A stretch of 64,000 bases of DNA from Stigmatella erecta (lineage in GTDB: Bacteria; Myxococcota; Myxococcia; Myxococcales; Myxococcaceae). The stretch covers positions 124,001-188,000 of the forward strand of contig NZ_FOIJ01000008.1 in assembly GCF_900111745.1 (NCBI RefSeq). The letters run 5' to 3'. The notes beneath the pieces were generated by a model. It had not been told where the DNA came from, did not search any database, and saw only the letters and a program-made list of their open reading frames with translations. The position numbers and the translations under genes were made by a program. Position 1 is the stretch's first letter. The number at the start of each line of letters is the position of its first letter. This document shows, piece by piece, positions 1 through 64,000 of this stretch.

Positions 1-1185
1 CTCGACCGGTCCTTTGATGGGGGCCGTACCTGGGGATCCGGCAGCAAGCTGGGCGAGGCGACGATTCCGGGTTCGTACCGGGGGTGGCGCACCCTGATGT
101 ACAACGTGGACGACTGGAGCACCCACGGCGTGGGGGCCCTGCGCGCCTGTGGCAAGGCCGGTGACCGGCCCGAGATCGCCTGTACGCCGTGGGCCCGCAC
201 CACGTGGAATGCCTGGGACCGGCGCACCGCCGCGGCGACCGCGCTGATGCAGTTCTACGACAACAACACCGGGCTGTTCAGCACCACCGGCTGGTGGAAC
301 TCGGCCAACGCGCTGACCGCGATCATCGACAACATCCGCGTGTCCGGTATGCCGAGCTACCGCTACGCCATCGCCAACACCTATGACCGCAACCGCTCCG
401 CGCAGGGTGGCAACTTCACCAACGACTACATCGACGACACGGGCTGGTGGGGGTTGGCGTGGATCGCCGCGTACGACCTGACCGGCGAGACCCGGTATCT
501 GGACACCGCCCGGGCGGACGCCGATTACATGGCGCGCTACTGGGACAGCGTGTGCGGCGGCGGGGTCTGGTGGAGCACGGCCAAGCAGTACAAGAACGCG
601 ATCTCCAACAGCCTCTACCTGCAGCTCAACGCCGCGCTGCACAACCGCATCCCGGGGGACACCGTCTATCTGCAGCGGGCCCGTTCGACGTGGACGTGGT
701 TCCAGGGTACCGGGATGATCAACTCCTCGAACCTGGTGAATGACGGCGTCAACCTGAGCACTTGCAAGAACAACGGGGATGTCGCCTGGACGTACAACCA
801 GGGCGTCCTGGTCGCAGGGCTCGCCGAGCTGTACCGCGCCACCGGGGACAGCGCCCTGCTGACCCGGGCGCGCCAGCTCGCGGACGCATCGACCACCCAC
901 CCGTCGCTCCACGTGAACGGAATCCTCCGGGAGCCGTGTGAGAGTGGCGACTGCGGAGGGGATGGCCCCTCGTTCAAGGGGGCGTACGTCCGTGGGTTGG
1001 GGGCGCTGAACGCGCTGCTGGCCGATCGGCCCTACAGCGCTTACCTGCGCCGTCAGGCGGACTCCGCGTACACGAAGAATCGCAACGCCCTGGACGCGTA
1101 TGGCCTGCGGTGGGCTGGAGGCCTGGACCGCACGGACGCGGCCCGCCAGCACAGCGTGGTCGATCTGATGAACGCTGCGCCCTGA
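1..1185 (+). CDS. GH76-family glycosidase (alpha-1,6-mannanase-like), 5' end cut by window
   Basis: The frame is open from base 1, so the true start lies outside the window. The visible 394 residues begin with an Asp-box (SFDGGRTW), the signature of BNR/sialidase-type beta-propeller blades. A glycoside hydrolase 76 (alpha/alpha)6-barrel follows from about residue 55. The paired aspartates in [14 protein letters not shown] (about residues 141-146) match the catalytic DD pair of GH76 endo-alpha-1,6-mannanases, and Trp-rich stretches ([16 protein letters not shown]) are also typical. The protein probably acts outside the cell on alpha-mannan such as yeast wall or mycobacterial glycan. The propeller-plus-GH76 arrangement recalls actinobacterial secreted enzymes, so transfer is possible. 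It converges with the next gene. Family call is secure; substrate is inferred. Confidence 0.85.
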
Positions 1186-1197
1186 GCCGGGCGCCGC

Positions 1198-1620
1198 TCA
1201 GGCCTCCTGGAGCCGGCTCCAGGCGGCGCGGTAGCGCGTGAGGCGCTCGGCCTCGCGGGGGCCCACGGAGGGCAGCCGCCGGACATCCATGTTGTCCTCC
1301 AGGTCCGCCAGCTTCACGCGGCGGGCCAGCGGGTGGGGGCGGAGGCGCTCGATGAAGGCCTCGTAGCTCTCGCCCTCGCGCTTGGTGAGGCAGTCCAGCG
1401 CGCCCAGCACCTCTTCTGGGTAGCCCAGGGCGCGCAGCCGCTCCAGCGTGTACGGGGTGTCCTCCACCACGTCGTGGAGGATGGCCGCCATGCGCTCGGC
1501 CTCCGTCTGCAGGCGCATCATCACCCGCAGGGGGTGAAGGATGTAGCTCTGTCCCGCCTTGTCGCGCTGGCCCCGGTGGGCCTCCACGGCCAGGGCGATG
1601 GCATCTTCCAGGGTGGGCAT
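1198..1620 (-). CDS. HD-domain (p)ppGpp hydrolase-like protein
   Basis: A 140-residue protein made of one HD phosphohydrolase domain of the SpoT/Mesh1 type. The HD pair lies in AAILHDVVEDT, with the upstream His in YILHPLRV and a downstream D in KLADLEDN; together these form the metal site used to remove the 3'-pyrophosphate of ppGpp. No synthetase, TGS or ACT domain is present, so it would be a small stand-alone hydrolase. The ATG at 1620 is chosen because GGAGG sits 6-7 bases upstream; a TTG two codons earlier is less likely. It follows the arfB-like gene by 43 bp on the same strand and is probably co-transcribed. Activity on ppGpp rather than another nucleotide is inferred. Confidence 0.8.
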   Translation of the reverse strand: MPTLEDAIALAVEAHRGQRDKAGQSYILHPLRVMMRLQTEAERMAAILHDVVEDTPYTLERLRALGYPEEVLGALDCLTKREGESYEAFIERLRPHPLARRVKLADLEDNMDVRRLPSVGPREAERLTRYRAAWSRLQEA

Positions 1621-1663
1621 CGGCAACCTCCAGGCCCGGCAGCATCCCGCGCCGGGCTCCGGC

Positions 1664-2041
1664 TCACCAGAGGTCCTTCTTGCCGCGCAGGGCCTTTTTC
1701 TGGCTGTCCTGCTTCTTGCCCTCCAGGCGCCGCCGCTGGGAGCCCTTCGTGGGCTGGGTGGCCCGGCGCACCTTGGGCACGAAGGTGAGCGCCTTGAGCC
1801 CTTGCCGGAGCCGCTCCAGCGCCACGCCCTTGTTCTGCACCTGGCTGCGGCGCTCGGTGGCGGTGACGGACAGCTCGGTGGGCGGGTGGGTCAGCCGCAC
1901 GCCGCTGGCGGTGGTGTTGCGGTGCTGGCCGCCCGGGCCGGAGGCGATGAAGTACTCCACCTCGCACGTCTTCAGCAGCGCCTCGTCGTCGAGCTGGAGG
2001 GCCGCCAGGGCGGCTTGTCTGCGGATGGGGGAAACGCTCAT
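1664..2041 (-). CDS. arfB: ArfB/YaeJ-type peptidyl-tRNA hydrolase (alternative ribosome rescue)
   Basis: A 125-residue protein with the release-factor GGQ motif ([11 protein letters not shown], about residues 34-44) and a long Lys/Arg-rich C-terminal tail ([17 protein letters not shown]). This is the architecture of ArfB/YaeJ, where the basic tail enters the empty mRNA channel of stalled ribosomes and GGQ hydrolyses the peptidyl-tRNA. It lacks the stop-codon recognition domains of RF1/RF2. The start is the only ATG in a suitable place. It is divergent from def, about 70 bp away, and leads a probable two-gene unit with the HD protein. Family assignment is strong. Confidence 0.88.
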
Positions 2042-2110
2042 GGCGGGCCGTACCCTAGCACCCGCGAAGGCGAGGGCGGACAGGCGCCTGGGGGTGTTAG
2101 GTTCCCGGCC

Positions 2111-2713
2111 ATGGTGCTCAAGATTGTTCAGGCGGGAGAGCCGGTGTTGCGGCAGCGCGCGCGGGAGCTGACCCCGGAGGAAATCGCCAGCCCTCAGGTA
2201 AAGCAGCTCATCCAGCTCATGCGCGACACGATGCGGGATGCGCCGGGCGTGGGGCTCGCGGCGCCCCAGGTGGGCGTGGGGCTGCGGCTGGTGGTGGTGG
2301 AGGACCGGGCCGAGTACCAGGTGGGCGTCAAACCCGAGGATCTGGCCGCGCGCGAGCGTCAGCCGGTGAACTTCCACGTGCTCATCAACCCGAAGCTCGT
2401 GGTGGAGGATCCGGAGCCCGTGGAGTTTCACGAGGGGTGCTTGAGCGTCAGCGGCTTCTCGGCGCTGGTGCCCCGGGCGCGAGGCGTGCGCGTGGAGGCG
2501 CTGGATGAGAACGGGGCCCCCGTCACCCTGGTGGCCCGGGGCTGGTACGCCCGCATTCTCCAGCACGAGTTCGACCACCTGGAGGGGATGCTCTACCTGG
2601 ACCGGATGGAGCCCCGCAGCTTCACCACCGCCGAGAACCACCGCCGGCACTGGGCAGGCCACCCCACCTCCGAAGTTCGCACGGCGCTCGGATTGCCAGC
2701 TCGTTCCCGGTGA
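2111..2713 (+). CDS. def: Peptide deformylase
   Basis: Removes the formyl group from the initiator Met of nascent proteins. All three deformylase motifs are visible in order: [10 protein letters not shown] (about residues 44-53), EGCLSV with the metal-binding Cys, and HEFDHLEG with the HExxH metal site. At 200 residues it is longer than the E. coli enzyme. The extra sequence lies between motifs 1 and 2 (around [17 protein letters not shown]), an insertion also known from larger type I deformylases. def is often next to fmt; here fmt lies about 50 kb away at 52305, so the usual def-fmt pair is split. Confidence 0.95.
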
Positions 2714-2876
2714 GACTTCTGGGTCCGTGAGCACCCGCACGGGGAGTGGGGCGGAAGACGTGTACGGTCGCCGCCAGGAGCACCGTCACAAGACGACCTG
2801 TGGGGGCGTGTGCAACCGATGGGGTTGTCCTCCAGAATTCGTCTGCTTCACCCAATCCCCCTTTGTCGAGGTACGC

Positions 2877-4040
2877 ATGAGTTCGGTTCGAGTTGTGCGC
2901 CGTTGGGCTGCTGCGAGCGTGGTGTCGCTGCTGGTTGTTGGATGCGGTCAGGAGATGAGCCAGGAGCAGGCGCCTCAGGCGGCCCCCGCCTCCGCGTCGC
3001 AAGAGATCGTCGGTGGTGCCAACACCACCATCGCCGAGAACCCGTGGCAGGTCTCCCTGCAGGATGGCAGCTTCCACTTCTGCGGCGGCTCCATCATCAA
3101 CGAGAACTGGATTCTGACCGCGCAGCACTGCGTGAACAGCGGTGGGTCCATCTCCAAGCCGGGCCGCGTGGTGGCCGGCATCACGAAGGTCTCCGGAAGC
3201 AGCGCCGGGCAGATCCGCACGGTGGCCCAGGTCGTTGTCTATCCGGGCTACGTGGACGCCAACGTTGGCAAGGACGCGGCGCTGCTGCGCCTGTCCTCTC
3301 CGCTGGACCTGAGCGGCCCGAACGCGAAGGCCATTCCCCTGGCCACGGCGGCGGACGGCGCGGCGGGCTTCCCCAGCACGGGCTCCTCGGTGCGCGTCAC
3401 CGGCTGGGGCACGCTGCGCAGCGGCGGCTCCTCTCCGGACACGCTCCAGACGGTCGATGTGGCGGTGCTGACCAACGCCCAGGCCCAGTCGAGCTACCCC
3501 CAGGAGACCATCTCGGCGGACCAGCTCGCCGCGGCCGCGGCCGGCAAGGACTCGTGCCAGGGTGACAGCGGCGGTCCCCTGACCGCGCTCAAGGGCAGCA
3601 CCCGCGTCCTGGCGGGCATCGTGAGCTGGGGTTACGGCTGCGCGGATGCGCGCTACCCGGGCATGTACGCCCGCGTGTCGTCCTTCGAGAGCTGGATCAA
3701 CTCCACCATCAACGGCACGACGCCTCCTCCCACCGGCACGACGCTGCTCGACAAGACCGGCCTCTCCGCCAGCACGTCCAAGACCTGGCAGCACTTCACC
3801 ATCACGGTTCCGGCCGGCGCCACCTCGCTGACCATCAACCAGTCGGGCGGCACGGGTGACGCGGACCTCTACGTGCGCAAGGGCTCGCAGCCCACCACCA
3901 CCACCTACGACTGCCGTCCCTACAAGTCTGGCAACACGGAGACCTGCTCCTTCACCAGCCCCGCTTCGGGTACCTGGTACGTCTCCGTCTACGCTTACAG
4001 CACGTACTCGTCCCTGTCGGTCAAGGCGACCGTGCCGTAG
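2877..4040 (+). CDS. Trypsin-like serine protease with C-terminal PPC domain, lipoprotein
   Basis: A 387-residue secreted S1 protease. A lipoprotein signal ends at C23 (LLVVGC). A short Gln/Ala-rich pro-segment precedes the activation site IVGG (residues 44-47). The triad is H84 (TAQHC), D133 (GKDAALLRL) and S231 (DSCQGDSGGP). From about residue 288 a pre-peptidase C-terminal (PPC) beta-sandwich follows (GDADLYVRKG, SGTWYVSVYAYS). The domain has only four cysteines (C69/C85 and C227/C255): the third conserved chymotrypsin disulphide is replaced by an alanine run (QLAAAAAGKD). The start is set by GAGG five bases upstream of the ATG. It is single-gene and followed by a strong terminator. Probably predatory or nutritional proteolysis (inferred). 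Confidence 0.93.
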   Translation: MSSVRVVRRWAAASVVSLLVVGCGQEMSQEQAPQAAPASASQEIVGGANTTIAENPWQVSLQDGSFHFCGGSIINENWILTAQHCVNSGGSISKPGRVVAGITKVSGSSAGQIRTVAQVVVYPGYVDANVGKDAALLRLSSPLDLSGPNAKAIPLATAADGAAGFPSTGSSVRVTGWGTLRSGGSSPDTLQTVDVAVLTNAQAQSSYPQETISADQLAAAAAGKDSCQGDSGGPLTALKGSTRVLAGIVSWGYGCADARYPGMYARVSSFESWINSTINGTTPPPTGTTLLDKTGLSASTSKTWQHFTITVPAGATSLTINQSGGTGDADLYVRKGSQPTTTTYDCRPYKSGNTETCSFTSPASGTWYVSVYAYSTYSSLSVKATVP

Positions 4041-4070
4041 TCCGTAGACCCCAGGCTTCATGTCTGTCTG

Positions 4071-4107
4071 GAAGCCCCCTTTCTCCTCGCTGGAGAGAGG
4101 GGGCTTC
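4071..4107 (+). terminator. Intrinsic terminator-like hairpin after the protease
   Basis: The arms GAAGCCCCCTTTCTCC and GGAGAGAGGGGGCTTC pair over 16 positions with one G-U wobble and a five-base loop. The hairpin starts 30 bp after the protease stop. The following TGTGTTTG is only modestly T-rich. Confidence 0.75.
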
Positions 4108-4206
4108 TGTGTTTGGGGCCACGAAGTGGCCGGCCGCAGGGGCTCGAACTGGCACCTGGAGTGTGGGGTGTCCATCTTCCCGCTCTGGAAACCGGGGAGG
4201 GGGCGC

Positions 4207-5493
4207 ATGGGCTGGAAGGGATGGCGGTGGGGCACGGTGCTGGCCACGATGTTGTGCGTGCAAGCCATGGGCTGTTCGTCGGACGAACCTGCCCCGGAAG
4301 GGCCGCCGGACGCGGAGGAGGCACCTTCCGCCCCTCCCACGCCCCCCCAGGCGCAGCCTCCCGTCCCGGAAGAGCAGACGCCTCCGGCGCCCCAGGAGCC
4401 TTCTCCCGAGCCTCCGGAAGACCCTGCGCCCGCGCCCGCGTGCGAGGGCCTCCTGCCCGAACAGCTTGGGCCCAGCCGGAGCATCGTCCTGAAGGCCAAC
4501 GGCCCGTCCGCCGACTGTGGACCGGGGGCGGGCGATGGCGCGGGTTTCCTGGCGCTCATGAATTCCGGCCCGTTTGGCGCGACGGCCTGGGACATGGTCT
4601 CGGGGGAGGGCGTCCCCACGGGGAAGAGGGTGTATGGAGGGGATTCGACGAACAGCACGATGCCCCAGCCCCAGGGGTTCCACGTCGTCACGTCTTCACC
4701 CGGGGGCGCCACGCTGCACGCCTACTCCTCCGAGGGAGGGGGCCTGAACAGCCAGGGGCTGACGGATTCGCAGGGTGAACCCTACAGTGTGGCCGCCGAT
4801 CCCCAGGGAGGCGCGCTGGCCGCCGTGTGGAAGACGAGCGAGTCGGGCATCTCCCAGGTCTTGACGTACCAGTTCTTGGACGCGGCGGCCGTCCCCCTCG
4901 GGGAACCCACCGAAGTGGCGAGGGGGCCCCTGGCCGCGAACCGCTTCGTCGTCGCGGGGGTGGACACGCAGGGCCGCGCGCTCCTGCTGTGGTCATCGGC
5001 CGGGGCCAATACCTGGACCGGCCAATGGCTGAGCCGCCAGGGCGGGCTCCTGGGCCAGCCCTTCACGTTCCCGGCGCCCGCGGTCTCCGCGCCGTTCTGG
5101 CGGTTGTACCCGCTGGCCGGCGGAGGCCTGGCACTTCAAGGGGACGCGCAGTGGGTGGCGTGGTTTCCCAGTGGGGAGGCCGAGGCCCCCCAGCCCGCGC
5201 CGGCCTGGCTGGCCAGCCACCCGGGCTCCCAGCTGGCCCTCATCCGAAACCAGCAGGCCAACGTCCTCATCCGGATGCCCACGATGAGCGGCGCCGGATG
5301 CCAGGAGTCCCTGCTTGTCTTCGCCAGCGATGGTACCGCCTGCGGCGAGCTGCTGTTTCCGCCGGATGGCAGCACCTGCTTCCAGCGGCAGCTTGGCGTC
5401 GGACTGGATGGAACCGTCATCCAGCAGGTGGACCGGAGCGCCCAGGCCACCCCCCAGTGCTCCTGGCGGTGGTGGCCCGGGCTGCTGCGGTAG
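4207..5493 (+). CDS. Putative lipoprotein with Pro/Glu-rich linker
   Basis: A 428-residue protein not assignable to a named family. The lipoprotein signal ends in QAMGC (Cys at about residue 22). A low-complexity spacer of Pro, Glu and Ala runs to about residue 78. A globular part then has recurring short strands ending in Gly/Trp (AAVWKTSES, ALLLWSSAG, WVAWFPSGE, WRWWPG), which suggests a beta-propeller but no diagnostic repeat. Several Cys near the C-terminus could form disulphides. ATG 4207 is chosen because the lipobox falls at the right distance; longer in-frame starts would run into the terminator hairpin. Function unknown; likely exposed on the cell surface. Confidence 0.7.
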   Translation: MGWKGWRWGTVLATMLCVQAMGCSSDEPAPEGPPDAEEAPSAPPTPPQAQPPVPEEQTPPAPQEPSPEPPEDPAPAPACEGLLPEQLGPSRSIVLKANGPSADCGPGAGDGAGFLALMNSGPFGATAWDMVSGEGVPTGKRVYGGDSTNSTMPQPQGFHVVTSSPGGATLHAYSSEGGGLNSQGLTDSQGEPYSVAADPQGGALAAVWKTSESGISQVLTYQFLDAAAVPLGEPTEVARGPLAANRFVVAGVDTQGRALLLWSSAGANTWTGQWLSRQGGLLGQPFTFPAPAVSAPFWRLYPLAGGGLALQGDAQWVAWFPSGEAEAPQPAPAWLASHPGSQLALIRNQQANVLIRMPTMSGAGCQESLLVFASDGTACGELLFPPDGSTCFQRQLGVGLDGTVIQQVDRSAQATPQCSWRWWPGLLR

Positions 5494-5513
5494 GGCGGTG
5501 CCGCCCCGGCCGC

Positions 5514-7691
<2,178 letters not shown>

Positions 7692-7819
7692 GGCGCCTCC
7701 TTGAAGGGGTGTTGCGTTGGACGGCGCCTCCCTGTCTACCTGAATGCGTGGGTGGATTTAAGGACTAAACTTGAATTTCATGCTAGGGGTATTTTTCTAA
7801 TCCAGGAGGGAAGTGGCAC

Positions 7820-9070
7820 ATGAAGCGGTTGATGATGGGATTGGGGCTCGCTGCGTGTCTGGGAGTCGCTTTCGAGGCGCACGCCCGGCGGGCACCCGAG
7901 ACGCTGACACTGTCGGGTAAGCAACTGTTGATCAACGGCAAGCCTTTCACCGCGAAGGGCGTCAACTACCACCCCGTGCCCCGGACGGGGCCGGGCAACT
8001 GGCCCGACGACTGGACGATGAACCGGGCGGTGGTGTTCAGCGACTTCGCGAAGATGAAGGAGATGGGCGCCAACACCGTCCGCGTCTATGTGCAGTACGA
8101 CCGGCTGTTCCAGAACTGGGATGAGCAGAATGATCCATCCACGGATCCGGGCCGGGTGGACCCGGCGGTGCTCGCCAATTACCGCGCCGTGCTGGACGAG
8201 GCCGACGGCCAGGGCATCTATGTCATCATGAACTATTTTCTGCCCACGAACGTGGACTACCGCGCGGGGCAGCAGGTGAAGTTCAACAAGGACGCGCGCA
8301 CCCGGCACAAGCTGCGCTTCCGCAACATCATCAATGTCTTCAAGAACCGCACCGAGTTCCCCATGGTGTTGATGTGGGCCTTCGGCAATGAGAACAACTT
8401 CGATTGGAACCGCGGGCAGATGACCCCCGCGGCGATGTTTGACTTCTACGGAGAGGCCATCCGCGAGGCCGACCAGCAGGCCGATGCGTCGCATCCCTAC
8501 ACCGTGGTGCTGGGGGACAACCCCCAGCTGGACATTCACAACAGCAGCCTGCTCAACCGGGCGCCGCTCGTGGATGTCTGGTCCGTCAACATGTACAACA
8601 CGGAGCAGGGCTTCAAGAACATCATCCAGGGCTATCCGCTCAACAAGCCGCTCCTGTTCACGGAGTTTGGCTATGACGCCTGCCAGCACAACCAGGGGTG
8701 TGACTTCTCCAACCCCGAGGGCCGGGGCACCGCGGAGGCGCAGCAGCACCAGGCCGCGTTCTACAAGAACCGCTGGGAGAACACGATGCTGCCCAACCTC
8801 AGCGCCCGGAACGCCAACAACAAGCTGCTCGGCGGCGTCGTGTTCGAGTGGAACGACGAGTGGTGGAAGGATGGCAGCGGGCCCCGGGACGTTCACAACA
8901 CCGGCGGCTTCTCCAACGCGAACCTCGGCCCCGATTACTTCCTGAACGAGGAGTGGTTCGGGCTGTCCACCGCCCTGACGGAGACGCAGACCACGGGGCG
9001 GTATTACCGGTCCGCCTTCACCCAGCTCAAGACGATGTGGACCGCCCCGGCCCTGCTGTCCGCCGAGTAG
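7820..9070 (+). CDS. Secreted GH5/GH2-type TIM-barrel glycoside hydrolase
   Basis: A 416-residue enzyme with a Sec signal (about residues 1-22, ending AHA). The N-terminal strand LLINGKPFTAKGVNYHP is typical of GH2/GH5 clan-A barrels. The acid/base Glu lies in WAFGNENNFDW and the nucleophile Glu in LLFTEFGYDA, both at the expected barrel strands 4 and 7. Beta-mannanase or beta-glucanase activity is plausible, but the subfamily cannot be fixed by eye. The start is firm: GGAGG lies about 10 bases upstream of the ATG. It is monocistronic, divergent from the DUF1111 gene and convergent with the alpha/beta hydrolase. Confidence 0.85.
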   Translation: MKRLMMGLGLAACLGVAFEAHARRAPETLTLSGKQLLINGKPFTAKGVNYHPVPRTGPGNWPDDWTMNRAVVFSDFAKMKEMGANTVRVYVQYDRLFQNWDEQNDPSTDPGRVDPAVLANYRAVLDEADGQGIYVIMNYFLPTNVDYRAGQQVKFNKDARTRHKLRFRNIINVFKNRTEFPMVLMWAFGNENNFDWNRGQMTPAAMFDFYGEAIREADQQADASHPYTVVLGDNPQLDIHNSSLLNRAPLVDVWSVNMYNTEQGFKNIIQGYPLNKPLLFTEFGYDACQHNQGCDFSNPEGRGTAEAQQHQAAFYKNRWENTMLPNLSARNANNKLLGGVVFEWNDEWWKDGSGPRDVHNTGGFSNANLGPDYFLNEEWFGLSTALTETQTTGRYYRSAFTQLKTMWTAPALLSAE

Positions 9071-9085
9071 GCCCTGGGCGGGGCG

Positions 9086-9976
9086 TCAGCCCCGGGCTGG
9101 CGGGAGGTCTTCGAGGAACGCACCGAGCAGCGCGGTGAAGGGCTGCGGGTGCTCCCACGGGAGGGCGTGCCCGCTGCCAGGAATGAACTGGACCGCGCCG
9201 CGCCAGAGCGTGGGAAGTGACGGGGCGAGGGCCAAGGCGTGGGCGGGATTGATGAGCGCATCGGTGTCGCCCAGCACGATGGCCAGCGGAATGTCGAGGC
9301 CACGGGCCAGGCGGACTTCGTCGGAGAAGGACGGGTCCTGGCCCGTGGCGGCGGCGCGGATCGCGGCGCGGGTGCCCGGATCCGTGCGGCGGGCGGCCTC
9401 GTAGACGAAGCGGGGGATGTCCGTGTAGCCGGGCCGGAAGAAGCCACGGACGTAGGCCTCGATCTGCGGGCCGGTGAGTTCGGGATGGAGGCCGTAGCCC
9501 ACGGCCTCGCCCGCGTGGCTGCTGCCCGGACCGAGGAAGGGCGGCGGCAGCGCGGGATCGTCGCCCACCGGGGTGATGCCAAAGACGAAGAGGCCCCGGA
9601 GGCCGGGAAGCTTCGCCCGCGTCTGGAATGCCAGGTTGCCGCCCAGGCTCCAGCCCGCCAGCACTCCCTCGTGGGTGCCCGTGGCGTGCGCCACCTGGGC
9701 AATGGCCGACGTGAACCGCTCGAAGCTGTACGCCGGGGCGTTTCCGGAGTGGCCGTAGCCCGGCAGGTCGAGCGCGGCCACGTGGTAGTGCCGCGCGAAA
9801 GGGGAGGCGAAGACGCTCTCGAAGATGCGCGCGGAGGAGGTATTGCCGTGGATGAGCAGCACGCCGGGCCCACCACGGCCCTCGCTTTCATAGACGGCGA
9901 TGTTCACGCCCTCCACGGACACGAAGCGGGTGGGGGCCAAGCCTTCGGGGGACGCCGCACCGGGGGAAGAGGGCAT
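9086..9976 (-). CDS. Alpha/beta-fold hydrolase
   Basis: A 296-residue cytoplasmic protein with a full alpha/beta-hydrolase triad. The oxyanion loop is LLIHGNTSS, the nucleophile Ser lies in AGWSLGGN, the acid is in LGDTDALINP and the His is in GSGHALPWE. The cap region (about residues 150-210, PPFLGPGSS to RRTDPG) is of ordinary length. Such proteins include esterases, epoxide hydrolases and haloperoxidase-like enzymes; nothing visible selects one. It is divergent from the kinase-WD40 gene, starting 72 bp away. Confidence 0.85.
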   Translation of the reverse strand: MPSSPGAASPEGLAPTRFVSVEGVNIAVYESEGRGGPGVLLIHGNTSSARIFESVFASPFARHYHVAALDLPGYGHSGNAPAYSFERFTSAIAQVAHATGTHEGVLAGWSLGGNLAFQTRAKLPGLRGLFVFGITPVGDDPALPPPFLGPGSSHAGEAVGYGLHPELTGPQIEAYVRGFFRPGYTDIPRFVYEAARRTDPGTRAAIRAAATGQDPSFSDEVRLARGLDIPLAIVLGDTDALINPAHALALAPSLPTLWRGAVQFIPGSGHALPWEHPQPFTALLGAFLEDLPPARG

Positions 9977-10048
9977 GCGGCCCCAGCGTAGGCAGCGCGG
10001 GGGGACTGCCACAATGCCTTGAAAACCGGTATTGTCCGGCCCGCATTC

Positions 10049-13000
10049 ATGAGCCAGGCCAAACCTGCCGGGACGGAAGTCTCCCCCTCGGAGGCCGCTT
10101 CGTCCGAGGCCCCCTCCCTCTCTTCGTCCCCGGGCGTCTTCCCCCCCACGGTGGATTCCTCTGGCATTGGGGATGCGCCCACGCTGCGGCCGTCCGCGCC
10201 CGCGCGTCTGGCGCCCCCCCCGCCGGGCCAGCTGCTGCCCGTGGTGGATCCCGCGCTGTATGCGCTCGAAGGGGAGCTGGCTCACGGCGGCATTGGCCGC
10301 ATCCTCCGGGCGAGGGATCTGCGGCTGGGCCGGTCCGTGGCCCTCAAGCAGATCCTCGCCCCGTCCCCCGAGGCCGAGTCCCGCTTCATGACCGAGGCGC
10401 TCGTCACCGCGCGGTTGCAGCACCCCTCCATCGTGCCGGTGCACGAGGTGGGGCGCTGGCCCGATGGCGAGCTGTTCTACTCGATGAAGCTCGTCTCCGG
10501 CCGCTCGCTGGCGGAGGTCGTCTCCGAGCTCAAGAGCTTGAAGGAGCGCCTGGCCCTTCTGCCTCACGTGCTGGCGGTGGCCGAGGCCATGGCCTATGCG
10601 CACTCCGAGCGCATCATTCATCGGGATCTCAAGCCGGCGAACATCCTCGTGGGAGGGTTTGGCGAGGCGGTGGTCATCGACTGGGGCCTGGCGAAGGACC
10701 TCGCGCGCGCGGATCCTCCCGCCGCCCCCGATGTCCTCTCCCCCGCGGCGCTCTCCTCCGATGGGGGCTTGACCCGGGTGGGCACGGTGATGGGGACGCC
10801 CGCGTACATGCCGCCCGAGCAGGCCGCGGGCATGCCCGTGGACGAGCGCGCCGACGTCTATGCCCTGGGCGCCATCCTCTATCACCTGCTCGCGGGTGCC
10901 CGTCCTTATGACGGGGACACGTCGGATCAGGTGTTGACGCGGGTGATCAAAGGCCCCCCGCCGCCCCTGGCCAGCCTCCAGGAGTTCATCCCGAGAGACT
11001 TGCTGGCCATCGTGACCAAGGCGATGGCCCGCCGCCCCGAAGACCGCTATGCCACCGCGCGCGAACTGGCGGAGGATCTGCGGCGCTTCCAGACAGGACA
11101 GATCGTCGGGGCGTATGCGTACTCGCGGCTGGAGCTGGGGCGCCGCTTCCTGCTGCGCTACCGGGCCGTGGTGACGGTCACGGTGGTGGCCCTGCTGGTG
11201 CTTGCCGCCGTGGGCACGGAGAGCGTCCTGGAGATCCTGGCCCAGCGCGACGCCGCCCGGGCCTCCCGCCAGCAGGCCCAGGAGCTCTTCGACGACCTGC
11301 GGCTCACGGTGGCACGGGACACCGTGGAGGAGGCGCCCAACGACGCCCTGGAGTCCTTGCGCCGCATCTCGCCTGGGTTCAAGAAGTGGTCCGCGGCGCG
11401 GATGGTGGCCGCAGATGCCCAGGCGCACGGGTTCGCCACCGTGCTGCGAGGGCATACCCAGCACATCAATGACATCGCCTTCACGGCCGACGGCGACTTG
11501 CTCATCTCCGCCAGCGACGACCACACGCTGCGGGTCTGGGACACCCGGCGCGGCAAGGAGCACCGGCTCCTGCGCGACGGCACCGGCGCCGACACGGACA
11601 CCGATGACGTGTGGCGCATCCGGATGCTCCCGGGGGGAAAGCACTTCATCTCGAGTGGCAAGGATGGCGTGCTGCGCCTGTGGGACCTGGCCACCGGCAA
11701 GGCTCAGCGCTTCGCCACCTTGCCGGGCCCCGTTTCGGCGCTCACCGTGGGGTGCCAGGGCCGGTGTCTGCTTGCCGCGGCCCAGACGGACGACGTGCTC
11801 TATTCCTGGGACCTGGTCACGGGGCAGTCCCGCTCCTTCCATACGGGCGTCCAGGGCATCGAGGAGGTGCTGGCGTCGCCGCGAGGCCCGTGGGTGTTCG
11901 TGCGCGGCTACCAGGATGCCCCCTCGGCCCTGGGAGAGGTGGAGCACGGGGCGTTTCAGGTCTTGGCGCAGGCCCGGCCCACCGTGGGGGGATTTTGCGA
12001 GGACGGCCGCCTCTTCACGGTGAACATCCACGGGGAGCTGCACCGCTGGGTGCCTGGAACCTCCGAGCGGCACCTGCTCGCGCGCGGCCTGGGCATTGGC
12101 ACGGCGCTGACCTTCGTGCCAGGCACCTCCTGGGTGGTGGTTGGCACCCAGGAAGGGGTGATCCGGCTGCGGAACGCCACCACGGGCGAGGCCCGGGAGT
12201 TCCGCTTGCATGAAGGGTCCGTCACCAGCCTGGACATCACCTCGGATGGCCGCTACCTCGCCTCGGCCAGCGCCGACCGGACCTCGATTCTCTGGGCGCT
12301 GGAGACCGGCGAGCCCCGGATGCTGCGGCGGGCCCGGCAACAGGCCCACCTCGTCCAGTTCTCGCCGGATGATCAGCAGCTCGCCGTGGCGAGCTTCAAT
12401 GGGCAGGTGCGTCTGTTCTCCATGAAGGAGAAGCTGCACCGCGTGCTCTCGGCGGGGGCGGGCCCCCAAGCCTCCCTGGAGCTCTCCCCGGATGGCCAGT
12501 GGCTGGCCGCCGTGTCCGGCCAGGGCGAGCTACGGCTCCTCGATGCCCGCTCGGGCTCTCCCCTCCTGAAGGCGCAGGGCTTCGTTCCGGACGCGGTGAG
12601 CTTCTCCCCCGCGGGCCAGTGGCTGGCCGCGGGAGGAAGCGATGGGAGGGTTCACCTGTTCGAGCCCTCCACGGGAAGTACGCTGGCCGTTCTGGCGGGA
12701 CATACCTCCCGGGTGATGGCCGTTGGCTTCTCCGCGAGCGGACAGCGCCTGGCCTCGGCGGATGAGAAGGGCGGCATCTGGGTGTGGGAGGCCGGCAGCG
12801 GGAAGGGCTCCCAGCTGGGGGCGCATGGGGCGCGGGTCTGGCAGCTCGCGTTCTCCCCGGATGGCGAGCACCTGGCCTCGGCGTGCGATGACGGCACCGT
12901 GAGGGTGTGGAACCTGGCCACGGGCGAGTTCCGCGTCCTGTCTGGGCACAAGGGCGCCGTGCGCGCCGTGGCCTTCTCCCCGAAGCCCGTGAAGGGCGAT

Positions 13001-13513
13001 GTCCTTGTCACGGGGGGAATGGATCACCTCGTGATTTTCTGGGACCTGGAGACGGGCCAGAGCCGCTCGCACACCACGAGCGGGGGAGGGGTGCTGGAGT
13101 TGCGCTACTCGCCCCAGGGGACGGTGGTGGCCAGCCGCGACCAGAGGGATGGCCGGGTGCGGCTCTGGGATGGGCGGACCGGGGAGCCCTCTCCCATCCC
13201 CGTGCTCAGCCATCAGGCGGATGTGCTGGGCTTCAGCTTCTCGCCCGATGGCACCCGGCTGGCCTCGGCGAGCCTCGACAAGACGGTACGGCTCTGGGAC
13301 CTGGCCACCGGCGAGAGCCGCGCGCTGCGGGGCCACACGGGGCCGGTGGAGGCAGTGGTCTTCTTCCCGGAGGGCACGACGCTCGCCTCCACGGGGGCGG
13401 ATGGCAGCCTCCGGCTCTGGCCGGACAGCCTGCCCCTGGAGCCGGAGGCCCTTCAGGCCTGGCTGAAGTCCTTCACGAGCGATGAACGGCCGCCCGGAAG
13501 TTCCTGGCAGTGA
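10049..13513 (+). CDS. Ser/Thr protein kinase fused to WD40 propellers
   Basis: A 1154-residue membrane-anchored kinase. The first 70 residues are Ser/Pro/Ala-rich. The kinase domain (about 72-350) has the VALK lysine (about K100), HRDLKPANIL (about 191-200), DWG in place of DFG, and GTPAYMPPEQ. A single transmembrane helix lies near 372-390 (VVTVTVVALLVLAAVGT). From about 470 to the end there are roughly 13-14 WD40 repeats, ending in forms such as RLWDLATGE, enough for two seven-bladed propellers. The propellers would be on the far side of the membrane and may sense a ligand or partner (inferred). The start is uncertain: ATG 10049 lacks a clear ribosome site, and an in-frame TTG lies ten codons upstream. 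Confidence 0.92.
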   Translation: MSQAKPAGTEVSPSEAASSEAPSLSSSPGVFPPTVDSSGIGDAPTLRPSAPARLAPPPPGQLLPVVDPALYALEGELAHGGIGRILRARDLRLGRSVALKQILAPSPEAESRFMTEALVTARLQHPSIVPVHEVGRWPDGELFYSMKLVSGRSLAEVVSELKSLKERLALLPHVLAVAEAMAYAHSERIIHRDLKPANILVGGFGEAVVIDWGLAKDLARADPPAAPDVLSPAALSSDGGLTRVGTVMGTPAYMPPEQAAGMPVDERADVYALGAILYHLLAGARPYDGDTSDQVLTRVIKGPPPPLASLQEFIPRDLLAIVTKAMARRPEDRYATARELAEDLRRFQTGQIVGAYAYSRLELGRRFLLRYRAVVTVTVVALLVLAAVGTESVLEILAQRDAARASRQQAQELFDDLRLTVARDTVEEAPNDALESLRRISPGFKKWSAARMVAADAQAHGFATVLRGHTQHINDIAFTADGDLLISASDDHTLRVWDTRRGKEHRLLRDGTGADTDTDDVWRIRMLPGGKHFISSGKDGVLRLWDLATGKAQRFATLPGPVSALTVGCQGRCLLAAAQTDDVLYSWDLVTGQSRSFHTGVQGIEEVLASPRGPWVFVRGYQDAPSALGEVEHGAFQVLAQARPTVGGFCEDGRLFTVNIHGELHRWVPGTSERHLLARGLGIGTALTFVPGTSWVVVGTQEGVIRLRNATTGEAREFRLHEGSVTSLDITSDGRYLASASADRTSILWALETGEPRMLRRARQQAHLVQFSPDDQQLAVASFNGQVRLFSMKEKLHRVLSAGAGPQASLELSPDGQWLAAVSGQGELRLLDARSGSPLLKAQGFVPDAVSFSPAGQWLAAGGSDGRVHLFEPSTGSTLAVLAGHTSRVMAVGFSASGQRLASADEKGGIWVWEAGSGKGSQLGAHGARVWQLAFSPDGEHLASACDDGTVRVWNLATGEFRVLSGHKGAVRAVAFSPKPVKGDVLVTGGMDHLVIFWDLETGQSRSHTTSGGGVLELRYSPQGTVVASRDQRDGRVRLWDGRTGEPSPIPVLSHQADVLGFSFSPDGTRLASASLDKTVRLWDLATGESRALRGHTGPVEAVVFFPEGTTLASTGADGSLRLWPDSLPLEPEALQAWLKSFTSDERPPGSSWQ

Positions 13514-13703
13514 GGCGGAGGCTCATATTGTAGGAGAGCTGGAAGGGGTACGTCCCGGCGCCCAGCGTGGTCGAGAGGTTGCTGGAGGAGCTGTAGGTGA
13601 TGCCCGACAGCTTCCAGGAGAAGCCACTCACGGCGAAGGCGTCCGCGCCCGAGGCGCGCCAGGTGGAGCTGAGCGAGAGCCACTGGCCACGTTTCTCTAT
13701 CAA
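13473..13703 (-). pseudogene. Probable remnant (C-terminal end) of a secreted-protein gene
   Basis: Between the kinase and the acetyltransferase genes, the minus strand carries a 76-codon frame. It reads like real protein: GQWLSLSSTWRAS, FSWKLSGITYSSSSNL and STTLGAGTYPFQLSYN. Its third codon positions are overwhelmingly G or C in this frame only, as in genuine genes here. The only start is a TTG inside the acetyltransferase stop region with no ribosome site, and its last 14 codons run antisense into the kinase 3' end. The Ser/Thr/Tyr-rich beta-strand style suits the C-terminus of a secreted protein. I infer a truncated gene left by rearrangement; a small real gene is the alternative. Confidence 0.45.
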
Positions 13704-14173
13704 GATGAGAAATTGGCAATGCGCAGGTGCAGGAGCGGGAAGGGTTTCCCCTGGCCATCCCGCTCCGAGCGGCCTTCCACGGTGAAGCCCATGCGCTGGT
13801 AAAAGCCCACCGCCCCCGGGTTCTGCTCGTTCACGTCCACCGCCGTGATGCCGCCTTCGCCGAGGACGTGTTTCAGCAGCGCCCGGCCGATGCCCTGGCC
13901 ATGGTGAGCCGGATCGACGAAGAGCATCTCGATCTTTCCCTCCGCGGTGCCGATGAAGCCGAGGATCTGGCCGTCCGCCGCGCGGAGGCAGACGAGCTTC
14001 ACCGCGTCCAGGTAGACCTCCCGCACCCGGGGCTTGAAGAACTGGATGTCCTCCTCGCCCAGGAAGTGGTGCGTGGCGCGCACGGCGGCCTCCCAGACGT
14101 CCACCAGGCGCAGCCGGTCGGCGGCGCTCAGCGCCGTCAACCGTTCTGGCGTCATGGACGGGGAGGGCTGCAT
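13700..14173 (-). CDS. GNAT acetyltransferase, YjaB-like
   Basis: A 157-residue Gcn5-related N-acetyltransferase. The acetyl-CoA loop is seen in FVDPAHHGQGIGRALL. The C-terminal VNEQNPGAVGFYQRMGF followed by GRSERDGQGKPFPLLHL closely follows E. coli YjaB. It begins 9 bp after the glnS stop on the same strand, so it is probably read from the glnS transcript. Two starts are possible (14173, or ATG 18 bases later at 14155). The acceptor (protein lysine or small molecule) is not deducible. Confidence 0.88.
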   Translation of the reverse strand: MQPSPSMTPERLTALSAADRLRLVDVWEAAVRATHHFLGEEDIQFFKPRVREVYLDAVKLVCLRAADGQILGFIGTAEGKIEMLFVDPAHHGQGIGRALLKHVLGEGGITAVDVNEQNPGAVGFYQRMGFTVEGRSERDGQGKPFPLLHLRIANFSS

Positions 14174-14182
14174 GGCCGGTCC

Positions 14183-15871
14183 CTACTTGCCCTTCACCTG
14201 CTCCTTGGCCCAGGAGTCCTTCAGCGTCACCGTGCGGTTGAAGACGGGCTTGCCCGGCTTGGAGTCCTTCGAGTCCACGTTGAAGTACCCCAGCCGCTCG
14301 AACTGGAAGAAGGCCTCGGGGGCCGCCTGGCCCAGCATGGGCTCCACGCGGGCGTTCGAGAGGACCTCCAGCGAGTTCGGGTTCAGGAACGTCTTGAAGT
14401 CCTTGTCCTTGTCGCGGTCCGGGTGCTCCACGGAGAAGAGCCGGTCATACAGCCGCACCTCCGCCACGGGCGCGCTGGCCGGTACCCAGTGCAGGGTGCC
14501 CTTCACCTTGCGCCCATCCGGCGAGTCTCCGCCCCGGGTGGCTGGATCATAGGTGCAGCGCAGCTCCACCACCTGGCCCGTGCCGTCCTTGATGACCCGC
14601 TCGCACTTGATGAAGTACGCCGAGCGCAGGCGGACCTCCTTGCCGGGCGCCAGCCGGAAGAACCCCTTGGTGGGCTCCTCCATGAAGTCGTCCGCCTCGA
14701 TGTACAGCTCCCGCTCGAACCGGAGCTTGCGCTTGCCCAGCTCCTCCTTGTTCGGGTGGTTGGCGGTCTCCAGCTCTTCGCTCTGGCCCTCGGGGTAGTT
14801 CTCGATGACGACCTTGAGCGGCCGCAGCACCGCCATGGCCCGGGGCGCGCGCTCGTTGAGGTCCTCCCGGATGCACAGCTCCAGGAGGCTCATGTCGATC
14901 CAGCTGTCCGTCTTGCTCACGCCGATGCGCGTGGCGAAGTCCCTCAGGGAGGCCGGGGTGAAGCCGCGCCGGCGCAGGCCGCTGATGGTCATCATGCGCG
15001 GGTCGTCCCAGCCGGACACCAGCCCCTCGTTCACCATCTGGAGCAGCTTGCGCTTGCTCATCACCGTGTAGGTGAGCTTCAGGCGCGAGAACTCGTACTG
15101 GTAGGGCCGGTCCCCTTTGATGAGGCTGTCGACGATCCAGTCGTAGAGCACCCGCCGGTTCTCGAACTCCAGGGTACAGATGGAGTGGGTAATCCCCTCG
15201 ATGGCGTCCGACAGACAGTGGGCGAAGTCGTAGAGCGGGTAGATGCACCACGTGCCGCCCGTGCGGTGGTGGTGCGCGTGGCGGATCCGGTAGATGGGCG
15301 GGTCTCTCAGCACCGGGTTGGGCGAGGTCATGTCGATCTTCGCCCGCAGGGTGTGCGTGCCGTCCGGGAACTCGCCCGCGCGCATGCGCCGGAACAGGTC
15401 CAGGTTCTCCTCGACGGAGCGCGTGCGGTAGGGGCTGTCCCGGCCCGGGGTGTTGAAGTCGCCCCGGTACTGGCTGATCTCGTCCGCCGTGAGGCTGCAC
15501 ACGTACGCCTTGCCCTGCTGGATGAGCGAGACGGCGAAGGTGTAGAGCTGCTCGAAGTAGTCCGAGGCGAAGAACTTCCGGTCGTCCCAGTCGCCCCCGA
15601 GCCACTTCACGTCGCGCTCGATGGACTGGACGTAGTCGGTGTCCTCGGTGAGGGGGTTGGTGTCATCCAGGCGCAGGTTGCACTTGCCGCCGTATTGTTG
15701 GGCCAGGCCAAAGTTCAGGCAGATGGCCTTGGCGTGCCCGATGTGCAGGTAGCCGTTGGGCTCCGGGGGAAAGCGGGTGTGCACCCGTCCGCCGTGCTTC
15801 CCGGCGCGCCGGTCCTCCTCGATGATTTCCTGAAGGAAGTTCTGGCCTTGCGACTCGCTGGTCGTCGTCAT
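14183..15871 (-). CDS. glnS: Glutamine--tRNA ligase
   Basis: A 562-residue class I aminoacyl-tRNA synthetase that charges tRNA-Gln directly. The HIGH motif is in [11 protein letters not shown] (about residues 40-50) and the KMSKR equivalent is [19 protein letters not shown] and NLRLDDTNP are typical of GlnRS, and the C-terminal beta-barrel domains end with a short Lys-rich tail. Length matches the E. coli enzyme. Having GlnRS suggests tRNA-Gln need not depend on the GatCAB route in this organism (inference). It is transcribed with the downstream acetyltransferase gene. Confidence 0.97.
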
Positions 15872-15936
15872 GGCCGCCCATCCTCTTGGAGCTTTCCAGC
15901 CTCGGCAAGGGGAACGAGGTTCACCCCGTGTGAATC

Positions 15937-16698
15937 TCAGCGCAGGCCTGCCCGGCGGCCCAGTTCGGCGGCCAGGGCGCGCAGCTCCTCCACGCCCGGA
16001 GAGCCCGGGCTGGTATCGAACACCACCTCGTAGCCCAGCCCCGCCTGGTTGATGGCCTCCGAGCGGGGGATCCGCATGGGCAGCACCGGCACGGTGGACT
16101 CCTGGAGCGCCCCGTCCATGGCGTCATTGGTGGCCTTGGTGCGGCGGTCCCAGAGGTTCACCACCGCCACCAGCTCGCCGCCGCCCTCGCGGAGGTCCCT
16201 CCAGGCGGTCTCGATTTCCCCCAGCCCCTGGAGCGCGAAGGCCCCGGTGGGCACGGGGGCCACCACCACGTCCGCGTGGTAGAGCACCGCCTCGGTGTAG
16301 GCCCCGAGGCTGGGGGGCGTGTCCACCACGAGGACGTCCGGCGTCCAGCCGAGCGTCTTCAGGGCCCGGGGGAGCGCCTGGAGGCGGTGGCCCCACTGGA
16401 ACAGCTCGCGCTCCTGGGCCGCCATGCGCGGGTGGGCCGGGGCGATGAAGAGGGTGGGGCGCTTGGCGGAGGCCACCACCACCTCGTCCAGGCGGCGGCG
16501 CGGCCGGGGGCCGAGCGCATCCCCCACGCAAGGAATGTCTCCGGGCTCCAGTCCCAGCACCAGCGAGGCGTGGGCCTGGGGGTCCAGGTCCAGCAGCAGC
16601 ACCCGGTGCCCGGCATCGGCCAGGGCCGCCGCCACGTGGACACAGAGGGTGGTTTTTCCGACTCCACCCTTGATGGTGGAGAACGCGATCATCGGCAT
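15937..16698 (-). CDS. ParA/MinD-family ATPase
   Basis: A 253-residue ParA-type ATPase. The deviant Walker A is KGGVGKTTL (about residues 10-18), the Walker A' region is [12 protein letters not shown], and the Walker B is VLVVDTPPS. It has no N-terminal DNA-binding domain and no parB gene beside it, so plasmid or chromosome partition is unlikely. Orphan ParA proteins place protein clusters such as chemotaxis or motility arrays. It lies 28 bp after the PilZ gene in a clear two-gene unit, so a role in positioning something controlled by c-di-GMP is a reasonable guess, not a demonstrated one. Confidence 0.9.
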
Positions 16699-16726
16699 GA
16701 CGCCCTGAGGGAAGACGGGGGGAGGC

Positions 16727-17215
16727 TCAGGAGGGGATGCGGGACAGGGCCGCGTCGAAGAGGATCATCTCCAGCCGGTCCTGGTCGTACTCGGACATGC
16801 CCTCGAAGGCGAACGAGAGCCGGTAGTTGCCAATCTGCTTCTTGGAGGAGATGACCCGGGCACGGCCGATGACGGGGTCCATGCCGTCGGGCATCCGCAG
16901 CGTGTAGCCCACCAGCTCCTTCTCGCCGGGCGGCTTGGTGAGCACCACCGAGAAGCCTCCCTTGGAGATGTCCAGCGTCATGGCGCGCACGATGCCCGTG
17001 TTGAGGCTGAGCTCAATCTGCATGGCCTGCGCGACGCGGAACGTCTGGCGGGCCATCTCCCCGGGCCGCAAGGTCATCCCCTGGGCCGCGGTCAGCGCGC
17101 GGGCGAACTGCTCGCGGGCCATGACGTAGAGCTGCTTCTCTTCGTCGTTGAGCTGCTTCTGACGGGCTCTCTTGTGGAGTGCCCGGAATTCCTGGAGCCA
17201 AGCGTTGATGCTCAT
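16727..17215 (-). CDS. PilZ-domain protein, predicted c-di-GMP receptor
   Basis: A 162-residue protein. The first 45 residues are a charged helix (EFRALHKRARQKQLNDEEKQLY). The PilZ domain (about 50-150) has both ligand motifs: RQTFR (RxxxR) and DISKGGFS (DxSxxG). With both intact, c-di-GMP binding is expected. It is the first gene of a pair with the ParA-type ATPase and is divergent from the lyase-like gene across 140 bp. Confidence 0.88.
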   Translation of the reverse strand: MSINAWLQEFRALHKRARQKQLNDEEKQLYVMAREQFARALTAAQGMTLRPGEMARQTFRVAQAMQIELSLNTGIVRAMTLDISKGGFSVVLTKPPGEKELVGYTLRMPDGMDPVIGRARVISSKKQIGNYRLSFAFEGMSEYDQDRLEMILFDAALSRIPS

Positions 17216-17245
17216 GGTCAGATGCTATGCGCCACGGACACGGAA

Positions 17246-17268
17246 GTGCACCTTCTCGATGGGTGCAC
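17246..17268. repeat. Inverted repeat in a divergent promoter region
   Basis: GTGCACC and GGTGCAC are separated by nine bases, inside the 140-bp gap between the divergent PilZ and lyase-like genes. It could be an operator for one or both; there is no other support. Confidence 0.3.
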
Positions 17269-17355
17269 GGCCCGGGGAACTGGCGCTCCTTTCAGCTCTT
17301 TCCATTCTGACGTGGGAGGCGCCGGGAGCGATACAAAATGCGTGAAGGAGACGGG

Positions 17356-18678
17356 ATGACGTCGAAGCCGCTGCCGAAGAACAGGCGCTCGAAAGAGGAG
17401 GTGCTCGCGGAGCTGCGCGCCCTGCGCGCGGACGATGCACGCTGGAAGGATGGCCGGACTTTCAGCCTCGTCTACCACGTGGACGACGCGCACTCGGCGC
17501 TCCTCAAGGAGGCCTACGGCGAGTTCATCTCCGAGAATGGGCTGTCGCCCCTGGCCTTCCCGTCCTTACGCCGCATGGAGTCAGAGGTGGTGTCCATGGC
17601 CGCGGAGCTGTTCCACGGCGATGCGGACGTGGCGGGGACGATGACCACGGGGGGCACCGAGAGCATCCTCATGGCGGTGAAGGCCGCGCGGCAGTGGGCC
17701 CGCGAGGAGAAGGGCATCGCCCGCCCGGAGATGATCGTCCCCCGGTCGGTCCACCCCGCCTTCGAGAAGGCAGGGCACTACTTCGACGTGGACATCCAGC
17801 ACGCGGACCTGGACGCGGACTTCCGCGTGGACGTGGCGCACGTGGAGCGCCTCATCACCCCGCGCACGGCGCTCATCGTGGGCAGCGCTCCCCCGTACCC
17901 CCACGGGGTGATGGACCCCATCTCCGCGCTGGCCGCGCTGGCCCAGGCCCGGGGGCTGCTGTTCCATGTGGATGCGTGCCTGGGCGGGTTCTTCCTGCCC
18001 TTCGCGAAGAAGCTCGGGCGGGACATTCCCCCGTTCGACTTCGAGGTGCCGGGCGTCACCTCGCTGTCCGCGGACCTGCACAAGTATGGCTACGCGGCCA
18101 AGGGCGCCTCGGTGGTGCTGTACCGCGACCGCGCCCTGCGGCGGCACCAGTTCTACGCCTATGGCGGGTGGCCGGGCGGGCTGTATGCCTCGCCGTCGAT
18201 GACGGGCACGCGGCCCGGGGGCGCCATCGCCGCCGCCTGGGCCGCGATGCAGTCCCTGGGCGAGGAGGGCTACCTGGAGAACGCCCGGCGCGTCCTGGCC
18301 GCCGCGGACAGGCTCACCCAGGGCATCCACGCCATTCCCGGCCTGCGGGTGCTGGGCAAGCCGCAGATCGGCGTCTTCGCGTTCGGCTCGGACTCGCTCA
18401 ACGTGTACGAGCTGGGCGACGCGATGGACGCGCGCGGCTGGAAGCTGGACCGGCAGCAGAATCCGCCCGCGCTGCACTGCATGCTGACCCCCTCGCACGA
18501 GCGCATCGTGGAGCCCCTGCTGGCGGACCTGCGGGACTGCGCCTCGCGGCTCGCCGCGGGGGAGCCCGCCCCGGAGGGCAGCGCGGCCATGTACGGCATG
18601 GTTGGCGCCATCCCCGATTCGAAGCAGGTGGACGGCTTCCTGATGGAGTTCCTGGACGGGGTCTTCGACCGGTCCTGA
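17356..18678 (+). CDS. Sphingosine-1-phosphate-lyase-like PLP enzyme
   Basis: A 440-residue group II PLP-dependent lyase/decarboxylase. TTGGTESILMAVKAAR (PLP phosphate cup), HVDACLGGFFLPF and, most tellingly, SADLHKYGYAAKGAS (PLP lysine about K243) follow eukaryotic sphingosine-1-phosphate lyase rather than glutamate decarboxylase. The family cleaves phosphorylated long-chain bases to an aldehyde and phosphoethanolamine. Myxobacteria make sphingolipids, so a housekeeping role in their turnover is plausible. There is no membrane anchor, unlike the eukaryotic enzymes. ATG 17356 is chosen because AAGGAG lies five bases upstream; an ATG six codons earlier lacks this. The next gene starts 4 bp after the stop. 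Confidence 0.85.
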   Translation: MTSKPLPKNRRSKEEVLAELRALRADDARWKDGRTFSLVYHVDDAHSALLKEAYGEFISENGLSPLAFPSLRRMESEVVSMAAELFHGDADVAGTMTTGGTESILMAVKAARQWAREEKGIARPEMIVPRSVHPAFEKAGHYFDVDIQHADLDADFRVDVAHVERLITPRTALIVGSAPPYPHGVMDPISALAALAQARGLLFHVDACLGGFFLPFAKKLGRDIPPFDFEVPGVTSLSADLHKYGYAAKGASVVLYRDRALRRHQFYAYGGWPGGLYASPSMTGTRPGGAIAAAWAAMQSLGEEGYLENARRVLAAADRLTQGIHAIPGLRVLGKPQIGVFAFGSDSLNVYELGDAMDARGWKLDRQQNPPALHCMLTPSHERIVEPLLADLRDCASRLAAGEPAPEGSAAMYGMVGAIPDSKQVDGFLMEFLDGVFDRS

Positions 18679-18682
18679 GGCG

Positions 18683-19831
18683 GTGCGCGTGGCGATGACG
18701 GCCCTCCAGGTGCTGTTCTTCCTGCTGTTCCCCCTGCTGGCCATCCGCATGGGCGAGCGGTTCCGCATGGCCAAGATTCTGGGCCCGGTGACGCTCTGTT
18801 ATCTGGCGGGTTTCCTGTCCGCCAACCTGCCCGGGGTGAAGCTGTCCCAGGCCGCCTCGATGCAGGTGAGCGAAGTCGCGGTCCCGCTGGCCATCCCCCT
18901 GTTGCTGTTCTCCGCGAACGTGCGGGGGTGGCCGAAGCTCGCGCGGCCGTTGCTCATCTCCTTCAGCCTGGCGTGCGTCTCGGCCATCCTCGCCGCGGGC
19001 CTCGTCGGCTGGGGCTTCCGGGGGGAAACGCCCGAGTGGTGGAAGATCGCTGGCATGCTGGTGGGGGTGTACGTGGGCGGCACCGCCAACATGGCCGCCA
19101 TCGGGCGGGTGCTGGAGGCGCACCACGAGACCTTCATCCTGCTCAACACGGCGGACCTGGCCGCGGGGGGCGTCTACCTCATTTTCCTGCTCACCTTCGC
19201 GCAGCGGGTGCTGCTGCGCTTCATGCGGCCGTTCACCGCCCTGCCGCACCCCGAGCCCTTCGCGCACCCGGGGGAGTCCCTCGGCACCTGGACGAAGTCC
19301 CATCTGCGGGACATGGCCCTGGGGTTCGGGCTCTCGGTGGTTCTGGTGGCCGTGGGGCTTGGGGCCACGCTGCTCGTGTTCCAGAAGCTGGAGGCGGGCC
19401 CCGCGCTGCTCCTCATCACCACGCTGGGCATCGCCGTGTCCCTGTCCCGGCGCGTGCACGCGCTCGTGGGGACGTATGAGCTGGGGGAGTATGTGCTGCT
19501 CATCTTCTGCGTGGCCATGGGCTCCCTGGCCGACCTGCGGATGCTGAGCGGGGGCAGCGTCACGCTGCTGCTCTTCGTGGTGGCGGTGATGGGGCTGGCC
19601 ATCGTGCTGCACGTGGCGCTCTCGGCGCTGTTCCGCATCGACGTGGACAGCACGCTCGTGTGCTCGACGGCGACCATCTACGGCCCGGCCCTGATTGGCC
19701 CGGTGACGGCGGCCCTGCGCAACCGGGCCCTCGTGGGGCCGGGGCTCACCCTGGGGCTCGCGGGCCTGGCGCTGGGCAATTACCTGGGGCTCGCGACGGC
19801 CTGGGGCCTGCGCTGGCTGGCGGGGCCGTGA
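18683..19831 (+). CDS. DUF819-family integral membrane protein
   Basis: A 382-residue, very hydrophobic protein with about ten to twelve predicted transmembrane helices and the DUF819 (YjcL-like) motif VGVYVGGTANMAAIG. A C-terminal GPALIGPVTAALRNRALVGPG is also typical. The family resembles transporters, but its substrates are unknown. It starts 4 bp after the lyase stop, so the two are almost certainly co-translated; transport of a product or substrate of the lyase is a possibility. The start could be GTG 18683, GTG 18689 or ATG 18695; GAGG at 18677-18680 best suits 18689. Confidence 0.82.
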   Translation: MRVAMTALQVLFFLLFPLLAIRMGERFRMAKILGPVTLCYLAGFLSANLPGVKLSQAASMQVSEVAVPLAIPLLLFSANVRGWPKLARPLLISFSLACVSAILAAGLVGWGFRGETPEWWKIAGMLVGVYVGGTANMAAIGRVLEAHHETFILLNTADLAAGGVYLIFLLTFAQRVLLRFMRPFTALPHPEPFAHPGESLGTWTKSHLRDMALGFGLSVVLVAVGLGATLLVFQKLEAGPALLLITTLGIAVSLSRRVHALVGTYELGEYVLLIFCVAMGSLADLRMLSGGSVTLLLFVVAVMGLAIVLHVALSALFRIDVDSTLVCSTATIYGPALIGPVTAALRNRALVGPGLTLGLAGLALGNYLGLATAWGLRWLAGP

Positions 19832-19838
19832 GGCCGGG

Positions 19839-21500
19839 CTACTCGCGAGTCACCGCCCGGAGGATGAGCTCCCGGCGTTGCTCCAGCTGGCGCAGCGCCA
19901 GGGGCAGGGCAAGCCGGTAGAGCACGGCGTAGAGCCCGGCGCTCAGGGCAATCATCGCCACCGTCTGGAGCGTGGGGCCGGACTTGCCCGCGAGCTTCAT
20001 CGCCCAGCCGAAGGGCATGCTGCCCAGGGCGGCGGCAACGATGCCGAGCAGCGAGGCCATGAGGGGCAGCTTGTCCCGCCGCTGCAGGCTGGCGTGGAAC
20101 TTCACGGGAAAGTACAGCGACAGGAAGTTGCCCGCCGCCAGCGTCAGCGGCACCAGCGCGGCCACGGAGGCCATGGCGCACAGGAAGTCCACCCAGGAGC
20201 CGTGGCCGAAGTACACGCGGTAGAAGAGGCCCACGAGCAGCGCCATGCCCAGGCCCGCCACCCCCTGCACCAGGTTCTTGGCGCGCAGCACCTCCGCCAG
20301 GTCCACGGGCGCCGCCAGGAACACGGCGAAGCCCTGCCCGTCATAGGCGAAGGTGTTCTGCGAGAAGGTGGAGGAGATGACGATGGCGCCGTAGACGGCC
20401 AGCCCGCCCATCAGCCACGCGTCCGCGGAGTCCCCCAGCAGGTACGCGAAGAGCGCCCGCCCGGACAGGAGCTTCAGGAGGATGGCCAGCACGAAGGGCA
20501 CCGACAGGAGCAGCCGCGCCCGGGGGTTGCGCCACAGGTCCAGCGCCTCGCGCGCGACGAGCGTGCGGAACCGGCTGCCCGTCCGGGCGAAGGGGTTCCG
20601 GTCCCCGGAGTCCTTGCGCGCATGCCCCGCGCGCCCGGATTGGCGGTGGAAGCGCAGGAGCAGCCCGTACGCCACCGCCAGGCCCATCAGGGCGAACAGC
20701 CCCAGGCCGAAGGCCTCGGCCAGGGCGATGCGCACGTGCCCGTGGGCGAGCTGCCCCAGCGAGTCCCCGAAGAAGCCCGGCGGCACGCGGCTCAGCGCGA
20801 TGGCCGCGTTGATGATGAGGCTCATGTCCAGCGTGTCCATGCCCCCCGCCTCGCTCACGGCCGTCAGCCACGAGGTGTCGATGGGGGGGATGAGCGAGGC
20901 GGCCAGGAGGAACAGGGCGAAGCCGCCGCCGAGGATCTCCGCGCTGCGCTTCTCCCGGAGCACGTTGAGCACGGCGTGCAGCGCCACCCGGCTCCACGCG
21001 GCGCACAGCAGCGCGAACAGCGCGTAGTTCACGGCCGCGAGCCAGGGCGCCCGGAGCCCGTTCACGGAGGCATAGCCCAGGGCCGCCCCCGTCAGCGGCG
21101 CGTAGAAGACGAGCGCCCGGGGCTCGAAGAGGCTGGCCACGGTGGAGGCGATGAGCAGCCGGAAGGGGGAGATGGGGAAGGCGGCGTAGCGGCTCAGCTC
21201 CGAGTGGTCATCCACCCCCGCGGACAAGAGGGGCCAGGCCACCCACACCGCCGCCGTGACGAAGCACAGCAGGTTGAGCAGGAAGTAGGGCCACACGTTG
21301 CTCGAGGCCACGGGCCGCCACCGCATGAGCCCGAAGAAGACGAGCCCGAAGAAGGCGGCCGGGGCGCTGGAGAGCAGGAACGTGGCCACCGCCAGCAGCC
21401 GGTGGGGGCGCCCCGAGCCCCGGTTGAGGCCGATCTGAAGCCGCAGGCCCCACAGGAGCCCCAGGTGCCGGAAGAAGCCGGGCGCGCGGGGCGGGCTCAC
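19839..21500 (-). CDS. ABC-2-type exporter permease
   Basis: A 553-residue membrane protein with many hydrophobic segments, including two long clusters separated by a charged cytoplasmic loop (HRQSGRAGHARKDSGDRNP). It resembles large ABC-2-type permeases without a fused ATPase. The GTG start overlaps the stop of the ATPase gene by 4 bp, so the pair is translationally coupled. Substrate unknown. It converges with the DUF819 gene, 7 bp apart. Confidence 0.82.
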   Translation of the reverse strand: MSPPRAPGFFRHLGLLWGLRLQIGLNRGSGRPHRLLAVATFLLSSAPAAFFGLVFFGLMRWRPVASSNVWPYFLLNLLCFVTAAVWVAWPLLSAGVDDHSELSRYAAFPISPFRLLIASTVASLFEPRALVFYAPLTGAALGYASVNGLRAPWLAAVNYALFALLCAAWSRVALHAVLNVLREKRSAEILGGGFALFLLAASLIPPIDTSWLTAVSEAGGMDTLDMSLIINAAIALSRVPPGFFGDSLGQLAHGHVRIALAEAFGLGLFALMGLAVAYGLLLRFHRQSGRAGHARKDSGDRNPFARTGSRFRTLVAREALDLWRNPRARLLLSVPFVLAILLKLLSGRALFAYLLGDSADAWLMGGLAVYGAIVISSTFSQNTFAYDGQGFAVFLAAPVDLAEVLRAKNLVQGVAGLGMALLVGLFYRVYFGHGSWVDFLCAMASVAALVPLTLAAGNFLSLYFPVKFHASLQRRDKLPLMASLLGIVAAALGSMPFGWAMKLAGKSGPTLQTVAMIALSAGLYAVLYRLALPLALRQLEQRRELILRAVTRE

Positions 21501-22315
21501 GCGGACTCCTTGCGCGGGGCCGCCGCCTCGCCGGGCGCCTCCCCATAGAAGGAGAGGCGGGCGTTGCGCGCGGCGGGCACGGCGATGAGCTTCTCGAAGA
21601 GGGCCTCCAGCGAGCCGGTGCCGTGGCGGCCCAGCAGCTCGCCCACGGGCCCCTGGTCCAGCATCCTCCCGCCGCGCAGGATGCCCGCGTGGGTGGCCAG
21701 CCGCTCGGCGATCTCCAGCACGTGCGTGGTGAGCAGCAGCGTCACCCCCCGGCGGCTCAGCTCGCGCAGCAGCTCCCGGATGACGCCCGCGGCCAGCACG
21801 TCGATGCCCTCGAAGGGCTCGTCCAGGAACACCAGCTCCGGGGCGTGGATCAGCGCCGCGGCGATGGCGAGCCGCCGCCGCATGCCCTTGGAGTACTCGG
21901 CCACGAGCGCGCCCGCCTTGTACGTGAGCTCCGTGAGCTCCAGCAGCTCCGCGGCGCGCGCGGCCGCCTCATCCCCCTCCAGGCCATACATGCGCCCGCA
22001 GAAGGTGAGGTACTGGCGCCCGGTGAGCCGCTCGAAGAGGCTCAGCTCCTCGGGCACCATGCCGATGCGGCTCTTCACCTCAAGGGGGTGCCGCACCGCG
22101 TCCAGGCCCAGCAGCTCGATGGCGCCCGCATCCGGGCCGTACACGCCGGTGAGCAGCGCCAGCGAGGTGGACTTCCCCGCGCCATTGGGACCGAGGTAGG
22201 CGTAGAAGGCGCCCCGGGGAATCTGGAGATCCAACCCGTTGAGCGCCGTGAAGCTCCCGAAGCGTTTGATGAGCCCTCGGGCGTTGACGGCCAGGGCCGT
22301 GGGGGAGTGCGGCAT
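21497..22315 (-). CDS. ABC transporter ATP-binding protein
   Basis: A 272-residue ATPase. Walker A is GPNGAGKST (about residues 44-52), the signature is EYSKGMRRRLAIAAAL (the LSGGQ variant seen in ABC-2 exporters) and Walker B is ELVFLDEPFEGID, followed by the H-loop LLLTTHVLE. It is of the CcmA/NatA type that drives export through the downstream permease, which it overlaps by 4 bp. Confidence 0.92.
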   Translation of the reverse strand: MPHSPTALAVNARGLIKRFGSFTALNGLDLQIPRGAFYAYLGPNGAGKSTSLALLTGVYGPDAGAIELLGLDAVRHPLEVKSRIGMVPEELSLFERLTGRQYLTFCGRMYGLEGDEAAARAAELLELTELTYKAGALVAEYSKGMRRRLAIAAALIHAPELVFLDEPFEGIDVLAAGVIRELLRELSRRGVTLLLTTHVLEIAERLATHAGILRGGRMLDQGPVGELLGRHGTGSLEALFEKLIAVPAARNARLSFYGEAPGEAAAPRKESA

Positions 22316-22367
22316 GGGTGGCCGGAAGTCTCGGCCGGCCGTGCCCTGCGCGGCAATCCCCCTCGCC

Positions 22368-22745
22368 TCAGTGCATCAGGGACATCTCGGGCGGGCCGAC
22401 GATCTGCTGCACCGTCATGCGCACCTTGTCCAGGTCCACCGGCTTGGAGATGTAGCCGGCGGCGCCGACCAGCTCCGCTTCCCATTCGAAGCCGTAGCCG
22501 GAGATGATGATGATGGGCAGCCCGCGCGCCCGGGGCATCTTCTTGAGCGCGTCCAGGAGGCCCCAGCCGCTCATCACGGGCATCCGCAAATCCAACAACA
22601 CCGCGCCGGGCATGTCGCCTTCGAGCAGGTCCAGGGCCTCGCGGCCGTTGGCCGCTTGAACGGTGCGATAGCCCAGTTCTTCCAGGGCATCGCAGATGAG
22701 CGTGCGGTGGCTCGCGTCGTCGTCGACGACCAGGATGTGAGACAT
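22368..22745 (-). CDS. Single-domain response regulator
   Basis: A 125-residue CheY-like receiver with no output domain. The acidic pocket is VVDDDAS, the phosphoacceptor Asp is in VLLDLRMP, the conserved Ser is in IIISGYG and the Lys is in YISKPVD. No partner kinase gene is adjacent; the orphan hybrid-free kinase at 40826 is a remote candidate only. It begins on its own and is followed 52 bp later by the ABC genes on the same strand. Confidence 0.92.
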   Translation of the reverse strand: MSHILVVDDDASHRTLICDALEELGYRTVQAANGREALDLLEGDMPGAVLLDLRMPVMSGWGLLDALKKMPRARGLPIIIISGYGFEWEAELVGAAGYISKPVDLDKVRMTVQQIVGPPEMSLMH

Positions 22746-22881
22746 GGTGGTGCCTCGGTCAGACAGCCAGTGGGGGTTGGCGTGATTCTATGGACCGCAA
22801 CATGGGATCTCCCTTTGAAATACGGAAGGGGGGGATCCGTTTTTCAACAGGTTTCGGCCCGGGAACCATGCACTTTCCGGG

Positions 22882-23808
22882 CTAGAGTGCCCCGTAGAGC
22901 CGCAGGGCGTTCTGTCCCAGGATTCCCGCCTCCACCTCCGCCCCCAGGCGCAAGCCTAGCAGGGTTTTCAGCTCGCGGTCCCAAGCATAGGGCAGGTTGG
23001 GAAAGTCCGTCCCATAGAGGATGCGCTCGGGGCGTACCTCCAGCGTCCTGCGGGGCAGCGCGATCGGGAAGTAGTCCGCCACCGCCATGGTGGTGTCCAG
23101 CCAGAGCGTGTCGTAGCGCTCCAGCAGGCGCTCGTAGCCCCCGAACTCGTCCGCCCCCAGGTGGGGAACGCACAGCTTCAGGCGGGGGTGGTCCCGGAGC
23201 ACCCGCTCCACCCGCTCCGCCGAGCAGAGCGCATGGGGCTCGCACCTATAATGAGGGCTGGAGGGCTCGCGCCCCGCGTGCATGACGAGGGGCCGCCCCG
23301 CCTCGGCGCACGCCGCGTACACCTCGTGGAGCGCGGGATCATCCGGGGCGAAGCACTGGACGTGGCAGTGCAGCTTCACCCCCTGGAGCCCCGCGGCGAA
23401 CGCCTCCGCGAGGATGTCCCGGGCGCCCTCTTCGCCGGGCAGCACCGTGGCCAGGCCCACCACGCGCGGCTCGGCGCGCATGACTTCCGCCAGATAGGCG
23501 TTGAGGAACCGGGCCATGCCCGGCTTGTGCGCGTAGTGCAGCGCCACCACCCGGCTCACCCCGCGCGACAGCAGGAAGTCCAACACCTGGGGGGTGTGCA
23601 GCTTGTAGCGGATGGGCCAGCCGTACTTCTCGAACCACCGCCAGATGGCCTCGAAGACGCCGTCCGGGAACAGGTGGACGTGGGCATCCACCACCGGGGG
23701 CAGCCCCTCGGGCAGCCGGGGCCCCTCCGCATCGTTCAGGGCGGGCAGGGGCGCTCCCAGCCACGCGCGGGCGGGACCGAGGCAAGCGGGGACATCGCCG
23801 GCGGACAT
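22882..23808 (-). CDS. Amidohydrolase_2-family metal-dependent hydrolase
   Basis: A 308-residue TIM-barrel hydrolase of the ACMSD/amidohydrolase_2 type. Metal ligands in order are DAHVHLFPDG (HxH), KLHCHVQC, VMHAGRE, CVPHLGAD and the catalytic Asp in ILYGTDFPNLPYAWD. It is of normal length for decarboxylases and lactonases of this group; the substrate is not predictable. It follows a small gene by 12 bp, so the two probably form an operon. Confidence 0.88.
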   Translation of the reverse strand: MSAGDVPACLGPARAWLGAPLPALNDAEGPRLPEGLPPVVDAHVHLFPDGVFEAIWRWFEKYGWPIRYKLHTPQVLDFLLSRGVSRVVALHYAHKPGMARFLNAYLAEVMRAEPRVVGLATVLPGEEGARDILAEAFAAGLQGVKLHCHVQCFAPDDPALHEVYAACAEAGRPLVMHAGREPSSPHYRCEPHALCSAERVERVLRDHPRLKLCVPHLGADEFGGYERLLERYDTLWLDTTMAVADYFPIALPRRTLEVRPERILYGTDFPNLPYAWDRELKTLLGLRLGAEVEAGILGQNALRLYGAL

Positions 23809-23820
23809 GGGCGGCCTCCG

Positions 23821-24051
23821 CTACTCCTTCTTCGGAGGGGAGGCCGGCTCCTGATCCAACCGCCGCAGCAGGTGGTTCTGCTGAGAGTAGCCCTGCCGCT
23901 CCAGCCGCTGGGCCTCGATGAGGTCCGCGACCTTGGCGCACACCTGGCCCAAGGTCCGGAGGGACTCGGCGAGCAACTTCTCCATCTGCGCCTGGGGCTC
24001 CTCACCTGGGCGGATGGCTCTGTCGCGGCGGAAGAGCAGGGGCAACTTCAT
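23821..24051 (-). CDS. Small hypothetical protein, helical
   Basis: A 76-residue protein with no recognised family. The middle (EKLLAESLRTLGQVCAKVADLIEAQRLERQ) has a heptad-like pattern and is predicted helical or coiled-coil; the tail is Pro/Lys-rich (EPASPPKKE). ATG 24051 is the sensible start. It sits 12 bp upstream of the amidohydrolase on the same strand, which supports its being a real gene. Confidence 0.6.
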   Translation of the reverse strand: MKLPLLFRRDRAIRPGEEPQAQMEKLLAESLRTLGQVCAKVADLIEAQRLERQGYSQQNHLLRRLDQEPASPPKKE

Positions 24052-24268
24052 CCGCCTCAATCTAGGGGATGTGTCGCGCCGGTGCCACCCGGCTGCCCTC
24101 GCGTCGCAGGGCCGCTGTAGGTGCCGCGACAAGTCGATCTCAACAGATTTACAAAGCGGCAAATTTACGAAACTGGCCTTTGAGTGGTCTTATCCCCTCG
24201 AAAAGCCCGGTGGGAGGGCTGCCAAGGGCCCGAATCGCTTGGGGTTTGACGAATTTTCAAGTGGGGGG

Positions 24269-24297
24269 GTGACGCGAAGTTAATTCGTGCTTAGAGT
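24269..24297 (+). promoter_or_regulatory. Candidate sigma-70 promoter
   Basis: GTGACG (24269-24274) and TAGAGT (24292-24297) are 17 bp apart, each matching 4 of 6 consensus positions, 35 bp upstream of the 90-residue gene. The rest of the 280-bp gap 24052-24331 is AT-richer than average but shows no gene. Confidence 0.35.
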
Positions 24298-24331
24298 CTG
24301 GCCATCCCACTTAACGAACTGGGGACTGCGC

Positions 24332-24604
24332 ATGGCTTACGACGGCGAGCTGGTGAAGATGCAGAATGGTCGCTGGGCGCGGTTCCAGCGATGCCGGATG
24401 TTCCGCTCCGATGGGGAGGAGGCCGGCGAGACGATGTTGCTCATCGCGGTGGAGCTCGATGAGCGTTACCAAGGGCTGCTGGACGAGGTGGAAGACTCGC
24501 TGGCCCAGTACCGGCGTCAGGGCATTCCGGTGCAGGTCCAGATGCACCCGGACGCCCAGGGCGTCACCCTCCAGCCCGGTGCCGCGGCAGAGAGCCTTCA
24601 CTGA
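24332..24604 (+). CDS. Small hypothetical protein (90 aa)
   Basis: No family recognised. The sequence starts MAYDGELVKMQNGRWARFQ, continues with a strand-rich MLLIAVELDERY, then a helix GLLDEVEDSLAQYRRQG and a strand IPVQVQMHP, suggesting a compact alpha/beta fold. The codon pattern fits the genome. It is a single gene, followed by a UUCG hairpin and a perfect intrinsic terminator, so it is likely a well-expressed short transcript. Confidence 0.65.
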   Translation: MAYDGELVKMQNGRWARFQRCRMFRSDGEEAGETMLLIAVELDERYQGLLDEVEDSLAQYRRQGIPVQVQMHPDAQGVTLQPGAAAESLH

Positions 24605-24605
24605 G

Positions 24606-24629
24606 GCGTCTGTCCTTCGGGACAGGCGC
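24606..24629 (+). other. UUCG-tetraloop hairpin
   Basis: GCGTCTGTCC and GGACAGGCGC pair around a TTCG loop closed by C-G, the very stable UUCG tetraloop. It begins 2 bp after the stop codon at 24604. There is no T-run, so it looks like a 3'-end stabiliser rather than the terminator itself. Confidence 0.6.
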
Positions 24630-24653
24630 AGTGTTGACTGTTGAAAACCTCAG

Positions 24654-24690
24654 GGCCCCGCGTCTTTTCTGACGCGGGGCCTTGTCTTTT
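24654..24690. terminator. Strong intrinsic terminator between convergent genes
   Basis: GGCCCCGCGTC and GACGCGGGGCC form a perfect 11-bp stem with a six-base loop, followed on the plus strand by TTGTCTTTT. It lies between convergent genes ending at 24604 and 24721 and may serve both, though the T-run favours the plus strand. Confidence 0.88.
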
Positions 24691-24720
24691 ACAACGCGGC
24701 GCGGCCAAGCCCTGGATTTT

Positions 24721-25509
24721 TCAGGTGTGGAGCTGAAAAAACCGCTCGGCGTTCTCGCACGCCACCCGGCGCACCACCCGTTCGGAAAGATTGGCCTTGG
24801 CGAGCAGCCGCGCCAGCCGGGCGAGGCCCAGGATGTCGCCCGCCCCATCCCCGGCATCGGAGTTGAGCAGCAGCCGCTCGCTGCCCAGCTTTCGCACCAG
24901 CACCACGGCCCGCTCGGCCTTGAGCGCCTCCGGGTGCAGCGTCAGCCCCGCCCAGTGGCCGCAGCCCAGGATGGGCCCCACCGTGCGCGCCGTGGCGTGA
25001 TCCACCAGCACCCGCGAGGGCAGGTTGCCCGCGGTGCGCAGCAGCGTGAGGATGCGCCGGGTGTGGCGCTCCTTGTCCTGGGTGGGTGTGTGGACCACCA
25101 CCCGGAGCTTGAGCCGCCGGGCCAGCGCGAGCTGCTCCAGGAAGGCCTCCTCCTCCTCCTCGCCGCCCCCGTGCAGCCCCGTCTCGCCCAGGGCCACCAC
25201 GCGCCCTCCCTGGAAGTAATCCGGCAGGCTGGCGAGCACCTCGGACAGCCCGCGCCGGGGGATGCAGCGCGGGTGGACGCCCAGCGCGGCGTAGGCGCGG
25301 ATGCCCAGCCGCTCCAGCCGGGGCAGCTGCTTGCCCACCAGGGCGTCAAAGTGCAGCCGCAGCGCCTTGGGGGTGGGCTCCGCGAAGTGGTGGGCCACCA
25401 CCAAGGCCCGCTCCACCCCGAAGAAGCGCATGGACTCGAGATCCTGGTCGCTCAAGGACTCGGGATGGAGGTGCGCATCGAAGAGGGGCAACAGCTCGGG
25501 CACGGCCAC
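24721..25509 (-). CDS. TatD-family metal-dependent hydrolase
   Basis: A 262-residue TIM-barrel hydrolase of the TatD group (metal-dependent nucleases). Metal ligands in order are FDAHLHPES (HxH), VALGETGLHG (Glu), VVVHTPTQD (His), VLVDHATA (His) and LLNSDAGDG (Asp). The loop GGGEEEEEAF is unusually acidic. The start is GTG 25509; no upstream ATG exists. It is a single gene. Confidence 0.82.
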   Translation of the reverse strand: MAVPELLPLFDAHLHPESLSDQDLESMRFFGVERALVVAHHFAEPTPKALRLHFDALVGKQLPRLERLGIRAYAALGVHPRCIPRRGLSEVLASLPDYFQGGRVVALGETGLHGGGEEEEEAFLEQLALARRLKLRVVVHTPTQDKERHTRRILTLLRTAGNLPSRVLVDHATARTVGPILGCGHWAGLTLHPEALKAERAVVLVRKLGSERLLLNSDAGDGAGDILGLARLARLLAKANLSERVVRRVACENAERFFQLHT

Positions 25510-25638
25510 CTCACTTCACGGCTGGGTGGGATTCCCCCCCTCCCAGAGAAATTTCAGCGTGATAGAAGTTTTGAACTTGAACGGCTGTAAGAATCCAGAC
25601 AGAGTGGAAACATCAGGCGTCGCCCACCGGGGTAGGTT

Positions 25639-25809
25639 ATGAGCACCACCGCCGTCAAGCCCGCGCAGTGTCCGCCGGCCCAGGAGCAGGAAATCAAGGT
25701 GTTCTTCAAGCCGCGCTTCGGCATCCGGGTCGTAGCGGGCGGTTTATCCGTGGATGTTCGGACCGGGCCGGAAGGGGACAAGGAGAAGTCCGAGCCCTCC
25801 CACGGTTGA
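25639..25809 (+). CDS. Small hypothetical protein (56 aa) upstream of glmU
   Basis: The reading frame runs ATG 25639 to TGA 25809. The product begins MSTTAVKPAQCPPAQEQ, has a central strand-rich part (IKVFFKPRFGIRVVAGG, LSVDVRTG) and ends in a charged tail (DKEKSEPSHG). A GGGGTAGG stretch lies just upstream of the ATG. Third-position GC is high. The stop codon overlaps the -35 element proposed for glmU. No function recognised. Confidence 0.5.
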   Translation: MSTTAVKPAQCPPAQEQEIKVFFKPRFGIRVVAGGLSVDVRTGPEGDKEKSEPSHG

Positions 25810-25834
25810 CGATCCCTGCAGTGCTCCTTATTTC
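25806..25834 (+). promoter_or_regulatory. Candidate glmU promoter giving a leaderless transcript
   Basis: TTGACG (25806-25811, 5 of 6 matches) and TATTTC (25829-25834, 3 of 6) are 17 bp apart. The glmU ATG at 25843 lies nine bases past the -10, close to where transcription would begin, and no Shine-Dalgarno sequence precedes it. Confidence 0.45.
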
Positions 25835-25842
25835 TGCGCCGC

Positions 25843-27231
25843 ATGTCCTCTCCCCTCGCGGCGGTGGTTCTGTGTGCCGGCAAGGGCACCCGGATGAAGT
25901 CGGAGAAGGCCAAAGTCCTTCACCCCATCCTGGGCAAGCCCCTTTGCGCCTATCCTTTGAAGCGTGCCCTGGAACTGGGCGCCTCTCCGCTGGTGCCCGT
26001 CGTTGGCCACCAGGCCTCTGAAGTCGAGAAGGCCATCCGGGCGAACTTCCCGGCGGCCACCCTGCGCTTCGCGCTCCAGAAGGAGCAGCGGGGCACCGCG
26101 GACGCGGTCCGCTCGGCGGAAGGGGCGCTGAAGGAGTTCTCCGGCCGCGTGCTCATCCTCTACGGGGATGTGCCGCTGCTTCGCCGCGAGACGCTGGAGG
26201 CGCTCGTCGCCGCGCACGAGGCGGGCAAGGGGCCGCTGTCGCTGGTGGCCACCACGCTGGAGGACCCCACCGGCTACGGGCGCGTCATCCGCGAGGGCGG
26301 CAAGGTGACGCGCATCGTGGAGCACAAGGACTGCACCCCGGAGCAGCGCGCGGTGCGCGAGTGCAACGCGGGCATCTACCTGGTGGAGTCGTCCTTCCTG
26401 TGGCGGGCGCTCGCGGAGATCCGCCCGCAGAACGCCCAGGGCGAGTACTACCTGACGGACCTGGTGGAGATGGCGGCGCGGCAGGGGCCGGTGGCCTCCA
26501 TCGGCGCGGACGCCACCGAGACCGCCGGGGTGAACGACCGGGTGGAGCTCTCGGCGCGCGCCCGGGTGATGCAGCAGCGCATCAACGAGCACCACATGCG
26601 CGCGGGCGTCAGCCTGCAGGACCCGGCCACCACCTTCATCGACGAGGACGTGACGATCGGCGCCGACACCGAGCTGGGCCCGCTGGTGAGCCTGTCGGCC
26701 GGCACCGTGGTGGGGCGCAACGTCACCATCGGCCAGGGCAGCGTGCTGAGTGCCTCCCGCGTGGCGGATGGCACCACCATCAAGCCCTACTCGGTGTTCG
26801 AGGAGGCCCAGGTGGGCGAGCGCTGCGTCATCGGCCCCTTCTCGCGCCTGCGGCCGGGCACGGAGCTGTCGGAGGAGGTGCACCTGGGTAACTTCGTCGA
26901 GACGAAGAAGGCGGTGATCGGCAAGGGCTCCAAGGCCAATCACCTGGCGTACCTGGGCGATGCGAAGATCGGCTCCAAGGTGAACGTCGGCGCGGGCACC
27001 ATCACCTGCAACTACGACGGGGTGAACAAGCACCTCACCGAGCTGGGGGACGGGGTGTTCATCGGCTCGGACACACAGCTGGTCGCCCCAGTGTCCGTGG
27101 GCGACGGTGCGTATGTCGGTGCGGGCACTACCGTGACGAAAAATGTACCGCCTGGAAGCCTCGCCGTCTCCCGATCTCCACAGGTGAACAAGGAGGGTTG
27201 GGTGGCCCGGAAGAAGGAAAAACAGGGCTAA
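25843..27231 (+). CDS. glmU: Bifunctional GlmU (GlcN-1-P acetyltransferase / GlcNAc-1-P uridyltransferase)
   Basis: A 462-residue cytoplasmic enzyme making UDP-GlcNAc. The N-terminal uridyltransferase carries [11 protein letters not shown] (about residues 10-20) and the GDVPLL Mg site. The C-terminal left-handed beta-helix shows hexapeptide repeats, with [14 protein letters not shown] and NYDGVNKH forming the acetyltransferase site. It has the family's normal length with a Lys-rich tail (ARKKEKQG). glmS follows 158 bp later, so the two consecutive steps around UDP-GlcNAc are adjacent. Confidence 0.97.
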
Positions 27232-27243
27232 ATCTAGGAATTT

Positions 27244-27266
27244 CGGGCGGTTAGGTGGACCGCCCG
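27244..27266 (+). other. Hairpin in the glmU-glmS gap
   Basis: CGGGCGGT and ACCGCCCG pair perfectly with a seven-base loop, 12 bp after the glmU stop. No T-run follows, so it may be a pause, a processing site or a Rho-independent terminator of low strength. It is not a glmS ribozyme: the conserved ribozyme core is absent. Confidence 0.4.
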
Positions 27267-27389
27267 GGCTGCGCTAGGATGTGGCGCGGCTCTTGCTCAG
27301 AAGTTGGTCGCAGCGCAGCGTGACAGTGGTTCGGGAAGCCCACGGATCATCCCGATGGGCGAGGGCGTGAGAAGGAGAGGTTCATTCAT

Positions 27390-29225
<1,836 letters not shown>

Positions 29226-29253
29226 CCCCCGGCCTCACGGCACAGGGGTGACA

Positions 29254-29298
29254 GGCGAGCCCAGGTGTCTTCCGTCCACGGAAGCCCTGGGCTTCGCC
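29254..29298. terminator. Bidirectional terminator-like long hairpin
   Basis: A nested hairpin sits between convergent glmS and the kinase gene. Outer arms GGCGAGCCCAGG and CCTGGGCTTCGCC pair with one bulge; an inner CTTCCG/CGGAAG stem closes on TCCA. There is no long T-run, but position and stability fit. Confidence 0.6.
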
Positions 29299-29302
29299 GC
29301 GT

Positions 29303-30241
29303 CTAGAGCAGGGGCTGGCCGGACACCTTCTTCAGCCACTCCTGGATGTGCTGCCGGGAGGGGCTCTGGCCCGAGTCCAGGAGCCAGGTGAAGAGCGCGC
29401 CGGCGAACTCGCCGGCCGTGTGGTAGCGGCTGGCCGGATCCGGCGCGAGCGCGCGGCGGAGGATCAGCGCCAGCGGCCGGTCCAGCGAGTCCAGCAGGGG
29501 CAGCTTGCCCGCGCGGATGGCGGCCATCACCCGCGCCTCGTCCGTCTCCTCCCGGAGGAACGGGTGCACGCCCACCACCAGCTCGTGCAGGACGATGCCC
29601 AGGGCGAACAAGTCCGAGGCGGGGATGGGCGGCTCGCCGCGTGTCTGCTCCGGCGCCAGGTAGTGCAGCTTGCCCGCGAGGATGCCGTCCTGCGGGCCGA
29701 TGGTGGCCCCGCGCGCCTTGGCCACCCCGAAGTCGCCCAGCTTCACCTCGCCCTCGCCCGAGAAGAAGATGTTGGAGGGGGTGATGTCGCCGTGCACCAG
29801 CTCCAGCGGGCGGCCGCTGCGCGTGCGCGCCTGGTGGAAGTAGGAGAGCGCGCGCAGCACCTCGATGCAGGTGTGCAGGGCGATGCCCAGCGGCACCCGG
29901 CGGCCGAGCCGCTCGTGCACGCGCAGCAGCCGGTCCAAATCCCCGCCCGACAGGAACTCGAGGGCGATGAAGGGCCGCCCGAAGGCCTCGCCGTCCTCCA
30001 GCTTGCGCACCAGGTTGGGGTGATCCAACACGCCCATCAGGTCCGCCTCGTCCGCGAAGGCTTCCACGGACACGTCCTTGCGCATCAGCTTGAGCGCCAC
30101 CGAGAAGGGCTGGCCGCGCGCGTCCACCGCGTCCGCCAGGAACACCTCGGCCATGCCTCCCTCGCCCAGGCGCGAGCGGAGCCGGTACCGTCCGAACCTC
30201 CGGGAGGGAACCTCCACGGTCTTGGCGGAGCCCGTCTGCAC
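29303..30241 (-). CDS. Cytoplasmic Ser/Thr protein kinase
   Basis: A 312-residue kinase with almost nothing beyond the catalytic domain. Seen in order: LGEGGMAEVF (glycine loop, about residues 25-34), VALKLM (Lys), HGDITPSNI (HRD replaced by HGD, so a non-RD kinase), GDFGVAK and YLAPEQTRG. The C-terminal 50 residues form a helical tail without a transmembrane helix. HGD implies control that does not depend on activation-loop phosphorylation through the HRD arginine (inference from family knowledge). The start is GTG 30241 with only a weak ribosome site. Confidence 0.88.
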   Translation of the reverse strand: MQTGSAKTVEVPSRRFGRYRLRSRLGEGGMAEVFLADAVDARGQPFSVALKLMRKDVSVEAFADEADLMGVLDHPNLVRKLEDGEAFGRPFIALEFLSGGDLDRLLRVHERLGRRVPLGIALHTCIEVLRALSYFHQARTRSGRPLELVHGDITPSNIFFSGEGEVKLGDFGVAKARGATIGPQDGILAGKLHYLAPEQTRGEPPIPASDLFALGIVLHELVVGVHPFLREETDEARVMAAIRAGKLPLLDSLDRPLALILRRALAPDPASRYHTAGEFAGALFTWLLDSGQSPSRQHIQEWLKKVSGQPLL

Positions 30242-30326
30242 GCGCCCCAGTAAGCCACAGGCAGGGCCACGTCCGGAACTGCCTCCGTCTCATCTCCTCA
30301 AGAAAGGAGAAGCTTCACGGAGCCCG

Positions 30327-30355
30327 TAAAAATCTGGCCGGGATGTCCTCCCGGC
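30327..30355 (-). terminator. Terminator of the ECF sigma operon
   Basis: On the minus strand GCCGGGA and TCCCGGC pair around GGACA, followed by CAGATTTTTA. The hairpin begins immediately after the stop codon of the last operon gene. Confidence 0.8.
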
Positions 30356-30589
30356 TCAGTCCTCCTGGGCCAGCTCCAGCAGCAGCTCCAGGTTCTCGGC
30401 CTCGTCCAGGCGCTCCAGCAGCTCCAGGTTCTCCACCACCTCGCGGTCCTCGGCGGAGAGCTCCTTCGGGGGGGGGCGCTCCGGCGGCGCCTGCTGTGCC
30501 TGGGGAGGAGGCGGGGGCGCGGGCCCTTCGGACGGAGGCGGGCTGGCGCAGAGCGTGGTGGCCAGCACGGCGGCAAGGAGCCCGCTCAC
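30356..30589 (-). CDS. Small exported Pro-rich protein, last gene of ECF operon
   Basis: A 77-residue protein with a short signal-like N-terminus (MSGLLAAVLATTLCAS), a Pro-rich middle and an acidic Leu-rich tail (VVENLELLERLDEAENL). The tail echoes the C-terminus of the anti-sigma factor two genes upstream (SNLELVEDYDVV). The GTG start overlaps the DUF3106 stop by 4 bp. No function recognised. The coupling and the shared motif suggest a periplasmic part in the same signalling module. Confidence 0.65.
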   Translation of the reverse strand: MSGLLAAVLATTLCASPPPSEGPAPPPPPQAQQAPPERPPPKELSAEDREVVENLELLERLDEAENLELLLELAQED

Positions 30590-31080
30590 CGCCGCCGCCT
30601 CTCCCGCAGGCGGTCGCGCAGCTCCTGGCGCTGCTCGGGGGACAGCTGGCGCCAGCGGCGCAGGTTCTCCCGCATCTGCTCGCGGCGCTCCGGGTGGGCG
30701 CGCAGGTACTCGCGCATGCGCTGGCGCAGCTCCGCCTTGCGCTCCGGGCTCAGGCTCTGGAACTCACCGAAGCGCTCGCGCAGCAGCTGGCGCTCCTCGG
30801 GCGAGAGCCGCTGCAGCGCCTTCAGGTTGGCGCGCAGCCGCTCCCGCTCCTCGGGGGACAGGCGCCGCAGGCGCTCCAGGTTGCCGCGCACGCGCTTCTG
30901 TTCCTCGGCAGAGAGCGCCCTGAACTCCCGGAGCTTCGCGCGCAGGGCCTCCTTCTGTTCGGGCGAGAGCTTCTCGAAGCGCTCCGCCGCCGTGGGCGCC
31001 CGCCCGGGCTCCTGCGCCCGGGAGGAGGCTCCGAGCAACAGCACCACCAGCCCTCCGGCCATGGCCAGCGTCCGTCTCAT
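30586..31080 (-). CDS. DUF3106 secreted protein made of seven 18-residue repeats
   Basis: A 164-residue protein. A signal peptide (about residues 1-22, ending SSRAQ) precedes seven consecutive 18-residue units from residue 38 to 163, with the common form LSPEERxxLRxxLxxLxx. One unit equals five helical turns, so the protein is probably a long charged helix or hairpin in the periplasm. This matches the DUF3106 style. Its ATG overlaps the anti-sigma stop (ATGA) and its stop overlaps the next start (GTGA). A stress-sensing or envelope-binding role like other sigma-operon periplasmic proteins is inferred. Confidence 0.8.
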   Translation of the reverse strand: MRRTLAMAGGLVVLLLGASSRAQEPGRAPTAAERFEKLSPEQKEALRAKLREFRALSAEEQKRVRGNLERLRRLSPEERERLRANLKALQRLSPEERQLLRERFGEFQSLSPERKAELRQRMREYLRAHPERREQMRENLRRWRQLSPEQRQELRDRLRERRRR

Positions 31081-31550
31081 TCCCGCACCTCCAGCTCATG
31101 CAGGTGGGTGACGACCTCCAGGTCCTCGAAGCTGTCCAGGCCCACCACGTCGTAGTCCTCCACCAGCTCCAGGTTCGAGGCCAGCTCCAGCGCCCCGGGG
31201 TCCGCTTCCTCCAGGCCCGCCGGTCCGCGGGGAGAGAGCACGAGCACCACCCCCGCCGCGGCCGCCAGGCCCAGGGCCGGGGCCCACACCCAGGGGCGCA
31301 GCAGGGCGCGCAGCCGCTCCGGGAGCGGCGCGGGCAGGGCCTCCACCTTGGCCAGCACCTGCCGCCGGGTGGCCGGGGAGGGCGTGAACCCGGGCAGCCG
31401 CGCCACCTTCGCCACCGTGCCGCGCAGCAGGGCCTCCGTGCTCCGGCAGGGGGCGCATGTCTCCAGGTGCGCCCCCACCTCCGCGTGACGCGCGGGGGCC
31501 AGCTCCCCGTCGATGAATGCCGTCAGCTCGTCCTCGACCGTACAGCTCAT
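31077..31550 (-). CDS. Anti-sigma factor with zinc-finger HxxxCxxC domain
   Basis: A 157-residue membrane protein. The N-terminal anti-sigma zinc-binding motif is HLETCAPC (HxxxCxxC, about residues 29-36). One transmembrane helix lies near 95-112 (APALGLAAAAGVVLVLS), leaving an acidic periplasmic tail (ELASNLELVEDYDVVGL). This is the classic one-pass layout that sequesters the ECF sigma at the membrane. Its ATG overlaps the sigma stop by 4 bp, which keeps sigma and anti-sigma production linked. Confidence 0.88.
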   Translation of the reverse strand: MSCTVEDELTAFIDGELAPARHAEVGAHLETCAPCRSTEALLRGTVAKVARLPGFTPSPATRRQVLAKVEALPAPLPERLRALLRPWVWAPALGLAAAAGVVLVLSPRGPAGLEEADPGALELASNLELVEDYDVVGLDSFEDLEVVTHLHELEVRE

Positions 31551-32158
31551 GCCCTGCTCCTCGCGGGCCCGGTGCCCGCCTGCAACGCTTCCACCTTCCG
31601 GGCCACGGCCAGGGTGGCCCGGTGGATGAGGCTCTTCACGGCGGCCTCGCTCGCCCCCAGCGCCGTGGCGATGTCCCGGTAGGCCATGCCCTCGAAGCGG
31701 CACAGGGTGAAGGCCGCCCGCTCGCGCTCACTCATGCCCTGCAGGGCCTCGCCCACGGCCCGCTCCAGCTCCCGCCCCGCCACCGCCTCGTCCGGCTGCT
31801 CCGCCCCGGGGCTGGCCACCTCCACCCCGCCGTCCTCCGCGTCCCCCGGGGAGGTGGAGGTGTGGGCCACCCGGTACTCGCCCCGGCGCACCTCGTTGAG
31901 GCAGTGGTTGGTGGCCACCCGGAACAGGAACGTCTTGAACGGGGCCGCGGGCTGGTAGGCCTTCGCGTTCCGGTACAGCTTCACGAAGATGTCCTGGGCC
32001 AGCTCCTCCGCCCGGGCCCGGTCCCCCACGAAGCGGAAGGCAAAGCGGGCCACGCTGGCGTGGTAGCGGTCGAACAGCAGGGCGAATGCCCGCCGGTCGC
32101 CCGCCGCGACCCTCACCATCACCTGTGCGTCCGAATCCGCGTCCACGCTCCGTTCCAA
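31547..32158 (-). CDS. ECF RNA polymerase sigma factor
   Basis: A 203-residue sigma-70 family factor. Region 2 is [19 protein letters not shown] through [15 protein letters not shown]; region 4 is [31 protein letters not shown], ending in the helix [15 protein letters not shown]. The insertion between regions 2 and 4 is acidic. The TTG at 32158 is chosen because GGAAGG lies eight bases upstream; a GTG at 32146 has its ribosome site too close. It heads a four-gene operon with 4-bp overlaps, and probably transcribes its own operon. Confidence 0.9.
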
Positions 32159-32195
32159 CCCCGTTGCCTTCCGGAAGTTGCGGGCCCTCTGCGCT

Positions 32196-32225
32196 TTGAA
32201 GCCGATGGGGGGCCCCGGGTACAGT
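32196..32225 (+). promoter_or_regulatory. Candidate promoter with predicted leaderless start
   Basis: TTGAAG (32196-32201) and TACAGT (32220-32225) are 18 bp apart, 4 of 6 matches each. The next gene's GTG at 32233 is where transcription would begin, and it lacks a Shine-Dalgarno sequence. Confidence 0.4.
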
Positions 32226-32232
32226 TTTTGGC

Positions 32233-33045
32233 GTGGCCACCCGCTTCCGCCCCCCACCGCCCTCCGCCGAGCGCACCCCCTGGGAGGACGCAGGGGAAGA
32301 GGCCCCGTCCGGTCCGCCGGAGCTGCTGCCGGGCGAGTTCCCGGGGGCCGAGGCGCCCGTCCCGGTCTCCCCCGAGCGGGGCTCTTCCCTGCCACCCACC
32401 AGCCCCACGCCCCCCCTGGGGCTCCCGCTGCCGCTGATGGCCTTGGTGGAGCAGGCCCGCCGGGAGGAGCCGGGCGAGCGGCAGCGGCAGCTGGCGCTGC
32501 GCATCAACCAGACGCTGGCGAAGATGGCCAGCGGCGAGGGGGGCCGGCCGGTGGCGGACGTGTTCCACCGGCTCATCGAGGGCGGCATGCTCGAGGGCCT
32601 GGAGGACGAGACGGGGCAGCGCTGTCTGGAGGCCGCCGTCCAGGGGCTCCTGTCCCTGGGGTTTCCCTATGCCCTGGAGGTCCGGCCCGAGGACCTGGAG
32701 CGGCTCCACGCCCCCCCACCGGTGCCGTCCTCCCCGGGCCTGGGCCTCAAGCCCACCGCGGCGGCGATCGCCGGAGGGGGGGCCGCCGGGCAGGTGGCCC
32801 TGGAGCTTCTGACGTCGGGAGCCCTCTCTACAGAGGTCACGCTGCAGGTAGGCGCGCTGCTGGCGGCGCTGGTGCCCGTGCTGCTGAGCGCCCCGAAAAC
32901 CGCACTGCGCTATGGCGGGCTGGCCGTGCTGCTGCTGGTGTCCGTGACCGAAATATTTCTAGGCTTTTCGCCCAGTTATGCTGGGCTGCTGTCCGGGCTG
33001 GCGGGGCTGGTGGCCTGTCTCCTGATCGCTGTCCGCGAGGGCTGA
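32233..33045 (+). CDS. Hypothetical membrane protein with Pro-rich N-terminus
   Basis: A 270-residue protein with no family recognised. Residues 1-70 are Pro/Glu-rich and disordered-looking. Residues 75-155 form a helical domain ([33 protein letters not shown]). A Gly/Ala-rich stretch then precedes three closely packed hydrophobic helices ([46 protein letters not shown]). It is divergent from the sigma operon and 134 bp upstream of recA. GTG 32233 is the only plausible start. Confidence 0.65.
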
Positions 33046-33077
33046 GCTGTTCTGGGTCCACCCGCATGTCAGAGGGG

Positions 33078-33106
33078 TGGACTAGGGTCTACCCAACGCG
33101 TATTAA
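33078..33106 (+). promoter_or_regulatory. Candidate recA promoter
   Basis: TGGACT (33078-33083) and TATTAA (33101-33106) are 17 bp apart, 4 of 6 matches each. Transcription would start near 33113, seven bases before the LexA-type palindrome. Confidence 0.55.
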
Positions 33107-33119
33107 AGCGTGCCGCGTT

Positions 33120-33135
33120 CTGAACGCGGGTTCAG
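33120..33135. promoter_or_regulatory. LexA/SOS operator of recA
   Basis: A perfect interrupted palindrome, CTGAAC-GCGG-GTTCAG. It agrees with the GTTCAG-ended LexA site I recall for Myxococcus xanthus. It sits just downstream of the proposed start point, a classic repression position, 45 bp before the recA ATG. Confidence 0.75.
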
Positions 33136-33179
33136 GTGGGCCGGGGTGGCCCACCGCATACAACTGGAGGAGTAGTCAG

Positions 33180-34262
33180 ATGGCCGTGAATTCAGAGAAG
33201 GAGAAGGCGATCGAGTTGGCGATGTCCGCTGTCGAGCGCCAGTTCGGCAAGGGTTCCATCATGCGGCTCGGCAAGGACGAGCCGCTCATGCGTGACATTC
33301 AGGCCATCTCGACCGGATCGATCTCGCTCGACATCGCGCTGGGTGTGGGAGGCGTTCCGAAGGGACGCATCATCGAGATCTTCGGGCCGGAGTCCTCCGG
33401 TAAGACGACGCTGTGCCTCCACATCGTCGCCGAGGCGCAGAAGCGTGGCGGCATCTGCGGCTACATCGACGCGGAGCACGCCCTCGACGTGGGCTACGCC
33501 CGCAAGCTGGGGGTGCGCACCGACGACCTGCTGCTCAGCCAGCCGGACACGGGGGAGCAGGGGTTGGAGATCGCCGAGATGCTGGTGCGCTCGGGGGCCA
33601 TCGACGTGCTGGTGGTGGACTCGGTGGCGGCGCTGGTGCCGAAGGCCGAGCTCGAGGGGGAGATGGGCGATGCGCACATGGGTGTGCAGGCCCGCCTGAT
33701 GAGCCAGGCGTTGCGCAAGCTCACGGGCACCATCTCCAAGAGCCAGACCTGCGTCATCTTCATCAATCAGATCCGCATGAAGATCGGCGTCATGTTCGGC
33801 AACCCGGAGACGACCACGGGCGGCAACGCGCTGAAGTTCTACGCGTCGCAGCGCCTGGACATCCGCCGCATCGGCGCCATCAAGAATGGCGAGAACGTGG
33901 TGGGCAGCCGCACCCGCGTGAAGGTGGTGAAGAACAAGGTCGCGCCTCCCTTCAAGGAGGTGGAGTTCGACATCATGTACGGCACCGGCATCTCGCGCGA
34001 GGGAGACCTCATCGACCTGGCCTCCAACGAGAACATCGTCGAGAAGAGCGGCAGCTGGTTCGCCTTCAAGGGGGAGCGCATCGGTCAGGGCCGGGAGAAC
34101 GCGAAGGACTACCTGCGCGAGCATCCGGACACCTACAAGGAGATCGAAGCGCGCGTGCTTGAGAAGTACGGCGTCATCAAGCCCGCGGCCGCCGCGGTAC
34201 CGGAAGAGCCTGAGCCTTCGGGTGAGGGTGAGAAGCGTCCGCGCGTGAAGGCCGTGAAGTAA
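33180..34262 (+). CDS. recA: Recombinase RecA
   Basis: A 360-residue recombinase that forms ATP-dependent filaments on single-stranded DNA and triggers LexA cleavage. Walker A is GPESSGKTT (about residues 68-76), Walker B is [11 protein letters not shown], and loop regions GEMGDAHMG and [15 protein letters not shown] match closely. The C-terminal tail is Pro/Glu-rich but ends basic (KRPRVKAVK), unlike the acidic E. coli tail. GGAGG lies seven bases before the ATG. M. xanthus has two recA genes; which one this resembles cannot be decided here, but the SOS operator suggests the damage-inducible one. Confidence 0.98.
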
Positions 34263-34285
34263 GCTGACGCCGCGTGTGAAGTTCC

Positions 34286-34326
34286 CGGGGCGGTCCCTCG
34301 CGAGGGGGGCCGCCCCGCTTCATTTT
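34286..34326 (+). terminator. recA terminator
   Basis: GGGGCGG and CCGCCCC form the outer stem of a hairpin (34287-34316) with an inner CCCTCG/CGAGGG stem, followed by CTTCATTTT, starting 24 bp after the recA stop. Confidence 0.7.
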
Positions 34327-34428
34327 GAGGCGCGGCGCGTCACACGGATGTTTTGTCCTTGGACAAGGGAAGCGCCATAGACTTGCGCGCCCGCGAAAGG
34401 CCGCAGGGCCCGCGCACTGGAGGATTCC

Positions 34429-36543
34429 TTGTCCCAGAAACTGCATCGCCGCACCATTCTTCAGTCCATTGTCGCGGCCGCCGCGACGACCGCGTTTGGC
34501 TGTGGTGACGATGCGCCGTCGGTGAGCGTCTCGGACCGGTCGCGCGCGTACTTCCCTCAATCGGTGGCCTCCGGTGAGCCCCGTCCCGACAGCGTGGTGC
34601 TGTGGACGCGCGCGGTGGACCCGGAGCACGCGGGGGACGACACGGCGCTCACGCTGGAGGTGTCCGAGGAGGAGTCCTTCGGCACGCTCGTGCTGCAGAC
34701 CGAGGTGGTGGCGCGCGCGGCGCACGACCATGCGCTCAAGGTGAAGGTGACGAACCTCAAGCCGCGCACCACCTACTATTACCGCTTCCTGTACGCGCAC
34801 GACGGCGAGCGCTTCTCCACCGTGGTGGGCCGCACGCGCACCGCGCCGGCCGCCGGGGACGAGGTGCCGGTGAAGTTCGCCTTCGCGAGCTGCCAGGACT
34901 ACGTGGGCCGCTACTTCAACACGTGGAACCGGCTGCTGCAGCTCGACGAGGAGCTGGACTTCGTCATGTTCCTCGGGGACTACGTGTACGAGACGACGGG
35001 CGACCCGGCCTTCCAGTCCACCAACTCCCTGCGCAGCGTGCGCTTCAGCGAGCCGGCAGGGGCGCTCGTGCAGCGCACGGGCATCTTCGAGTACTACGCC
35101 GCCGCGTCGCTCTCCAACTACCGGGACCTGTACAAGCTCATCCGCACGGACGCCATCCTGCAGCGCGTGCACGAGCGCTACCCCTTCATCGTCATGTGGG
35201 ATGACCACGAGTTCTCCGACGACTGCTGGGGCGCGCACGCCACGTACGAGGACGAGAAGCGCTCGGAGGAGCAGACCGAGCGGCGGCGCAACGCGGAGCA
35301 GGCCTTCTTCGAGTTCATCCCCATCGACGCCACCCCCACGGGCGCGGCGCAGGGCGCCATCGACGTGAGCTCCGAGCCCCGTTTCCCGGACACGCGCGTC
35401 TACCGGGACTTCGAGTTCGGCAAGCACCTGAAGCTCATCGTCACGGACTACCGCACCTACCGGCCCGACCACCTCATCGCCGAGGATGCCTACCCGGGCA
35501 CGGTGGTGATGGATGCCCCGACGCTGGCGGCCCTGGGCGCCGCGCCGGCGTTCGCCTCGGAGCAGTTCGCCTACATCAACGTGGATGCCCCCGAGTACGC
35601 CCAGGTGAAGGGCGCGCTGCGCCAGGTGTACCTGCAGCTCGCCACCCAGGCAGGGGCGGAGAACCCCCAGGGCAAGGCGGACACGTGGGTGAAGGGCAAC
35701 CTGGCCCTGGCGTACGTCAACCCCGTGCTGGCGCAGATTGGCGTGGCGCCCATCCCCACCGCCAACCAGCCCCGGGGCATGGCCTACGTGCACATGGGCA
35801 AGGTGGGCCTGTTCGACATCCGGGGCTCGCGCTACGTCGTGGTGAAGGACACCTTCGATCTGTACGCGCAGTACCGGTACGCCACCTCCCAGGGGGCCAG
35901 CGAGAACGTGCTGGGCGCCGCCCAGGAGGCGTGGTTCAAGGAGCGGCTGACCGCGAAGAACACCTGGAAGATCATCGTCAGCTCCGTGTCGTTGACGCCG
36001 CTCGTCTGGGACTTGCGCGGCAAGACGGACATCCCGGATGCCACGCTGCGCCAGCGCTTCGCCTTCAACGCGGACGGGTGGGACGGCTTCCCCACCAAGC
36101 GCAAGGAGCTGCTGCAGTACGTGGCCGCGAACGCGCAGAACGCGCTCTTCATCTCCGGGGACATCCACGCCTCGTACGCCTCGGTGGAGGAGAACGTCCC
36201 GGCGCTGACGACGCCGGCCATCTCCTCGGGCGTGGTGAAGGAGCTCGCGGGCACGGCCGTCATGGGCGCGGGCTACGCGGAGGGCAGCGCGCTCTACCGC
36301 TACGCCATCGCCGAGCTGGATCCGACGCTCAAGGCGGGCAACCCGAACATCGTCTTCTCCAACTCCGAGGCCCATGGCTTCGTGGTGCTGGAGGTGCGCG
36401 CGAACGAGGCCCTGGCCTCCTTCCACCTCATCCCCAGCAGCGAGGTGAACAAGGACTACTCGCTGCGCAACGAGAGCGAGCTGCGCAACCGGTTTACCCG
36501 CCAGGACGTGCGCGTCCAGAATGGGAAGATCTCCACCCTCTGA
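34429..36543 (+). CDS. phoD: PhoD-family alkaline phosphatase, Tat-exported
   Basis: A 704-residue phosphodiesterase/phosphatase. The N-terminus HRRTILQSIVAAAATTAFGC combines a twin-arginine motif with a possible lipobox (AFGC). A PhoD N-terminal Ig-like domain follows (about 40-140), then the catalytic part with FASCQDY, MFLGDYVYE, MWDDHEFSDDCW and ISGDIHASY, the Fe/Ca ligands of PhoD. It is longer than B. subtilis PhoD (about 580). The start is TTG with GGAGG five bases upstream. It would release phosphate from phosphodiesters outside the cell. The next gene starts 18 bp later. Confidence 0.93.
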   Translation: MSQKLHRRTILQSIVAAAATTAFGCGDDAPSVSVSDRSRAYFPQSVASGEPRPDSVVLWTRAVDPEHAGDDTALTLEVSEEESFGTLVLQTEVVARAAHDHALKVKVTNLKPRTTYYYRFLYAHDGERFSTVVGRTRTAPAAGDEVPVKFAFASCQDYVGRYFNTWNRLLQLDEELDFVMFLGDYVYETTGDPAFQSTNSLRSVRFSEPAGALVQRTGIFEYYAAASLSNYRDLYKLIRTDAILQRVHERYPFIVMWDDHEFSDDCWGAHATYEDEKRSEEQTERRRNAEQAFFEFIPIDATPTGAAQGAIDVSSEPRFPDTRVYRDFEFGKHLKLIVTDYRTYRPDHLIAEDAYPGTVVMDAPTLAALGAAPAFASEQFAYINVDAPEYAQVKGALRQVYLQLATQAGAENPQGKADTWVKGNLALAYVNPVLAQIGVAPIPTANQPRGMAYVHMGKVGLFDIRGSRYVVVKDTFDLYAQYRYATSQGASENVLGAAQEAWFKERLTAKNTWKIIVSSVSLTPLVWDLRGKTDIPDATLRQRFAFNADGWDGFPTKRKELLQYVAANAQNALFISGDIHASYASVEENVPALTTPAISSGVVKELAGTAVMGAGYAEGSALYRYAIAELDPTLKAGNPNIVFSNSEAHGFVVLEVRANEALASFHLIPSSEVNKDYSLRNESELRNRFTRQDVRVQNGKISTL

Positions 36544-36561
36544 GCCTGACAGGGGCTTCGC

Positions 36562-37122
36562 ATGAGCACACCGGATGTCCGCCTGGTTCCCGCGCTGGCC
36601 GAGCACCTCGAGGCCTGGCTGGCCATCCGGGCGGGGCCCACCTCGCGGCGCCTCCTGCCCCTGGAGGATGCGCCGCGGGAGGCCTTGCTGCGGCGGCTGA
36701 CGGAGGCGAGCAGCGACGTCATGGACCTGCGGGCCACGAGCTTCCGGTGGATGGTGGAGTCCGAGGGCCGCATCGTGGGCACCGTGTCCGCGCGGGATTT
36801 GTCGCGCTACCACGGCCGCGTGGAGGTGGGGTACATGCTCGCCGAGGACTCCCTGGGCCGGGGGCTGGGCACCCGGGCCCTGACGCTCCTCCTGGACAAG
36901 CTCTTCGCGATCCCCTCGCTCTACCACGTGTGGCTCACGACGACCGAGCCCAACCGGGCCTCGCAGGGGCTGGCGCGCAAGCTGGGCTTCCGCCAGGAGG
37001 GGCTCCTGCGCGGCCACTGCATCGTCCAGGGCGAGCGGATGGACCAGCAGGTGTGGGGCCTGCTGCGGCCCGAGTGGGAGGCCGGGCGGAGTGCACGGAA
37101 TTTGAAGCCTCCAGAGGGGTGA
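36562..37122 (+). CDS. GNAT acetyltransferase, RimJ/RimL type
   Basis: A 186-residue N-acetyltransferase. The acetyl-CoA motif is in LAEDSLGRGLGTRALTLLLD and the family's C-terminal NRASQGLARKLGFRQEGLLR is clear. The RimJ/RimL subgroup acetylates ribosomal or other protein N-termini, or antibiotics; no acceptor can be read from sequence. It lies 18 bp after phoD and 15 bp before tex on the same strand. Confidence 0.88.
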   Translation: MSTPDVRLVPALAEHLEAWLAIRAGPTSRRLLPLEDAPREALLRRLTEASSDVMDLRATSFRWMVESEGRIVGTVSARDLSRYHGRVEVGYMLAEDSLGRGLGTRALTLLLDKLFAIPSLYHVWLTTTEPNRASQGLARKLGFRQEGLLRGHCIVQGERMDQQVWGLLRPEWEAGRSARNLKPPEG

Positions 37123-37137
37123 TAGGGTGGCGGGGCC

Positions 37138-39465
<2,328 letters not shown>

Positions 39466-39476
39466 GGGACGGGCCC

Positions 39477-40499
39477 ATGCGCCGGAGGCCCTGGGCATTC
39501 CTGGCGGTCTCCCTGGGGCTGCACGGCCTGGTGCTGGGGGGCCTCGCGTGGAGGGCTCCCAGGAGGCCCGTCTCCTCCCGCACCCCTCCGGCTCCCCTGT
39601 GGATGGAGGTTCGGGAGGCGCCTCCGCCTCCACCCGCCGGGCCCGCTGCTCCCGCGCCCGCCCCGTCCAAGCCCATCGCGTCCTCCTCACCGAAGGGGCG
39701 CGGAGAGGCTCCCCGGCAGGCGCTCCCCTCGCCGCCGGCCGCCGTTCCCCCGCAGGGGCCCGGCGGGGAGGCAGTTCCCTCCTCACCGGAGGCTCCCCTC
39801 GCCTCGGACGTTCCCCGGCGGCCCTTCCTGGTGCCTGTGGTGCCTGCCCTCCCCGTGCCTGCGCCCGTGGAGAAGGGCGAGCAGGCACGGGTGGCCGAGC
39901 GGGTCGATTCGCTGCTGCGCGGGGACCAGGCTGCCGCCCAGGTGAGCCAGGGCCATGTGGATGCCTACTTCGCGCAGCTCCGGCAGGCGATGGCGCAGGG
40001 CGTGGGCGGGCGCGTCCAGGAGGGGGCTCAGGCGCCCCGCGCGTCTCCCCCGGAGGAGACGGGCTTCGTGGAGGACCGCCCCGTGCCGCCGCCCTCCGCC
40101 GACCGCATCGAGGTCGTGGAGCGCTATTCGGCGAACACGCAGGCGGTGAAGCGGGATCCCTTCGGGCTGACGCCAGGGGGGCTGATTGGCCGGGCCCTGG
40201 TGATGCCCATTTTCAGCACGGACCTGGAAGCTCCTGACAGCCGGTTGCCCTTGAGGGCCGTCATCGAGCTGCGGCAGGTCCGCGCGTCCCAGGAGTCCTT
40301 CGCCCGTCTGCTCAAGTCCTCCCAGAACGCGGCCTTCGACGCGCACGTGCTGGCACGGGTTCCCGAGGCGGTGGCCTCCCTGCCGCTGCCGGCCCGGAGG
40401 GTGGGCAGCGCGATGGACGAGGTGTGCAGTGTCTGGTCTTTCGAGGGAACCCCGGAGCCGCCTGCCGTGGTGAGGCTCCGGCTGCTGCGCATCTACTGA
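39477..40499 (+). CDS. TonB-like energy-transducer protein
   Basis: A 340-residue protein laid out like TonB: a single N-terminal membrane anchor (FLAVSLGLHGLVLGGLAW), a long Pro/Ala-rich periplasmic spacer (about 35-125), and a C-terminal globular domain. The end part AFDAHVLARVPEAVASLPLPARR with VWSFEGTPEPP resembles the TonB C-terminal fold but lacks the usual YP box. No exbB/exbD or receptor gene is near. It starts 11 bp after tex, so it may share its transcript. Function inferred from layout only. Confidence 0.65.
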   Translation: MRRRPWAFLAVSLGLHGLVLGGLAWRAPRRPVSSRTPPAPLWMEVREAPPPPPAGPAAPAPAPSKPIASSSPKGRGEAPRQALPSPPAAVPPQGPGGEAVPSSPEAPLASDVPRRPFLVPVVPALPVPAPVEKGEQARVAERVDSLLRGDQAAAQVSQGHVDAYFAQLRQAMAQGVGGRVQEGAQAPRASPPEETGFVEDRPVPPPSADRIEVVERYSANTQAVKRDPFGLTPGGLIGRALVMPIFSTDLEAPDSRLPLRAVIELRQVRASQESFARLLKSSQNAAFDAHVLARVPEAVASLPLPARRVGSAMDEVCSVWSFEGTPEPPAVVRLRLLRIY

Positions 40500-40825
40500 G
40501 CGGCCTCGGCGGCCCCTTTGGACGGAAGGACACTGTCGAAGCGGCCCGTATGACATGGCTTGGCTTGGGGCTCTGGTGAGGCGGGCCTTCCAGCCATAAG
40601 CTGCACCTGGGTGTCTGGTTGCTCCAAAGTGAGGCCGGGCAAGTTCAGGTCAGACCCAAGTGCTGGGCGGGGGATCGTGGAGTGAATGGGTTGGCCATGA
40701 TGCCCATGTTGATACCCATGCGACACGAGGTCTGGAGGACGAGTGGCTCGCTCCCGCACTAGAATAACCGTCCAACCAAGGCCTCGGCTTCACTCCGGCT
40801 CCCTGCTGTCGAGAGGAGCGGACCC
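40500..40825. other. 326-bp intergenic region
   Basis: No convincing gene. TAGAAT at 40760-40765 resembles a -10 element, and GAGGAG precedes the kinase ATG. Codon-like stretches exist on both strands but lack starts and ribosome sites and show no steady third-position GC bias. Confidence 0.5.
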
Positions 40826-42790
40826 ATGAGCCGGGACGCCGTGGCGCGCACGGCCCTCGCGGTGTTCATGGGGGACCGCAAGAAGGACATTCTCGAACGC
40901 TGGCGGAACCGGGTCCGGGAGGGATTGGATCCGCTGCTCGTGCCCAAGGGCTTCCTGGACATGCTCCCGGGGTTCTTCGAGGCCTGGCTCTCCACGCTCA
41001 CGGGGTGGCGGGGGCAGCTGACCCTGGATGCCTCGCTGGAGGCGATCTCCGCGATTCAGCGGTATGGCCGGCACTGCTTTCAGTCGGGCCTGGGCATCGC
41101 GGAGCTGGTGCGCGGCCACCAGCTGCTGCGCGAGACGGTCTTCGATGCCATGGAGGAGGCGCAGGAGCCGCCGGACTTCGCGGCGCTGCGCGTGCTGACG
41201 GGCACGCTGGAGGCGGCCCTGGCGGAGGCCCTGCGCCAGTACACGCAGACGCATGACCAGGCGATGCGCCTCAGCATGGACCAGCGCGTCCTGCGCGAGC
41301 GGGAGGAGGCGCGCCGGAGCCTGCGCGAGCTGGTGGACCTGCTGCCCATCGTCTTCTGGAGCTTCGATCCGAAGGGCGTCTTCACCCTGTCGAAGGGCAG
41401 TGGCCTGGCGGCGGTGGGGCTCATCTCGGATCAGGCCGTGGGCCAGTCCCTCTATGACATGTATGGGGACCGGCCCGAGGTGCTCGACGCCGTCCGGCGG
41501 GCCCTGAAGGGCGAGCGCGTCTCGGTGGAGGTGAAGCTGGGCGAGGCCTGGTTCGACATGCGCTTCCAGCCGCAGTTCGGGCCCCAGGGCCAGGTGACCG
41601 AGGTGCTGGGGTTGTCGCTGGACATCACCGAGCGGCGGCATACCGAGGATGCGCTGCGGAGCACCGAGATGCGCTACCGGCTGGCGACCCTGGCCACCCG
41701 CGACACCGTCTGGGACTGGGACGTGACCGGGCAGAAGCTGCACTGGAGCGACAACGTCCACCGCCTGACGGGCTACCTGCCGGGGGAGATGGAGACCTCG
41801 TTCGAGTGGTGGGGCGAGCGCATGCACCCCGAGGACAGGCCGTCGGTCCACCGGAGCCTCCAGGAGGCCGTCGAGGGCGAGGGGGAGCACTGGGCGTGCG
41901 AGTACCGCTTCCTGCACAAGGATGGCACGTACATCATCCTGGAGGACCGGGGCTACATCGTGCGCGACGCGCAGGGCAAGGCGCTGCGCGTGGTCGGCGC
42001 GCTGGAGGACATCACCCATCGCCGGGTGGCGGAGGAGCGGGCGCGGCGCCGGGCGGAGTTCGAGCAGTACCTCATCGGCATCGTCAGCCACGACTTGCGC
42101 AATCCCCTCAACGCCATCACCCTGGCGTCCACCGTGCTGCTCAAGCGCGAGGGGGTGGAGCCGGCCCAGCAGCAGGTCCTCAACCGCATCCTCTTCAGCG
42201 CCCGGCGCGCCAACCGGATGCTCCGGGACTTGCTGGACTTCACCCAGGCGCGCCTGAGCGGGGGCATTCCGCTCAAGCCCCAGCCGCTGGAGCTGCACGC
42301 CTTCGCGCGGCAGATTTTGGATGAAATCCAGCTGGCCCATCCCAGCCGGCGGCTCATCCTGGAGCAGCGCGGGGACGGCAAGGGCGAGTGGGACTCGGAC
42401 CGCCTGGCCCAGGTCATCACCAACCTGGTGAACAACGCGCTGGCCTACAGCCCGGGCCACTGCCCGGTGCGGGTGCGGACCCGCGGGGAGCGGGACTTCG
42501 TCGTCCTCTCCATCCACAACGACGGGGACCCCATCCCCGCGGAGCTGCTGCCCCGGCTCTTCCAGCCGCTCAAGCGGGGCAGGGCGAAGGAGGGCAAGGC
42601 CCAGGGGTCCATCGGCCTGGGGCTCTTCATCGTGAAGCACATCGTCGAGGCCCACCGGGGGAGCATCTCGGTGCACTCCACCTCGGCGAACGGGACGACC
42701 TTCCTGGTGCGCCTGCCCCGGTACACCCCGCCGCTCGCCGAGGCCACCCCCTCGTCCGGGGAGCTGGTGCCCCGGGACACCCGGCACTGA
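40826..42790 (+). CDS. Soluble PAS histidine kinase
   Basis: A 654-residue cytoplasmic sensor kinase with no transmembrane helix. Residues 1-150 form an all-helical domain like the RsbR N-terminal sensor. Two PAS domains follow (about 165-270, LPIVFWSFDPKGVF; about 285-410, WDWDVTGQKLHWSD with a PAC tail DITHRRVAEERAR). HisKA carries the phospho-His in IVSHDLRNPLN (about 422). The ATPase has NLVNNALAYSP and GLGLFIVKH. No response regulator gene is adjacent, so it is an orphan. It converges with the next gene, 3 bp apart. Confidence 0.92.
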   Translation: MSRDAVARTALAVFMGDRKKDILERWRNRVREGLDPLLVPKGFLDMLPGFFEAWLSTLTGWRGQLTLDASLEAISAIQRYGRHCFQSGLGIAELVRGHQLLRETVFDAMEEAQEPPDFAALRVLTGTLEAALAEALRQYTQTHDQAMRLSMDQRVLREREEARRSLRELVDLLPIVFWSFDPKGVFTLSKGSGLAAVGLISDQAVGQSLYDMYGDRPEVLDAVRRALKGERVSVEVKLGEAWFDMRFQPQFGPQGQVTEVLGLSLDITERRHTEDALRSTEMRYRLATLATRDTVWDWDVTGQKLHWSDNVHRLTGYLPGEMETSFEWWGERMHPEDRPSVHRSLQEAVEGEGEHWACEYRFLHKDGTYIILEDRGYIVRDAQGKALRVVGALEDITHRRVAEERARRRAEFEQYLIGIVSHDLRNPLNAITLASTVLLKREGVEPAQQQVLNRILFSARRANRMLRDLLDFTQARLSGGIPLKPQPLELHAFARQILDEIQLAHPSRRLILEQRGDGKGEWDSDRLAQVITNLVNNALAYSPGHCPVRVRTRGERDFVVLSIHNDGDPIPAELLPRLFQPLKRGRAKEGKAQGSIGLGLFIVKHIVEAHRGSISVHSTSANGTTFLVRLPRYTPPLAEATPSSGELVPRDTRH

Positions 42791-42793
42791 GGC

Positions 42794-43921
42794 TCAGCGC
42801 CCGCGGGAGGGCAGGGGACAGGGCAGCACTTCCCCCGGGAGCTGGGCGGTGCGCTCCAGCAGGGCCTGGAAGCGGGAGGTGCCGTTGCGCGCGTCGAACC
42901 GCGCCGCGAGCTGCTGGGCCTGGGCCTTCACCCAGCCGAGCACGGCCTGCGTGTCATACGCGCCCTGGGCCTGGTAGAGCGCGAAGCCCTTGGGCAGGCG
43001 CAGGGGGACCGTCTCCCGGTCCGCCGCCTGGAGGCGGCTCCAGAGGAAGCTCGCCGCGGCGAGGAAGGTGAAGCGGTCGCGGTGGCTCGCGTGGTCCAAC
43101 GCCCAGCCGAGGTGCCGCTCGAACAGCGCCAGCGCGGGGGCGAGGTTGTCGGTGAGCACCAGGAACTCCAGGTGCTCGCCCACCGTGGCCAGGAAGTCCC
43201 GGTTGCGGTGGATGAGCGGGTAGCCGAGCTGGTGGAAGCGCAGCGCCTCGTCCAATTCGCCCAGCTTGAACAGCGGGTAGAGCAGGCTGCCGTAGGTGAG
43301 GTGGGGAACCTCCGCGCAGCCCTGGTGGCCCTGGAGGATGGGGGCGGCCTTCTGCCAGGCGCGCAGGTACTCGCCCCGGTCGATGTGGTAGTCGATTTCG
43401 TCGTCGAGCTCGCACGCGGGACAGTCGGTGAGGTGGTCCCGGGGCGCCCCCACCCACTGGGCCCAGTAGGCCTCCGCCTCGGCCGCGTCGCCCATGTCCC
43501 GCGCGGTCTGGTAGCGCAGCTTGAGCACGGCCCGCTTGCCGGCGCTCGCCCGGGCGTAGGTGTCCTCGATGTCGGCCAGGGCCTCTTGAATCTTCGGGCG
43601 GCTGATGTGGGGGAACTCGTCCAGGCGGCCCACCACCCACTTCTGCTTCCACAGCAGCAGGCCGTCATCGAAGCGGTCCGGGTGCTTCTTCTGCTGGGCC
43701 CGGCACCAGGCGAAGGCCACCAGGGCCTTGTCCGGGTACCCGCCGAAGGTGGCCGCATCGATGAGCGCGTCGCGCACCTCGAAGGCCAGCGCCAGGTCAC
43801 CGTGGACCTCGGCCATCCGCGCCGCTTCCTCCAGGGCCATCACCTTGGCCTCGCCGGGGCGCTGGCGGGCCGCGCGCGCCTGGAGCTCCTCCACCTGGGT
43901 GCGCCAGTCCGGGGCGGTCAA
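42794..43921 (-). CDS. Helical-repeat (TPR-like) protein coupled to HSP90-type chaperone
   Basis: A 375-residue protein that is helical throughout, with repeated short helix pairs of TPR style (ALAFEVRDALIDAATFGG, LALFERHLGWALDHAS, ALRFHQLGYPLIHR) but no textbook TPR consensus. A Cys pair (CPACELDDEID) could bind metal. The TTG start overlaps the stop of the upstream HSP90-type gene (TTGA), so both are made together. Eukaryotic HSP90 works with TPR co-chaperones; an analogous partnership here is an attractive inference, not shown. Confidence 0.7.
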   Translation of the reverse strand: MTAPDWRTQVEELQARAARQRPGEAKVMALEEAARMAEVHGDLALAFEVRDALIDAATFGGYPDKALVAFAWCRAQQKKHPDRFDDGLLLWKQKWVVGRLDEFPHISRPKIQEALADIEDTYARASAGKRAVLKLRYQTARDMGDAAEAEAYWAQWVGAPRDHLTDCPACELDDEIDYHIDRGEYLRAWQKAAPILQGHQGCAEVPHLTYGSLLYPLFKLGELDEALRFHQLGYPLIHRNRDFLATVGEHLEFLVLTDNLAPALALFERHLGWALDHASHRDRFTFLAAASFLWSRLQAADRETVPLRLPKGFALYQAQGAYDTQAVLGWVKAQAQQLAARFDARNGTSRFQALLERTAQLPGEVLPCPLPSRGR

Positions 43922-45759
43922 TGCAGGCCTCCCCGCCCGGGGGGCGGCTCGGTGCCCTCCAGCCGCGCCGCGATGAGCCCCAGCAGGCCCTGGTTGAGCA
44001 GCGCCATCTCCCGGGCGTTCAGCGGCCGGTGGCCCAGGAGCAGCGCCTGCACGTACAGCATCTCCACCGAGAGCTTCACCAGGTTCGGGTCCGTCACCGC
44101 CGCGAGCCTGCGCACCACGGGGTTGTGGAAGTTGAAGGTGAGCAGCGGCGCGTCAGGGCCAGGGGCGCTGCCCGAGAGCACCCCCTCCACCATGGAGGAG
44201 TACAGGTCATCGCTCTCCTCGCGCGCCCGCTCCGCGTCCCGCCGGAAGGCGCTGCCCGTGTCCGAGCTGTAGAGGGTGGGCACCTCCTTGGGGCGGAACT
44301 TCTTCACCACCACCCCGCAGCCGAAGGGCCGCAGCACCTCCTCGGCCCGCCGCAGCAGGGCGAAGACCGTTTCCCGCTCGTCCAGCGACAGCTCGTCGAA
44401 GTTCTGCGGCAGGTCCGAGGCGGAGAAGCGCTCCACCTGCGTGTCCGGGAAGACGCGGGGCAGCTTCTCCAGCAGGTCCGCGTCGTACACGTAGGCGGCG
44501 TTCAGCACGCACAGGTCCTGGGCGGCGGCCACGCGCGACACCTGCCGGAACTCGTCCAGGGAGGGCACGTAGCGCACCAGGGAGGCGTTCTTCCGGTAGT
44601 CCGCCAGCGTCATGGCGCCCAGGGAGGTCTCGAAAGGCAGCCAGTCGATGATGAGCCGGTAGAAGTCATCGTCATCCAGGGCGAGTGCCTTCATGGAGAG
44701 GGCGTGCAGCTGGATGAGTCCCTGGAGCGCGCGCGGGTCTTCCCGGGCCAGGTCCACCAGGTAGCGCCGCAGGGCCTGGCCCAGGGTCTCGCGTGCCTGG
44801 GCAAGCGTGTCATTCTCGTAGAAGGACTCGCGGCTGGCGGTGGGGCGCAAGCCGTTGGCGTTCACCACGCACTTCACGAAGAAGGCCCACTCGGGCAGCA
44901 GGTTCTCCGCGCTCTCGGACAGCAGCATGTGCTTGAGGTACACGCGGTGCTTCTGCTTGGCGTTGTAGTGCGGGCTGAAGGGCAGCACGAAGGCCACCCC
45001 CTCCACGTCCCCCGCCGGGGACTTCAGCGGGATGCAGTCGATGAAGCTCATCCCGAACACCTCCCGCCCATAGGCCAGCAGCGCCTCCCGCCGCTCCGGG
45101 GCGCTCGCGTAGGCGCGGCGCCAGGGCGGGCCCTCCGGGTTGATGCGTGCGGTCTGGCCGTTGGCGGTCAAATGAATGGGGAAGGGCAGGAGGCTGCCGT
45201 AGTGCAGCGCCAGCTCCCGGACGCGCTGAGGGGTGAAGAGCGCGGCCACATCGGGGCGGGCCACGAGGAACACCTGGGTGCCCGGCCGCTCCAGTGGGTG
45301 GTCCGAGGGCCGCACGGTGTAGGTGCCATCATGACGGCCCCGCCACTCCATGGTGGGGGAGGGCTCCCGGGCGGAGCGCGTCACCACGAGCACCTCGTCG
45401 CACACCATGAAGCAGGAGAGCAGGCCAATGCCGAACTGGCCGATGAAGTCCCCCCGCCGCTCGGCGAGCACCTCCCGCTTGGAGCTCTCCCCGATGGTGG
45501 CCAGGAAGCGGTGGATCTCCTCCTCCGTCAGCCCGATTCCGTCGTCACGGAAGAGCAGGGTGGGGGGGCCCCCGTCCTGCTTCTCGATGAGTTCGATCTG
45601 GACGCTGCCCTCATGGCCGGGCTCAACGTGCTGCCGGGCCCGGATGGCGTCCGTGGCGTTCTGGAGCAGCTCCCGGAGGTAGACGTCCGGCGAGCTGTAG
45701 AGGTGGTGGGACAGGAGGTCGATGACCCCGCGGAGGTTGATTTGGAATCGGTGGTCCAC
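43918..45759 (-). CDS. HSP90-family ATPase (short HtpG-like type)
   Basis: A 613-residue GHKL chaperone. The N-domain shows YLRELLQNATDAI (E30, N34, D37), RDDGIGLT and IGQFGIGLLSCF, the ATP-binding motifs of HSP90. The middle domain keeps the Arg of RPTASRESFYEN. The start LRGVIDLLSHHLYSSPDVY differs from classical HtpG and fits a distinct bacterial HSP90-type group, so a canonical htpG may exist elsewhere. GTG 45759 is chosen because homology begins at VDHRFQINLRG; there is no nearby ATG. Divergent from the TerB/LETM1-like gene, 163 bp away. Confidence 0.9.
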   Translation of the reverse strand: MDHRFQINLRGVIDLLSHHLYSSPDVYLRELLQNATDAIRARQHVEPGHEGSVQIELIEKQDGGPPTLLFRDDGIGLTEEEIHRFLATIGESSKREVLAERRGDFIGQFGIGLLSCFMVCDEVLVVTRSAREPSPTMEWRGRHDGTYTVRPSDHPLERPGTQVFLVARPDVAALFTPQRVRELALHYGSLLPFPIHLTANGQTARINPEGPPWRRAYASAPERREALLAYGREVFGMSFIDCIPLKSPAGDVEGVAFVLPFSPHYNAKQKHRVYLKHMLLSESAENLLPEWAFFVKCVVNANGLRPTASRESFYENDTLAQARETLGQALRRYLVDLAREDPRALQGLIQLHALSMKALALDDDDFYRLIIDWLPFETSLGAMTLADYRKNASLVRYVPSLDEFRQVSRVAAAQDLCVLNAAYVYDADLLEKLPRVFPDTQVERFSASDLPQNFDELSLDERETVFALLRRAEEVLRPFGCGVVVKKFRPKEVPTLYSSDTGSAFRRDAERAREESDDLYSSMVEGVLSGSAPGPDAPLLTFNFHNPVVRRLAAVTDPNLVKLSVEMLYVQALLLGHRPLNAREMALLNQGLLGLIAARLEGTEPPPGRGGLH

Positions 45760-45922
45760 GCTCGGCCGGAGCGTAGCGCACCCCTTGCCCGGGCTGGGGC
45801 CGGAAGGTGGCCCCCGGTTGGCTACCCCGCATTCCCCGGGAGACGAGGTTGTTATTGGGAAGGCAGGTGGGGTATTCCCGAAGCTGACGCGGGGCGTTGC
45901 GCGTCCTCGGGTGAAAACGGTC

Positions 45923-47359
45923 ATGGATTTCGGCAAGGCGGGTTGGCTCTCCTCGATCATCGAGGAGGCGGTGGCGGCACATCCGCCCGCACCGTCCCCG
46001 GTGCCGCCGGGGGACCGCTCCGGCTATGCCCGGGCCCGGGCGTACCTGCGCCAGACGCTCCGGGTCAGTGGCCTGCTCCATGGGCCCGTGCTCGAGGACC
46101 GGCCGGCAGAGGCTGGGGCGGAGCCCGCCGCCGAGACGCGGCTGTTCCTGTCGCTGGTGCGCACGCTGGCGCGGATGGCGCTGGACATCGCGTCGCTGAC
46201 GGGCGCGCCCGCGGGCCCGCGCCCGGAGCAGCTCTTCCTGCTGTTCGCCGTGTTCTCCGGGGAGCTGGAGGTGGCCGAGGCCCTGGACGCGAGGCTCCAG
46301 GCGAAGCACGAGGTGCCGCGGCGCCTGCACGGCAAGGTGGAGAGCGCGCTGGCGCGGCGCGCCCTGTCCCTGGCGGGAGACCCCGTCTATGGGCTCGTGC
46401 TCCACAACGGGGCGCTGTACCTGGACGCGCAGCTGTTCGGACGGCAGGCCATCGCCTACTTCGCCCGGGGCCGGCTGGGGCGCCGGGCGGCGCAGCGGCG
46501 CAGCGGCCTCGTGGCCCACCAGAAGGCCCTCCTGGTGCAGGTGCTGGCGGGGCTCTCCGCCGCGGACCACATGCCCAGCTACGCCTCGCGCCGCGCCATC
46601 CTCCGGCAGGTGGAGGGGTTGATGCTGCCGGAGTCCATCGCCTCCGGGCTGCGGGGCGCGGTAAAGAAGTCCTTCGAGCACCGGCTGGACGTGCGGGCCC
46701 GGGTGGCGGGCGTCCGGAGCCCGGACACGCGGCACTTCCTCCTGGAGCAGGCGCTGCTGGCCTCGCTGGTGGATGGGCAGCGCTCGTCCGGAGAGCGCCG
46801 CTTCATCCGGGAGCTGGCGGAGGGCCTGGGCGTCCCCGAGGCCGAGCTGCACCGCCTGGAGCTGGAGACGGTGGGCTTCTACGCGAGCCACCGCTCGGTG
46901 GTGGATGTGTTCACGGCCCCCGCCACCGCGAGCCTGCTGGGCGAGGACTTCATTCTCCGGACGCAGGCGGTGCTGGAGAAGAACTTCCAGGCGCTGATGC
47001 AGGAGGCGCGGGAGACGGGCGACCTGGCGGTGCTGCTGGCCAAGGCGGTGCGGGGGCAGAAGCTCACGGCGGACGAGCGCCGGCGGATGCGGGAGCAGCT
47101 CATCGACGTGGCCAAGGTGATTCCGGCGCTGGCCATCTTCGCCGCCCCCGGCGGGCTGCTGCTGCTGCTGGCCGTGGCCAAGGTGCTGCACATCAACCTG
47201 CTGCCCAGCGCCTTCCAGGCCCTGTCGGCGACCACCCTCGTCCCGGTGGAGACGGCCCCCGAGGGCACGCCCGTGCCGGGGCCGCGCGCCCAGGCCCTGG
47301 CCGGGCCGCAGGACGAGGCGCCGCTCGAGGCCCCTGCCCAGAGCCGGCGCTGCGGCTGA
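45923..47359 (+). CDS. TerB-like / LETM1-like domain protein
   Basis: A 478-residue protein. The first 270 residues are helical and unassigned. Residues about 270-320 (FLLEQALLASLVDGQRSSGERRFIRELAEGLGV) resemble a TerB-like acidic helical domain. The C-terminal third contains KLTADERRRMREQLIDVAK and PALAIFAAPGGLLLLLAVAK with LLPSAF, closely recalling the LETM1 membrane segment of mitochondrial ion-homeostasis proteins. A membrane-edge protein is therefore likely. The start is ATG 45923; an in-frame GTG at 45911 is possible. It faces the HSP90-type operon across a shared promoter region. Confidence 0.72.
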   Translation: MDFGKAGWLSSIIEEAVAAHPPAPSPVPPGDRSGYARARAYLRQTLRVSGLLHGPVLEDRPAEAGAEPAAETRLFLSLVRTLARMALDIASLTGAPAGPRPEQLFLLFAVFSGELEVAEALDARLQAKHEVPRRLHGKVESALARRALSLAGDPVYGLVLHNGALYLDAQLFGRQAIAYFARGRLGRRAAQRRSGLVAHQKALLVQVLAGLSAADHMPSYASRRAILRQVEGLMLPESIASGLRGAVKKSFEHRLDVRARVAGVRSPDTRHFLLEQALLASLVDGQRSSGERRFIRELAEGLGVPEAELHRLELETVGFYASHRSVVDVFTAPATASLLGEDFILRTQAVLEKNFQALMQEARETGDLAVLLAKAVRGQKLTADERRRMREQLIDVAKVIPALAIFAAPGGLLLLLAVAKVLHINLLPSAFQALSATTLVPVETAPEGTPVPGPRAQALAGPQDEAPLEAPAQSRRCG

Positions 47360-47539
47360 GCGGCGTCATGACGCGGGGCGCTGGCGCATTGCGTCTGATC
47401 GCTGGCCAACGCTGAGCGGGCCTCCTCGTTCGACGGCCGGGCGCGCGCGTTTCTAGCATCGCCCCGCGCACGGCTTGCCCGGCCCCCACGGTTTGTACGT
47501 ATCGTGCGCTTCCCCAACACACGAAAGCCAGGTCCCGCG

Positions 47540-49066
47540 ATGACGAAGATCTATGAAGCCCCCGGACAGCCGGGCAGCAAGATCCAGTTCTCCAGCCGCT
47601 ATGGCAATTACATCGGCGGAGAGTTCGTTCCTCCCTCCAAGGGCCAGTACTTCGAGAACATCTCGCCGGTGACGGGCCGGCCGTTCTGCGAGGTGGCCCG
47701 CTCCAACCACGACGACATCGAGAAGGCCCTGGACGCGGCCCACAAGGCGAAGACCGCCTGGGGCAAGACGTCCGTCACCCAGCGCGCGGAGGTGCTCAAC
47801 AAGATCGCCGACCGGATGCAGGCCAACCTGGAGATGCTCGCGGTGGGCGAGACGTGGGACAACGGCAAGCCCATCCGCGAGACGCTCGCGGCGGACCTGC
47901 CGCTGGCCATCGACCACTTCCGCTACTACGCCGGCTGCATCCGCGCCCAGGAAGGCACCATGGGCGAGCTGGACGAGAACACCGTCTCGTACCAGTTCCA
48001 CGAGCCGCTGGGCGTGGTGGGGCAGATCATCCCCTGGAACTTCCCGCTGCTCATGGCGGCCTGGAAGCTGGCGCCCGCGCTGGCGGCCGGCAACTGCGTC
48101 GTCATCAAGCCCGCGGAGCAGACGCCGGTCACCCTGCTCAAGCTCATGGAGCTGGTGGGCGACCTGCTGCCCGCGGGTGTCGTCAACGTGGTGAACGGCT
48201 TCGGCATCGAGGCGGGCAAGCCGCTCGCGAGCAACAAGCGCATCGCGAAGATCGCCTTCACGGGTGAGACGACGACGGGCCGGCTCATCATGCAGTACGC
48301 CTCCGAGAACCTCATCCCGGTGACGCTGGAGCTGGGCGGCAAGTCGCCCAACATCTTCTTCTCGGACGTGTTCGACAAGGACGACGACTTCGCGCAGAAG
48401 GCGCTGGAGGGCTTCGCCATGTTCGCCCTCAACCAGGGCGAGGTGTGCACCTGCCCGTCGCGCGCGCTCGTGCAGGAGCGCTTCTACGAGGCGTTCGTCC
48501 AGAAGGCGGTGGAGCGCACGAAGAAGATCGTCCAGGGCAACCCGCTGGACACCCGGACGATGCTCGGCGCCCAGGCGTCGAATGATCAGCTGGAGAAGAT
48601 CCTCTCGTACATCGACATCGGCAAGAAGGAGGGCGCCAAGGTGCTCACCGGCGGTGGCCGGGCCTCGATGCAGGGCGCGCTGGCGGAGGGCTACTACGTG
48701 GAGCCCACCATCTTCGAGGGCACCAACCGGATGCGCGTCTTCCAGGAGGAGATCTTCGGCCCGGTGGTCTCGGTGGCCAAGTTCAAGGACATGGAGGATG
48801 CCGTCGCCACCGCCAACGACTCGCTCTACGGCCTGGGCGCCGGCGTGTGGACGCGCGACACCAACACGGCCTATCGCATGGGCCGCGCCATCCAGGCCGG
48901 CCGCGTGTGGGTGAACTGCTACCACCTGTACCCGGCGCACGCCGCGTTCGGGGGTTACAAGCAGTCGGGCATCGGCCGCGAGACGCACAAGATGATGCTC
49001 AGCCACTACCAGCAGACGAAGAACATGCTGGTGAGCTACGACCCGAAGCCGATGGGCTTCTTCTAG
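47540..49066 (+). CDS. aldB: NAD(P)-dependent aldehyde dehydrogenase, AldB type
   Basis: A 508-residue ALDH. The catalytic Cys lies in [17 protein letters not shown], the general-base Glu in LELGGKSPN, and the cofactor motif in [17 protein letters not shown]. This wording and length match E. coli AldB and Pseudomonas ExaC acetaldehyde dehydrogenases. It is followed 23 bp later by a DUF779 gene, a common partner of this ALDH subgroup. ATG 47540 has no strong ribosome site; a longer start would add only a short unlikely tail. Confidence 0.93.
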
Positions 49067-49089
49067 ACGGCAGCCCGAAGGGAGGCACC

Positions 49090-49479
49090 ATGAGCGTGGA
49101 GCGTGTGGCGGTAACGCCAGCGGCCGAGAAGTTGCTGCGCCAGCTGCAGGCGCAGCATGGGCCGTTGATGTTCCACCAGTCGGGTGGCTGCTGTGATGGC
49201 AGCGCGCCCATGTGCTTTCCCCGGGGGGACTTCAAGATCGGCCAGCAGGACGTGTTCCTGGGGACGATCGTGGACACCCCGTTCTACATCTCGGGTCCGC
49301 AGTTCGAGTACTGGCAGCACACCCACCTGACGGTGGACGTGGTGCCGGGACGGGGAAGCGGCTTCTCGGTGGAAGCCCCCGAGGGCGTGCGCTTCCTCAT
49401 CCGCTCGCGCGTGTTCGAGGACGCGGAGTACCGCGCCCTTGAGGCGGCAGGGCCTCCCCTGCGCGGGCTGCAGCACTGA
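49090..49479 (+). CDS. DUF779 protein
   Basis: A 129-residue protein with the Cys-rich DUF779 signature HQSGGCCDGSAPMCF (about residues 29-43) followed by YWQHTHLTVDVVPGRGSGFS. It is typically encoded beside, or fused to, AldB-type dehydrogenases, as here. The role is not established; the conserved Cys/His set suggests metal or redox chemistry serving the dehydrogenase. GGAGG lies four bases before the ATG. Confidence 0.9.
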   Translation: MSVERVAVTPAAEKLLRQLQAQHGPLMFHQSGGCCDGSAPMCFPRGDFKIGQQDVFLGTIVDTPFYISGPQFEYWQHTHLTVDVVPGRGSGFSVEAPEGVRFLIRSRVFEDAEYRALEAAGPPLRGLQH

Positions 49480-49489
49480 GCCGTAGCGG

Positions 49490-49523
49490 GGGGCTGGGAA
49501 TGAACACCCGGCCCCTCGTCCTT
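49490..49523 (+). terminator. Terminator after aldB-DUF779
   Basis: GGGGCTGG and CCGGCCCC pair with one G-U wobble across a ten-base loop, followed by TCGTCCTT, 11 bp after the DUF779 stop. Confidence 0.55.
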
Positions 49524-49530
49524 CCGCGCG

Positions 49531-49866
49531 TCAGCGGTTCTTGGCCTCGTCCAGCGGGCCCTTGCCATCGTTGAGGAGGGTCTTGTCCTCGCCGGGCCGG
49601 GCCGGTTGCTCGAAGGGGCCCTCGCCATCGTCGATGACGCCTTCCTTGTCACCGATGGTGGCGTCCGAGCCCGAGCCGCCCACGCCTTCCTGGAAGCCCT
49701 CGACGGTGCCCCGGGTCGCATCGCGCACCCCGCGGGCCGCTTCGCCCACTTCCTCGCCCACTTGCCGGGCGTTGCTGCGGGCCTCTTGCTCCGTGCAGCC
49801 CGTGACGAGCCCCGTGGCCGCGATCAGGCCCATCGCCGCCCACGTCTTCCAACCCTGTCTTGCCAT
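49531..49866 (-). CDS. Small hydrophilic lipoprotein
   Basis: A 111-residue protein. The signal peptide ends in the lipobox LVTGC (Cys about residue 24). The mature part is highly charged and Gly/Asp-rich (QVGEEVGEAARGVRDATRG, GDKEGVIDDGEGPFE), likely unfolded or helical. GGGGAGAG precedes the ATG at 49866; an upstream in-frame extension lacks a signal peptide. Function unknown. Confidence 0.75.
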   Translation of the reverse strand: MARQGWKTWAAMGLIAATGLVTGCTEQEARSNARQVGEEVGEAARGVRDATRGTVEGFQEGVGGSGSDATIGDKEGVIDDGEGPFEQPARPGEDKTLLNDGKGPLDEAKNR

Positions 49867-49999
49867 GATGTCTCTCCCCCTGGCCGTGAAGCCGTTCCGG
49901 GGGACAAGGTAGGCATGCCCGTCCAACGGAGGGCAGCCCGGCGGGAGCCTGGAAGCAGGCAGGCGGGCAGGGGCTCGTGGCCGTGCCCGCCCCCAGGGC

Positions 50000-51592
50000 T
50001 CAGGTGCGTTCCAGCCGGAAGATGAGCCGGCGCAGGTCCTCGTTCACCTTGAGGTAGCGGGAGTTGCCCTTCTCCTCGGCGAACTGTGCCTGGAGCTTGG
50101 GCAGCGCCTGGCGCGCCTGGGCCGCCGCCTCCTTCGAGTCTCCCACCAGCCAGTCCAGGGACTGGAGCAGGGCGGTGCGGGCCTCCAGGTCCTTGCCGGC
50201 CACGCGCCCGGCGAGGGCCTCGGCGTGGGCCGCCTGTCCGCCGCGCCCCAGCTCCAGGGCCGCCCGCTCCACCACGAGCGCATCCGGGCTGGAGACCTGC
50301 TGCGCCCAGCAGCCGCCGTCCGTGCCGCACGCCTGGGCCTGCGCCAGGACCTTGCCGTAGCCGGTGAGGGTGGCCGCCCGCTTCTGGGCGAGGGCCGCGG
50401 GGTCCTCGCACCCCTCGCCGCCGTACTCCTGGCACTCGCGGGCGGTGAGTGTGGCCTCCGCCTGGGCCCACTTCGCGAACAGGGGCTGCTCCCGCGCATC
50501 CCCGAGCAGCGCCAGGCCGCGCATCGCCGCCTCCCGGGCATACCAGTCGCCCTGGCCCGAGGCCTTCTCCAGGGCGGGCAGGGCCTCGCGCCCGCCAATC
50601 AGCGTCAGCGCCCGGACGTAGGCGGCCCGGAGGGTGGAGTCCTCCTCGGAGACGAGCGCGGAGAGAGGGCGTGCGGCCGCGGCGGTGCGCAGGCGGCCCA
50701 GGGCCTCCGCCGCCTGCATCCGCACGAGGGCCTGGATGCGCGGGTCTGAGTTCGTGAACGCGAGCTGCTTGAGCAGGGCCCCTTCGGCCCGGCGGTCCCG
50801 GAAGTCCCCCAGGAGCTGGGCGGCCTTCATGGCGTAGCTGGCGGGGTGGATGCCCCGCTGGCCCGCCCACTTGGTCAGCTCCGCGTCCCGGCCCTCCAGG
50901 GCGGCCAGCAGCGCATCGGCCGCGGGGGGGCCCACCTGGTAGAGGGCGAAGGAGCTCTCCACATAGAAGGAGACGCCCTGGCGCTCCTGGGTCAGCATGC
51001 GCATCAGCGCGGGCACGGCGCGGGCATCGCCGATGTGGCCCAGCGCCTCGATGGCCTTCTTGTTGAGGAAGGGCTCGGCGCCCTCATCCGTGGCGAGCTG
51101 GAGCAGCGGCTCCACGGCCTCGGGGGCGCGCAGGGCGCCCAGGGCCTGAATGGCCTCGATGCGGGTGTAGTTGTCCCGGGAGCGCAGGAGCTTCGTCAGC
51201 GCGGGGGCGGCCTTGGGCTGGCCCAGCTTGCCGAGCGCCGCGGCCAGCTCCTTGTTGGCCAGGTGCGCGTCGGTGCCGGAGGCCGCCGGGTCCAGCGCGC
51301 CCTGGAGAGGCTCCACCGAGGAGGGGTGCTTCAGGTCGCCGAGCACCCGGGCCAGGGCGGCCTTCACCTCGGGCCGTGTCTCGGCGGCCAGCCGTGCGTG
51401 CAGCATGGGCAGGAAGCCCTCCTGGAGGTTTCCCGAGGTGCGCAGCGCGTCCACCACCTGGACCTTGGCGCTCGTTTTCCGGGCGCCTTCCAGCTTTTTC
51501 TCCCAGTACTCGGGGGTTTTCGGGTCCCCCTTGCACCCCGGCAGGACGGCGAGGGCGGCGGCAAGGCTCAGCGCGGCGGCGAGACGGGGCAT
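50000..51592 (-). CDS. HEAT-repeat lipoprotein
   Basis: A 530-residue lipoprotein (lipobox VLPGC, Cys about residue 20). The mature protein is a chain of about ten HEAT-like helical repeats with the recurrent form A(V)xxLxxxLxD/xxxxVRxxAxxALGxLG, for example IEAIQALGALRAPEAVEPLL and KKAIEALGHIGDARAVPAL. A Cys-containing segment (CQEYGGEGCEDP, CGTDGGCW) interrupts the later repeats. It is probably a periplasmic protein-protein scaffold. GGAGG sits six bases before the ATG, which fixes the start. Divergent from the HAMP-type gene. Confidence 0.85.
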   Translation of the reverse strand: MPRLAAALSLAAALAVLPGCKGDPKTPEYWEKKLEGARKTSAKVQVVDALRTSGNLQEGFLPMLHARLAAETRPEVKAALARVLGDLKHPSSVEPLQGALDPAASGTDAHLANKELAAALGKLGQPKAAPALTKLLRSRDNYTRIEAIQALGALRAPEAVEPLLQLATDEGAEPFLNKKAIEALGHIGDARAVPALMRMLTQERQGVSFYVESSFALYQVGPPAADALLAALEGRDAELTKWAGQRGIHPASYAMKAAQLLGDFRDRRAEGALLKQLAFTNSDPRIQALVRMQAAEALGRLRTAAAARPLSALVSEEDSTLRAAYVRALTLIGGREALPALEKASGQGDWYAREAAMRGLALLGDAREQPLFAKWAQAEATLTARECQEYGGEGCEDPAALAQKRAATLTGYGKVLAQAQACGTDGGCWAQQVSSPDALVVERAALELGRGGQAAHAEALAGRVAGKDLEARTALLQSLDWLVGDSKEAAAQARQALPKLQAQFAEEKGNSRYLKVNEDLRRLIFRLERT

Positions 51593-51691
51593 GGAATCCC
51601 TCCTGGACGGCGGGCGGCACCCCCTGTCGTACCGCTGTCCGAAAGAACGGATCAAACCCCCCCCGGTGGATGGGGTACGCTGGTTAACGGC

Positions 51692-52294
51692 ATGTCCACC
51701 GAAACCGTCATTGCCTCACAGAAGCCCAACTGGCGCCGCCGCACCTACCTCATCGACCGCGAGTTCCAGCTCAAGTACATCGCGATGCTCTCCACCATGG
51801 GGGCCGGCAGCGTGGCCCTGTTCGGGGTGCTGGCCTGGTGGGCCCACACCTCGGCCGTGGAGACGGGCTCCTCGTCGGAGGGGTTCGCGGGGATGACGAT
51901 TCTCTGGCTCACCGTGCTGGGCGTGGTGGGCACCGGGGCGGCGCTCGGCCTGTTCGGCCTGCTGTTCACCCACCGGGTGGCTGGGCCCGTGCATGTGATG
52001 AACCTCTATGTGGAGGCGCTGGCGGCGGGGCACTACCCGCGGCTCCGCCCGCTGCGCCGGTACGACGAGCTGAAGCGCTTCTTCGACCGCTTCAGCCACG
52101 CGGTGGAGCGCATCCGCGCCCGCGAGGCCGACGAGGCCCATGCGCTCGCCACCGCCCTGAACGCCTTCCAGCCGCTGGCCACCACCGAGGAGGCCCGCGC
52201 GGCGCTCCAGGTGCTGGAGGAGCTGCACTCGCGCAAGCGCCAGGCGGTGGACAACCCCATCAGCACCCGGACCCCTCTCCTTCCCCCTCCCTGA
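51692..52294 (+). CDS. Two-TM HAMP-like signalling protein
   Basis: A 200-residue membrane protein. Two transmembrane helices (about residues 30-50 and 70-92) flank a short exterior loop. A HAMP-like segment follows (THRVAGPVHVMNLYVEALAAG, DELKRFFDRFSHAVERI), then a helical tail with no kinase or methyl-accepting output domain. It may be an adaptor or a reduced chemoreceptor. fmt starts 10 bp later, so it may share the fmt-rsmB transcript, an unusual pairing. Confidence 0.72.
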   Translation: MSTETVIASQKPNWRRRTYLIDREFQLKYIAMLSTMGAGSVALFGVLAWWAHTSAVETGSSSEGFAGMTILWLTVLGVVGTGAALGLFGLLFTHRVAGPVHVMNLYVEALAAGHYPRLRPLRRYDELKRFFDRFSHAVERIRAREADEAHALATALNAFQPLATTEEARAALQVLEELHSRKRQAVDNPISTRTPLLPPP

Positions 52295-52304
52295 GGCCCG
52301 CGCC

Positions 52305-53258
52305 ATGAGCCGTCCCCGCATCGTCTTCATGGGCACGCCGGAGTTCGCCGTGGCCTCGCTGGCCGCCTGCTTCGAGCTCGGCGAGGTGGTGGCCGCCGTC
52401 ACCCAGCCGGACAAGCCCAAGGGGCGCGGCAACGCGCTCACCGCGCCGCCGGTGAAGGTGCTCGCGCTGGAGCGCGGCGTGCCGGTGTACCAGCCGCTGA
52501 AGCTGCGCACCCCGCCGTTCGCCGAGGAGCTGCGCAAGCTGGAGCCCGATGTGTGCGTGGTGACGGCCTACGGGAGGATTCTCCCCAAGGACGTGCTGGA
52601 GGTGCCGCGCCGGGGCTGCGTCAACGTGCACGCCTCGCTGCTGCCGCGCTTCCGCGGGGCCGCGCCCATCCAGTGGTCCATCGCGCACGGGGACGCGGAG
52701 ACGGGCGTCTCGCTCATGTGCATGGACGAGGGGCTGGACACCGGGCCCGTGCTCGCGATGAAGCGGCTGCCCATCGGCCCGGAGGACACGAGCGCCACGC
52801 TCCACGACAAGCTCTCGCAGCTGGGCGGGAGCCTGCTGCGCGAGTTCCTGCCGGCGTACCTGAGCGGCGAGCTGAAGCCCGTGCCCCAGCCCACGGAGGG
52901 CATGGTGCTGGCCCCCCTCATCCAGAAGGAAGACGGGCAGCTGGACTTCACCCGGCCGGCGGTGGAGCTGGAGCGCCGGCTCCGGGCCTTCACCCCCTGG
53001 CCCGGCGTCTACACCGGGCTGAATGGCGCCCGGCTCAAGGTCCACCGGACGAAGGTGGGCGCGGGCCAGGGCGCCCCGGGCACGGTGCTCGCCGCGTCCC
53101 CGGCGGGCATCGAGGTGGCCTGCGGGGAGGGCTCGCTCGTGTTGCTGGAGGTTCAGCCCGAGGGCCGCCGGGTCATGAGCGCCCATGAGTTCCTGGCGGG
53201 CCACAAGCTGGCGCCCGGCAGTCAACCGTTCTCGGCGCTGGCCGAGGTCAAGGGCTGA
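52305..53258 (+). CDS. fmt: Methionyl-tRNA formyltransferase
   Basis: A 317-residue enzyme that formylates initiator Met-tRNA. RIVFMGTPEFAV opens the protein; the folate/formyl site has NVHASLLPRFRGAAPIQW with the catalytic Asn/His and MDEGLDTGP with the Asp. The C-terminal OB-like domain carries FTPWPGVYT. Length matches the family. It shares an operon with the dehydroquinase-like gene and rsmB, whereas def is elsewhere (2111). Confidence 0.97.
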   Translation: MSRPRIVFMGTPEFAVASLAACFELGEVVAAVTQPDKPKGRGNALTAPPVKVLALERGVPVYQPLKLRTPPFAEELRKLEPDVCVVTAYGRILPKDVLEVPRRGCVNVHASLLPRFRGAAPIQWSIAHGDAETGVSLMCMDEGLDTGPVLAMKRLPIGPEDTSATLHDKLSQLGGSLLREFLPAYLSGELKPVPQPTEGMVLAPLIQKEDGQLDFTRPAVELERRLRAFTPWPGVYTGLNGARLKVHRTKVGAGQGAPGTVLAASPAGIEVACGEGSLVLLEVQPEGRRVMSAHEFLAGHKLAPGSQPFSALAEVKG

Positions 53259-53290
53259 GCGGTGGGCCACGAACGAAGGGAGAGACGCGG

Positions 53291-54064
53291 ATGGGCATGA
53301 CACTCCTGGTGCTGCACGGGCCGAGCCTGAGCCTCCGGAAGGACTTCGAGGGGCTCGATGGGATGCTGCGCCTGCGCGCCGCCAACCATGGCCTCGCGCT
53401 GAAAATCGTTCAGTCCAACCACGAGGGGGGGCTCATCGACACGCTCGTGGCCGAGCGCCGGAGCGTCGACGGGGTGGTGGTGAACCCCGCGGGCCTCTTC
53501 GCCTCCTATCCGCTCCGGGATGCGCTGGAGGCGCTGAGCATGCCCGTCTACGAGGTCCACCTGGAGGCCGCGCGCGCGAAGCAGTCCGTGCTGAAGGACG
53601 TGTGCACGGAGCAGTTCTCGGGCAAGGGCGCCGACCCCTACCTCCAGGCGATTGACGGCTTCATCCAATCCCAGCGCGTCACGGGCAGCGGGAAGGGCAA
53701 GGCCCCGGCGCCCGCGAGGATGAAGACGCTGGGGCGCAAGAACTCCCGGGAGCCCAAGGCCTCCCCGGCGCCCGGGGGCAAGACGCTGGGCCGGGGCGCG
53801 AAGGCCGCGCCCGCCGAAGGGATGCTCTCCCGCACGCTCGTGCGCCAGAAGATCGCCGAGCGGCTCGCGGGCACGCTGTCCGCGGCGGAGCTGGCCGCCT
53901 GGGCGCGGGTGCAGTGGATGGAAGTGCAGCGGGGAGCCCCCGCCGAAAGTGGTTACCGAGACATGCTGGAGGACAGCCTGCAGACCCTCACCCTCTCCAC
54001 GATGCCCGCCAGCCGGTTGACGGACGAGCAGCTCGTGGACCTCATGGCGCAGCTCGAAGGATGA
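53291..54064 (+). CDS. Degenerate type II dehydroquinase-like protein with C-terminal extension
   Basis: A 257-residue protein. The first about 130 residues follow type II 3-dehydroquinate dehydratase: LLVLHGPSLSLR, IVQSNHEGGLIDTL (41-54), VVVNPAGLFASYPLRDAL (63-79) and EVHLE with the catalytic His (88-90). The active-site Tyr of the REPxxYG loop is missing (SLRKDFEGLDG), so dehydratase activity is doubtful. A basic linker with two KTLGR copies (about 135-175) joins a new helical C-terminal domain (VRQKIAERLAGTLSAAELAAW). It overlaps rsmB by 4 bp and follows fmt, which points to a role in translation or rRNA (inference). Confidence 0.75.
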   Translation: MGMTLLVLHGPSLSLRKDFEGLDGMLRLRAANHGLALKIVQSNHEGGLIDTLVAERRSVDGVVVNPAGLFASYPLRDALEALSMPVYEVHLEAARAKQSVLKDVCTEQFSGKGADPYLQAIDGFIQSQRVTGSGKGKAPAPARMKTLGRKNSREPKASPAPGGKTLGRGAKAAPAEGMLSRTLVRQKIAERLAGTLSAAELAAWARVQWMEVQRGAPAESGYRDMLEDSLQTLTLSTMPASRLTDEQLVDLMAQLEG

Positions 54065-55377
54065 GCGCCCGGACCCTTGCCATCCAGGTGCTGGCGCGGG
54101 TGCGCGCCACCGACGCGTACCTCAACGTCGTGCTCGACACCGCCCTGTCCGAGACGCCGCTGAAGGACCCGCGCGACACCGCGCTCGTCACCGAGCTGGC
54201 CTACGGCACCACGCGCCGGCAGCTCACGCTCGACTACGCCATCACCCGCTTCGCGGACCGGAAGCTGGACGCGATGGAGGACCGGGTGCTCGCCGCCCTG
54301 CGCATGGGCGCCTACCAGCTCTTCCACACCCGCGTGCCCCCGCGCGCGGCGGTCGCCGAGACGGTGCAGGCCCTGAAGGACCTGGGCGTGGAGCGCGCCG
54401 CGGGCTTCGTGAACGCCATCCTGCGCAAGCTGGCCGCGCTGCCCGGGCCGCCGCTGCCGCCCGAGGGCGACGTGGCCGAGTACCTCTCCATCCGCGAGAG
54501 CCACCCCCGGTGGCTGGTGGAGCGGTGGCTGCGGCAGTTCGGCCGCGAGCGGGCCGAGGCGATGCTGGTGGCGGACAACCAGACGCCGCCGGTGGTGATC
54601 CGCGCCAACAGCGCGAAGGTGACGCGCGAGGCGCTGCTCGCCCAGCTGCGCGAGGTGGGGCTGGAGGTGCAGCCCACGCCGGTGTCCCCCGTGGGCATCA
54701 TCCTGCCCCCGGTGGGCCGGCTGGAGGACGTGTACGGCTACTCCGAGGGGCTCTGGCAGGTGCAGGACGAGGCCGCCCAGCTCGTGGGCCTGTACGCCGC
54801 CATTCCGGAGACGGCGCGCACGCTGGATGCCTGCGCGGCGCCCGGCGGCAAGGCGTGCCACCTGGCCGAGTCGCACGAGGTGGTGGCCATGGACCTGCAC
54901 GCCAACAAGCTGCCGAAGATGGTCTCGGAGGCGCGGCGGCTGGGGCTGGTGAGCCGGCTGCGCGCGGTGGCGCACGATGCCACCAAGCCCTACGCGGGGG
55001 AGCTGGGCGAGTTCCACGCGGTGCTGGTGGATGCGCCGTGCTCCGGGCTGGGCACGCTGCGCCGCCACCCGGAGCTGCGCTACCGGCGGGAGGAGGCGGA
55101 CCTGGGACGGCTCGCCGCGCTCCAGCGCCGCATCCTGGAGAACTGCCAGGAGGTGGTGCCGCCGGGCGGGCTGCTGGTCTACGCCGTGTGCACCCCGGAG
55201 CCGCAGGAGGGGCAGGACCAGGTGGACATGTTCCTGCGCAGCCACCCCGAGTGGACGGCGGAGCCGCCGGTGCTGCCGGGCGCGAAGCTGCCCATGAGCC
55301 AGGCCTGGCTGCGCACGCTGCCGGGGCCGGAAGGGTGGGACGGCTTCTTCGCCGCCCGCCTGCGCAAGCTGTACTGA
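54061..55377 (+). CDS. rsmB: 16S rRNA m5C967 methyltransferase RsmB
   Basis: A 438-residue rRNA methyltransferase. The N-terminal NusB-like domain (about 1-130) has LVTELAYGTTRRQLTLDYAI. The catalytic part has the SAM site LDACAAPGGKACHLAE, the first Cys in VLVDAPCSGLGTLRRHPE and the catalytic Cys in YAVCTPEPQEG. The last motif departs from the usual YSTCSL form but keeps the Cys. The ATG overlaps the preceding stop (ATGA). fmt-rsmB linkage is widespread in bacteria. Confidence 0.95.
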   Translation: MSARTLAIQVLARVRATDAYLNVVLDTALSETPLKDPRDTALVTELAYGTTRRQLTLDYAITRFADRKLDAMEDRVLAALRMGAYQLFHTRVPPRAAVAETVQALKDLGVERAAGFVNAILRKLAALPGPPLPPEGDVAEYLSIRESHPRWLVERWLRQFGRERAEAMLVADNQTPPVVIRANSAKVTREALLAQLREVGLEVQPTPVSPVGIILPPVGRLEDVYGYSEGLWQVQDEAAQLVGLYAAIPETARTLDACAAPGGKACHLAESHEVVAMDLHANKLPKMVSEARRLGLVSRLRAVAHDATKPYAGELGEFHAVLVDAPCSGLGTLRRHPELRYRREEADLGRLAALQRRILENCQEVVPPGGLLVYAVCTPEPQEGQDQVDMFLRSHPEWTAEPPVLPGAKLPMSQAWLRTLPGPEGWDGFFAARLRKLY

Positions 55378-55420
55378 GCCAGGACTTTGTTAAGCTGGGA
55401 ACCTCGGAGGTTCTACTTCC

Positions 55421-56299
55421 TTGGTCCTACCTGCGCCCTGGCTGGCTCTGACTCTCTGCTTTCTGGTGATGGGCCCGGTCTCCGCTGCGCCCCCTCTCCG
55501 CCAGCGCCAGGACCGGCGCGCCTCGCTGTCCACCACTGCCTCCGAGCCCTTCCCCGAACTGTACGTGGCCGCAGGCAACCTCACCACGGTGGCTTTTAAC
55601 GGGCCCCTGGACCGCGACAGCCTCGTGGTGGACAGGACCCGTTTCAAGTGGGCTCAGGCCAGTGACAGCTTCCTTCTCCTGGAGCCCTTCGCTGACTTGG
55701 CCTCGAACGAGAAGCTCATCGTCCAGATCGGCTTCATGGATAAGGCCCTGCCTGCGAAGGCCATCCTCGCCGTCACCTCCAAGGCGGACGTGATGGACGG
55801 CAAGGTGGAAGAGGACCGGCGGGCGAACACCCCCGAGGCGCTGCTGGCGGCCCTTGTGCAGAAAGAGGCGGAACTGGAAGAACTCAAGGCCCGGTTCGCA
55901 GGCCATGGCCCTGCGAACCTCGTCCTCTCCGAGTGGCTCAACAAGTACATGCGGCCTATCGAGTTCTCCATGCCCGTCGTTCCGGCAGACACCCACGGCT
56001 TGGAGGTGATGGAGGGCATTGGCTACGAAGGGAAGTTCTCATCTCTGGTGGCCATCCGGTTGCGCAATACCCCGGGCCAGAGGCGCTGGGTGTTGGGACA
56101 GGCGCGCCTCACCAGCGGGACGGGAGTTCCCGTGAAGGTGCTCGCGGCACAGATGAAGTTGGAGCACTTGGCGCCAGGAGAAGAAGGTCTCGTCGTGGTG
56201 GAGACGAAGACGCCTCCCTGGGTGAGCAAGGCGTTCAGCGTGGAACTGGTGGACTCCAGTGGCCAGCGCCGCCTTTCCTTCAACCTGGTGACGCAGTAG
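55421..56299 (+). CDS. DUF2381 family exported protein
   Basis: A 292-residue protein of a family I know only from myxobacteria, usually next to kinase genes. The signal peptide (residues 1-22, ending VSAAP) precedes a strand-rich domain (YVAAGNLTTVAFNGPLDRDSLVV), a short helix (VQKEAELEELKARF) and a second strand-rich domain (FSSLVAIRLRNTPGQRRWVLG). The TTG start is preceded by GGAGG ten bases away. It lies 13 bp upstream of the kinase gene, so the pair is probably one unit: the exported protein may be the sensor or partner of the kinase (inference). Confidence 0.85.
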   Translation: MVLPAPWLALTLCFLVMGPVSAAPPLRQRQDRRASLSTTASEPFPELYVAAGNLTTVAFNGPLDRDSLVVDRTRFKWAQASDSFLLLEPFADLASNEKLIVQIGFMDKALPAKAILAVTSKADVMDGKVEEDRRANTPEALLAALVQKEAELEELKARFAGHGPANLVLSEWLNKYMRPIEFSMPVVPADTHGLEVMEGIGYEGKFSSLVAIRLRNTPGQRRWVLGQARLTSGTGVPVKVLAAQMKLEHLAPGEEGLVVVETKTPPWVSKAFSVELVDSSGQRRLSFNLVTQ

Positions 56300-56312
56300 G
56301 AGCCGCCCGCCC

Positions 56313-58085
56313 ATGGCAACGGACGCCCTTCACCCTGATCACCTCCAGCCAGGACAGTATGTCGGCTCCTGGCGCATCCTGGAGACGCTGGGAAGCGGTG
56401 GCTTTGGCCGCACCTTCAAGGTTGAAAGCCAGGGGGCGCTGTTCTCCCTAAAGATGGCGCTGCGCCCGGCCTCGGAGGACAAGGAAGTGGAGGGGCGGGC
56501 AGCCCACGAAGCCGCCACCCTCATGGCAAATACCAGCCATCCCAATCTGCTCCGCCTGTACGCGCTGGGCCGCTGGCCCCACCCCAGTACCGGCTACCTC
56601 TACTTCGTGACCGAGTACGTGGAGGGAGAGAACTTCAACGGTTGGCGTGCGCGCACGCGCCCTACCGCGGCGCACCTCGTGGACATCTTCCTGGCGGTGG
56701 TGCTCGCGGTGGTGGAACTGCACCGGCGCAAGCTCCTGCACCGCGACCTCACCGGTGCCAACATCGTCATCCGCAAGGGGGACCACAAACCCTTCTTCAT
56801 CGACCTGGGCAGCGTCTGGCTGCCGGGCTCTTCCACCCTCACAGAGAAGCTGCCGCCCAGCATGGCCCATGCGCTGCCGCCTGAGTGTGTCACCTTCCTG
56901 CGGCGCAGTGCCGAGGCGGAGGGCGAGCACTTCGACGCGGGCATCGCGGGCGACCTGTACCAGTTGGGTGTGCTCATGTTCGAGGCGCTCACGGAGTACC
57001 ACCCCTTCGACCCGAAGAAGCTCCCGGCGGCGGAACTCCTGGCTGCTATCGAGACGCTGGTCCCGCGTCCTCCGCACTACCTCAATCCGGATGTCCCCGA
57101 GCCGCTGAGCCGCATCGTCATGCGACTGCTAGAGAAGCGTCCGGAAGATCGGTACGAGAGTGCCGCCGCCCTTCATCAAGCGCTCTGGGATGCCGCCAAG
57201 GAGCGGAAGAGCCCCACCTGGAAGGTCCCTCTCGTGCTTCCAGAGAGTGGGCCTGCTCCCCTCACCCCAGAGGAAGTAGAGGACCGTAAAGCGAGGCAGC
57301 AAGAGTCCGAGCGCAAAGCCCGCGAGGTGCGGCAGCAGGAGGTTGCGGCGCTCTCCGAGAAGGAGGCACTGGAGAAGATCTACACCGCCGCTCAGGAGTT
57401 CGAAGCACAGCTCCAGACCCTGGATGAAGCGCATGCCCGCCGCAGAAAACGGCGCTGGAAGATGGCTGCTGGAGGAGGGGTGGTCCTCCTGAGTCTTTCG
57501 CTCTTCGCCGCGTGGCGAATGTGGCTCAGTCCCACGGCGGCATTGACCGCCGAATCCGAGAAAGGAAGCTTGCTCGTGTCCACCTTTAACAACTCTCGCC
57601 CCATCAAGGCCGTGGCCGCTTGGCTGTGCGTTACCTTCAGCGTCGGCTGTCCTGCGGCCCAAGTGCGGCCTCTGCCGGAGGATTGCCCGCGGGAAGCCGT
57701 CCGAAGCATGGAGGAACTCCATCTCCTCAATCAGGACTCCTACCGAGTTGTCATCGACATCAATCAGCCCGGCTCAAACCGGCAGGAGGGCGCCTACCAC
57801 GAGGGGAAAATCGTCAGCCGGGTAGTGCGCTACAGATGGACTGGCCCACTGCCCGACGGCACCCTTCTCTACGGGCAGCTTTGGACGGAGGGGCTCACCA
57901 AGGAAGGGGAGGAGGCCGTCCTTGGCCGCTATACCGAGGCCCTCCTGCCGGATGGGCGTCGCGTGCCGGTCTGCATGGTACTGGGGGACCTGACGGGGCT
58001 GACGATCAAGTATCCCAACTCCAAGCCCGGCCAAGCTCGCCTACCTCGAGAAATGAGCGCTCTAGCTATTCGACGCTGGCCATAA
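56313..58085 (+). CDS. Transmembrane Ser/Thr protein kinase
   Basis: A 590-residue kinase. LGSGGFGRTFK (about 26-36), FSLKMA (Lys about 47) and HRDLTGANIVI (HRDLK replaced by HRDLT) are present; the metal motif is DLG instead of DFG. After the kinase domain (to about 290) comes a charged coiled-coil stretch (RQQESERKAREVRQQE), one transmembrane helix (about 385-402) and an exterior domain with Cys pairs (WLCVTFSVGCPAAQ) and strands (HEGKIVSRVVRYRW). The altered HRDLT and DLG motifs leave activity open to question. It is paired with the DUF2381 gene. Confidence 0.88.
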   Translation: MATDALHPDHLQPGQYVGSWRILETLGSGGFGRTFKVESQGALFSLKMALRPASEDKEVEGRAAHEAATLMANTSHPNLLRLYALGRWPHPSTGYLYFVTEYVEGENFNGWRARTRPTAAHLVDIFLAVVLAVVELHRRKLLHRDLTGANIVIRKGDHKPFFIDLGSVWLPGSSTLTEKLPPSMAHALPPECVTFLRRSAEAEGEHFDAGIAGDLYQLGVLMFEALTEYHPFDPKKLPAAELLAAIETLVPRPPHYLNPDVPEPLSRIVMRLLEKRPEDRYESAAALHQALWDAAKERKSPTWKVPLVLPESGPAPLTPEEVEDRKARQQESERKAREVRQQEVAALSEKEALEKIYTAAQEFEAQLQTLDEAHARRRKRRWKMAAGGGVVLLSLSLFAAWRMWLSPTAALTAESEKGSLLVSTFNNSRPIKAVAAWLCVTFSVGCPAAQVRPLPEDCPREAVRSMEELHLLNQDSYRVVIDINQPGSNRQEGAYHEGKIVSRVVRYRWTGPLPDGTLLYGQLWTEGLTKEGEEAVLGRYTEALLPDGRRVPVCMVLGDLTGLTIKYPNSKPGQARLPREMSALAIRRWP

Positions 58086-58157
58086 AATTCCACATTTCAA
58101 AATTTCGTGTGATGGGACGTGCGTTAGCAGCGCTCGGTGCGGCCGTTGTGTACTGAG

Positions 58158-58652
58158 CTACCGGGGCCGGTGGATCCACACCGAGTCCCCCGCGCGCGCC
58201 GCCCGGAACACCGTGAGCGGGCGCGTGGCGGGGCCCTGGAGCACCTGCCCCTCCTCGCTGAAGCGCGAGCCGTGGCAGGGGCACTCCAGGAGCCGCTCGT
58301 GGGGCAGGTAGGCCACGCCGCAGGCGCCGTGGGTGCAGATGCTCCACACCGCCGTGTAACAACCCGGGGCGGTGTGAATCACCCACACGTCCAGCAGGGC
58401 CTCGGGGAGGCGCACCGCGGAGAAGCCCCCCGGCTCCAGCAGGGTGGGGTGCTCGGACAGCGGCACCTCCACCCAGCCTTCCTCGGGGGGGCCCGGCGTC
58501 ACGCCACAGGTGTTCTCCTCCTCGGAAGGAGGGGCGGGCGGGGACTCCGCGCCCCCGCACCCGGCACAGGCCGCGGCGAGGGCACAGGTGCCTCGCAGCA
58601 GGGTGCCAAGCGCGGTGCGGCGGCCCATGCGCGGGGCCCCCGCCGGGCTCAC
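58158..58652 (-). CDS. Exported Rieske [2Fe-2S] protein
   Basis: A 164-residue protein. The N-terminus MGRRTALGTLLRGTC has a twin-arginine-type signal with a possible lipid-attachment Cys (AACAGC). The cluster ligands are CTHGACGV and CPCHGSRF, the two Rieske boxes, correctly spaced. It has no transmembrane helix of the bc1 type, so it is a soluble or lipid-anchored electron carrier. Its GTG start overlaps the previous stop by 4 bp (GTGA), making it the last gene of a cobalamin-controlled operon; ATG 58628 is an alternative start. Confidence 0.88.
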   Translation of the reverse strand: MSPAGAPRMGRRTALGTLLRGTCALAAACAGCGGAESPPAPPSEEENTCGVTPGPPEEGWVEVPLSEHPTLLEPGGFSAVRLPEALLDVWVIHTAPGCYTAVWSICTHGACGVAYLPHERLLECPCHGSRFSEEGQVLQGPATRPLTVFRAARAGDSVWIHRPR

Positions 58653-59329
58653 GGGGTGGGCCCCAAGCTCACGCCGTTGACGACGGCGACGGCGTCGAGA
58701 TCAAACCCGCCGGAGGTGCCGCTGTAGCCGTTGGCGCCGCTGTCGCGGATGCGCACGAAGCGCGCCCGCGAGACGCCGAGCGTGGCCAGGTCGAACCCAT
58801 CGCCGCCAGCCACGCTGGGGTCCGTGGGGCTGATGCCGTTGTCGGGGTGAGAGAACACGGGCTTGACGCCCGCGCACCCGGGGAAGCCCCCGGGCCGGTT
58901 CGTGGCGTCGCAGGGGAACTCGCTCCACGTGGCACCGTCGTCGCTCACCGCCACCACGCCCGTCTCGGGAAAGCGCGTGAAGGCGTTCTCGAAGACGATC
59001 AGGTCCACGCCGGGACCGTCCACCACGGCGAGATCGGTGAACTCCAGGACGATGACGCCCTGCCGGCCCAGGCTGAGCACGTCCAGCGAGCCGGCGCTGC
59101 TGCCCTCGCCCCGGGGCGGCCCGAGCACGACGCCCGGGTACAGGTCCTGGCCGAAGCCCGCGTTGGCCCCAGGTTGGAATGAAACGACGCGGTCCGCGAA
59201 GGGGTTGGAGGCCGCCGCCTGGGGGGGATCCGAGTCCTGCTGCTCGCTGTCCCCGCCACAGGCGGTCAGGCTCAGGAGCGTGGCCAGCCCCACGCCAGAC
59301 AACCCTGCTGGAAACCGGAGGAGGCTCAT
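58649..59329 (-). CDS. Surface lipoprotein in a B12-controlled operon
   Basis: A 226-residue lipoprotein (lipobox SLTAC, Cys about residue 24). The mature domain is strand-rich with LDVLSLGRQGVIVLEF, GPGVDLIVFENAF, VSDDGATWSEF, GDGFDLATLGVSRARFVRI and SGGFDLDAVAV. This set is found in surface proteins of varied bacteria that I associate with B12-uptake loci. The Ser/Asp-rich loops may bind calcium. Its ATG overlaps the preceding stop (ATGA) and its stop overlaps the Rieske start. A role in capturing corrinoids at the outer membrane is inferred from the riboswitch. Confidence 0.75.
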   Translation of the reverse strand: MSLLRFPAGLSGVGLATLLSLTACGGDSEQQDSDPPQAAASNPFADRVVSFQPGANAGFGQDLYPGVVLGPPRGEGSSAGSLDVLSLGRQGVIVLEFTDLAVVDGPGVDLIVFENAFTRFPETGVVAVSDDGATWSEFPCDATNRPGGFPGCAGVKPVFSHPDNGISPTDPSVAGGDGFDLATLGVSRARFVRIRDSGANGYSGTSGGFDLDAVAVVNGVSLGPTP

Positions 59330-60642
59330 GGCTGGTCAATGCGGACGAGCCGCTCTCCGTTCTTGTCGGACACGCCCACGAGCAGGCTGCTGCCCAGCTC
59401 CGTGAGCGACTGGACCTGCGTGCAGCTGTCGACGAACTTCAGCACGGGGGTGGCAGGCCCCGGGGTGACGGAGCCCTCGCTGAGCGCCAGCGCCACGCGC
59501 GACACGTCCGTGTACGCGGGCGGCCAGCTGGAGCCGTCTCCGAGCAGCAGCGCCACGCCGTTGCCGAAGGCCGCCACGTTGAAGAAGTCGCTGGGCAGCG
59601 TCAGCTCGGTGGCATCCGAGAGGTTGAAGGGCGTCTTGCTGCTGAGCGCCGGCTGGTAGAGCGACGGCGCCGCGGCCCGCAGGCGGTTGGCGAAGCTCAG
59701 GCCATCGAAGTAGCCCAGCACGGCCACGCCCTCGGCGGTCACCGCCGTGTACCCGCTGGAGGCCTCCCAGGCGGGATCAAACCGGGCGAGCAGCGAGACG
59801 GTGGGCGGATCCGTCTGGGCCTGGAGCGCGTAGATGCCTGCCTCCACGCTCGTGATGCCCAGCCCCAGGCCGTTGATGAAGAAGGTGTCCTGGATCGCGG
59901 CGGCCGTGAAGTTACCGGGCGCGGAGAGGTACCGCGGGCTGGTGGGCGTCTGGGGCTGGTAGAGCGAGACGTAGCCCGGGAAATTGGCTCCGGACTGGGT
60001 GTAGCCGCTGAGCAGCCGCGAGCCGTCATTCACCAGGTAGCCACTGGGGAAGATGGTGTTGCCACGGTCCGAGGGCTCGATGATCGAGAACAGGGCCTCG
60101 CCACCGGTCTGCAGCGAGGGCCATGTGCCCAGCGGATACACCTGGTTGTCCGCGCCGCTCAGCCCATAGACGGTGTACACGGGCCCCGGGCCCACGGCCG
60201 TGACGGCGATGACGCCCACGGGCAGGGCCGAGCTCTCCGAGGCGGAGAAGCCCGCCTGCAGCTGGAGCGTGCCGAGCTTAGCGTCGTGAGGCACATCGCA
60301 GGGCCCCCCTCCGCCGTCCGTGCCGCCATCGCCCGTGCCGCCATCGCCCGTGCCGCCATCGCCCGGAGGATTGGGATTCTCGCCACCGTCCGTGCCGCCA
60401 TCTCCCGTCCCCGCGTCGCCCGGGCCCGGGTTCGTGGGCGGGCCGTTGGGATACAGGGGGACGCACTGCTCGTCCCGGCAGACCAGGGGATTGGCCGGAT
60501 CCTGCTGCTCGGCGTCCTCCTGGCAATCAAAGGAATTGGTGCACTCCTCGCCGCAGCCGGTGCCCAGGCCCACGAGCACGAGGGTGCCCAGGACGGGCAT
60601 CCACCGCGTCCACGTCTTACCGAGTCTCATCGCGTTCTTCAT
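59326..60642 (-). CDS. Propeller-like surface lipoprotein, first gene of B12-controlled operon
   Basis: A 438-residue lipoprotein (lipobox VGLGTGC, Cys about residue 30). A Cys-containing segment (CTNSFDCQEDAEQQ) and a Gly/Asp/Thr-rich repeat linker (about 72-110) lead to a strand-rich domain of about 320 residues. Its recurring YTVYGLSGADN, YLVNDGSRLLSGY and LLVGVSDKNGERLVR strands suggest a beta-propeller. B12-binding BtuG of Bacteroides is also a propeller lipoprotein under a cobalamin riboswitch, so an analogous role is plausible. GGAG lies just before the ATG. Family not established. Confidence 0.72.
   Translation of the reverse strand: MKNAMRLGKTWTRWMPVLGTLVLVGLGTGCGEECTNSFDCQEDAEQQDPANPLVCRDEQCVPLYPNGPPTNPGPGDAGTGDGGTDGGENPNPPGDGGTGDGGTGDGGTDGGGGPCDVPHDAKLGTLQLQAGFSASESSALPVGVIAVTAVGPGPVYTVYGLSGADNQVYPLGTWPSLQTGGEALFSIIEPSDRGNTIFPSGYLVNDGSRLLSGYTQSGANFPGYVSLYQPQTPTSPRYLSAPGNFTAAAIQDTFFINGLGLGITSVEAGIYALQAQTDPPTVSLLARFDPAWEASSGYTAVTAEGVAVLGYFDGLSFANRLRAAAPSLYQPALSSKTPFNLSDATELTLPSDFFNVAAFGNGVALLLGDGSSWPPAYTDVSRVALALSEGSVTPGPATPVLKFVDSCTQVQSLTELGSSLLVGVSDKNGERLVRIDQP
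60319..60363. repeat. Three exact 15-bp tandem repeats
   Basis: The unit CGTGCCGCCATCGCC is repeated three times without change. It encodes the GDGGT linker of the first lipoprotein and is a likely site of length change by slippage. Confidence 0.9.
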
Positions 60643-60761
60643 TGGCGCTCCGCTCCTCCGCCCCCTCCGGGCGAGTGACCTTCGAGGCGCGTGCGCGGAG
60701 GCTCCCCCGGTACGGTCCGGAGCATGCCTCCGTCACCTCCCCTCGGAGGTTCCGGTGATGG

Positions 60762-60782
60762 CCGTGCCGCTGGGCGGCACGG
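60762..60782 (-). promoter_or_regulatory. Hairpin just after the riboswitch core
   Basis: CCGTGCCGC and GCGGCACGG form a 9-bp perfect stem with a three-base loop, 7 bp 3' of the B12 box in the transcript. It may be part of the expression platform or the kissing-loop hairpin. No T-run follows, so it more likely affects translation or Rho access. Confidence 0.45.
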
Positions 60783-60784
60783 GT

Positions 60785-60947
60785 CCTGGGCAGGTCTTCG
60801 GACTCACAGGCGCGGAGGGCTCGCGGGGAGACCTCCTCCTACTGGCTGTCGCTTCCCAGCCCCGGATGGGGCCAGTGCTTGCGTGGACAGCGCTCGTTCC
60901 TGTTCACCGCTGCGGGGCAGTCCCGGACTCACACCGGGTTCCCTTCA
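60785..60947 (-). promoter_or_regulatory. Cobalamin riboswitch
   Basis: On the minus strand the conserved elements appear in order. AAGGGAACCCGGTGTGAGTC and CCGGGACTGCCCCGC (60912-60945) are the GGGAA/CGGTG core. GGGAAGCGACAGCCAGTAGG (about 60838-60857) is the P6-P7 region. The B12 box AGTCCGAAGACCTGCC lies at 60789-60804. It lies 140 bp upstream of the first lipoprotein gene in the same orientation. High cobalamin would be expected to reduce expression of the three-gene operon. Confidence 0.93.
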
Positions 60948-60969
60948 GCCCCCATGACGTCATGGGGGC
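60948..60969. promoter_or_regulatory. Perfect 22-bp palindrome upstream of the riboswitch
   Basis: The half-site GCCCCCATGAC (60948-60958) is followed at once by its exact reverse complement. It lies between the -10 element and the aptamer, about 10-31 bases into the transcript. It may be a protein operator, or in RNA a 9-bp hairpin with an ACGT loop. Confidence 0.6.
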
Positions 60970-60985
60970 GCCGAGGACAACCCGG

Positions 60986-61015
60986 GGGATATGGCGGCAT
61001 GCAGGCGTTTGTCAA
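60986..61015 (-). promoter_or_regulatory. Promoter of the B12-controlled operon
   Basis: On the minus strand a perfect TTGACA (61010-61015) stands 18 bp from TATCCC (60986-60991). Transcription would start near 60979, just before the palindrome and the aptamer. Confidence 0.65.
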
Positions 61016-61047
61016 ACGGCAACCCCGGCGTGCCCGGGGCGGGAGCG

Positions 61048-61941
61048 CTACTCGTCGCTGGACGCGGCCAGCTTGAAGGCGTCGAGCACCGCGGCGGAGG
61101 CGCGGTCCAGGTACTTGCCCTTGCGGATGAGCAGGCCGATGGGGCGCGACACGGGGCCCTCGGCGAAGGGCTTCACCACCAGCGAGTTGGCCTGCACCTC
61201 GGCCTGGCAGGTGGACAGCGGGAGGATGGCCACCCCGAGCCCCATCTCCACCGCGCGCTTGATGGTCTCGACGTTGTCCATCTCCATCACGGGGTTGAGG
61301 TCCAGGTTCTTCTCGCGGAAGAGCCGGTCCAGCGCCTTGCGCGTGGGGGCCTCGCGGTCGAAGGCGATGAAGGGCACGCCCGACAGCGCGGTGAGGCTCA
61401 CCTTGGCCTTGCTGGAGAACGGGTGGCTGGGCGCGCACACCACCGCCAGCTTGTCGTCGCGGAACGGCAGGATGTCCACGCCGGCGCGCGGCTGCGGGTA
61501 GGCCACAATGCCAATCTCCGCCGCCCCGAGGATGACGTCGTCGTAGACCTGATCATTGCGCCGGTAGTTCAGGCGCATGTTCACCTTGGGGTGCGTCTTG
61601 AGCAGCTGCTTCTGCACGCTCTGCAGCTCGTGCAGCCCCACCGAGTAGATGGTGGAGACGGTGGTGGTGCCCTGCACCTCGGCGGCCTGCTCGCGGATCT
61701 CCTGCTCCACCTCCGCGAAGCGCGCCAGGATCTCCTTGCAGCCGCGGAACAGCCGCTCGCCTGCGGGCGTGGGGGTAACCTGGCGTGCGCTGCGCGACAG
61801 CAGCTTCTGCTCGTACCGGTTCTCCAGCGCGCGGATCTGCTGGCTGACCGCCGACTGCGTCACGTGGTTCAGTTGTGCCGCGCGAGAGAACGAGCCCGTC
61901 TCCACGACATCACAGAACATCTTCAGGCTTTCGAGCTGCAT
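61048..61941 (-). CDS. LysR-family transcriptional regulator
   Basis: A 297-residue regulator. The N-terminal winged helix-turn-helix (SFSRAAQLNHVTQSAVSQQIRALE, about residues 17-40) is clear, and a periplasmic-binding-protein-like sensor domain follows with conserved VGLHELQSVQKQLLKTHPKV and GLGVAILPLS. It is not divergent from its nearest target gene; it ends 33 bp upstream of the B12-operon promoter in the same direction. Whether it controls that operon is unknown. The inducer is not predictable. Confidence 0.92.
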   Translation of the reverse strand: MQLESLKMFCDVVETGSFSRAAQLNHVTQSAVSQQIRALENRYEQKLLSRSARQVTPTPAGERLFRGCKEILARFAEVEQEIREQAAEVQGTTTVSTIYSVGLHELQSVQKQLLKTHPKVNMRLNYRRNDQVYDDVILGAAEIGIVAYPQPRAGVDILPFRDDKLAVVCAPSHPFSSKAKVSLTALSGVPFIAFDREAPTRKALDRLFREKNLDLNPVMEMDNVETIKRAVEMGLGVAILPLSTCQAEVQANSLVVKPFAEGPVSRPIGLLIRKGKYLDRASAAVLDAFKLAASSDE

Positions 61942-62023
61942 TGGGGGGGCTCCTACACCGGTGGACAGGGGTAAAGCCAGAGGTAACTCGTTGAGCTTAC
62001 ATCCCCTTGGGGCTCCGAGCGTC

Positions 62024-62329
62024 TCAAGGCTGAGGGGGCGGAGGAGGGGAGAGGTAGGGGCGCGTCAGGACAATGACACACAAGCCCAGCGCCATCAGCG
62101 CGCCGCCGCAGAGCGTCTGAACGCGGCCGATGTGCGTGGCGGCGTCGAGAATGACCTCACACTCCAGCTCGCTGAGCCCCGCGCAGTCGGGCCGGCCGAA
62201 GAGGCCGCGCAGGCCGAAGAAGAGCAAGAGGAGGCCGCCGCTGAACAGGCCCGCGCACAGCCCGAAGAGGGCCGCCCGCGCGAGGCGGGTCAGGGTGGAG
62301 CGGTCAGGGCTGTTCGGGGCGGCGGTCAT
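62024..62329 (-). CDS. Small hypothetical membrane protein
   Basis: A 101-residue protein with two transmembrane helices (LFGLCAGLFSGGLLLLFFGL and LCGGALMALGLCVIVLT) joined by a Cys-containing loop (CAGLSELECEVILDAA), and a Pro-rich end. No family recognised. It is divergent from the glycosyltransferase gene across 58 bp. Confidence 0.65.
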   Translation of the reverse strand: MTAAPNSPDRSTLTRLARAALFGLCAGLFSGGLLLLFFGLRGLFGRPDCAGLSELECEVILDAATHIGRVQTLCGGALMALGLCVIVLTRPYLSPPPPPQP

Positions 62330-62387
62330 GGCACGACGCTACAACGGTGCGGGCATGGGCGCCTCTTCCCGCCTATGCTGCGCGGGC

Positions 62388-63488
62388 ATGAGAATCCTCT
62401 ATGGCGTGGTGGGCGAGGGCATGGGCCACGCGACGCGCTCCCGGGTCCTGCTCGAGGAGCTCACCCGGGAGCACGAGGTCCACATCGTCGTGTCGGGCCG
62501 GGCCCAGCAGTACCTGGCCCGGAGCTTCCAGAACGTGCACGGCATCTGGGGGCTCACCCTGGCCTACGAGGGCAACTCGGTGAAGAAGTGGCAGACGGTG
62601 CTGCAGAACCTCCAGGGGGCGGTGACGGGCCTGCCGGGCAACATCCGCCAGTACTTCGAGCTGGTGGAGCAGTTCCGGCCCGAGGTGGTCATCAGCGACT
62701 TCGAGACGTTCAGCTACCTGTTCGCCAAGGCCCACCGGCTGCCAGTCATCAGCGTGGACAACATGCAGATCATCAACCGGTGCAGCCACGAGTCGGGGCT
62801 CCTGGCGGGGTACGAGGATGCCTTCGAGGGCACGCGGGCCCTCGTCAAGGGCAAGCTGCCGGGGGCATTCCACTACCTCGTCACCACGTTCTTCTATCCG
62901 CCGGTGCGCAAGGAGCGCACCACGCTGGCCCCGTCCATCCTGCGCCCGGAAATCCTGGCGGCGAAGTCCGAGCCCGGCGAGCACCTGCTGGTGTACCAGA
63001 CGGCCACCACCAACACGCAGCTGCCGGGGATTCTCCAGCAGAGCGGCATGCCCTGCCGCATCTATGGCGTGCGCCGGCACATCACCCAGGACGAGGTGGA
63101 GGGCCACCTCACCTACCGGCCCTTCAGCGAGCAGGGCTTCATCGAGGACCTGCGCACCGCGCGCGCGGTGGTGGCCGGCGGGGGCTACACGCTGATGAGC
63201 GAGGCGGTCTACCTGCACAAGCCCGTGCTCTCGATTCCCGTGGAGGGCCAGTTCGAGCAGATCATCAACGGGCTCTACCTGGAGCGGCTGGGCTACGGGA
63301 TGCATGCCCGGCACCTCACGGCGGACACGCTGCGGGAGTTCCTCGCGCGCGTGCCCCGCTGCCAGGAGGCGCTGAAGGGCTACGTGCAGGAGGGCAACAC
63401 GCGGATGCTCGCCGCGCTGGGCGAGCAGCTCGAGCGGGCCTATGCCTACCGGGGTCACTGGCGGGCCGAGATGGCCGAGCAGGACTGA
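62388..63488 (+). CDS. GT28-like glycosyltransferase (MJ1255/VC2487 type)
   Basis: A 366-residue GT-B fold enzyme. The N-terminal loop GVVGEGMGHATRSRVL and the C-terminal VVAGGGYTLMSEAVYLHKPVLSIPVEGQFEQ match the nucleotide-sugar-binding region of the MJ1255/VC2487 subgroup, related to MurG-type transferases. The acceptor is unknown; a cell-envelope glycan is likely. ATG 62388 is used because the GEGMGH loop must lie at the N-terminus. The folB-like gene starts 5 bp after its stop. Confidence 0.82.
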   Translation: MRILYGVVGEGMGHATRSRVLLEELTREHEVHIVVSGRAQQYLARSFQNVHGIWGLTLAYEGNSVKKWQTVLQNLQGAVTGLPGNIRQYFELVEQFRPEVVISDFETFSYLFAKAHRLPVISVDNMQIINRCSHESGLLAGYEDAFEGTRALVKGKLPGAFHYLVTTFFYPPVRKERTTLAPSILRPEILAAKSEPGEHLLVYQTATTNTQLPGILQQSGMPCRIYGVRRHITQDEVEGHLTYRPFSEQGFIEDLRTARAVVAGGGYTLMSEAVYLHKPVLSIPVEGQFEQIINGLYLERLGYGMHARHLTADTLREFLARVPRCQEALKGYVQEGNTRMLAALGEQLERAYAYRGHWRAEMAEQD

Positions 63489-63493
63489 GCCCC

Positions 63494-64000
63494 ATGAGCG
63501 AATGGCCGAACCTGTCCCGGGGCACCGATGCCCAGGGCCCCTCGCTGGATGTCATCGAGCTGCGGAACCTGGCGGTGGACTGCATCGTGGGCCTCTACCC
63601 GCGCGAGCGCATCGCCGCCCAGCCCCTGCGGCTGGACGTGGCCCTGTTCCTGGACGCGCCGAAGGCCCCGGAGGCCGGGCACCGGCTGCCCGCCGCGCAC
63701 GATGGGCGCCTGGCCGGCGAGCTGCTGTTCCTCCTGGAGGCGTGCCGCTTCAAGGTGCTGGAGTCCGCGGCGGAGACGGTGGCCCGCTACGTGCTGCTGC
63801 CCCCCTTGCCGGAGGCGCCGCACGCCCAGGTCCGGGCGGCCACGGTGCGCGTCACCAAGCCTCACGCGCTCGCGGGGCTGGCGGTGCCGTCCCTGCAGGT
63901 GCACCGCACGGCGGAGGAGTTCGGGGCGCCGGCACCCACGGGGGCGGCCGCCCCGGGGGGCATGGACTTCATCCACGAGGGGCCGGGCTACAGCGTCTAC
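63494..64000 (+). CDS. folB: Dihydroneopterin aldolase-like protein (3' end outside window)
   Basis: 169 codons are visible and the frame is still open at the window end. DVIELRNLAVDCIVGLYPRERIAAQPL is the FolB N-terminus, and KVLESAAETVARYVLL with VRVTKPHAL gives the C-terminal strand with the conserved Lys. The catalytic Tyr expected in the middle helix is not obvious (AAHDGRLAGELLFLLEA), which raises doubt about aldolase activity. Sequence beyond about residue 130 extends past the usual FolB end (VPSLQVHRTAEEFG), so this may be a larger protein. It overlaps no gene and follows the glycosyltransferase. Confidence 0.75.
   Translation, partial: MSEWPNLSRGTDAQGPSLDVIELRNLAVDCIVGLYPRERIAAQPLRLDVALFLDAPKAPEAGHRLPAAHDGRLAGELLFLLEACRFKVLESAAETVARYVLLPPLPEAPHAQVRAATVRVTKPHALAGLAVPSLQVHRTAEEFGAPAPTGAAAPGGMDFIHEGPGYSVY

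Follow-up and report, generated by a model that had tools for sequence, protein, structure and literature searches.

Surface lipoproteins that take part in the capture of cobalamin (vitamin B12) are known from Bacteroides and other lineages, which the literature on BtuG, BtuH, BtuJ and DUF4465 concerns. BtuG is a propeller lipoprotein that binds the outer-membrane protein BtuB (PMC10404256). BtuH2 is a lipoprotein that contacts B12 through Gln333, Asn399, Phe401, His476, Tyr510, Trp511, Trp577 and Leu578 (PDB 7biz; PMC8941943), and a related H domain occurs in BtuG1/BtuGH (PDB 8blw); in BtuGH of Bacteroides thetaiotaomicron, the propeller and the H domain are fused in one protein (PMC12751083). 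BtuJ1 and BtuJ2 (DUF4465) are B12-binding jelly-roll lipoproteins under B12 riboswitches (PMC12751083, PMC13398666). The Leptospira lipoprotein LIC_13355 (family NF033170) has been studied as a host-ligand binder, and B12 is not mentioned in that work (PMC11891782). In the open-licence literature that we searched, we found neither a Rieske protein in B12 uptake nor the myxobacterial cluster described here.

The window that we analysed is a 64,000-nucleotide stretch of Stigmatella erecta contig NZ_FOIJ01000008.1 (positions 124,001 to 188,000). The locus has the following features, given in window coordinates:

61015-61010, minus strand: perfect TTGACA hexamer resembling a -35 box, ahead of the riboswitch
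60990-60772, minus strand: cobalamin riboswitch aptamer RF00174 (cmscan, full model)
60771-60643, minus strand: leader from the aptamer to g1, with a CGCCC/GGGCG hairpin near a GA-rich ribosome-binding region
60642-59326, minus strand: g1, open reading frame for a 438-aa lipoprotein
59329-58649, minus strand: g2, open reading frame for a 226-aa lipoprotein
58652-58158, minus strand: g3, open reading frame for a 164-aa exported Rieske protein

The original prediction, made from the letters alone, described three genes behind a riboswitch joined by 4-bp overlaps, and the open reading frames lie where it placed them, with ATGA and GTGA as the two overlapping junctions. Its assignments of g1 and g2 as lipoproteins (signals LGTGC and LTAC) and of g3 as an exported Rieske protein (an RR, a hydrophobic stretch and a Cys signal, with a PF00355 domain) were likewise upheld, as was its statement that none of the three encodes BtuB, BtuF or a cobalamin biosynthesis enzyme. 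By analogy, g1 and g2 look like a split form of BtuGH, with the same pairing of propeller and H domain but encoded as separate, overlapping genes. We read the locus as an accessory cobamide capture operon that would be repressed by B12 through its riboswitch and includes g3 as an accessory, and we give this explanation as a whole a probability of about 0.7.

A cmscan of the whole window had the riboswitch as its sole Rfam match, with a covariance score of 78.9 bits (E 8.8e-18; gathering score 31.5), which confirms the cobalamin riboswitch proposed upstream of the three genes. The accompanying claim of a good promoter fared less well: the TTGACA hexamer is perfect, but we found no acceptable -10 hexamer paired with it, and a sigma-70 consensus scan upstream of the riboswitch returned no promoter. 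A search of the leader upstream of g1 found no intrinsic terminator. Translational control is therefore the likelier mode of regulation, a reading aided by the hairpin beside the ribosome-binding region.

We surveyed the neighbourhood of g2, which is present in 37 out of 58 family genomes. A same-strand RF00174 match lies 1373-1704 bp upstream of 35 of the 40 strong g2 matches in the family sample, where about 0.0003 per gene would be expected by chance. Three of the five loci without a match sit on short contigs or close to the end of one. At the other two (L070 and L072), the riboswitch has been lost, g2 continues the btuB operon and there is no Rieske gene. Across named genomes, a same-strand riboswitch was found upstream of 55 of 72 testable g2 loci (median distance 1.5 kb); the RNA model used here (R1) was home-made from the same family and may miss distant riboswitches, so the 17 negatives are an upper bound. 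In most of the sampled relatives, a riboswitch-btuB-propeller-btuF-btuC operon is followed directly by riboswitch-g1-g2-g3. Myxococcus xanthus (L110) has this cluster too. L095 has a single operon in the order riboswitch-g1-g2-btuB-propeller-btuF; in Corallococcus the g1-g2 cassette occurs twice, behind a separate riboswitch each time. Beyond the family, several lineages (L141, L148, L164 and L173) have a btuB-like gene next to g2. In the genus of the window, the cassette stands apart from btuB and adjoins an unrelated LysR gene. Elsewhere in the same genome, another cobalamin riboswitch precedes btuB, a propeller-like lipoprotein, btuF and btuC; here the cassette has moved, and the btuB operon is under a riboswitch of its own. 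A plasmid search with g2 gave no match. Because the btuB-propeller-btuF-btuC operon adjoins the cassette in most relatives, and because g2 has the fold of BtuH and profile homology to it, the assignment of the operon to cobamide uptake is supported.

The gene content of the organism is in keeping with such a role. CbiC, which acts in corrin-ring synthesis, is absent from this genome and from eight of nine relatives tested, and MetE, the B12-independent methionine synthase, is also absent from this genome and intact in only 1 of 20 genomes tested. The organism therefore probably depends on scavenged B12.

We propose that B12 would repress the operon through the riboswitch and that, when B12 is scarce, the cell would make the two outer-membrane lipoproteins g1 and g2. 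The BtuH-type jelly roll of g2 would probably bind a cobamide from its nucleotide-loop side, and g1 and g2 would pass the ligand to BtuB, which is encoded with its own propeller, BtuF and BtuC in the other riboswitch operon. As for g3, a redox role can be suggested weakly; most likely it would carry single electrons outside the cytoplasm and so set the cobalt state of the captured cobamide, from aquo- or hydroxo-Co(III) to Co(II).

The Rieske domain of g3 (PF00355) scores 38.5 bits (cut-off 20.3) and follows an RR (Tat-type) signal with a lipobox-like Cys32. None of the 23 aligned orthologues departs from the cluster ligands C106/H108 and C124/H127 or from the disulphide pair C111/C126. Together with these cysteines and a conserved Ser, the motif CTHGxC...CPCHGS seen in g3 is the pattern of high-potential Rieske proteins of the bc1/b6f type. 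The protein shares with PetC, QcrA and AioB the Rieske domain, both ligand boxes, the disulphide cysteines and Tat-type export, but it falls far below their curated cut-offs and its operon lacks a cytochrome b or oxidoreductase partner. As a cytochrome bc1/b6f subunit in particular, it reaches 56.6 bits with PetC where 250 are required, and the operon has no cytochrome b. Orthologues of g3 score >119 bits and other Rieske proteins <96.

Of 55 Rieske orthologues, 52 are found downstream of g2 at a distance of no more than 300 bp. The exceptions are G133 (an intervening gene), G139 (another contig) and G131, whose Rieske gene overlaps metE; at this displaced gene, Rfam gave no riboswitch and the home-made model gave only a weak 19 bits. 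In the family sample, about a third of the g1-g2 cassettes have no g3, which is therefore a dispensable accessory. Most Rieske genes stand behind g2, one overlaps metE, and a genome of the same genus (G030) has a decayed metE behind a cobalamin riboswitch; because of this, the Rieske and metE contexts all point to B12 scarcity.

The same observations bear on the strongest rival explanation, in which the Rieske protein does not contact cobamides directly but serves another extracytoplasmic redox step under B12 scarcity (for example, in the supply of methionine or in repair), its place in the operon being a matter of regulation only. This reading draws on the one clearly displaced orthologue, on the cassettes without g3 and on the high-potential ligand pattern. 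Against it, nearly all orthologues sit directly behind the BtuH-like lipoprotein, and g2 and the Rieske gene are also neighbours in MAGs of Myxococcota/Deltaproteobacteria that fall outside the cultured genera (L113, L121, L123, L127 and L133). We consider it a serious competitor, at somewhat below even odds.

In g2, lipid Cys24 precedes a BtuH-like domain at about residues 41-218. The structure model has a mean pLDDT of 86, with values >90 across most of these residues. Its top PDB match is BtuH2 (7biz; Z 13.9, rmsd 2.5, 148 residues aligned) and its second is the H domain of BtuG1 (8blw; Z 12.6), followed by PAPP-A (Z 10.2) and by CBM32 and discoidin folds (Z about 9). For comparison at the sequence level, BtuH sequences were retrieved with a bait of the Bacteroides family type; only database-returned sequences were used afterwards, and all eight published contact residues were in register in them. 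The g2 family aligned with BtuH in hhalign with a probability of 91 (E 1e-6, 60 columns; Rieske control 0.2) over the stretch SLG..G.I..F....D..V..NAF....E.G.V.VS.D..W.E. Single-sequence Pfam and PDB sequence searches with g1 and g2 gave nothing useful, and PDB profile searches with family profiles A1, A2 and A6 did not recover BtuH or BtuG.

Asn399 of BtuH2 corresponds to Asn in all 93 g2 proteins and Phe401 to Phe in 87 of 93 (Asn115 and Phe117 in the window protein), and g2 thus keeps the nucleotide-loop and lower-ligand side of the B12 pocket. The segment containing the corrin contacts Tyr510, Trp511 and Trp577 is absent from g2 in the alignment, and Gln333 and His476 have no conserved counterpart there. 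Lacking the stretch that carries the corrin-contacting aromatics, g2 is best filed as BtuH-like and not as BtuH. As only the nucleotide-loop side of the pocket is kept, g2, if it binds B12, would have to hold the corrin ring in another way or share it with a partner. Compared with BtuH2 and the H domain, g2 is also a lipoprotein encoded in a B12-riboswitch operon, but it is a shorter, single-domain protein without PKD domains.

We also compared g2 with other lipoprotein families. The window protein scores 37 bits with the LIC_13355 family NF033170, below the curated cut-off of 120, and 51 of 53 members of a broad g2 set match this family; g2 shares a superfamily with LIC_13355 but lies outside the curated subfamily. 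Like BtuJ1 and BtuJ2, g2 is a jelly-roll lipoprotein under a B12 riboswitch, but assignment to DUF4465 was rejected: a Pfam scan of 40 members at E up to 1 gave no DUF4465 match, and the structural matches of g2 are to BtuH.

An alternative is that g2 binds a surface ligand other than a cobamide, such as a glycan, and that the riboswitch merely makes it a BtuB partner or scaffold within the B12 regulon. The g2 jelly roll is related to the discoidin and CBM32 folds, 7 of 40 g2 members weakly match F5/8 type C (best E 0.053) and, as noted, the corrin-contacting residues are missing. However, both B12-binding BtuH domains score 2-4 Z units above all other folds, the homology to BtuH extends to the sequence profile, and g2 is tightly tied to cobalamin riboswitches, with btuB-like neighbours in other lineages. 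On balance we regard a non-cobamide ligand as unlikely.

The first gene of the proposed capture operon, g1, has lipid Cys30, a Cys-rich N-terminus, a Gly/Asp-rich linker and a propeller at about residues 114-438. The propeller-like character ascribed to it earlier is borne out by a confident model (pLDDT 94, pTM 0.92) of a beta-propeller in which we counted six blades. Sequence inspection of two relatives (L026 and L094) places the first strand at the C-terminus, a circular permutation as expected of a propeller. The top structural match is the designed six-blade Pizza6 (Z 18.8), among many tied propellers; BtuG is not among the 50 matches listed, though many unrelated propellers tie. Profiles of the btuB-operon propeller did not align with g1 beyond the signal and Cys region. 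Like BtuG, g1 combines a propeller with a lipoprotein signal and belongs to a B12-riboswitch operon, but its model has six blades as against seven, it is encoded outside the btuB operon here, and no specific structural or sequence tie to BtuG was found. We therefore dropped the identification of g1 as BtuG as unproven. The better BtuG counterpart is the propeller-like lipoprotein of the btuB operon, which has Cys-rich repeats and is itself only weakly YncE-like by sequence.

The original prediction also had the Rieske protein reducing or removing the upper ligand of cobamides at the cell surface. Reductive stripping of a CN or alkyl group could be argued from the operon position of g3 and its intact cluster ligands, but neither decyanation nor dealkylation is within reach of a high-potential protein of the bc1/b6f type, which is far too oxidising, and we judge removal very improbable. 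The part of the claim that survives is the supply of electrons to aquo- or hydroxo-Co(III), since reduction of aquo- or hydroxocobalamin could fit a protein with this ligand and disulphide pattern. We offer, tentatively and as a proposal more doubtful than not, that B12 scavenging in Myxococcota may include an extracytoplasmic redox step, in which a Rieske protein made only under B12 scarcity would reduce the cobamide held on the BtuH-like/propeller pair and so fix the cobalt state for uptake. Finally, that g1-g2-g3 is an ordinary lipoprotein operon whose riboswitch is an accident of this genome, as its position far from btuB and beside the LysR gene might suggest, is refuted by the retention of riboswitch and gene order in dozens of genomes across genera.

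We regard the locus as a real and conserved operon, a probable accessory to B12 capture that resembles the BtuG/BtuH systems and carries in addition a putative redox partner. It differs from BtuH2 and BtuGH in its added Rieske gene and its occurrence in the phylum Myxococcota. The analysis names a conserved redox protein, g3, that is absent from the models of B12 import found in the literature, and it gives an uncharacterised lipoprotein superfamily, comprising g2 and LIC_13355, a testable function. Capture of B12 by surface lipoproteins, so far mainly a matter of Bacteroidetes in the literature found, would thereby extend to predators of the soil that apparently rely on scavenging for their B12.

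The btuB operon, which has its own riboswitch, runs on into g1 (the propeller lipoprotein gene) and g2 (the BtuH-like lipoprotein gene) at loci L070 (genome G028) and L072 (G037), with neither a second riboswitch nor a Rieske gene. Genome G057 carries an additional unit composed of a riboswitch and g1, without g2 or the Rieske gene (L101:14255-15835). The g1 of L026 (2100-2945) and L094 (7030-7860) appears to be circularly permuted, as its N-terminal LGTL strand is located at the C-terminus.

Two loci labelled planctomycete (L162:764-5068 and L155:4424-6815) combine a riboswitch, a DUF1559 protein and g2, and the former additionally encodes DUF6580 and a BtuF-like gene. On a short contig of the Bifidobacterium breve MAG HRS-HS13-bin-116 (L137), we found g2 and a riboswitch with scores identical to those of L136, from an uncultured proteobacterium; this contig is probably misbinned. 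The Myxococcus-type cluster of B12-uptake (btu) genes is present in L108 (BNCN01000012.1, 1-16726), a record whose title, 'Comamonas sp. KCTC 72670', looks incorrect.

The Rieske orthologue of G131 overlaps a full-length metE, the B12-independent methionine synthase gene, apart from the g1-g2 cassette (L183:3740-6839), and no Rfam riboswitch was detected in the surrounding 13 kb of L183. In G030, a cobalamin riboswitch precedes a fragmented metE (L191:4145-5131), which is a decayed B12-independent methionine synthase.
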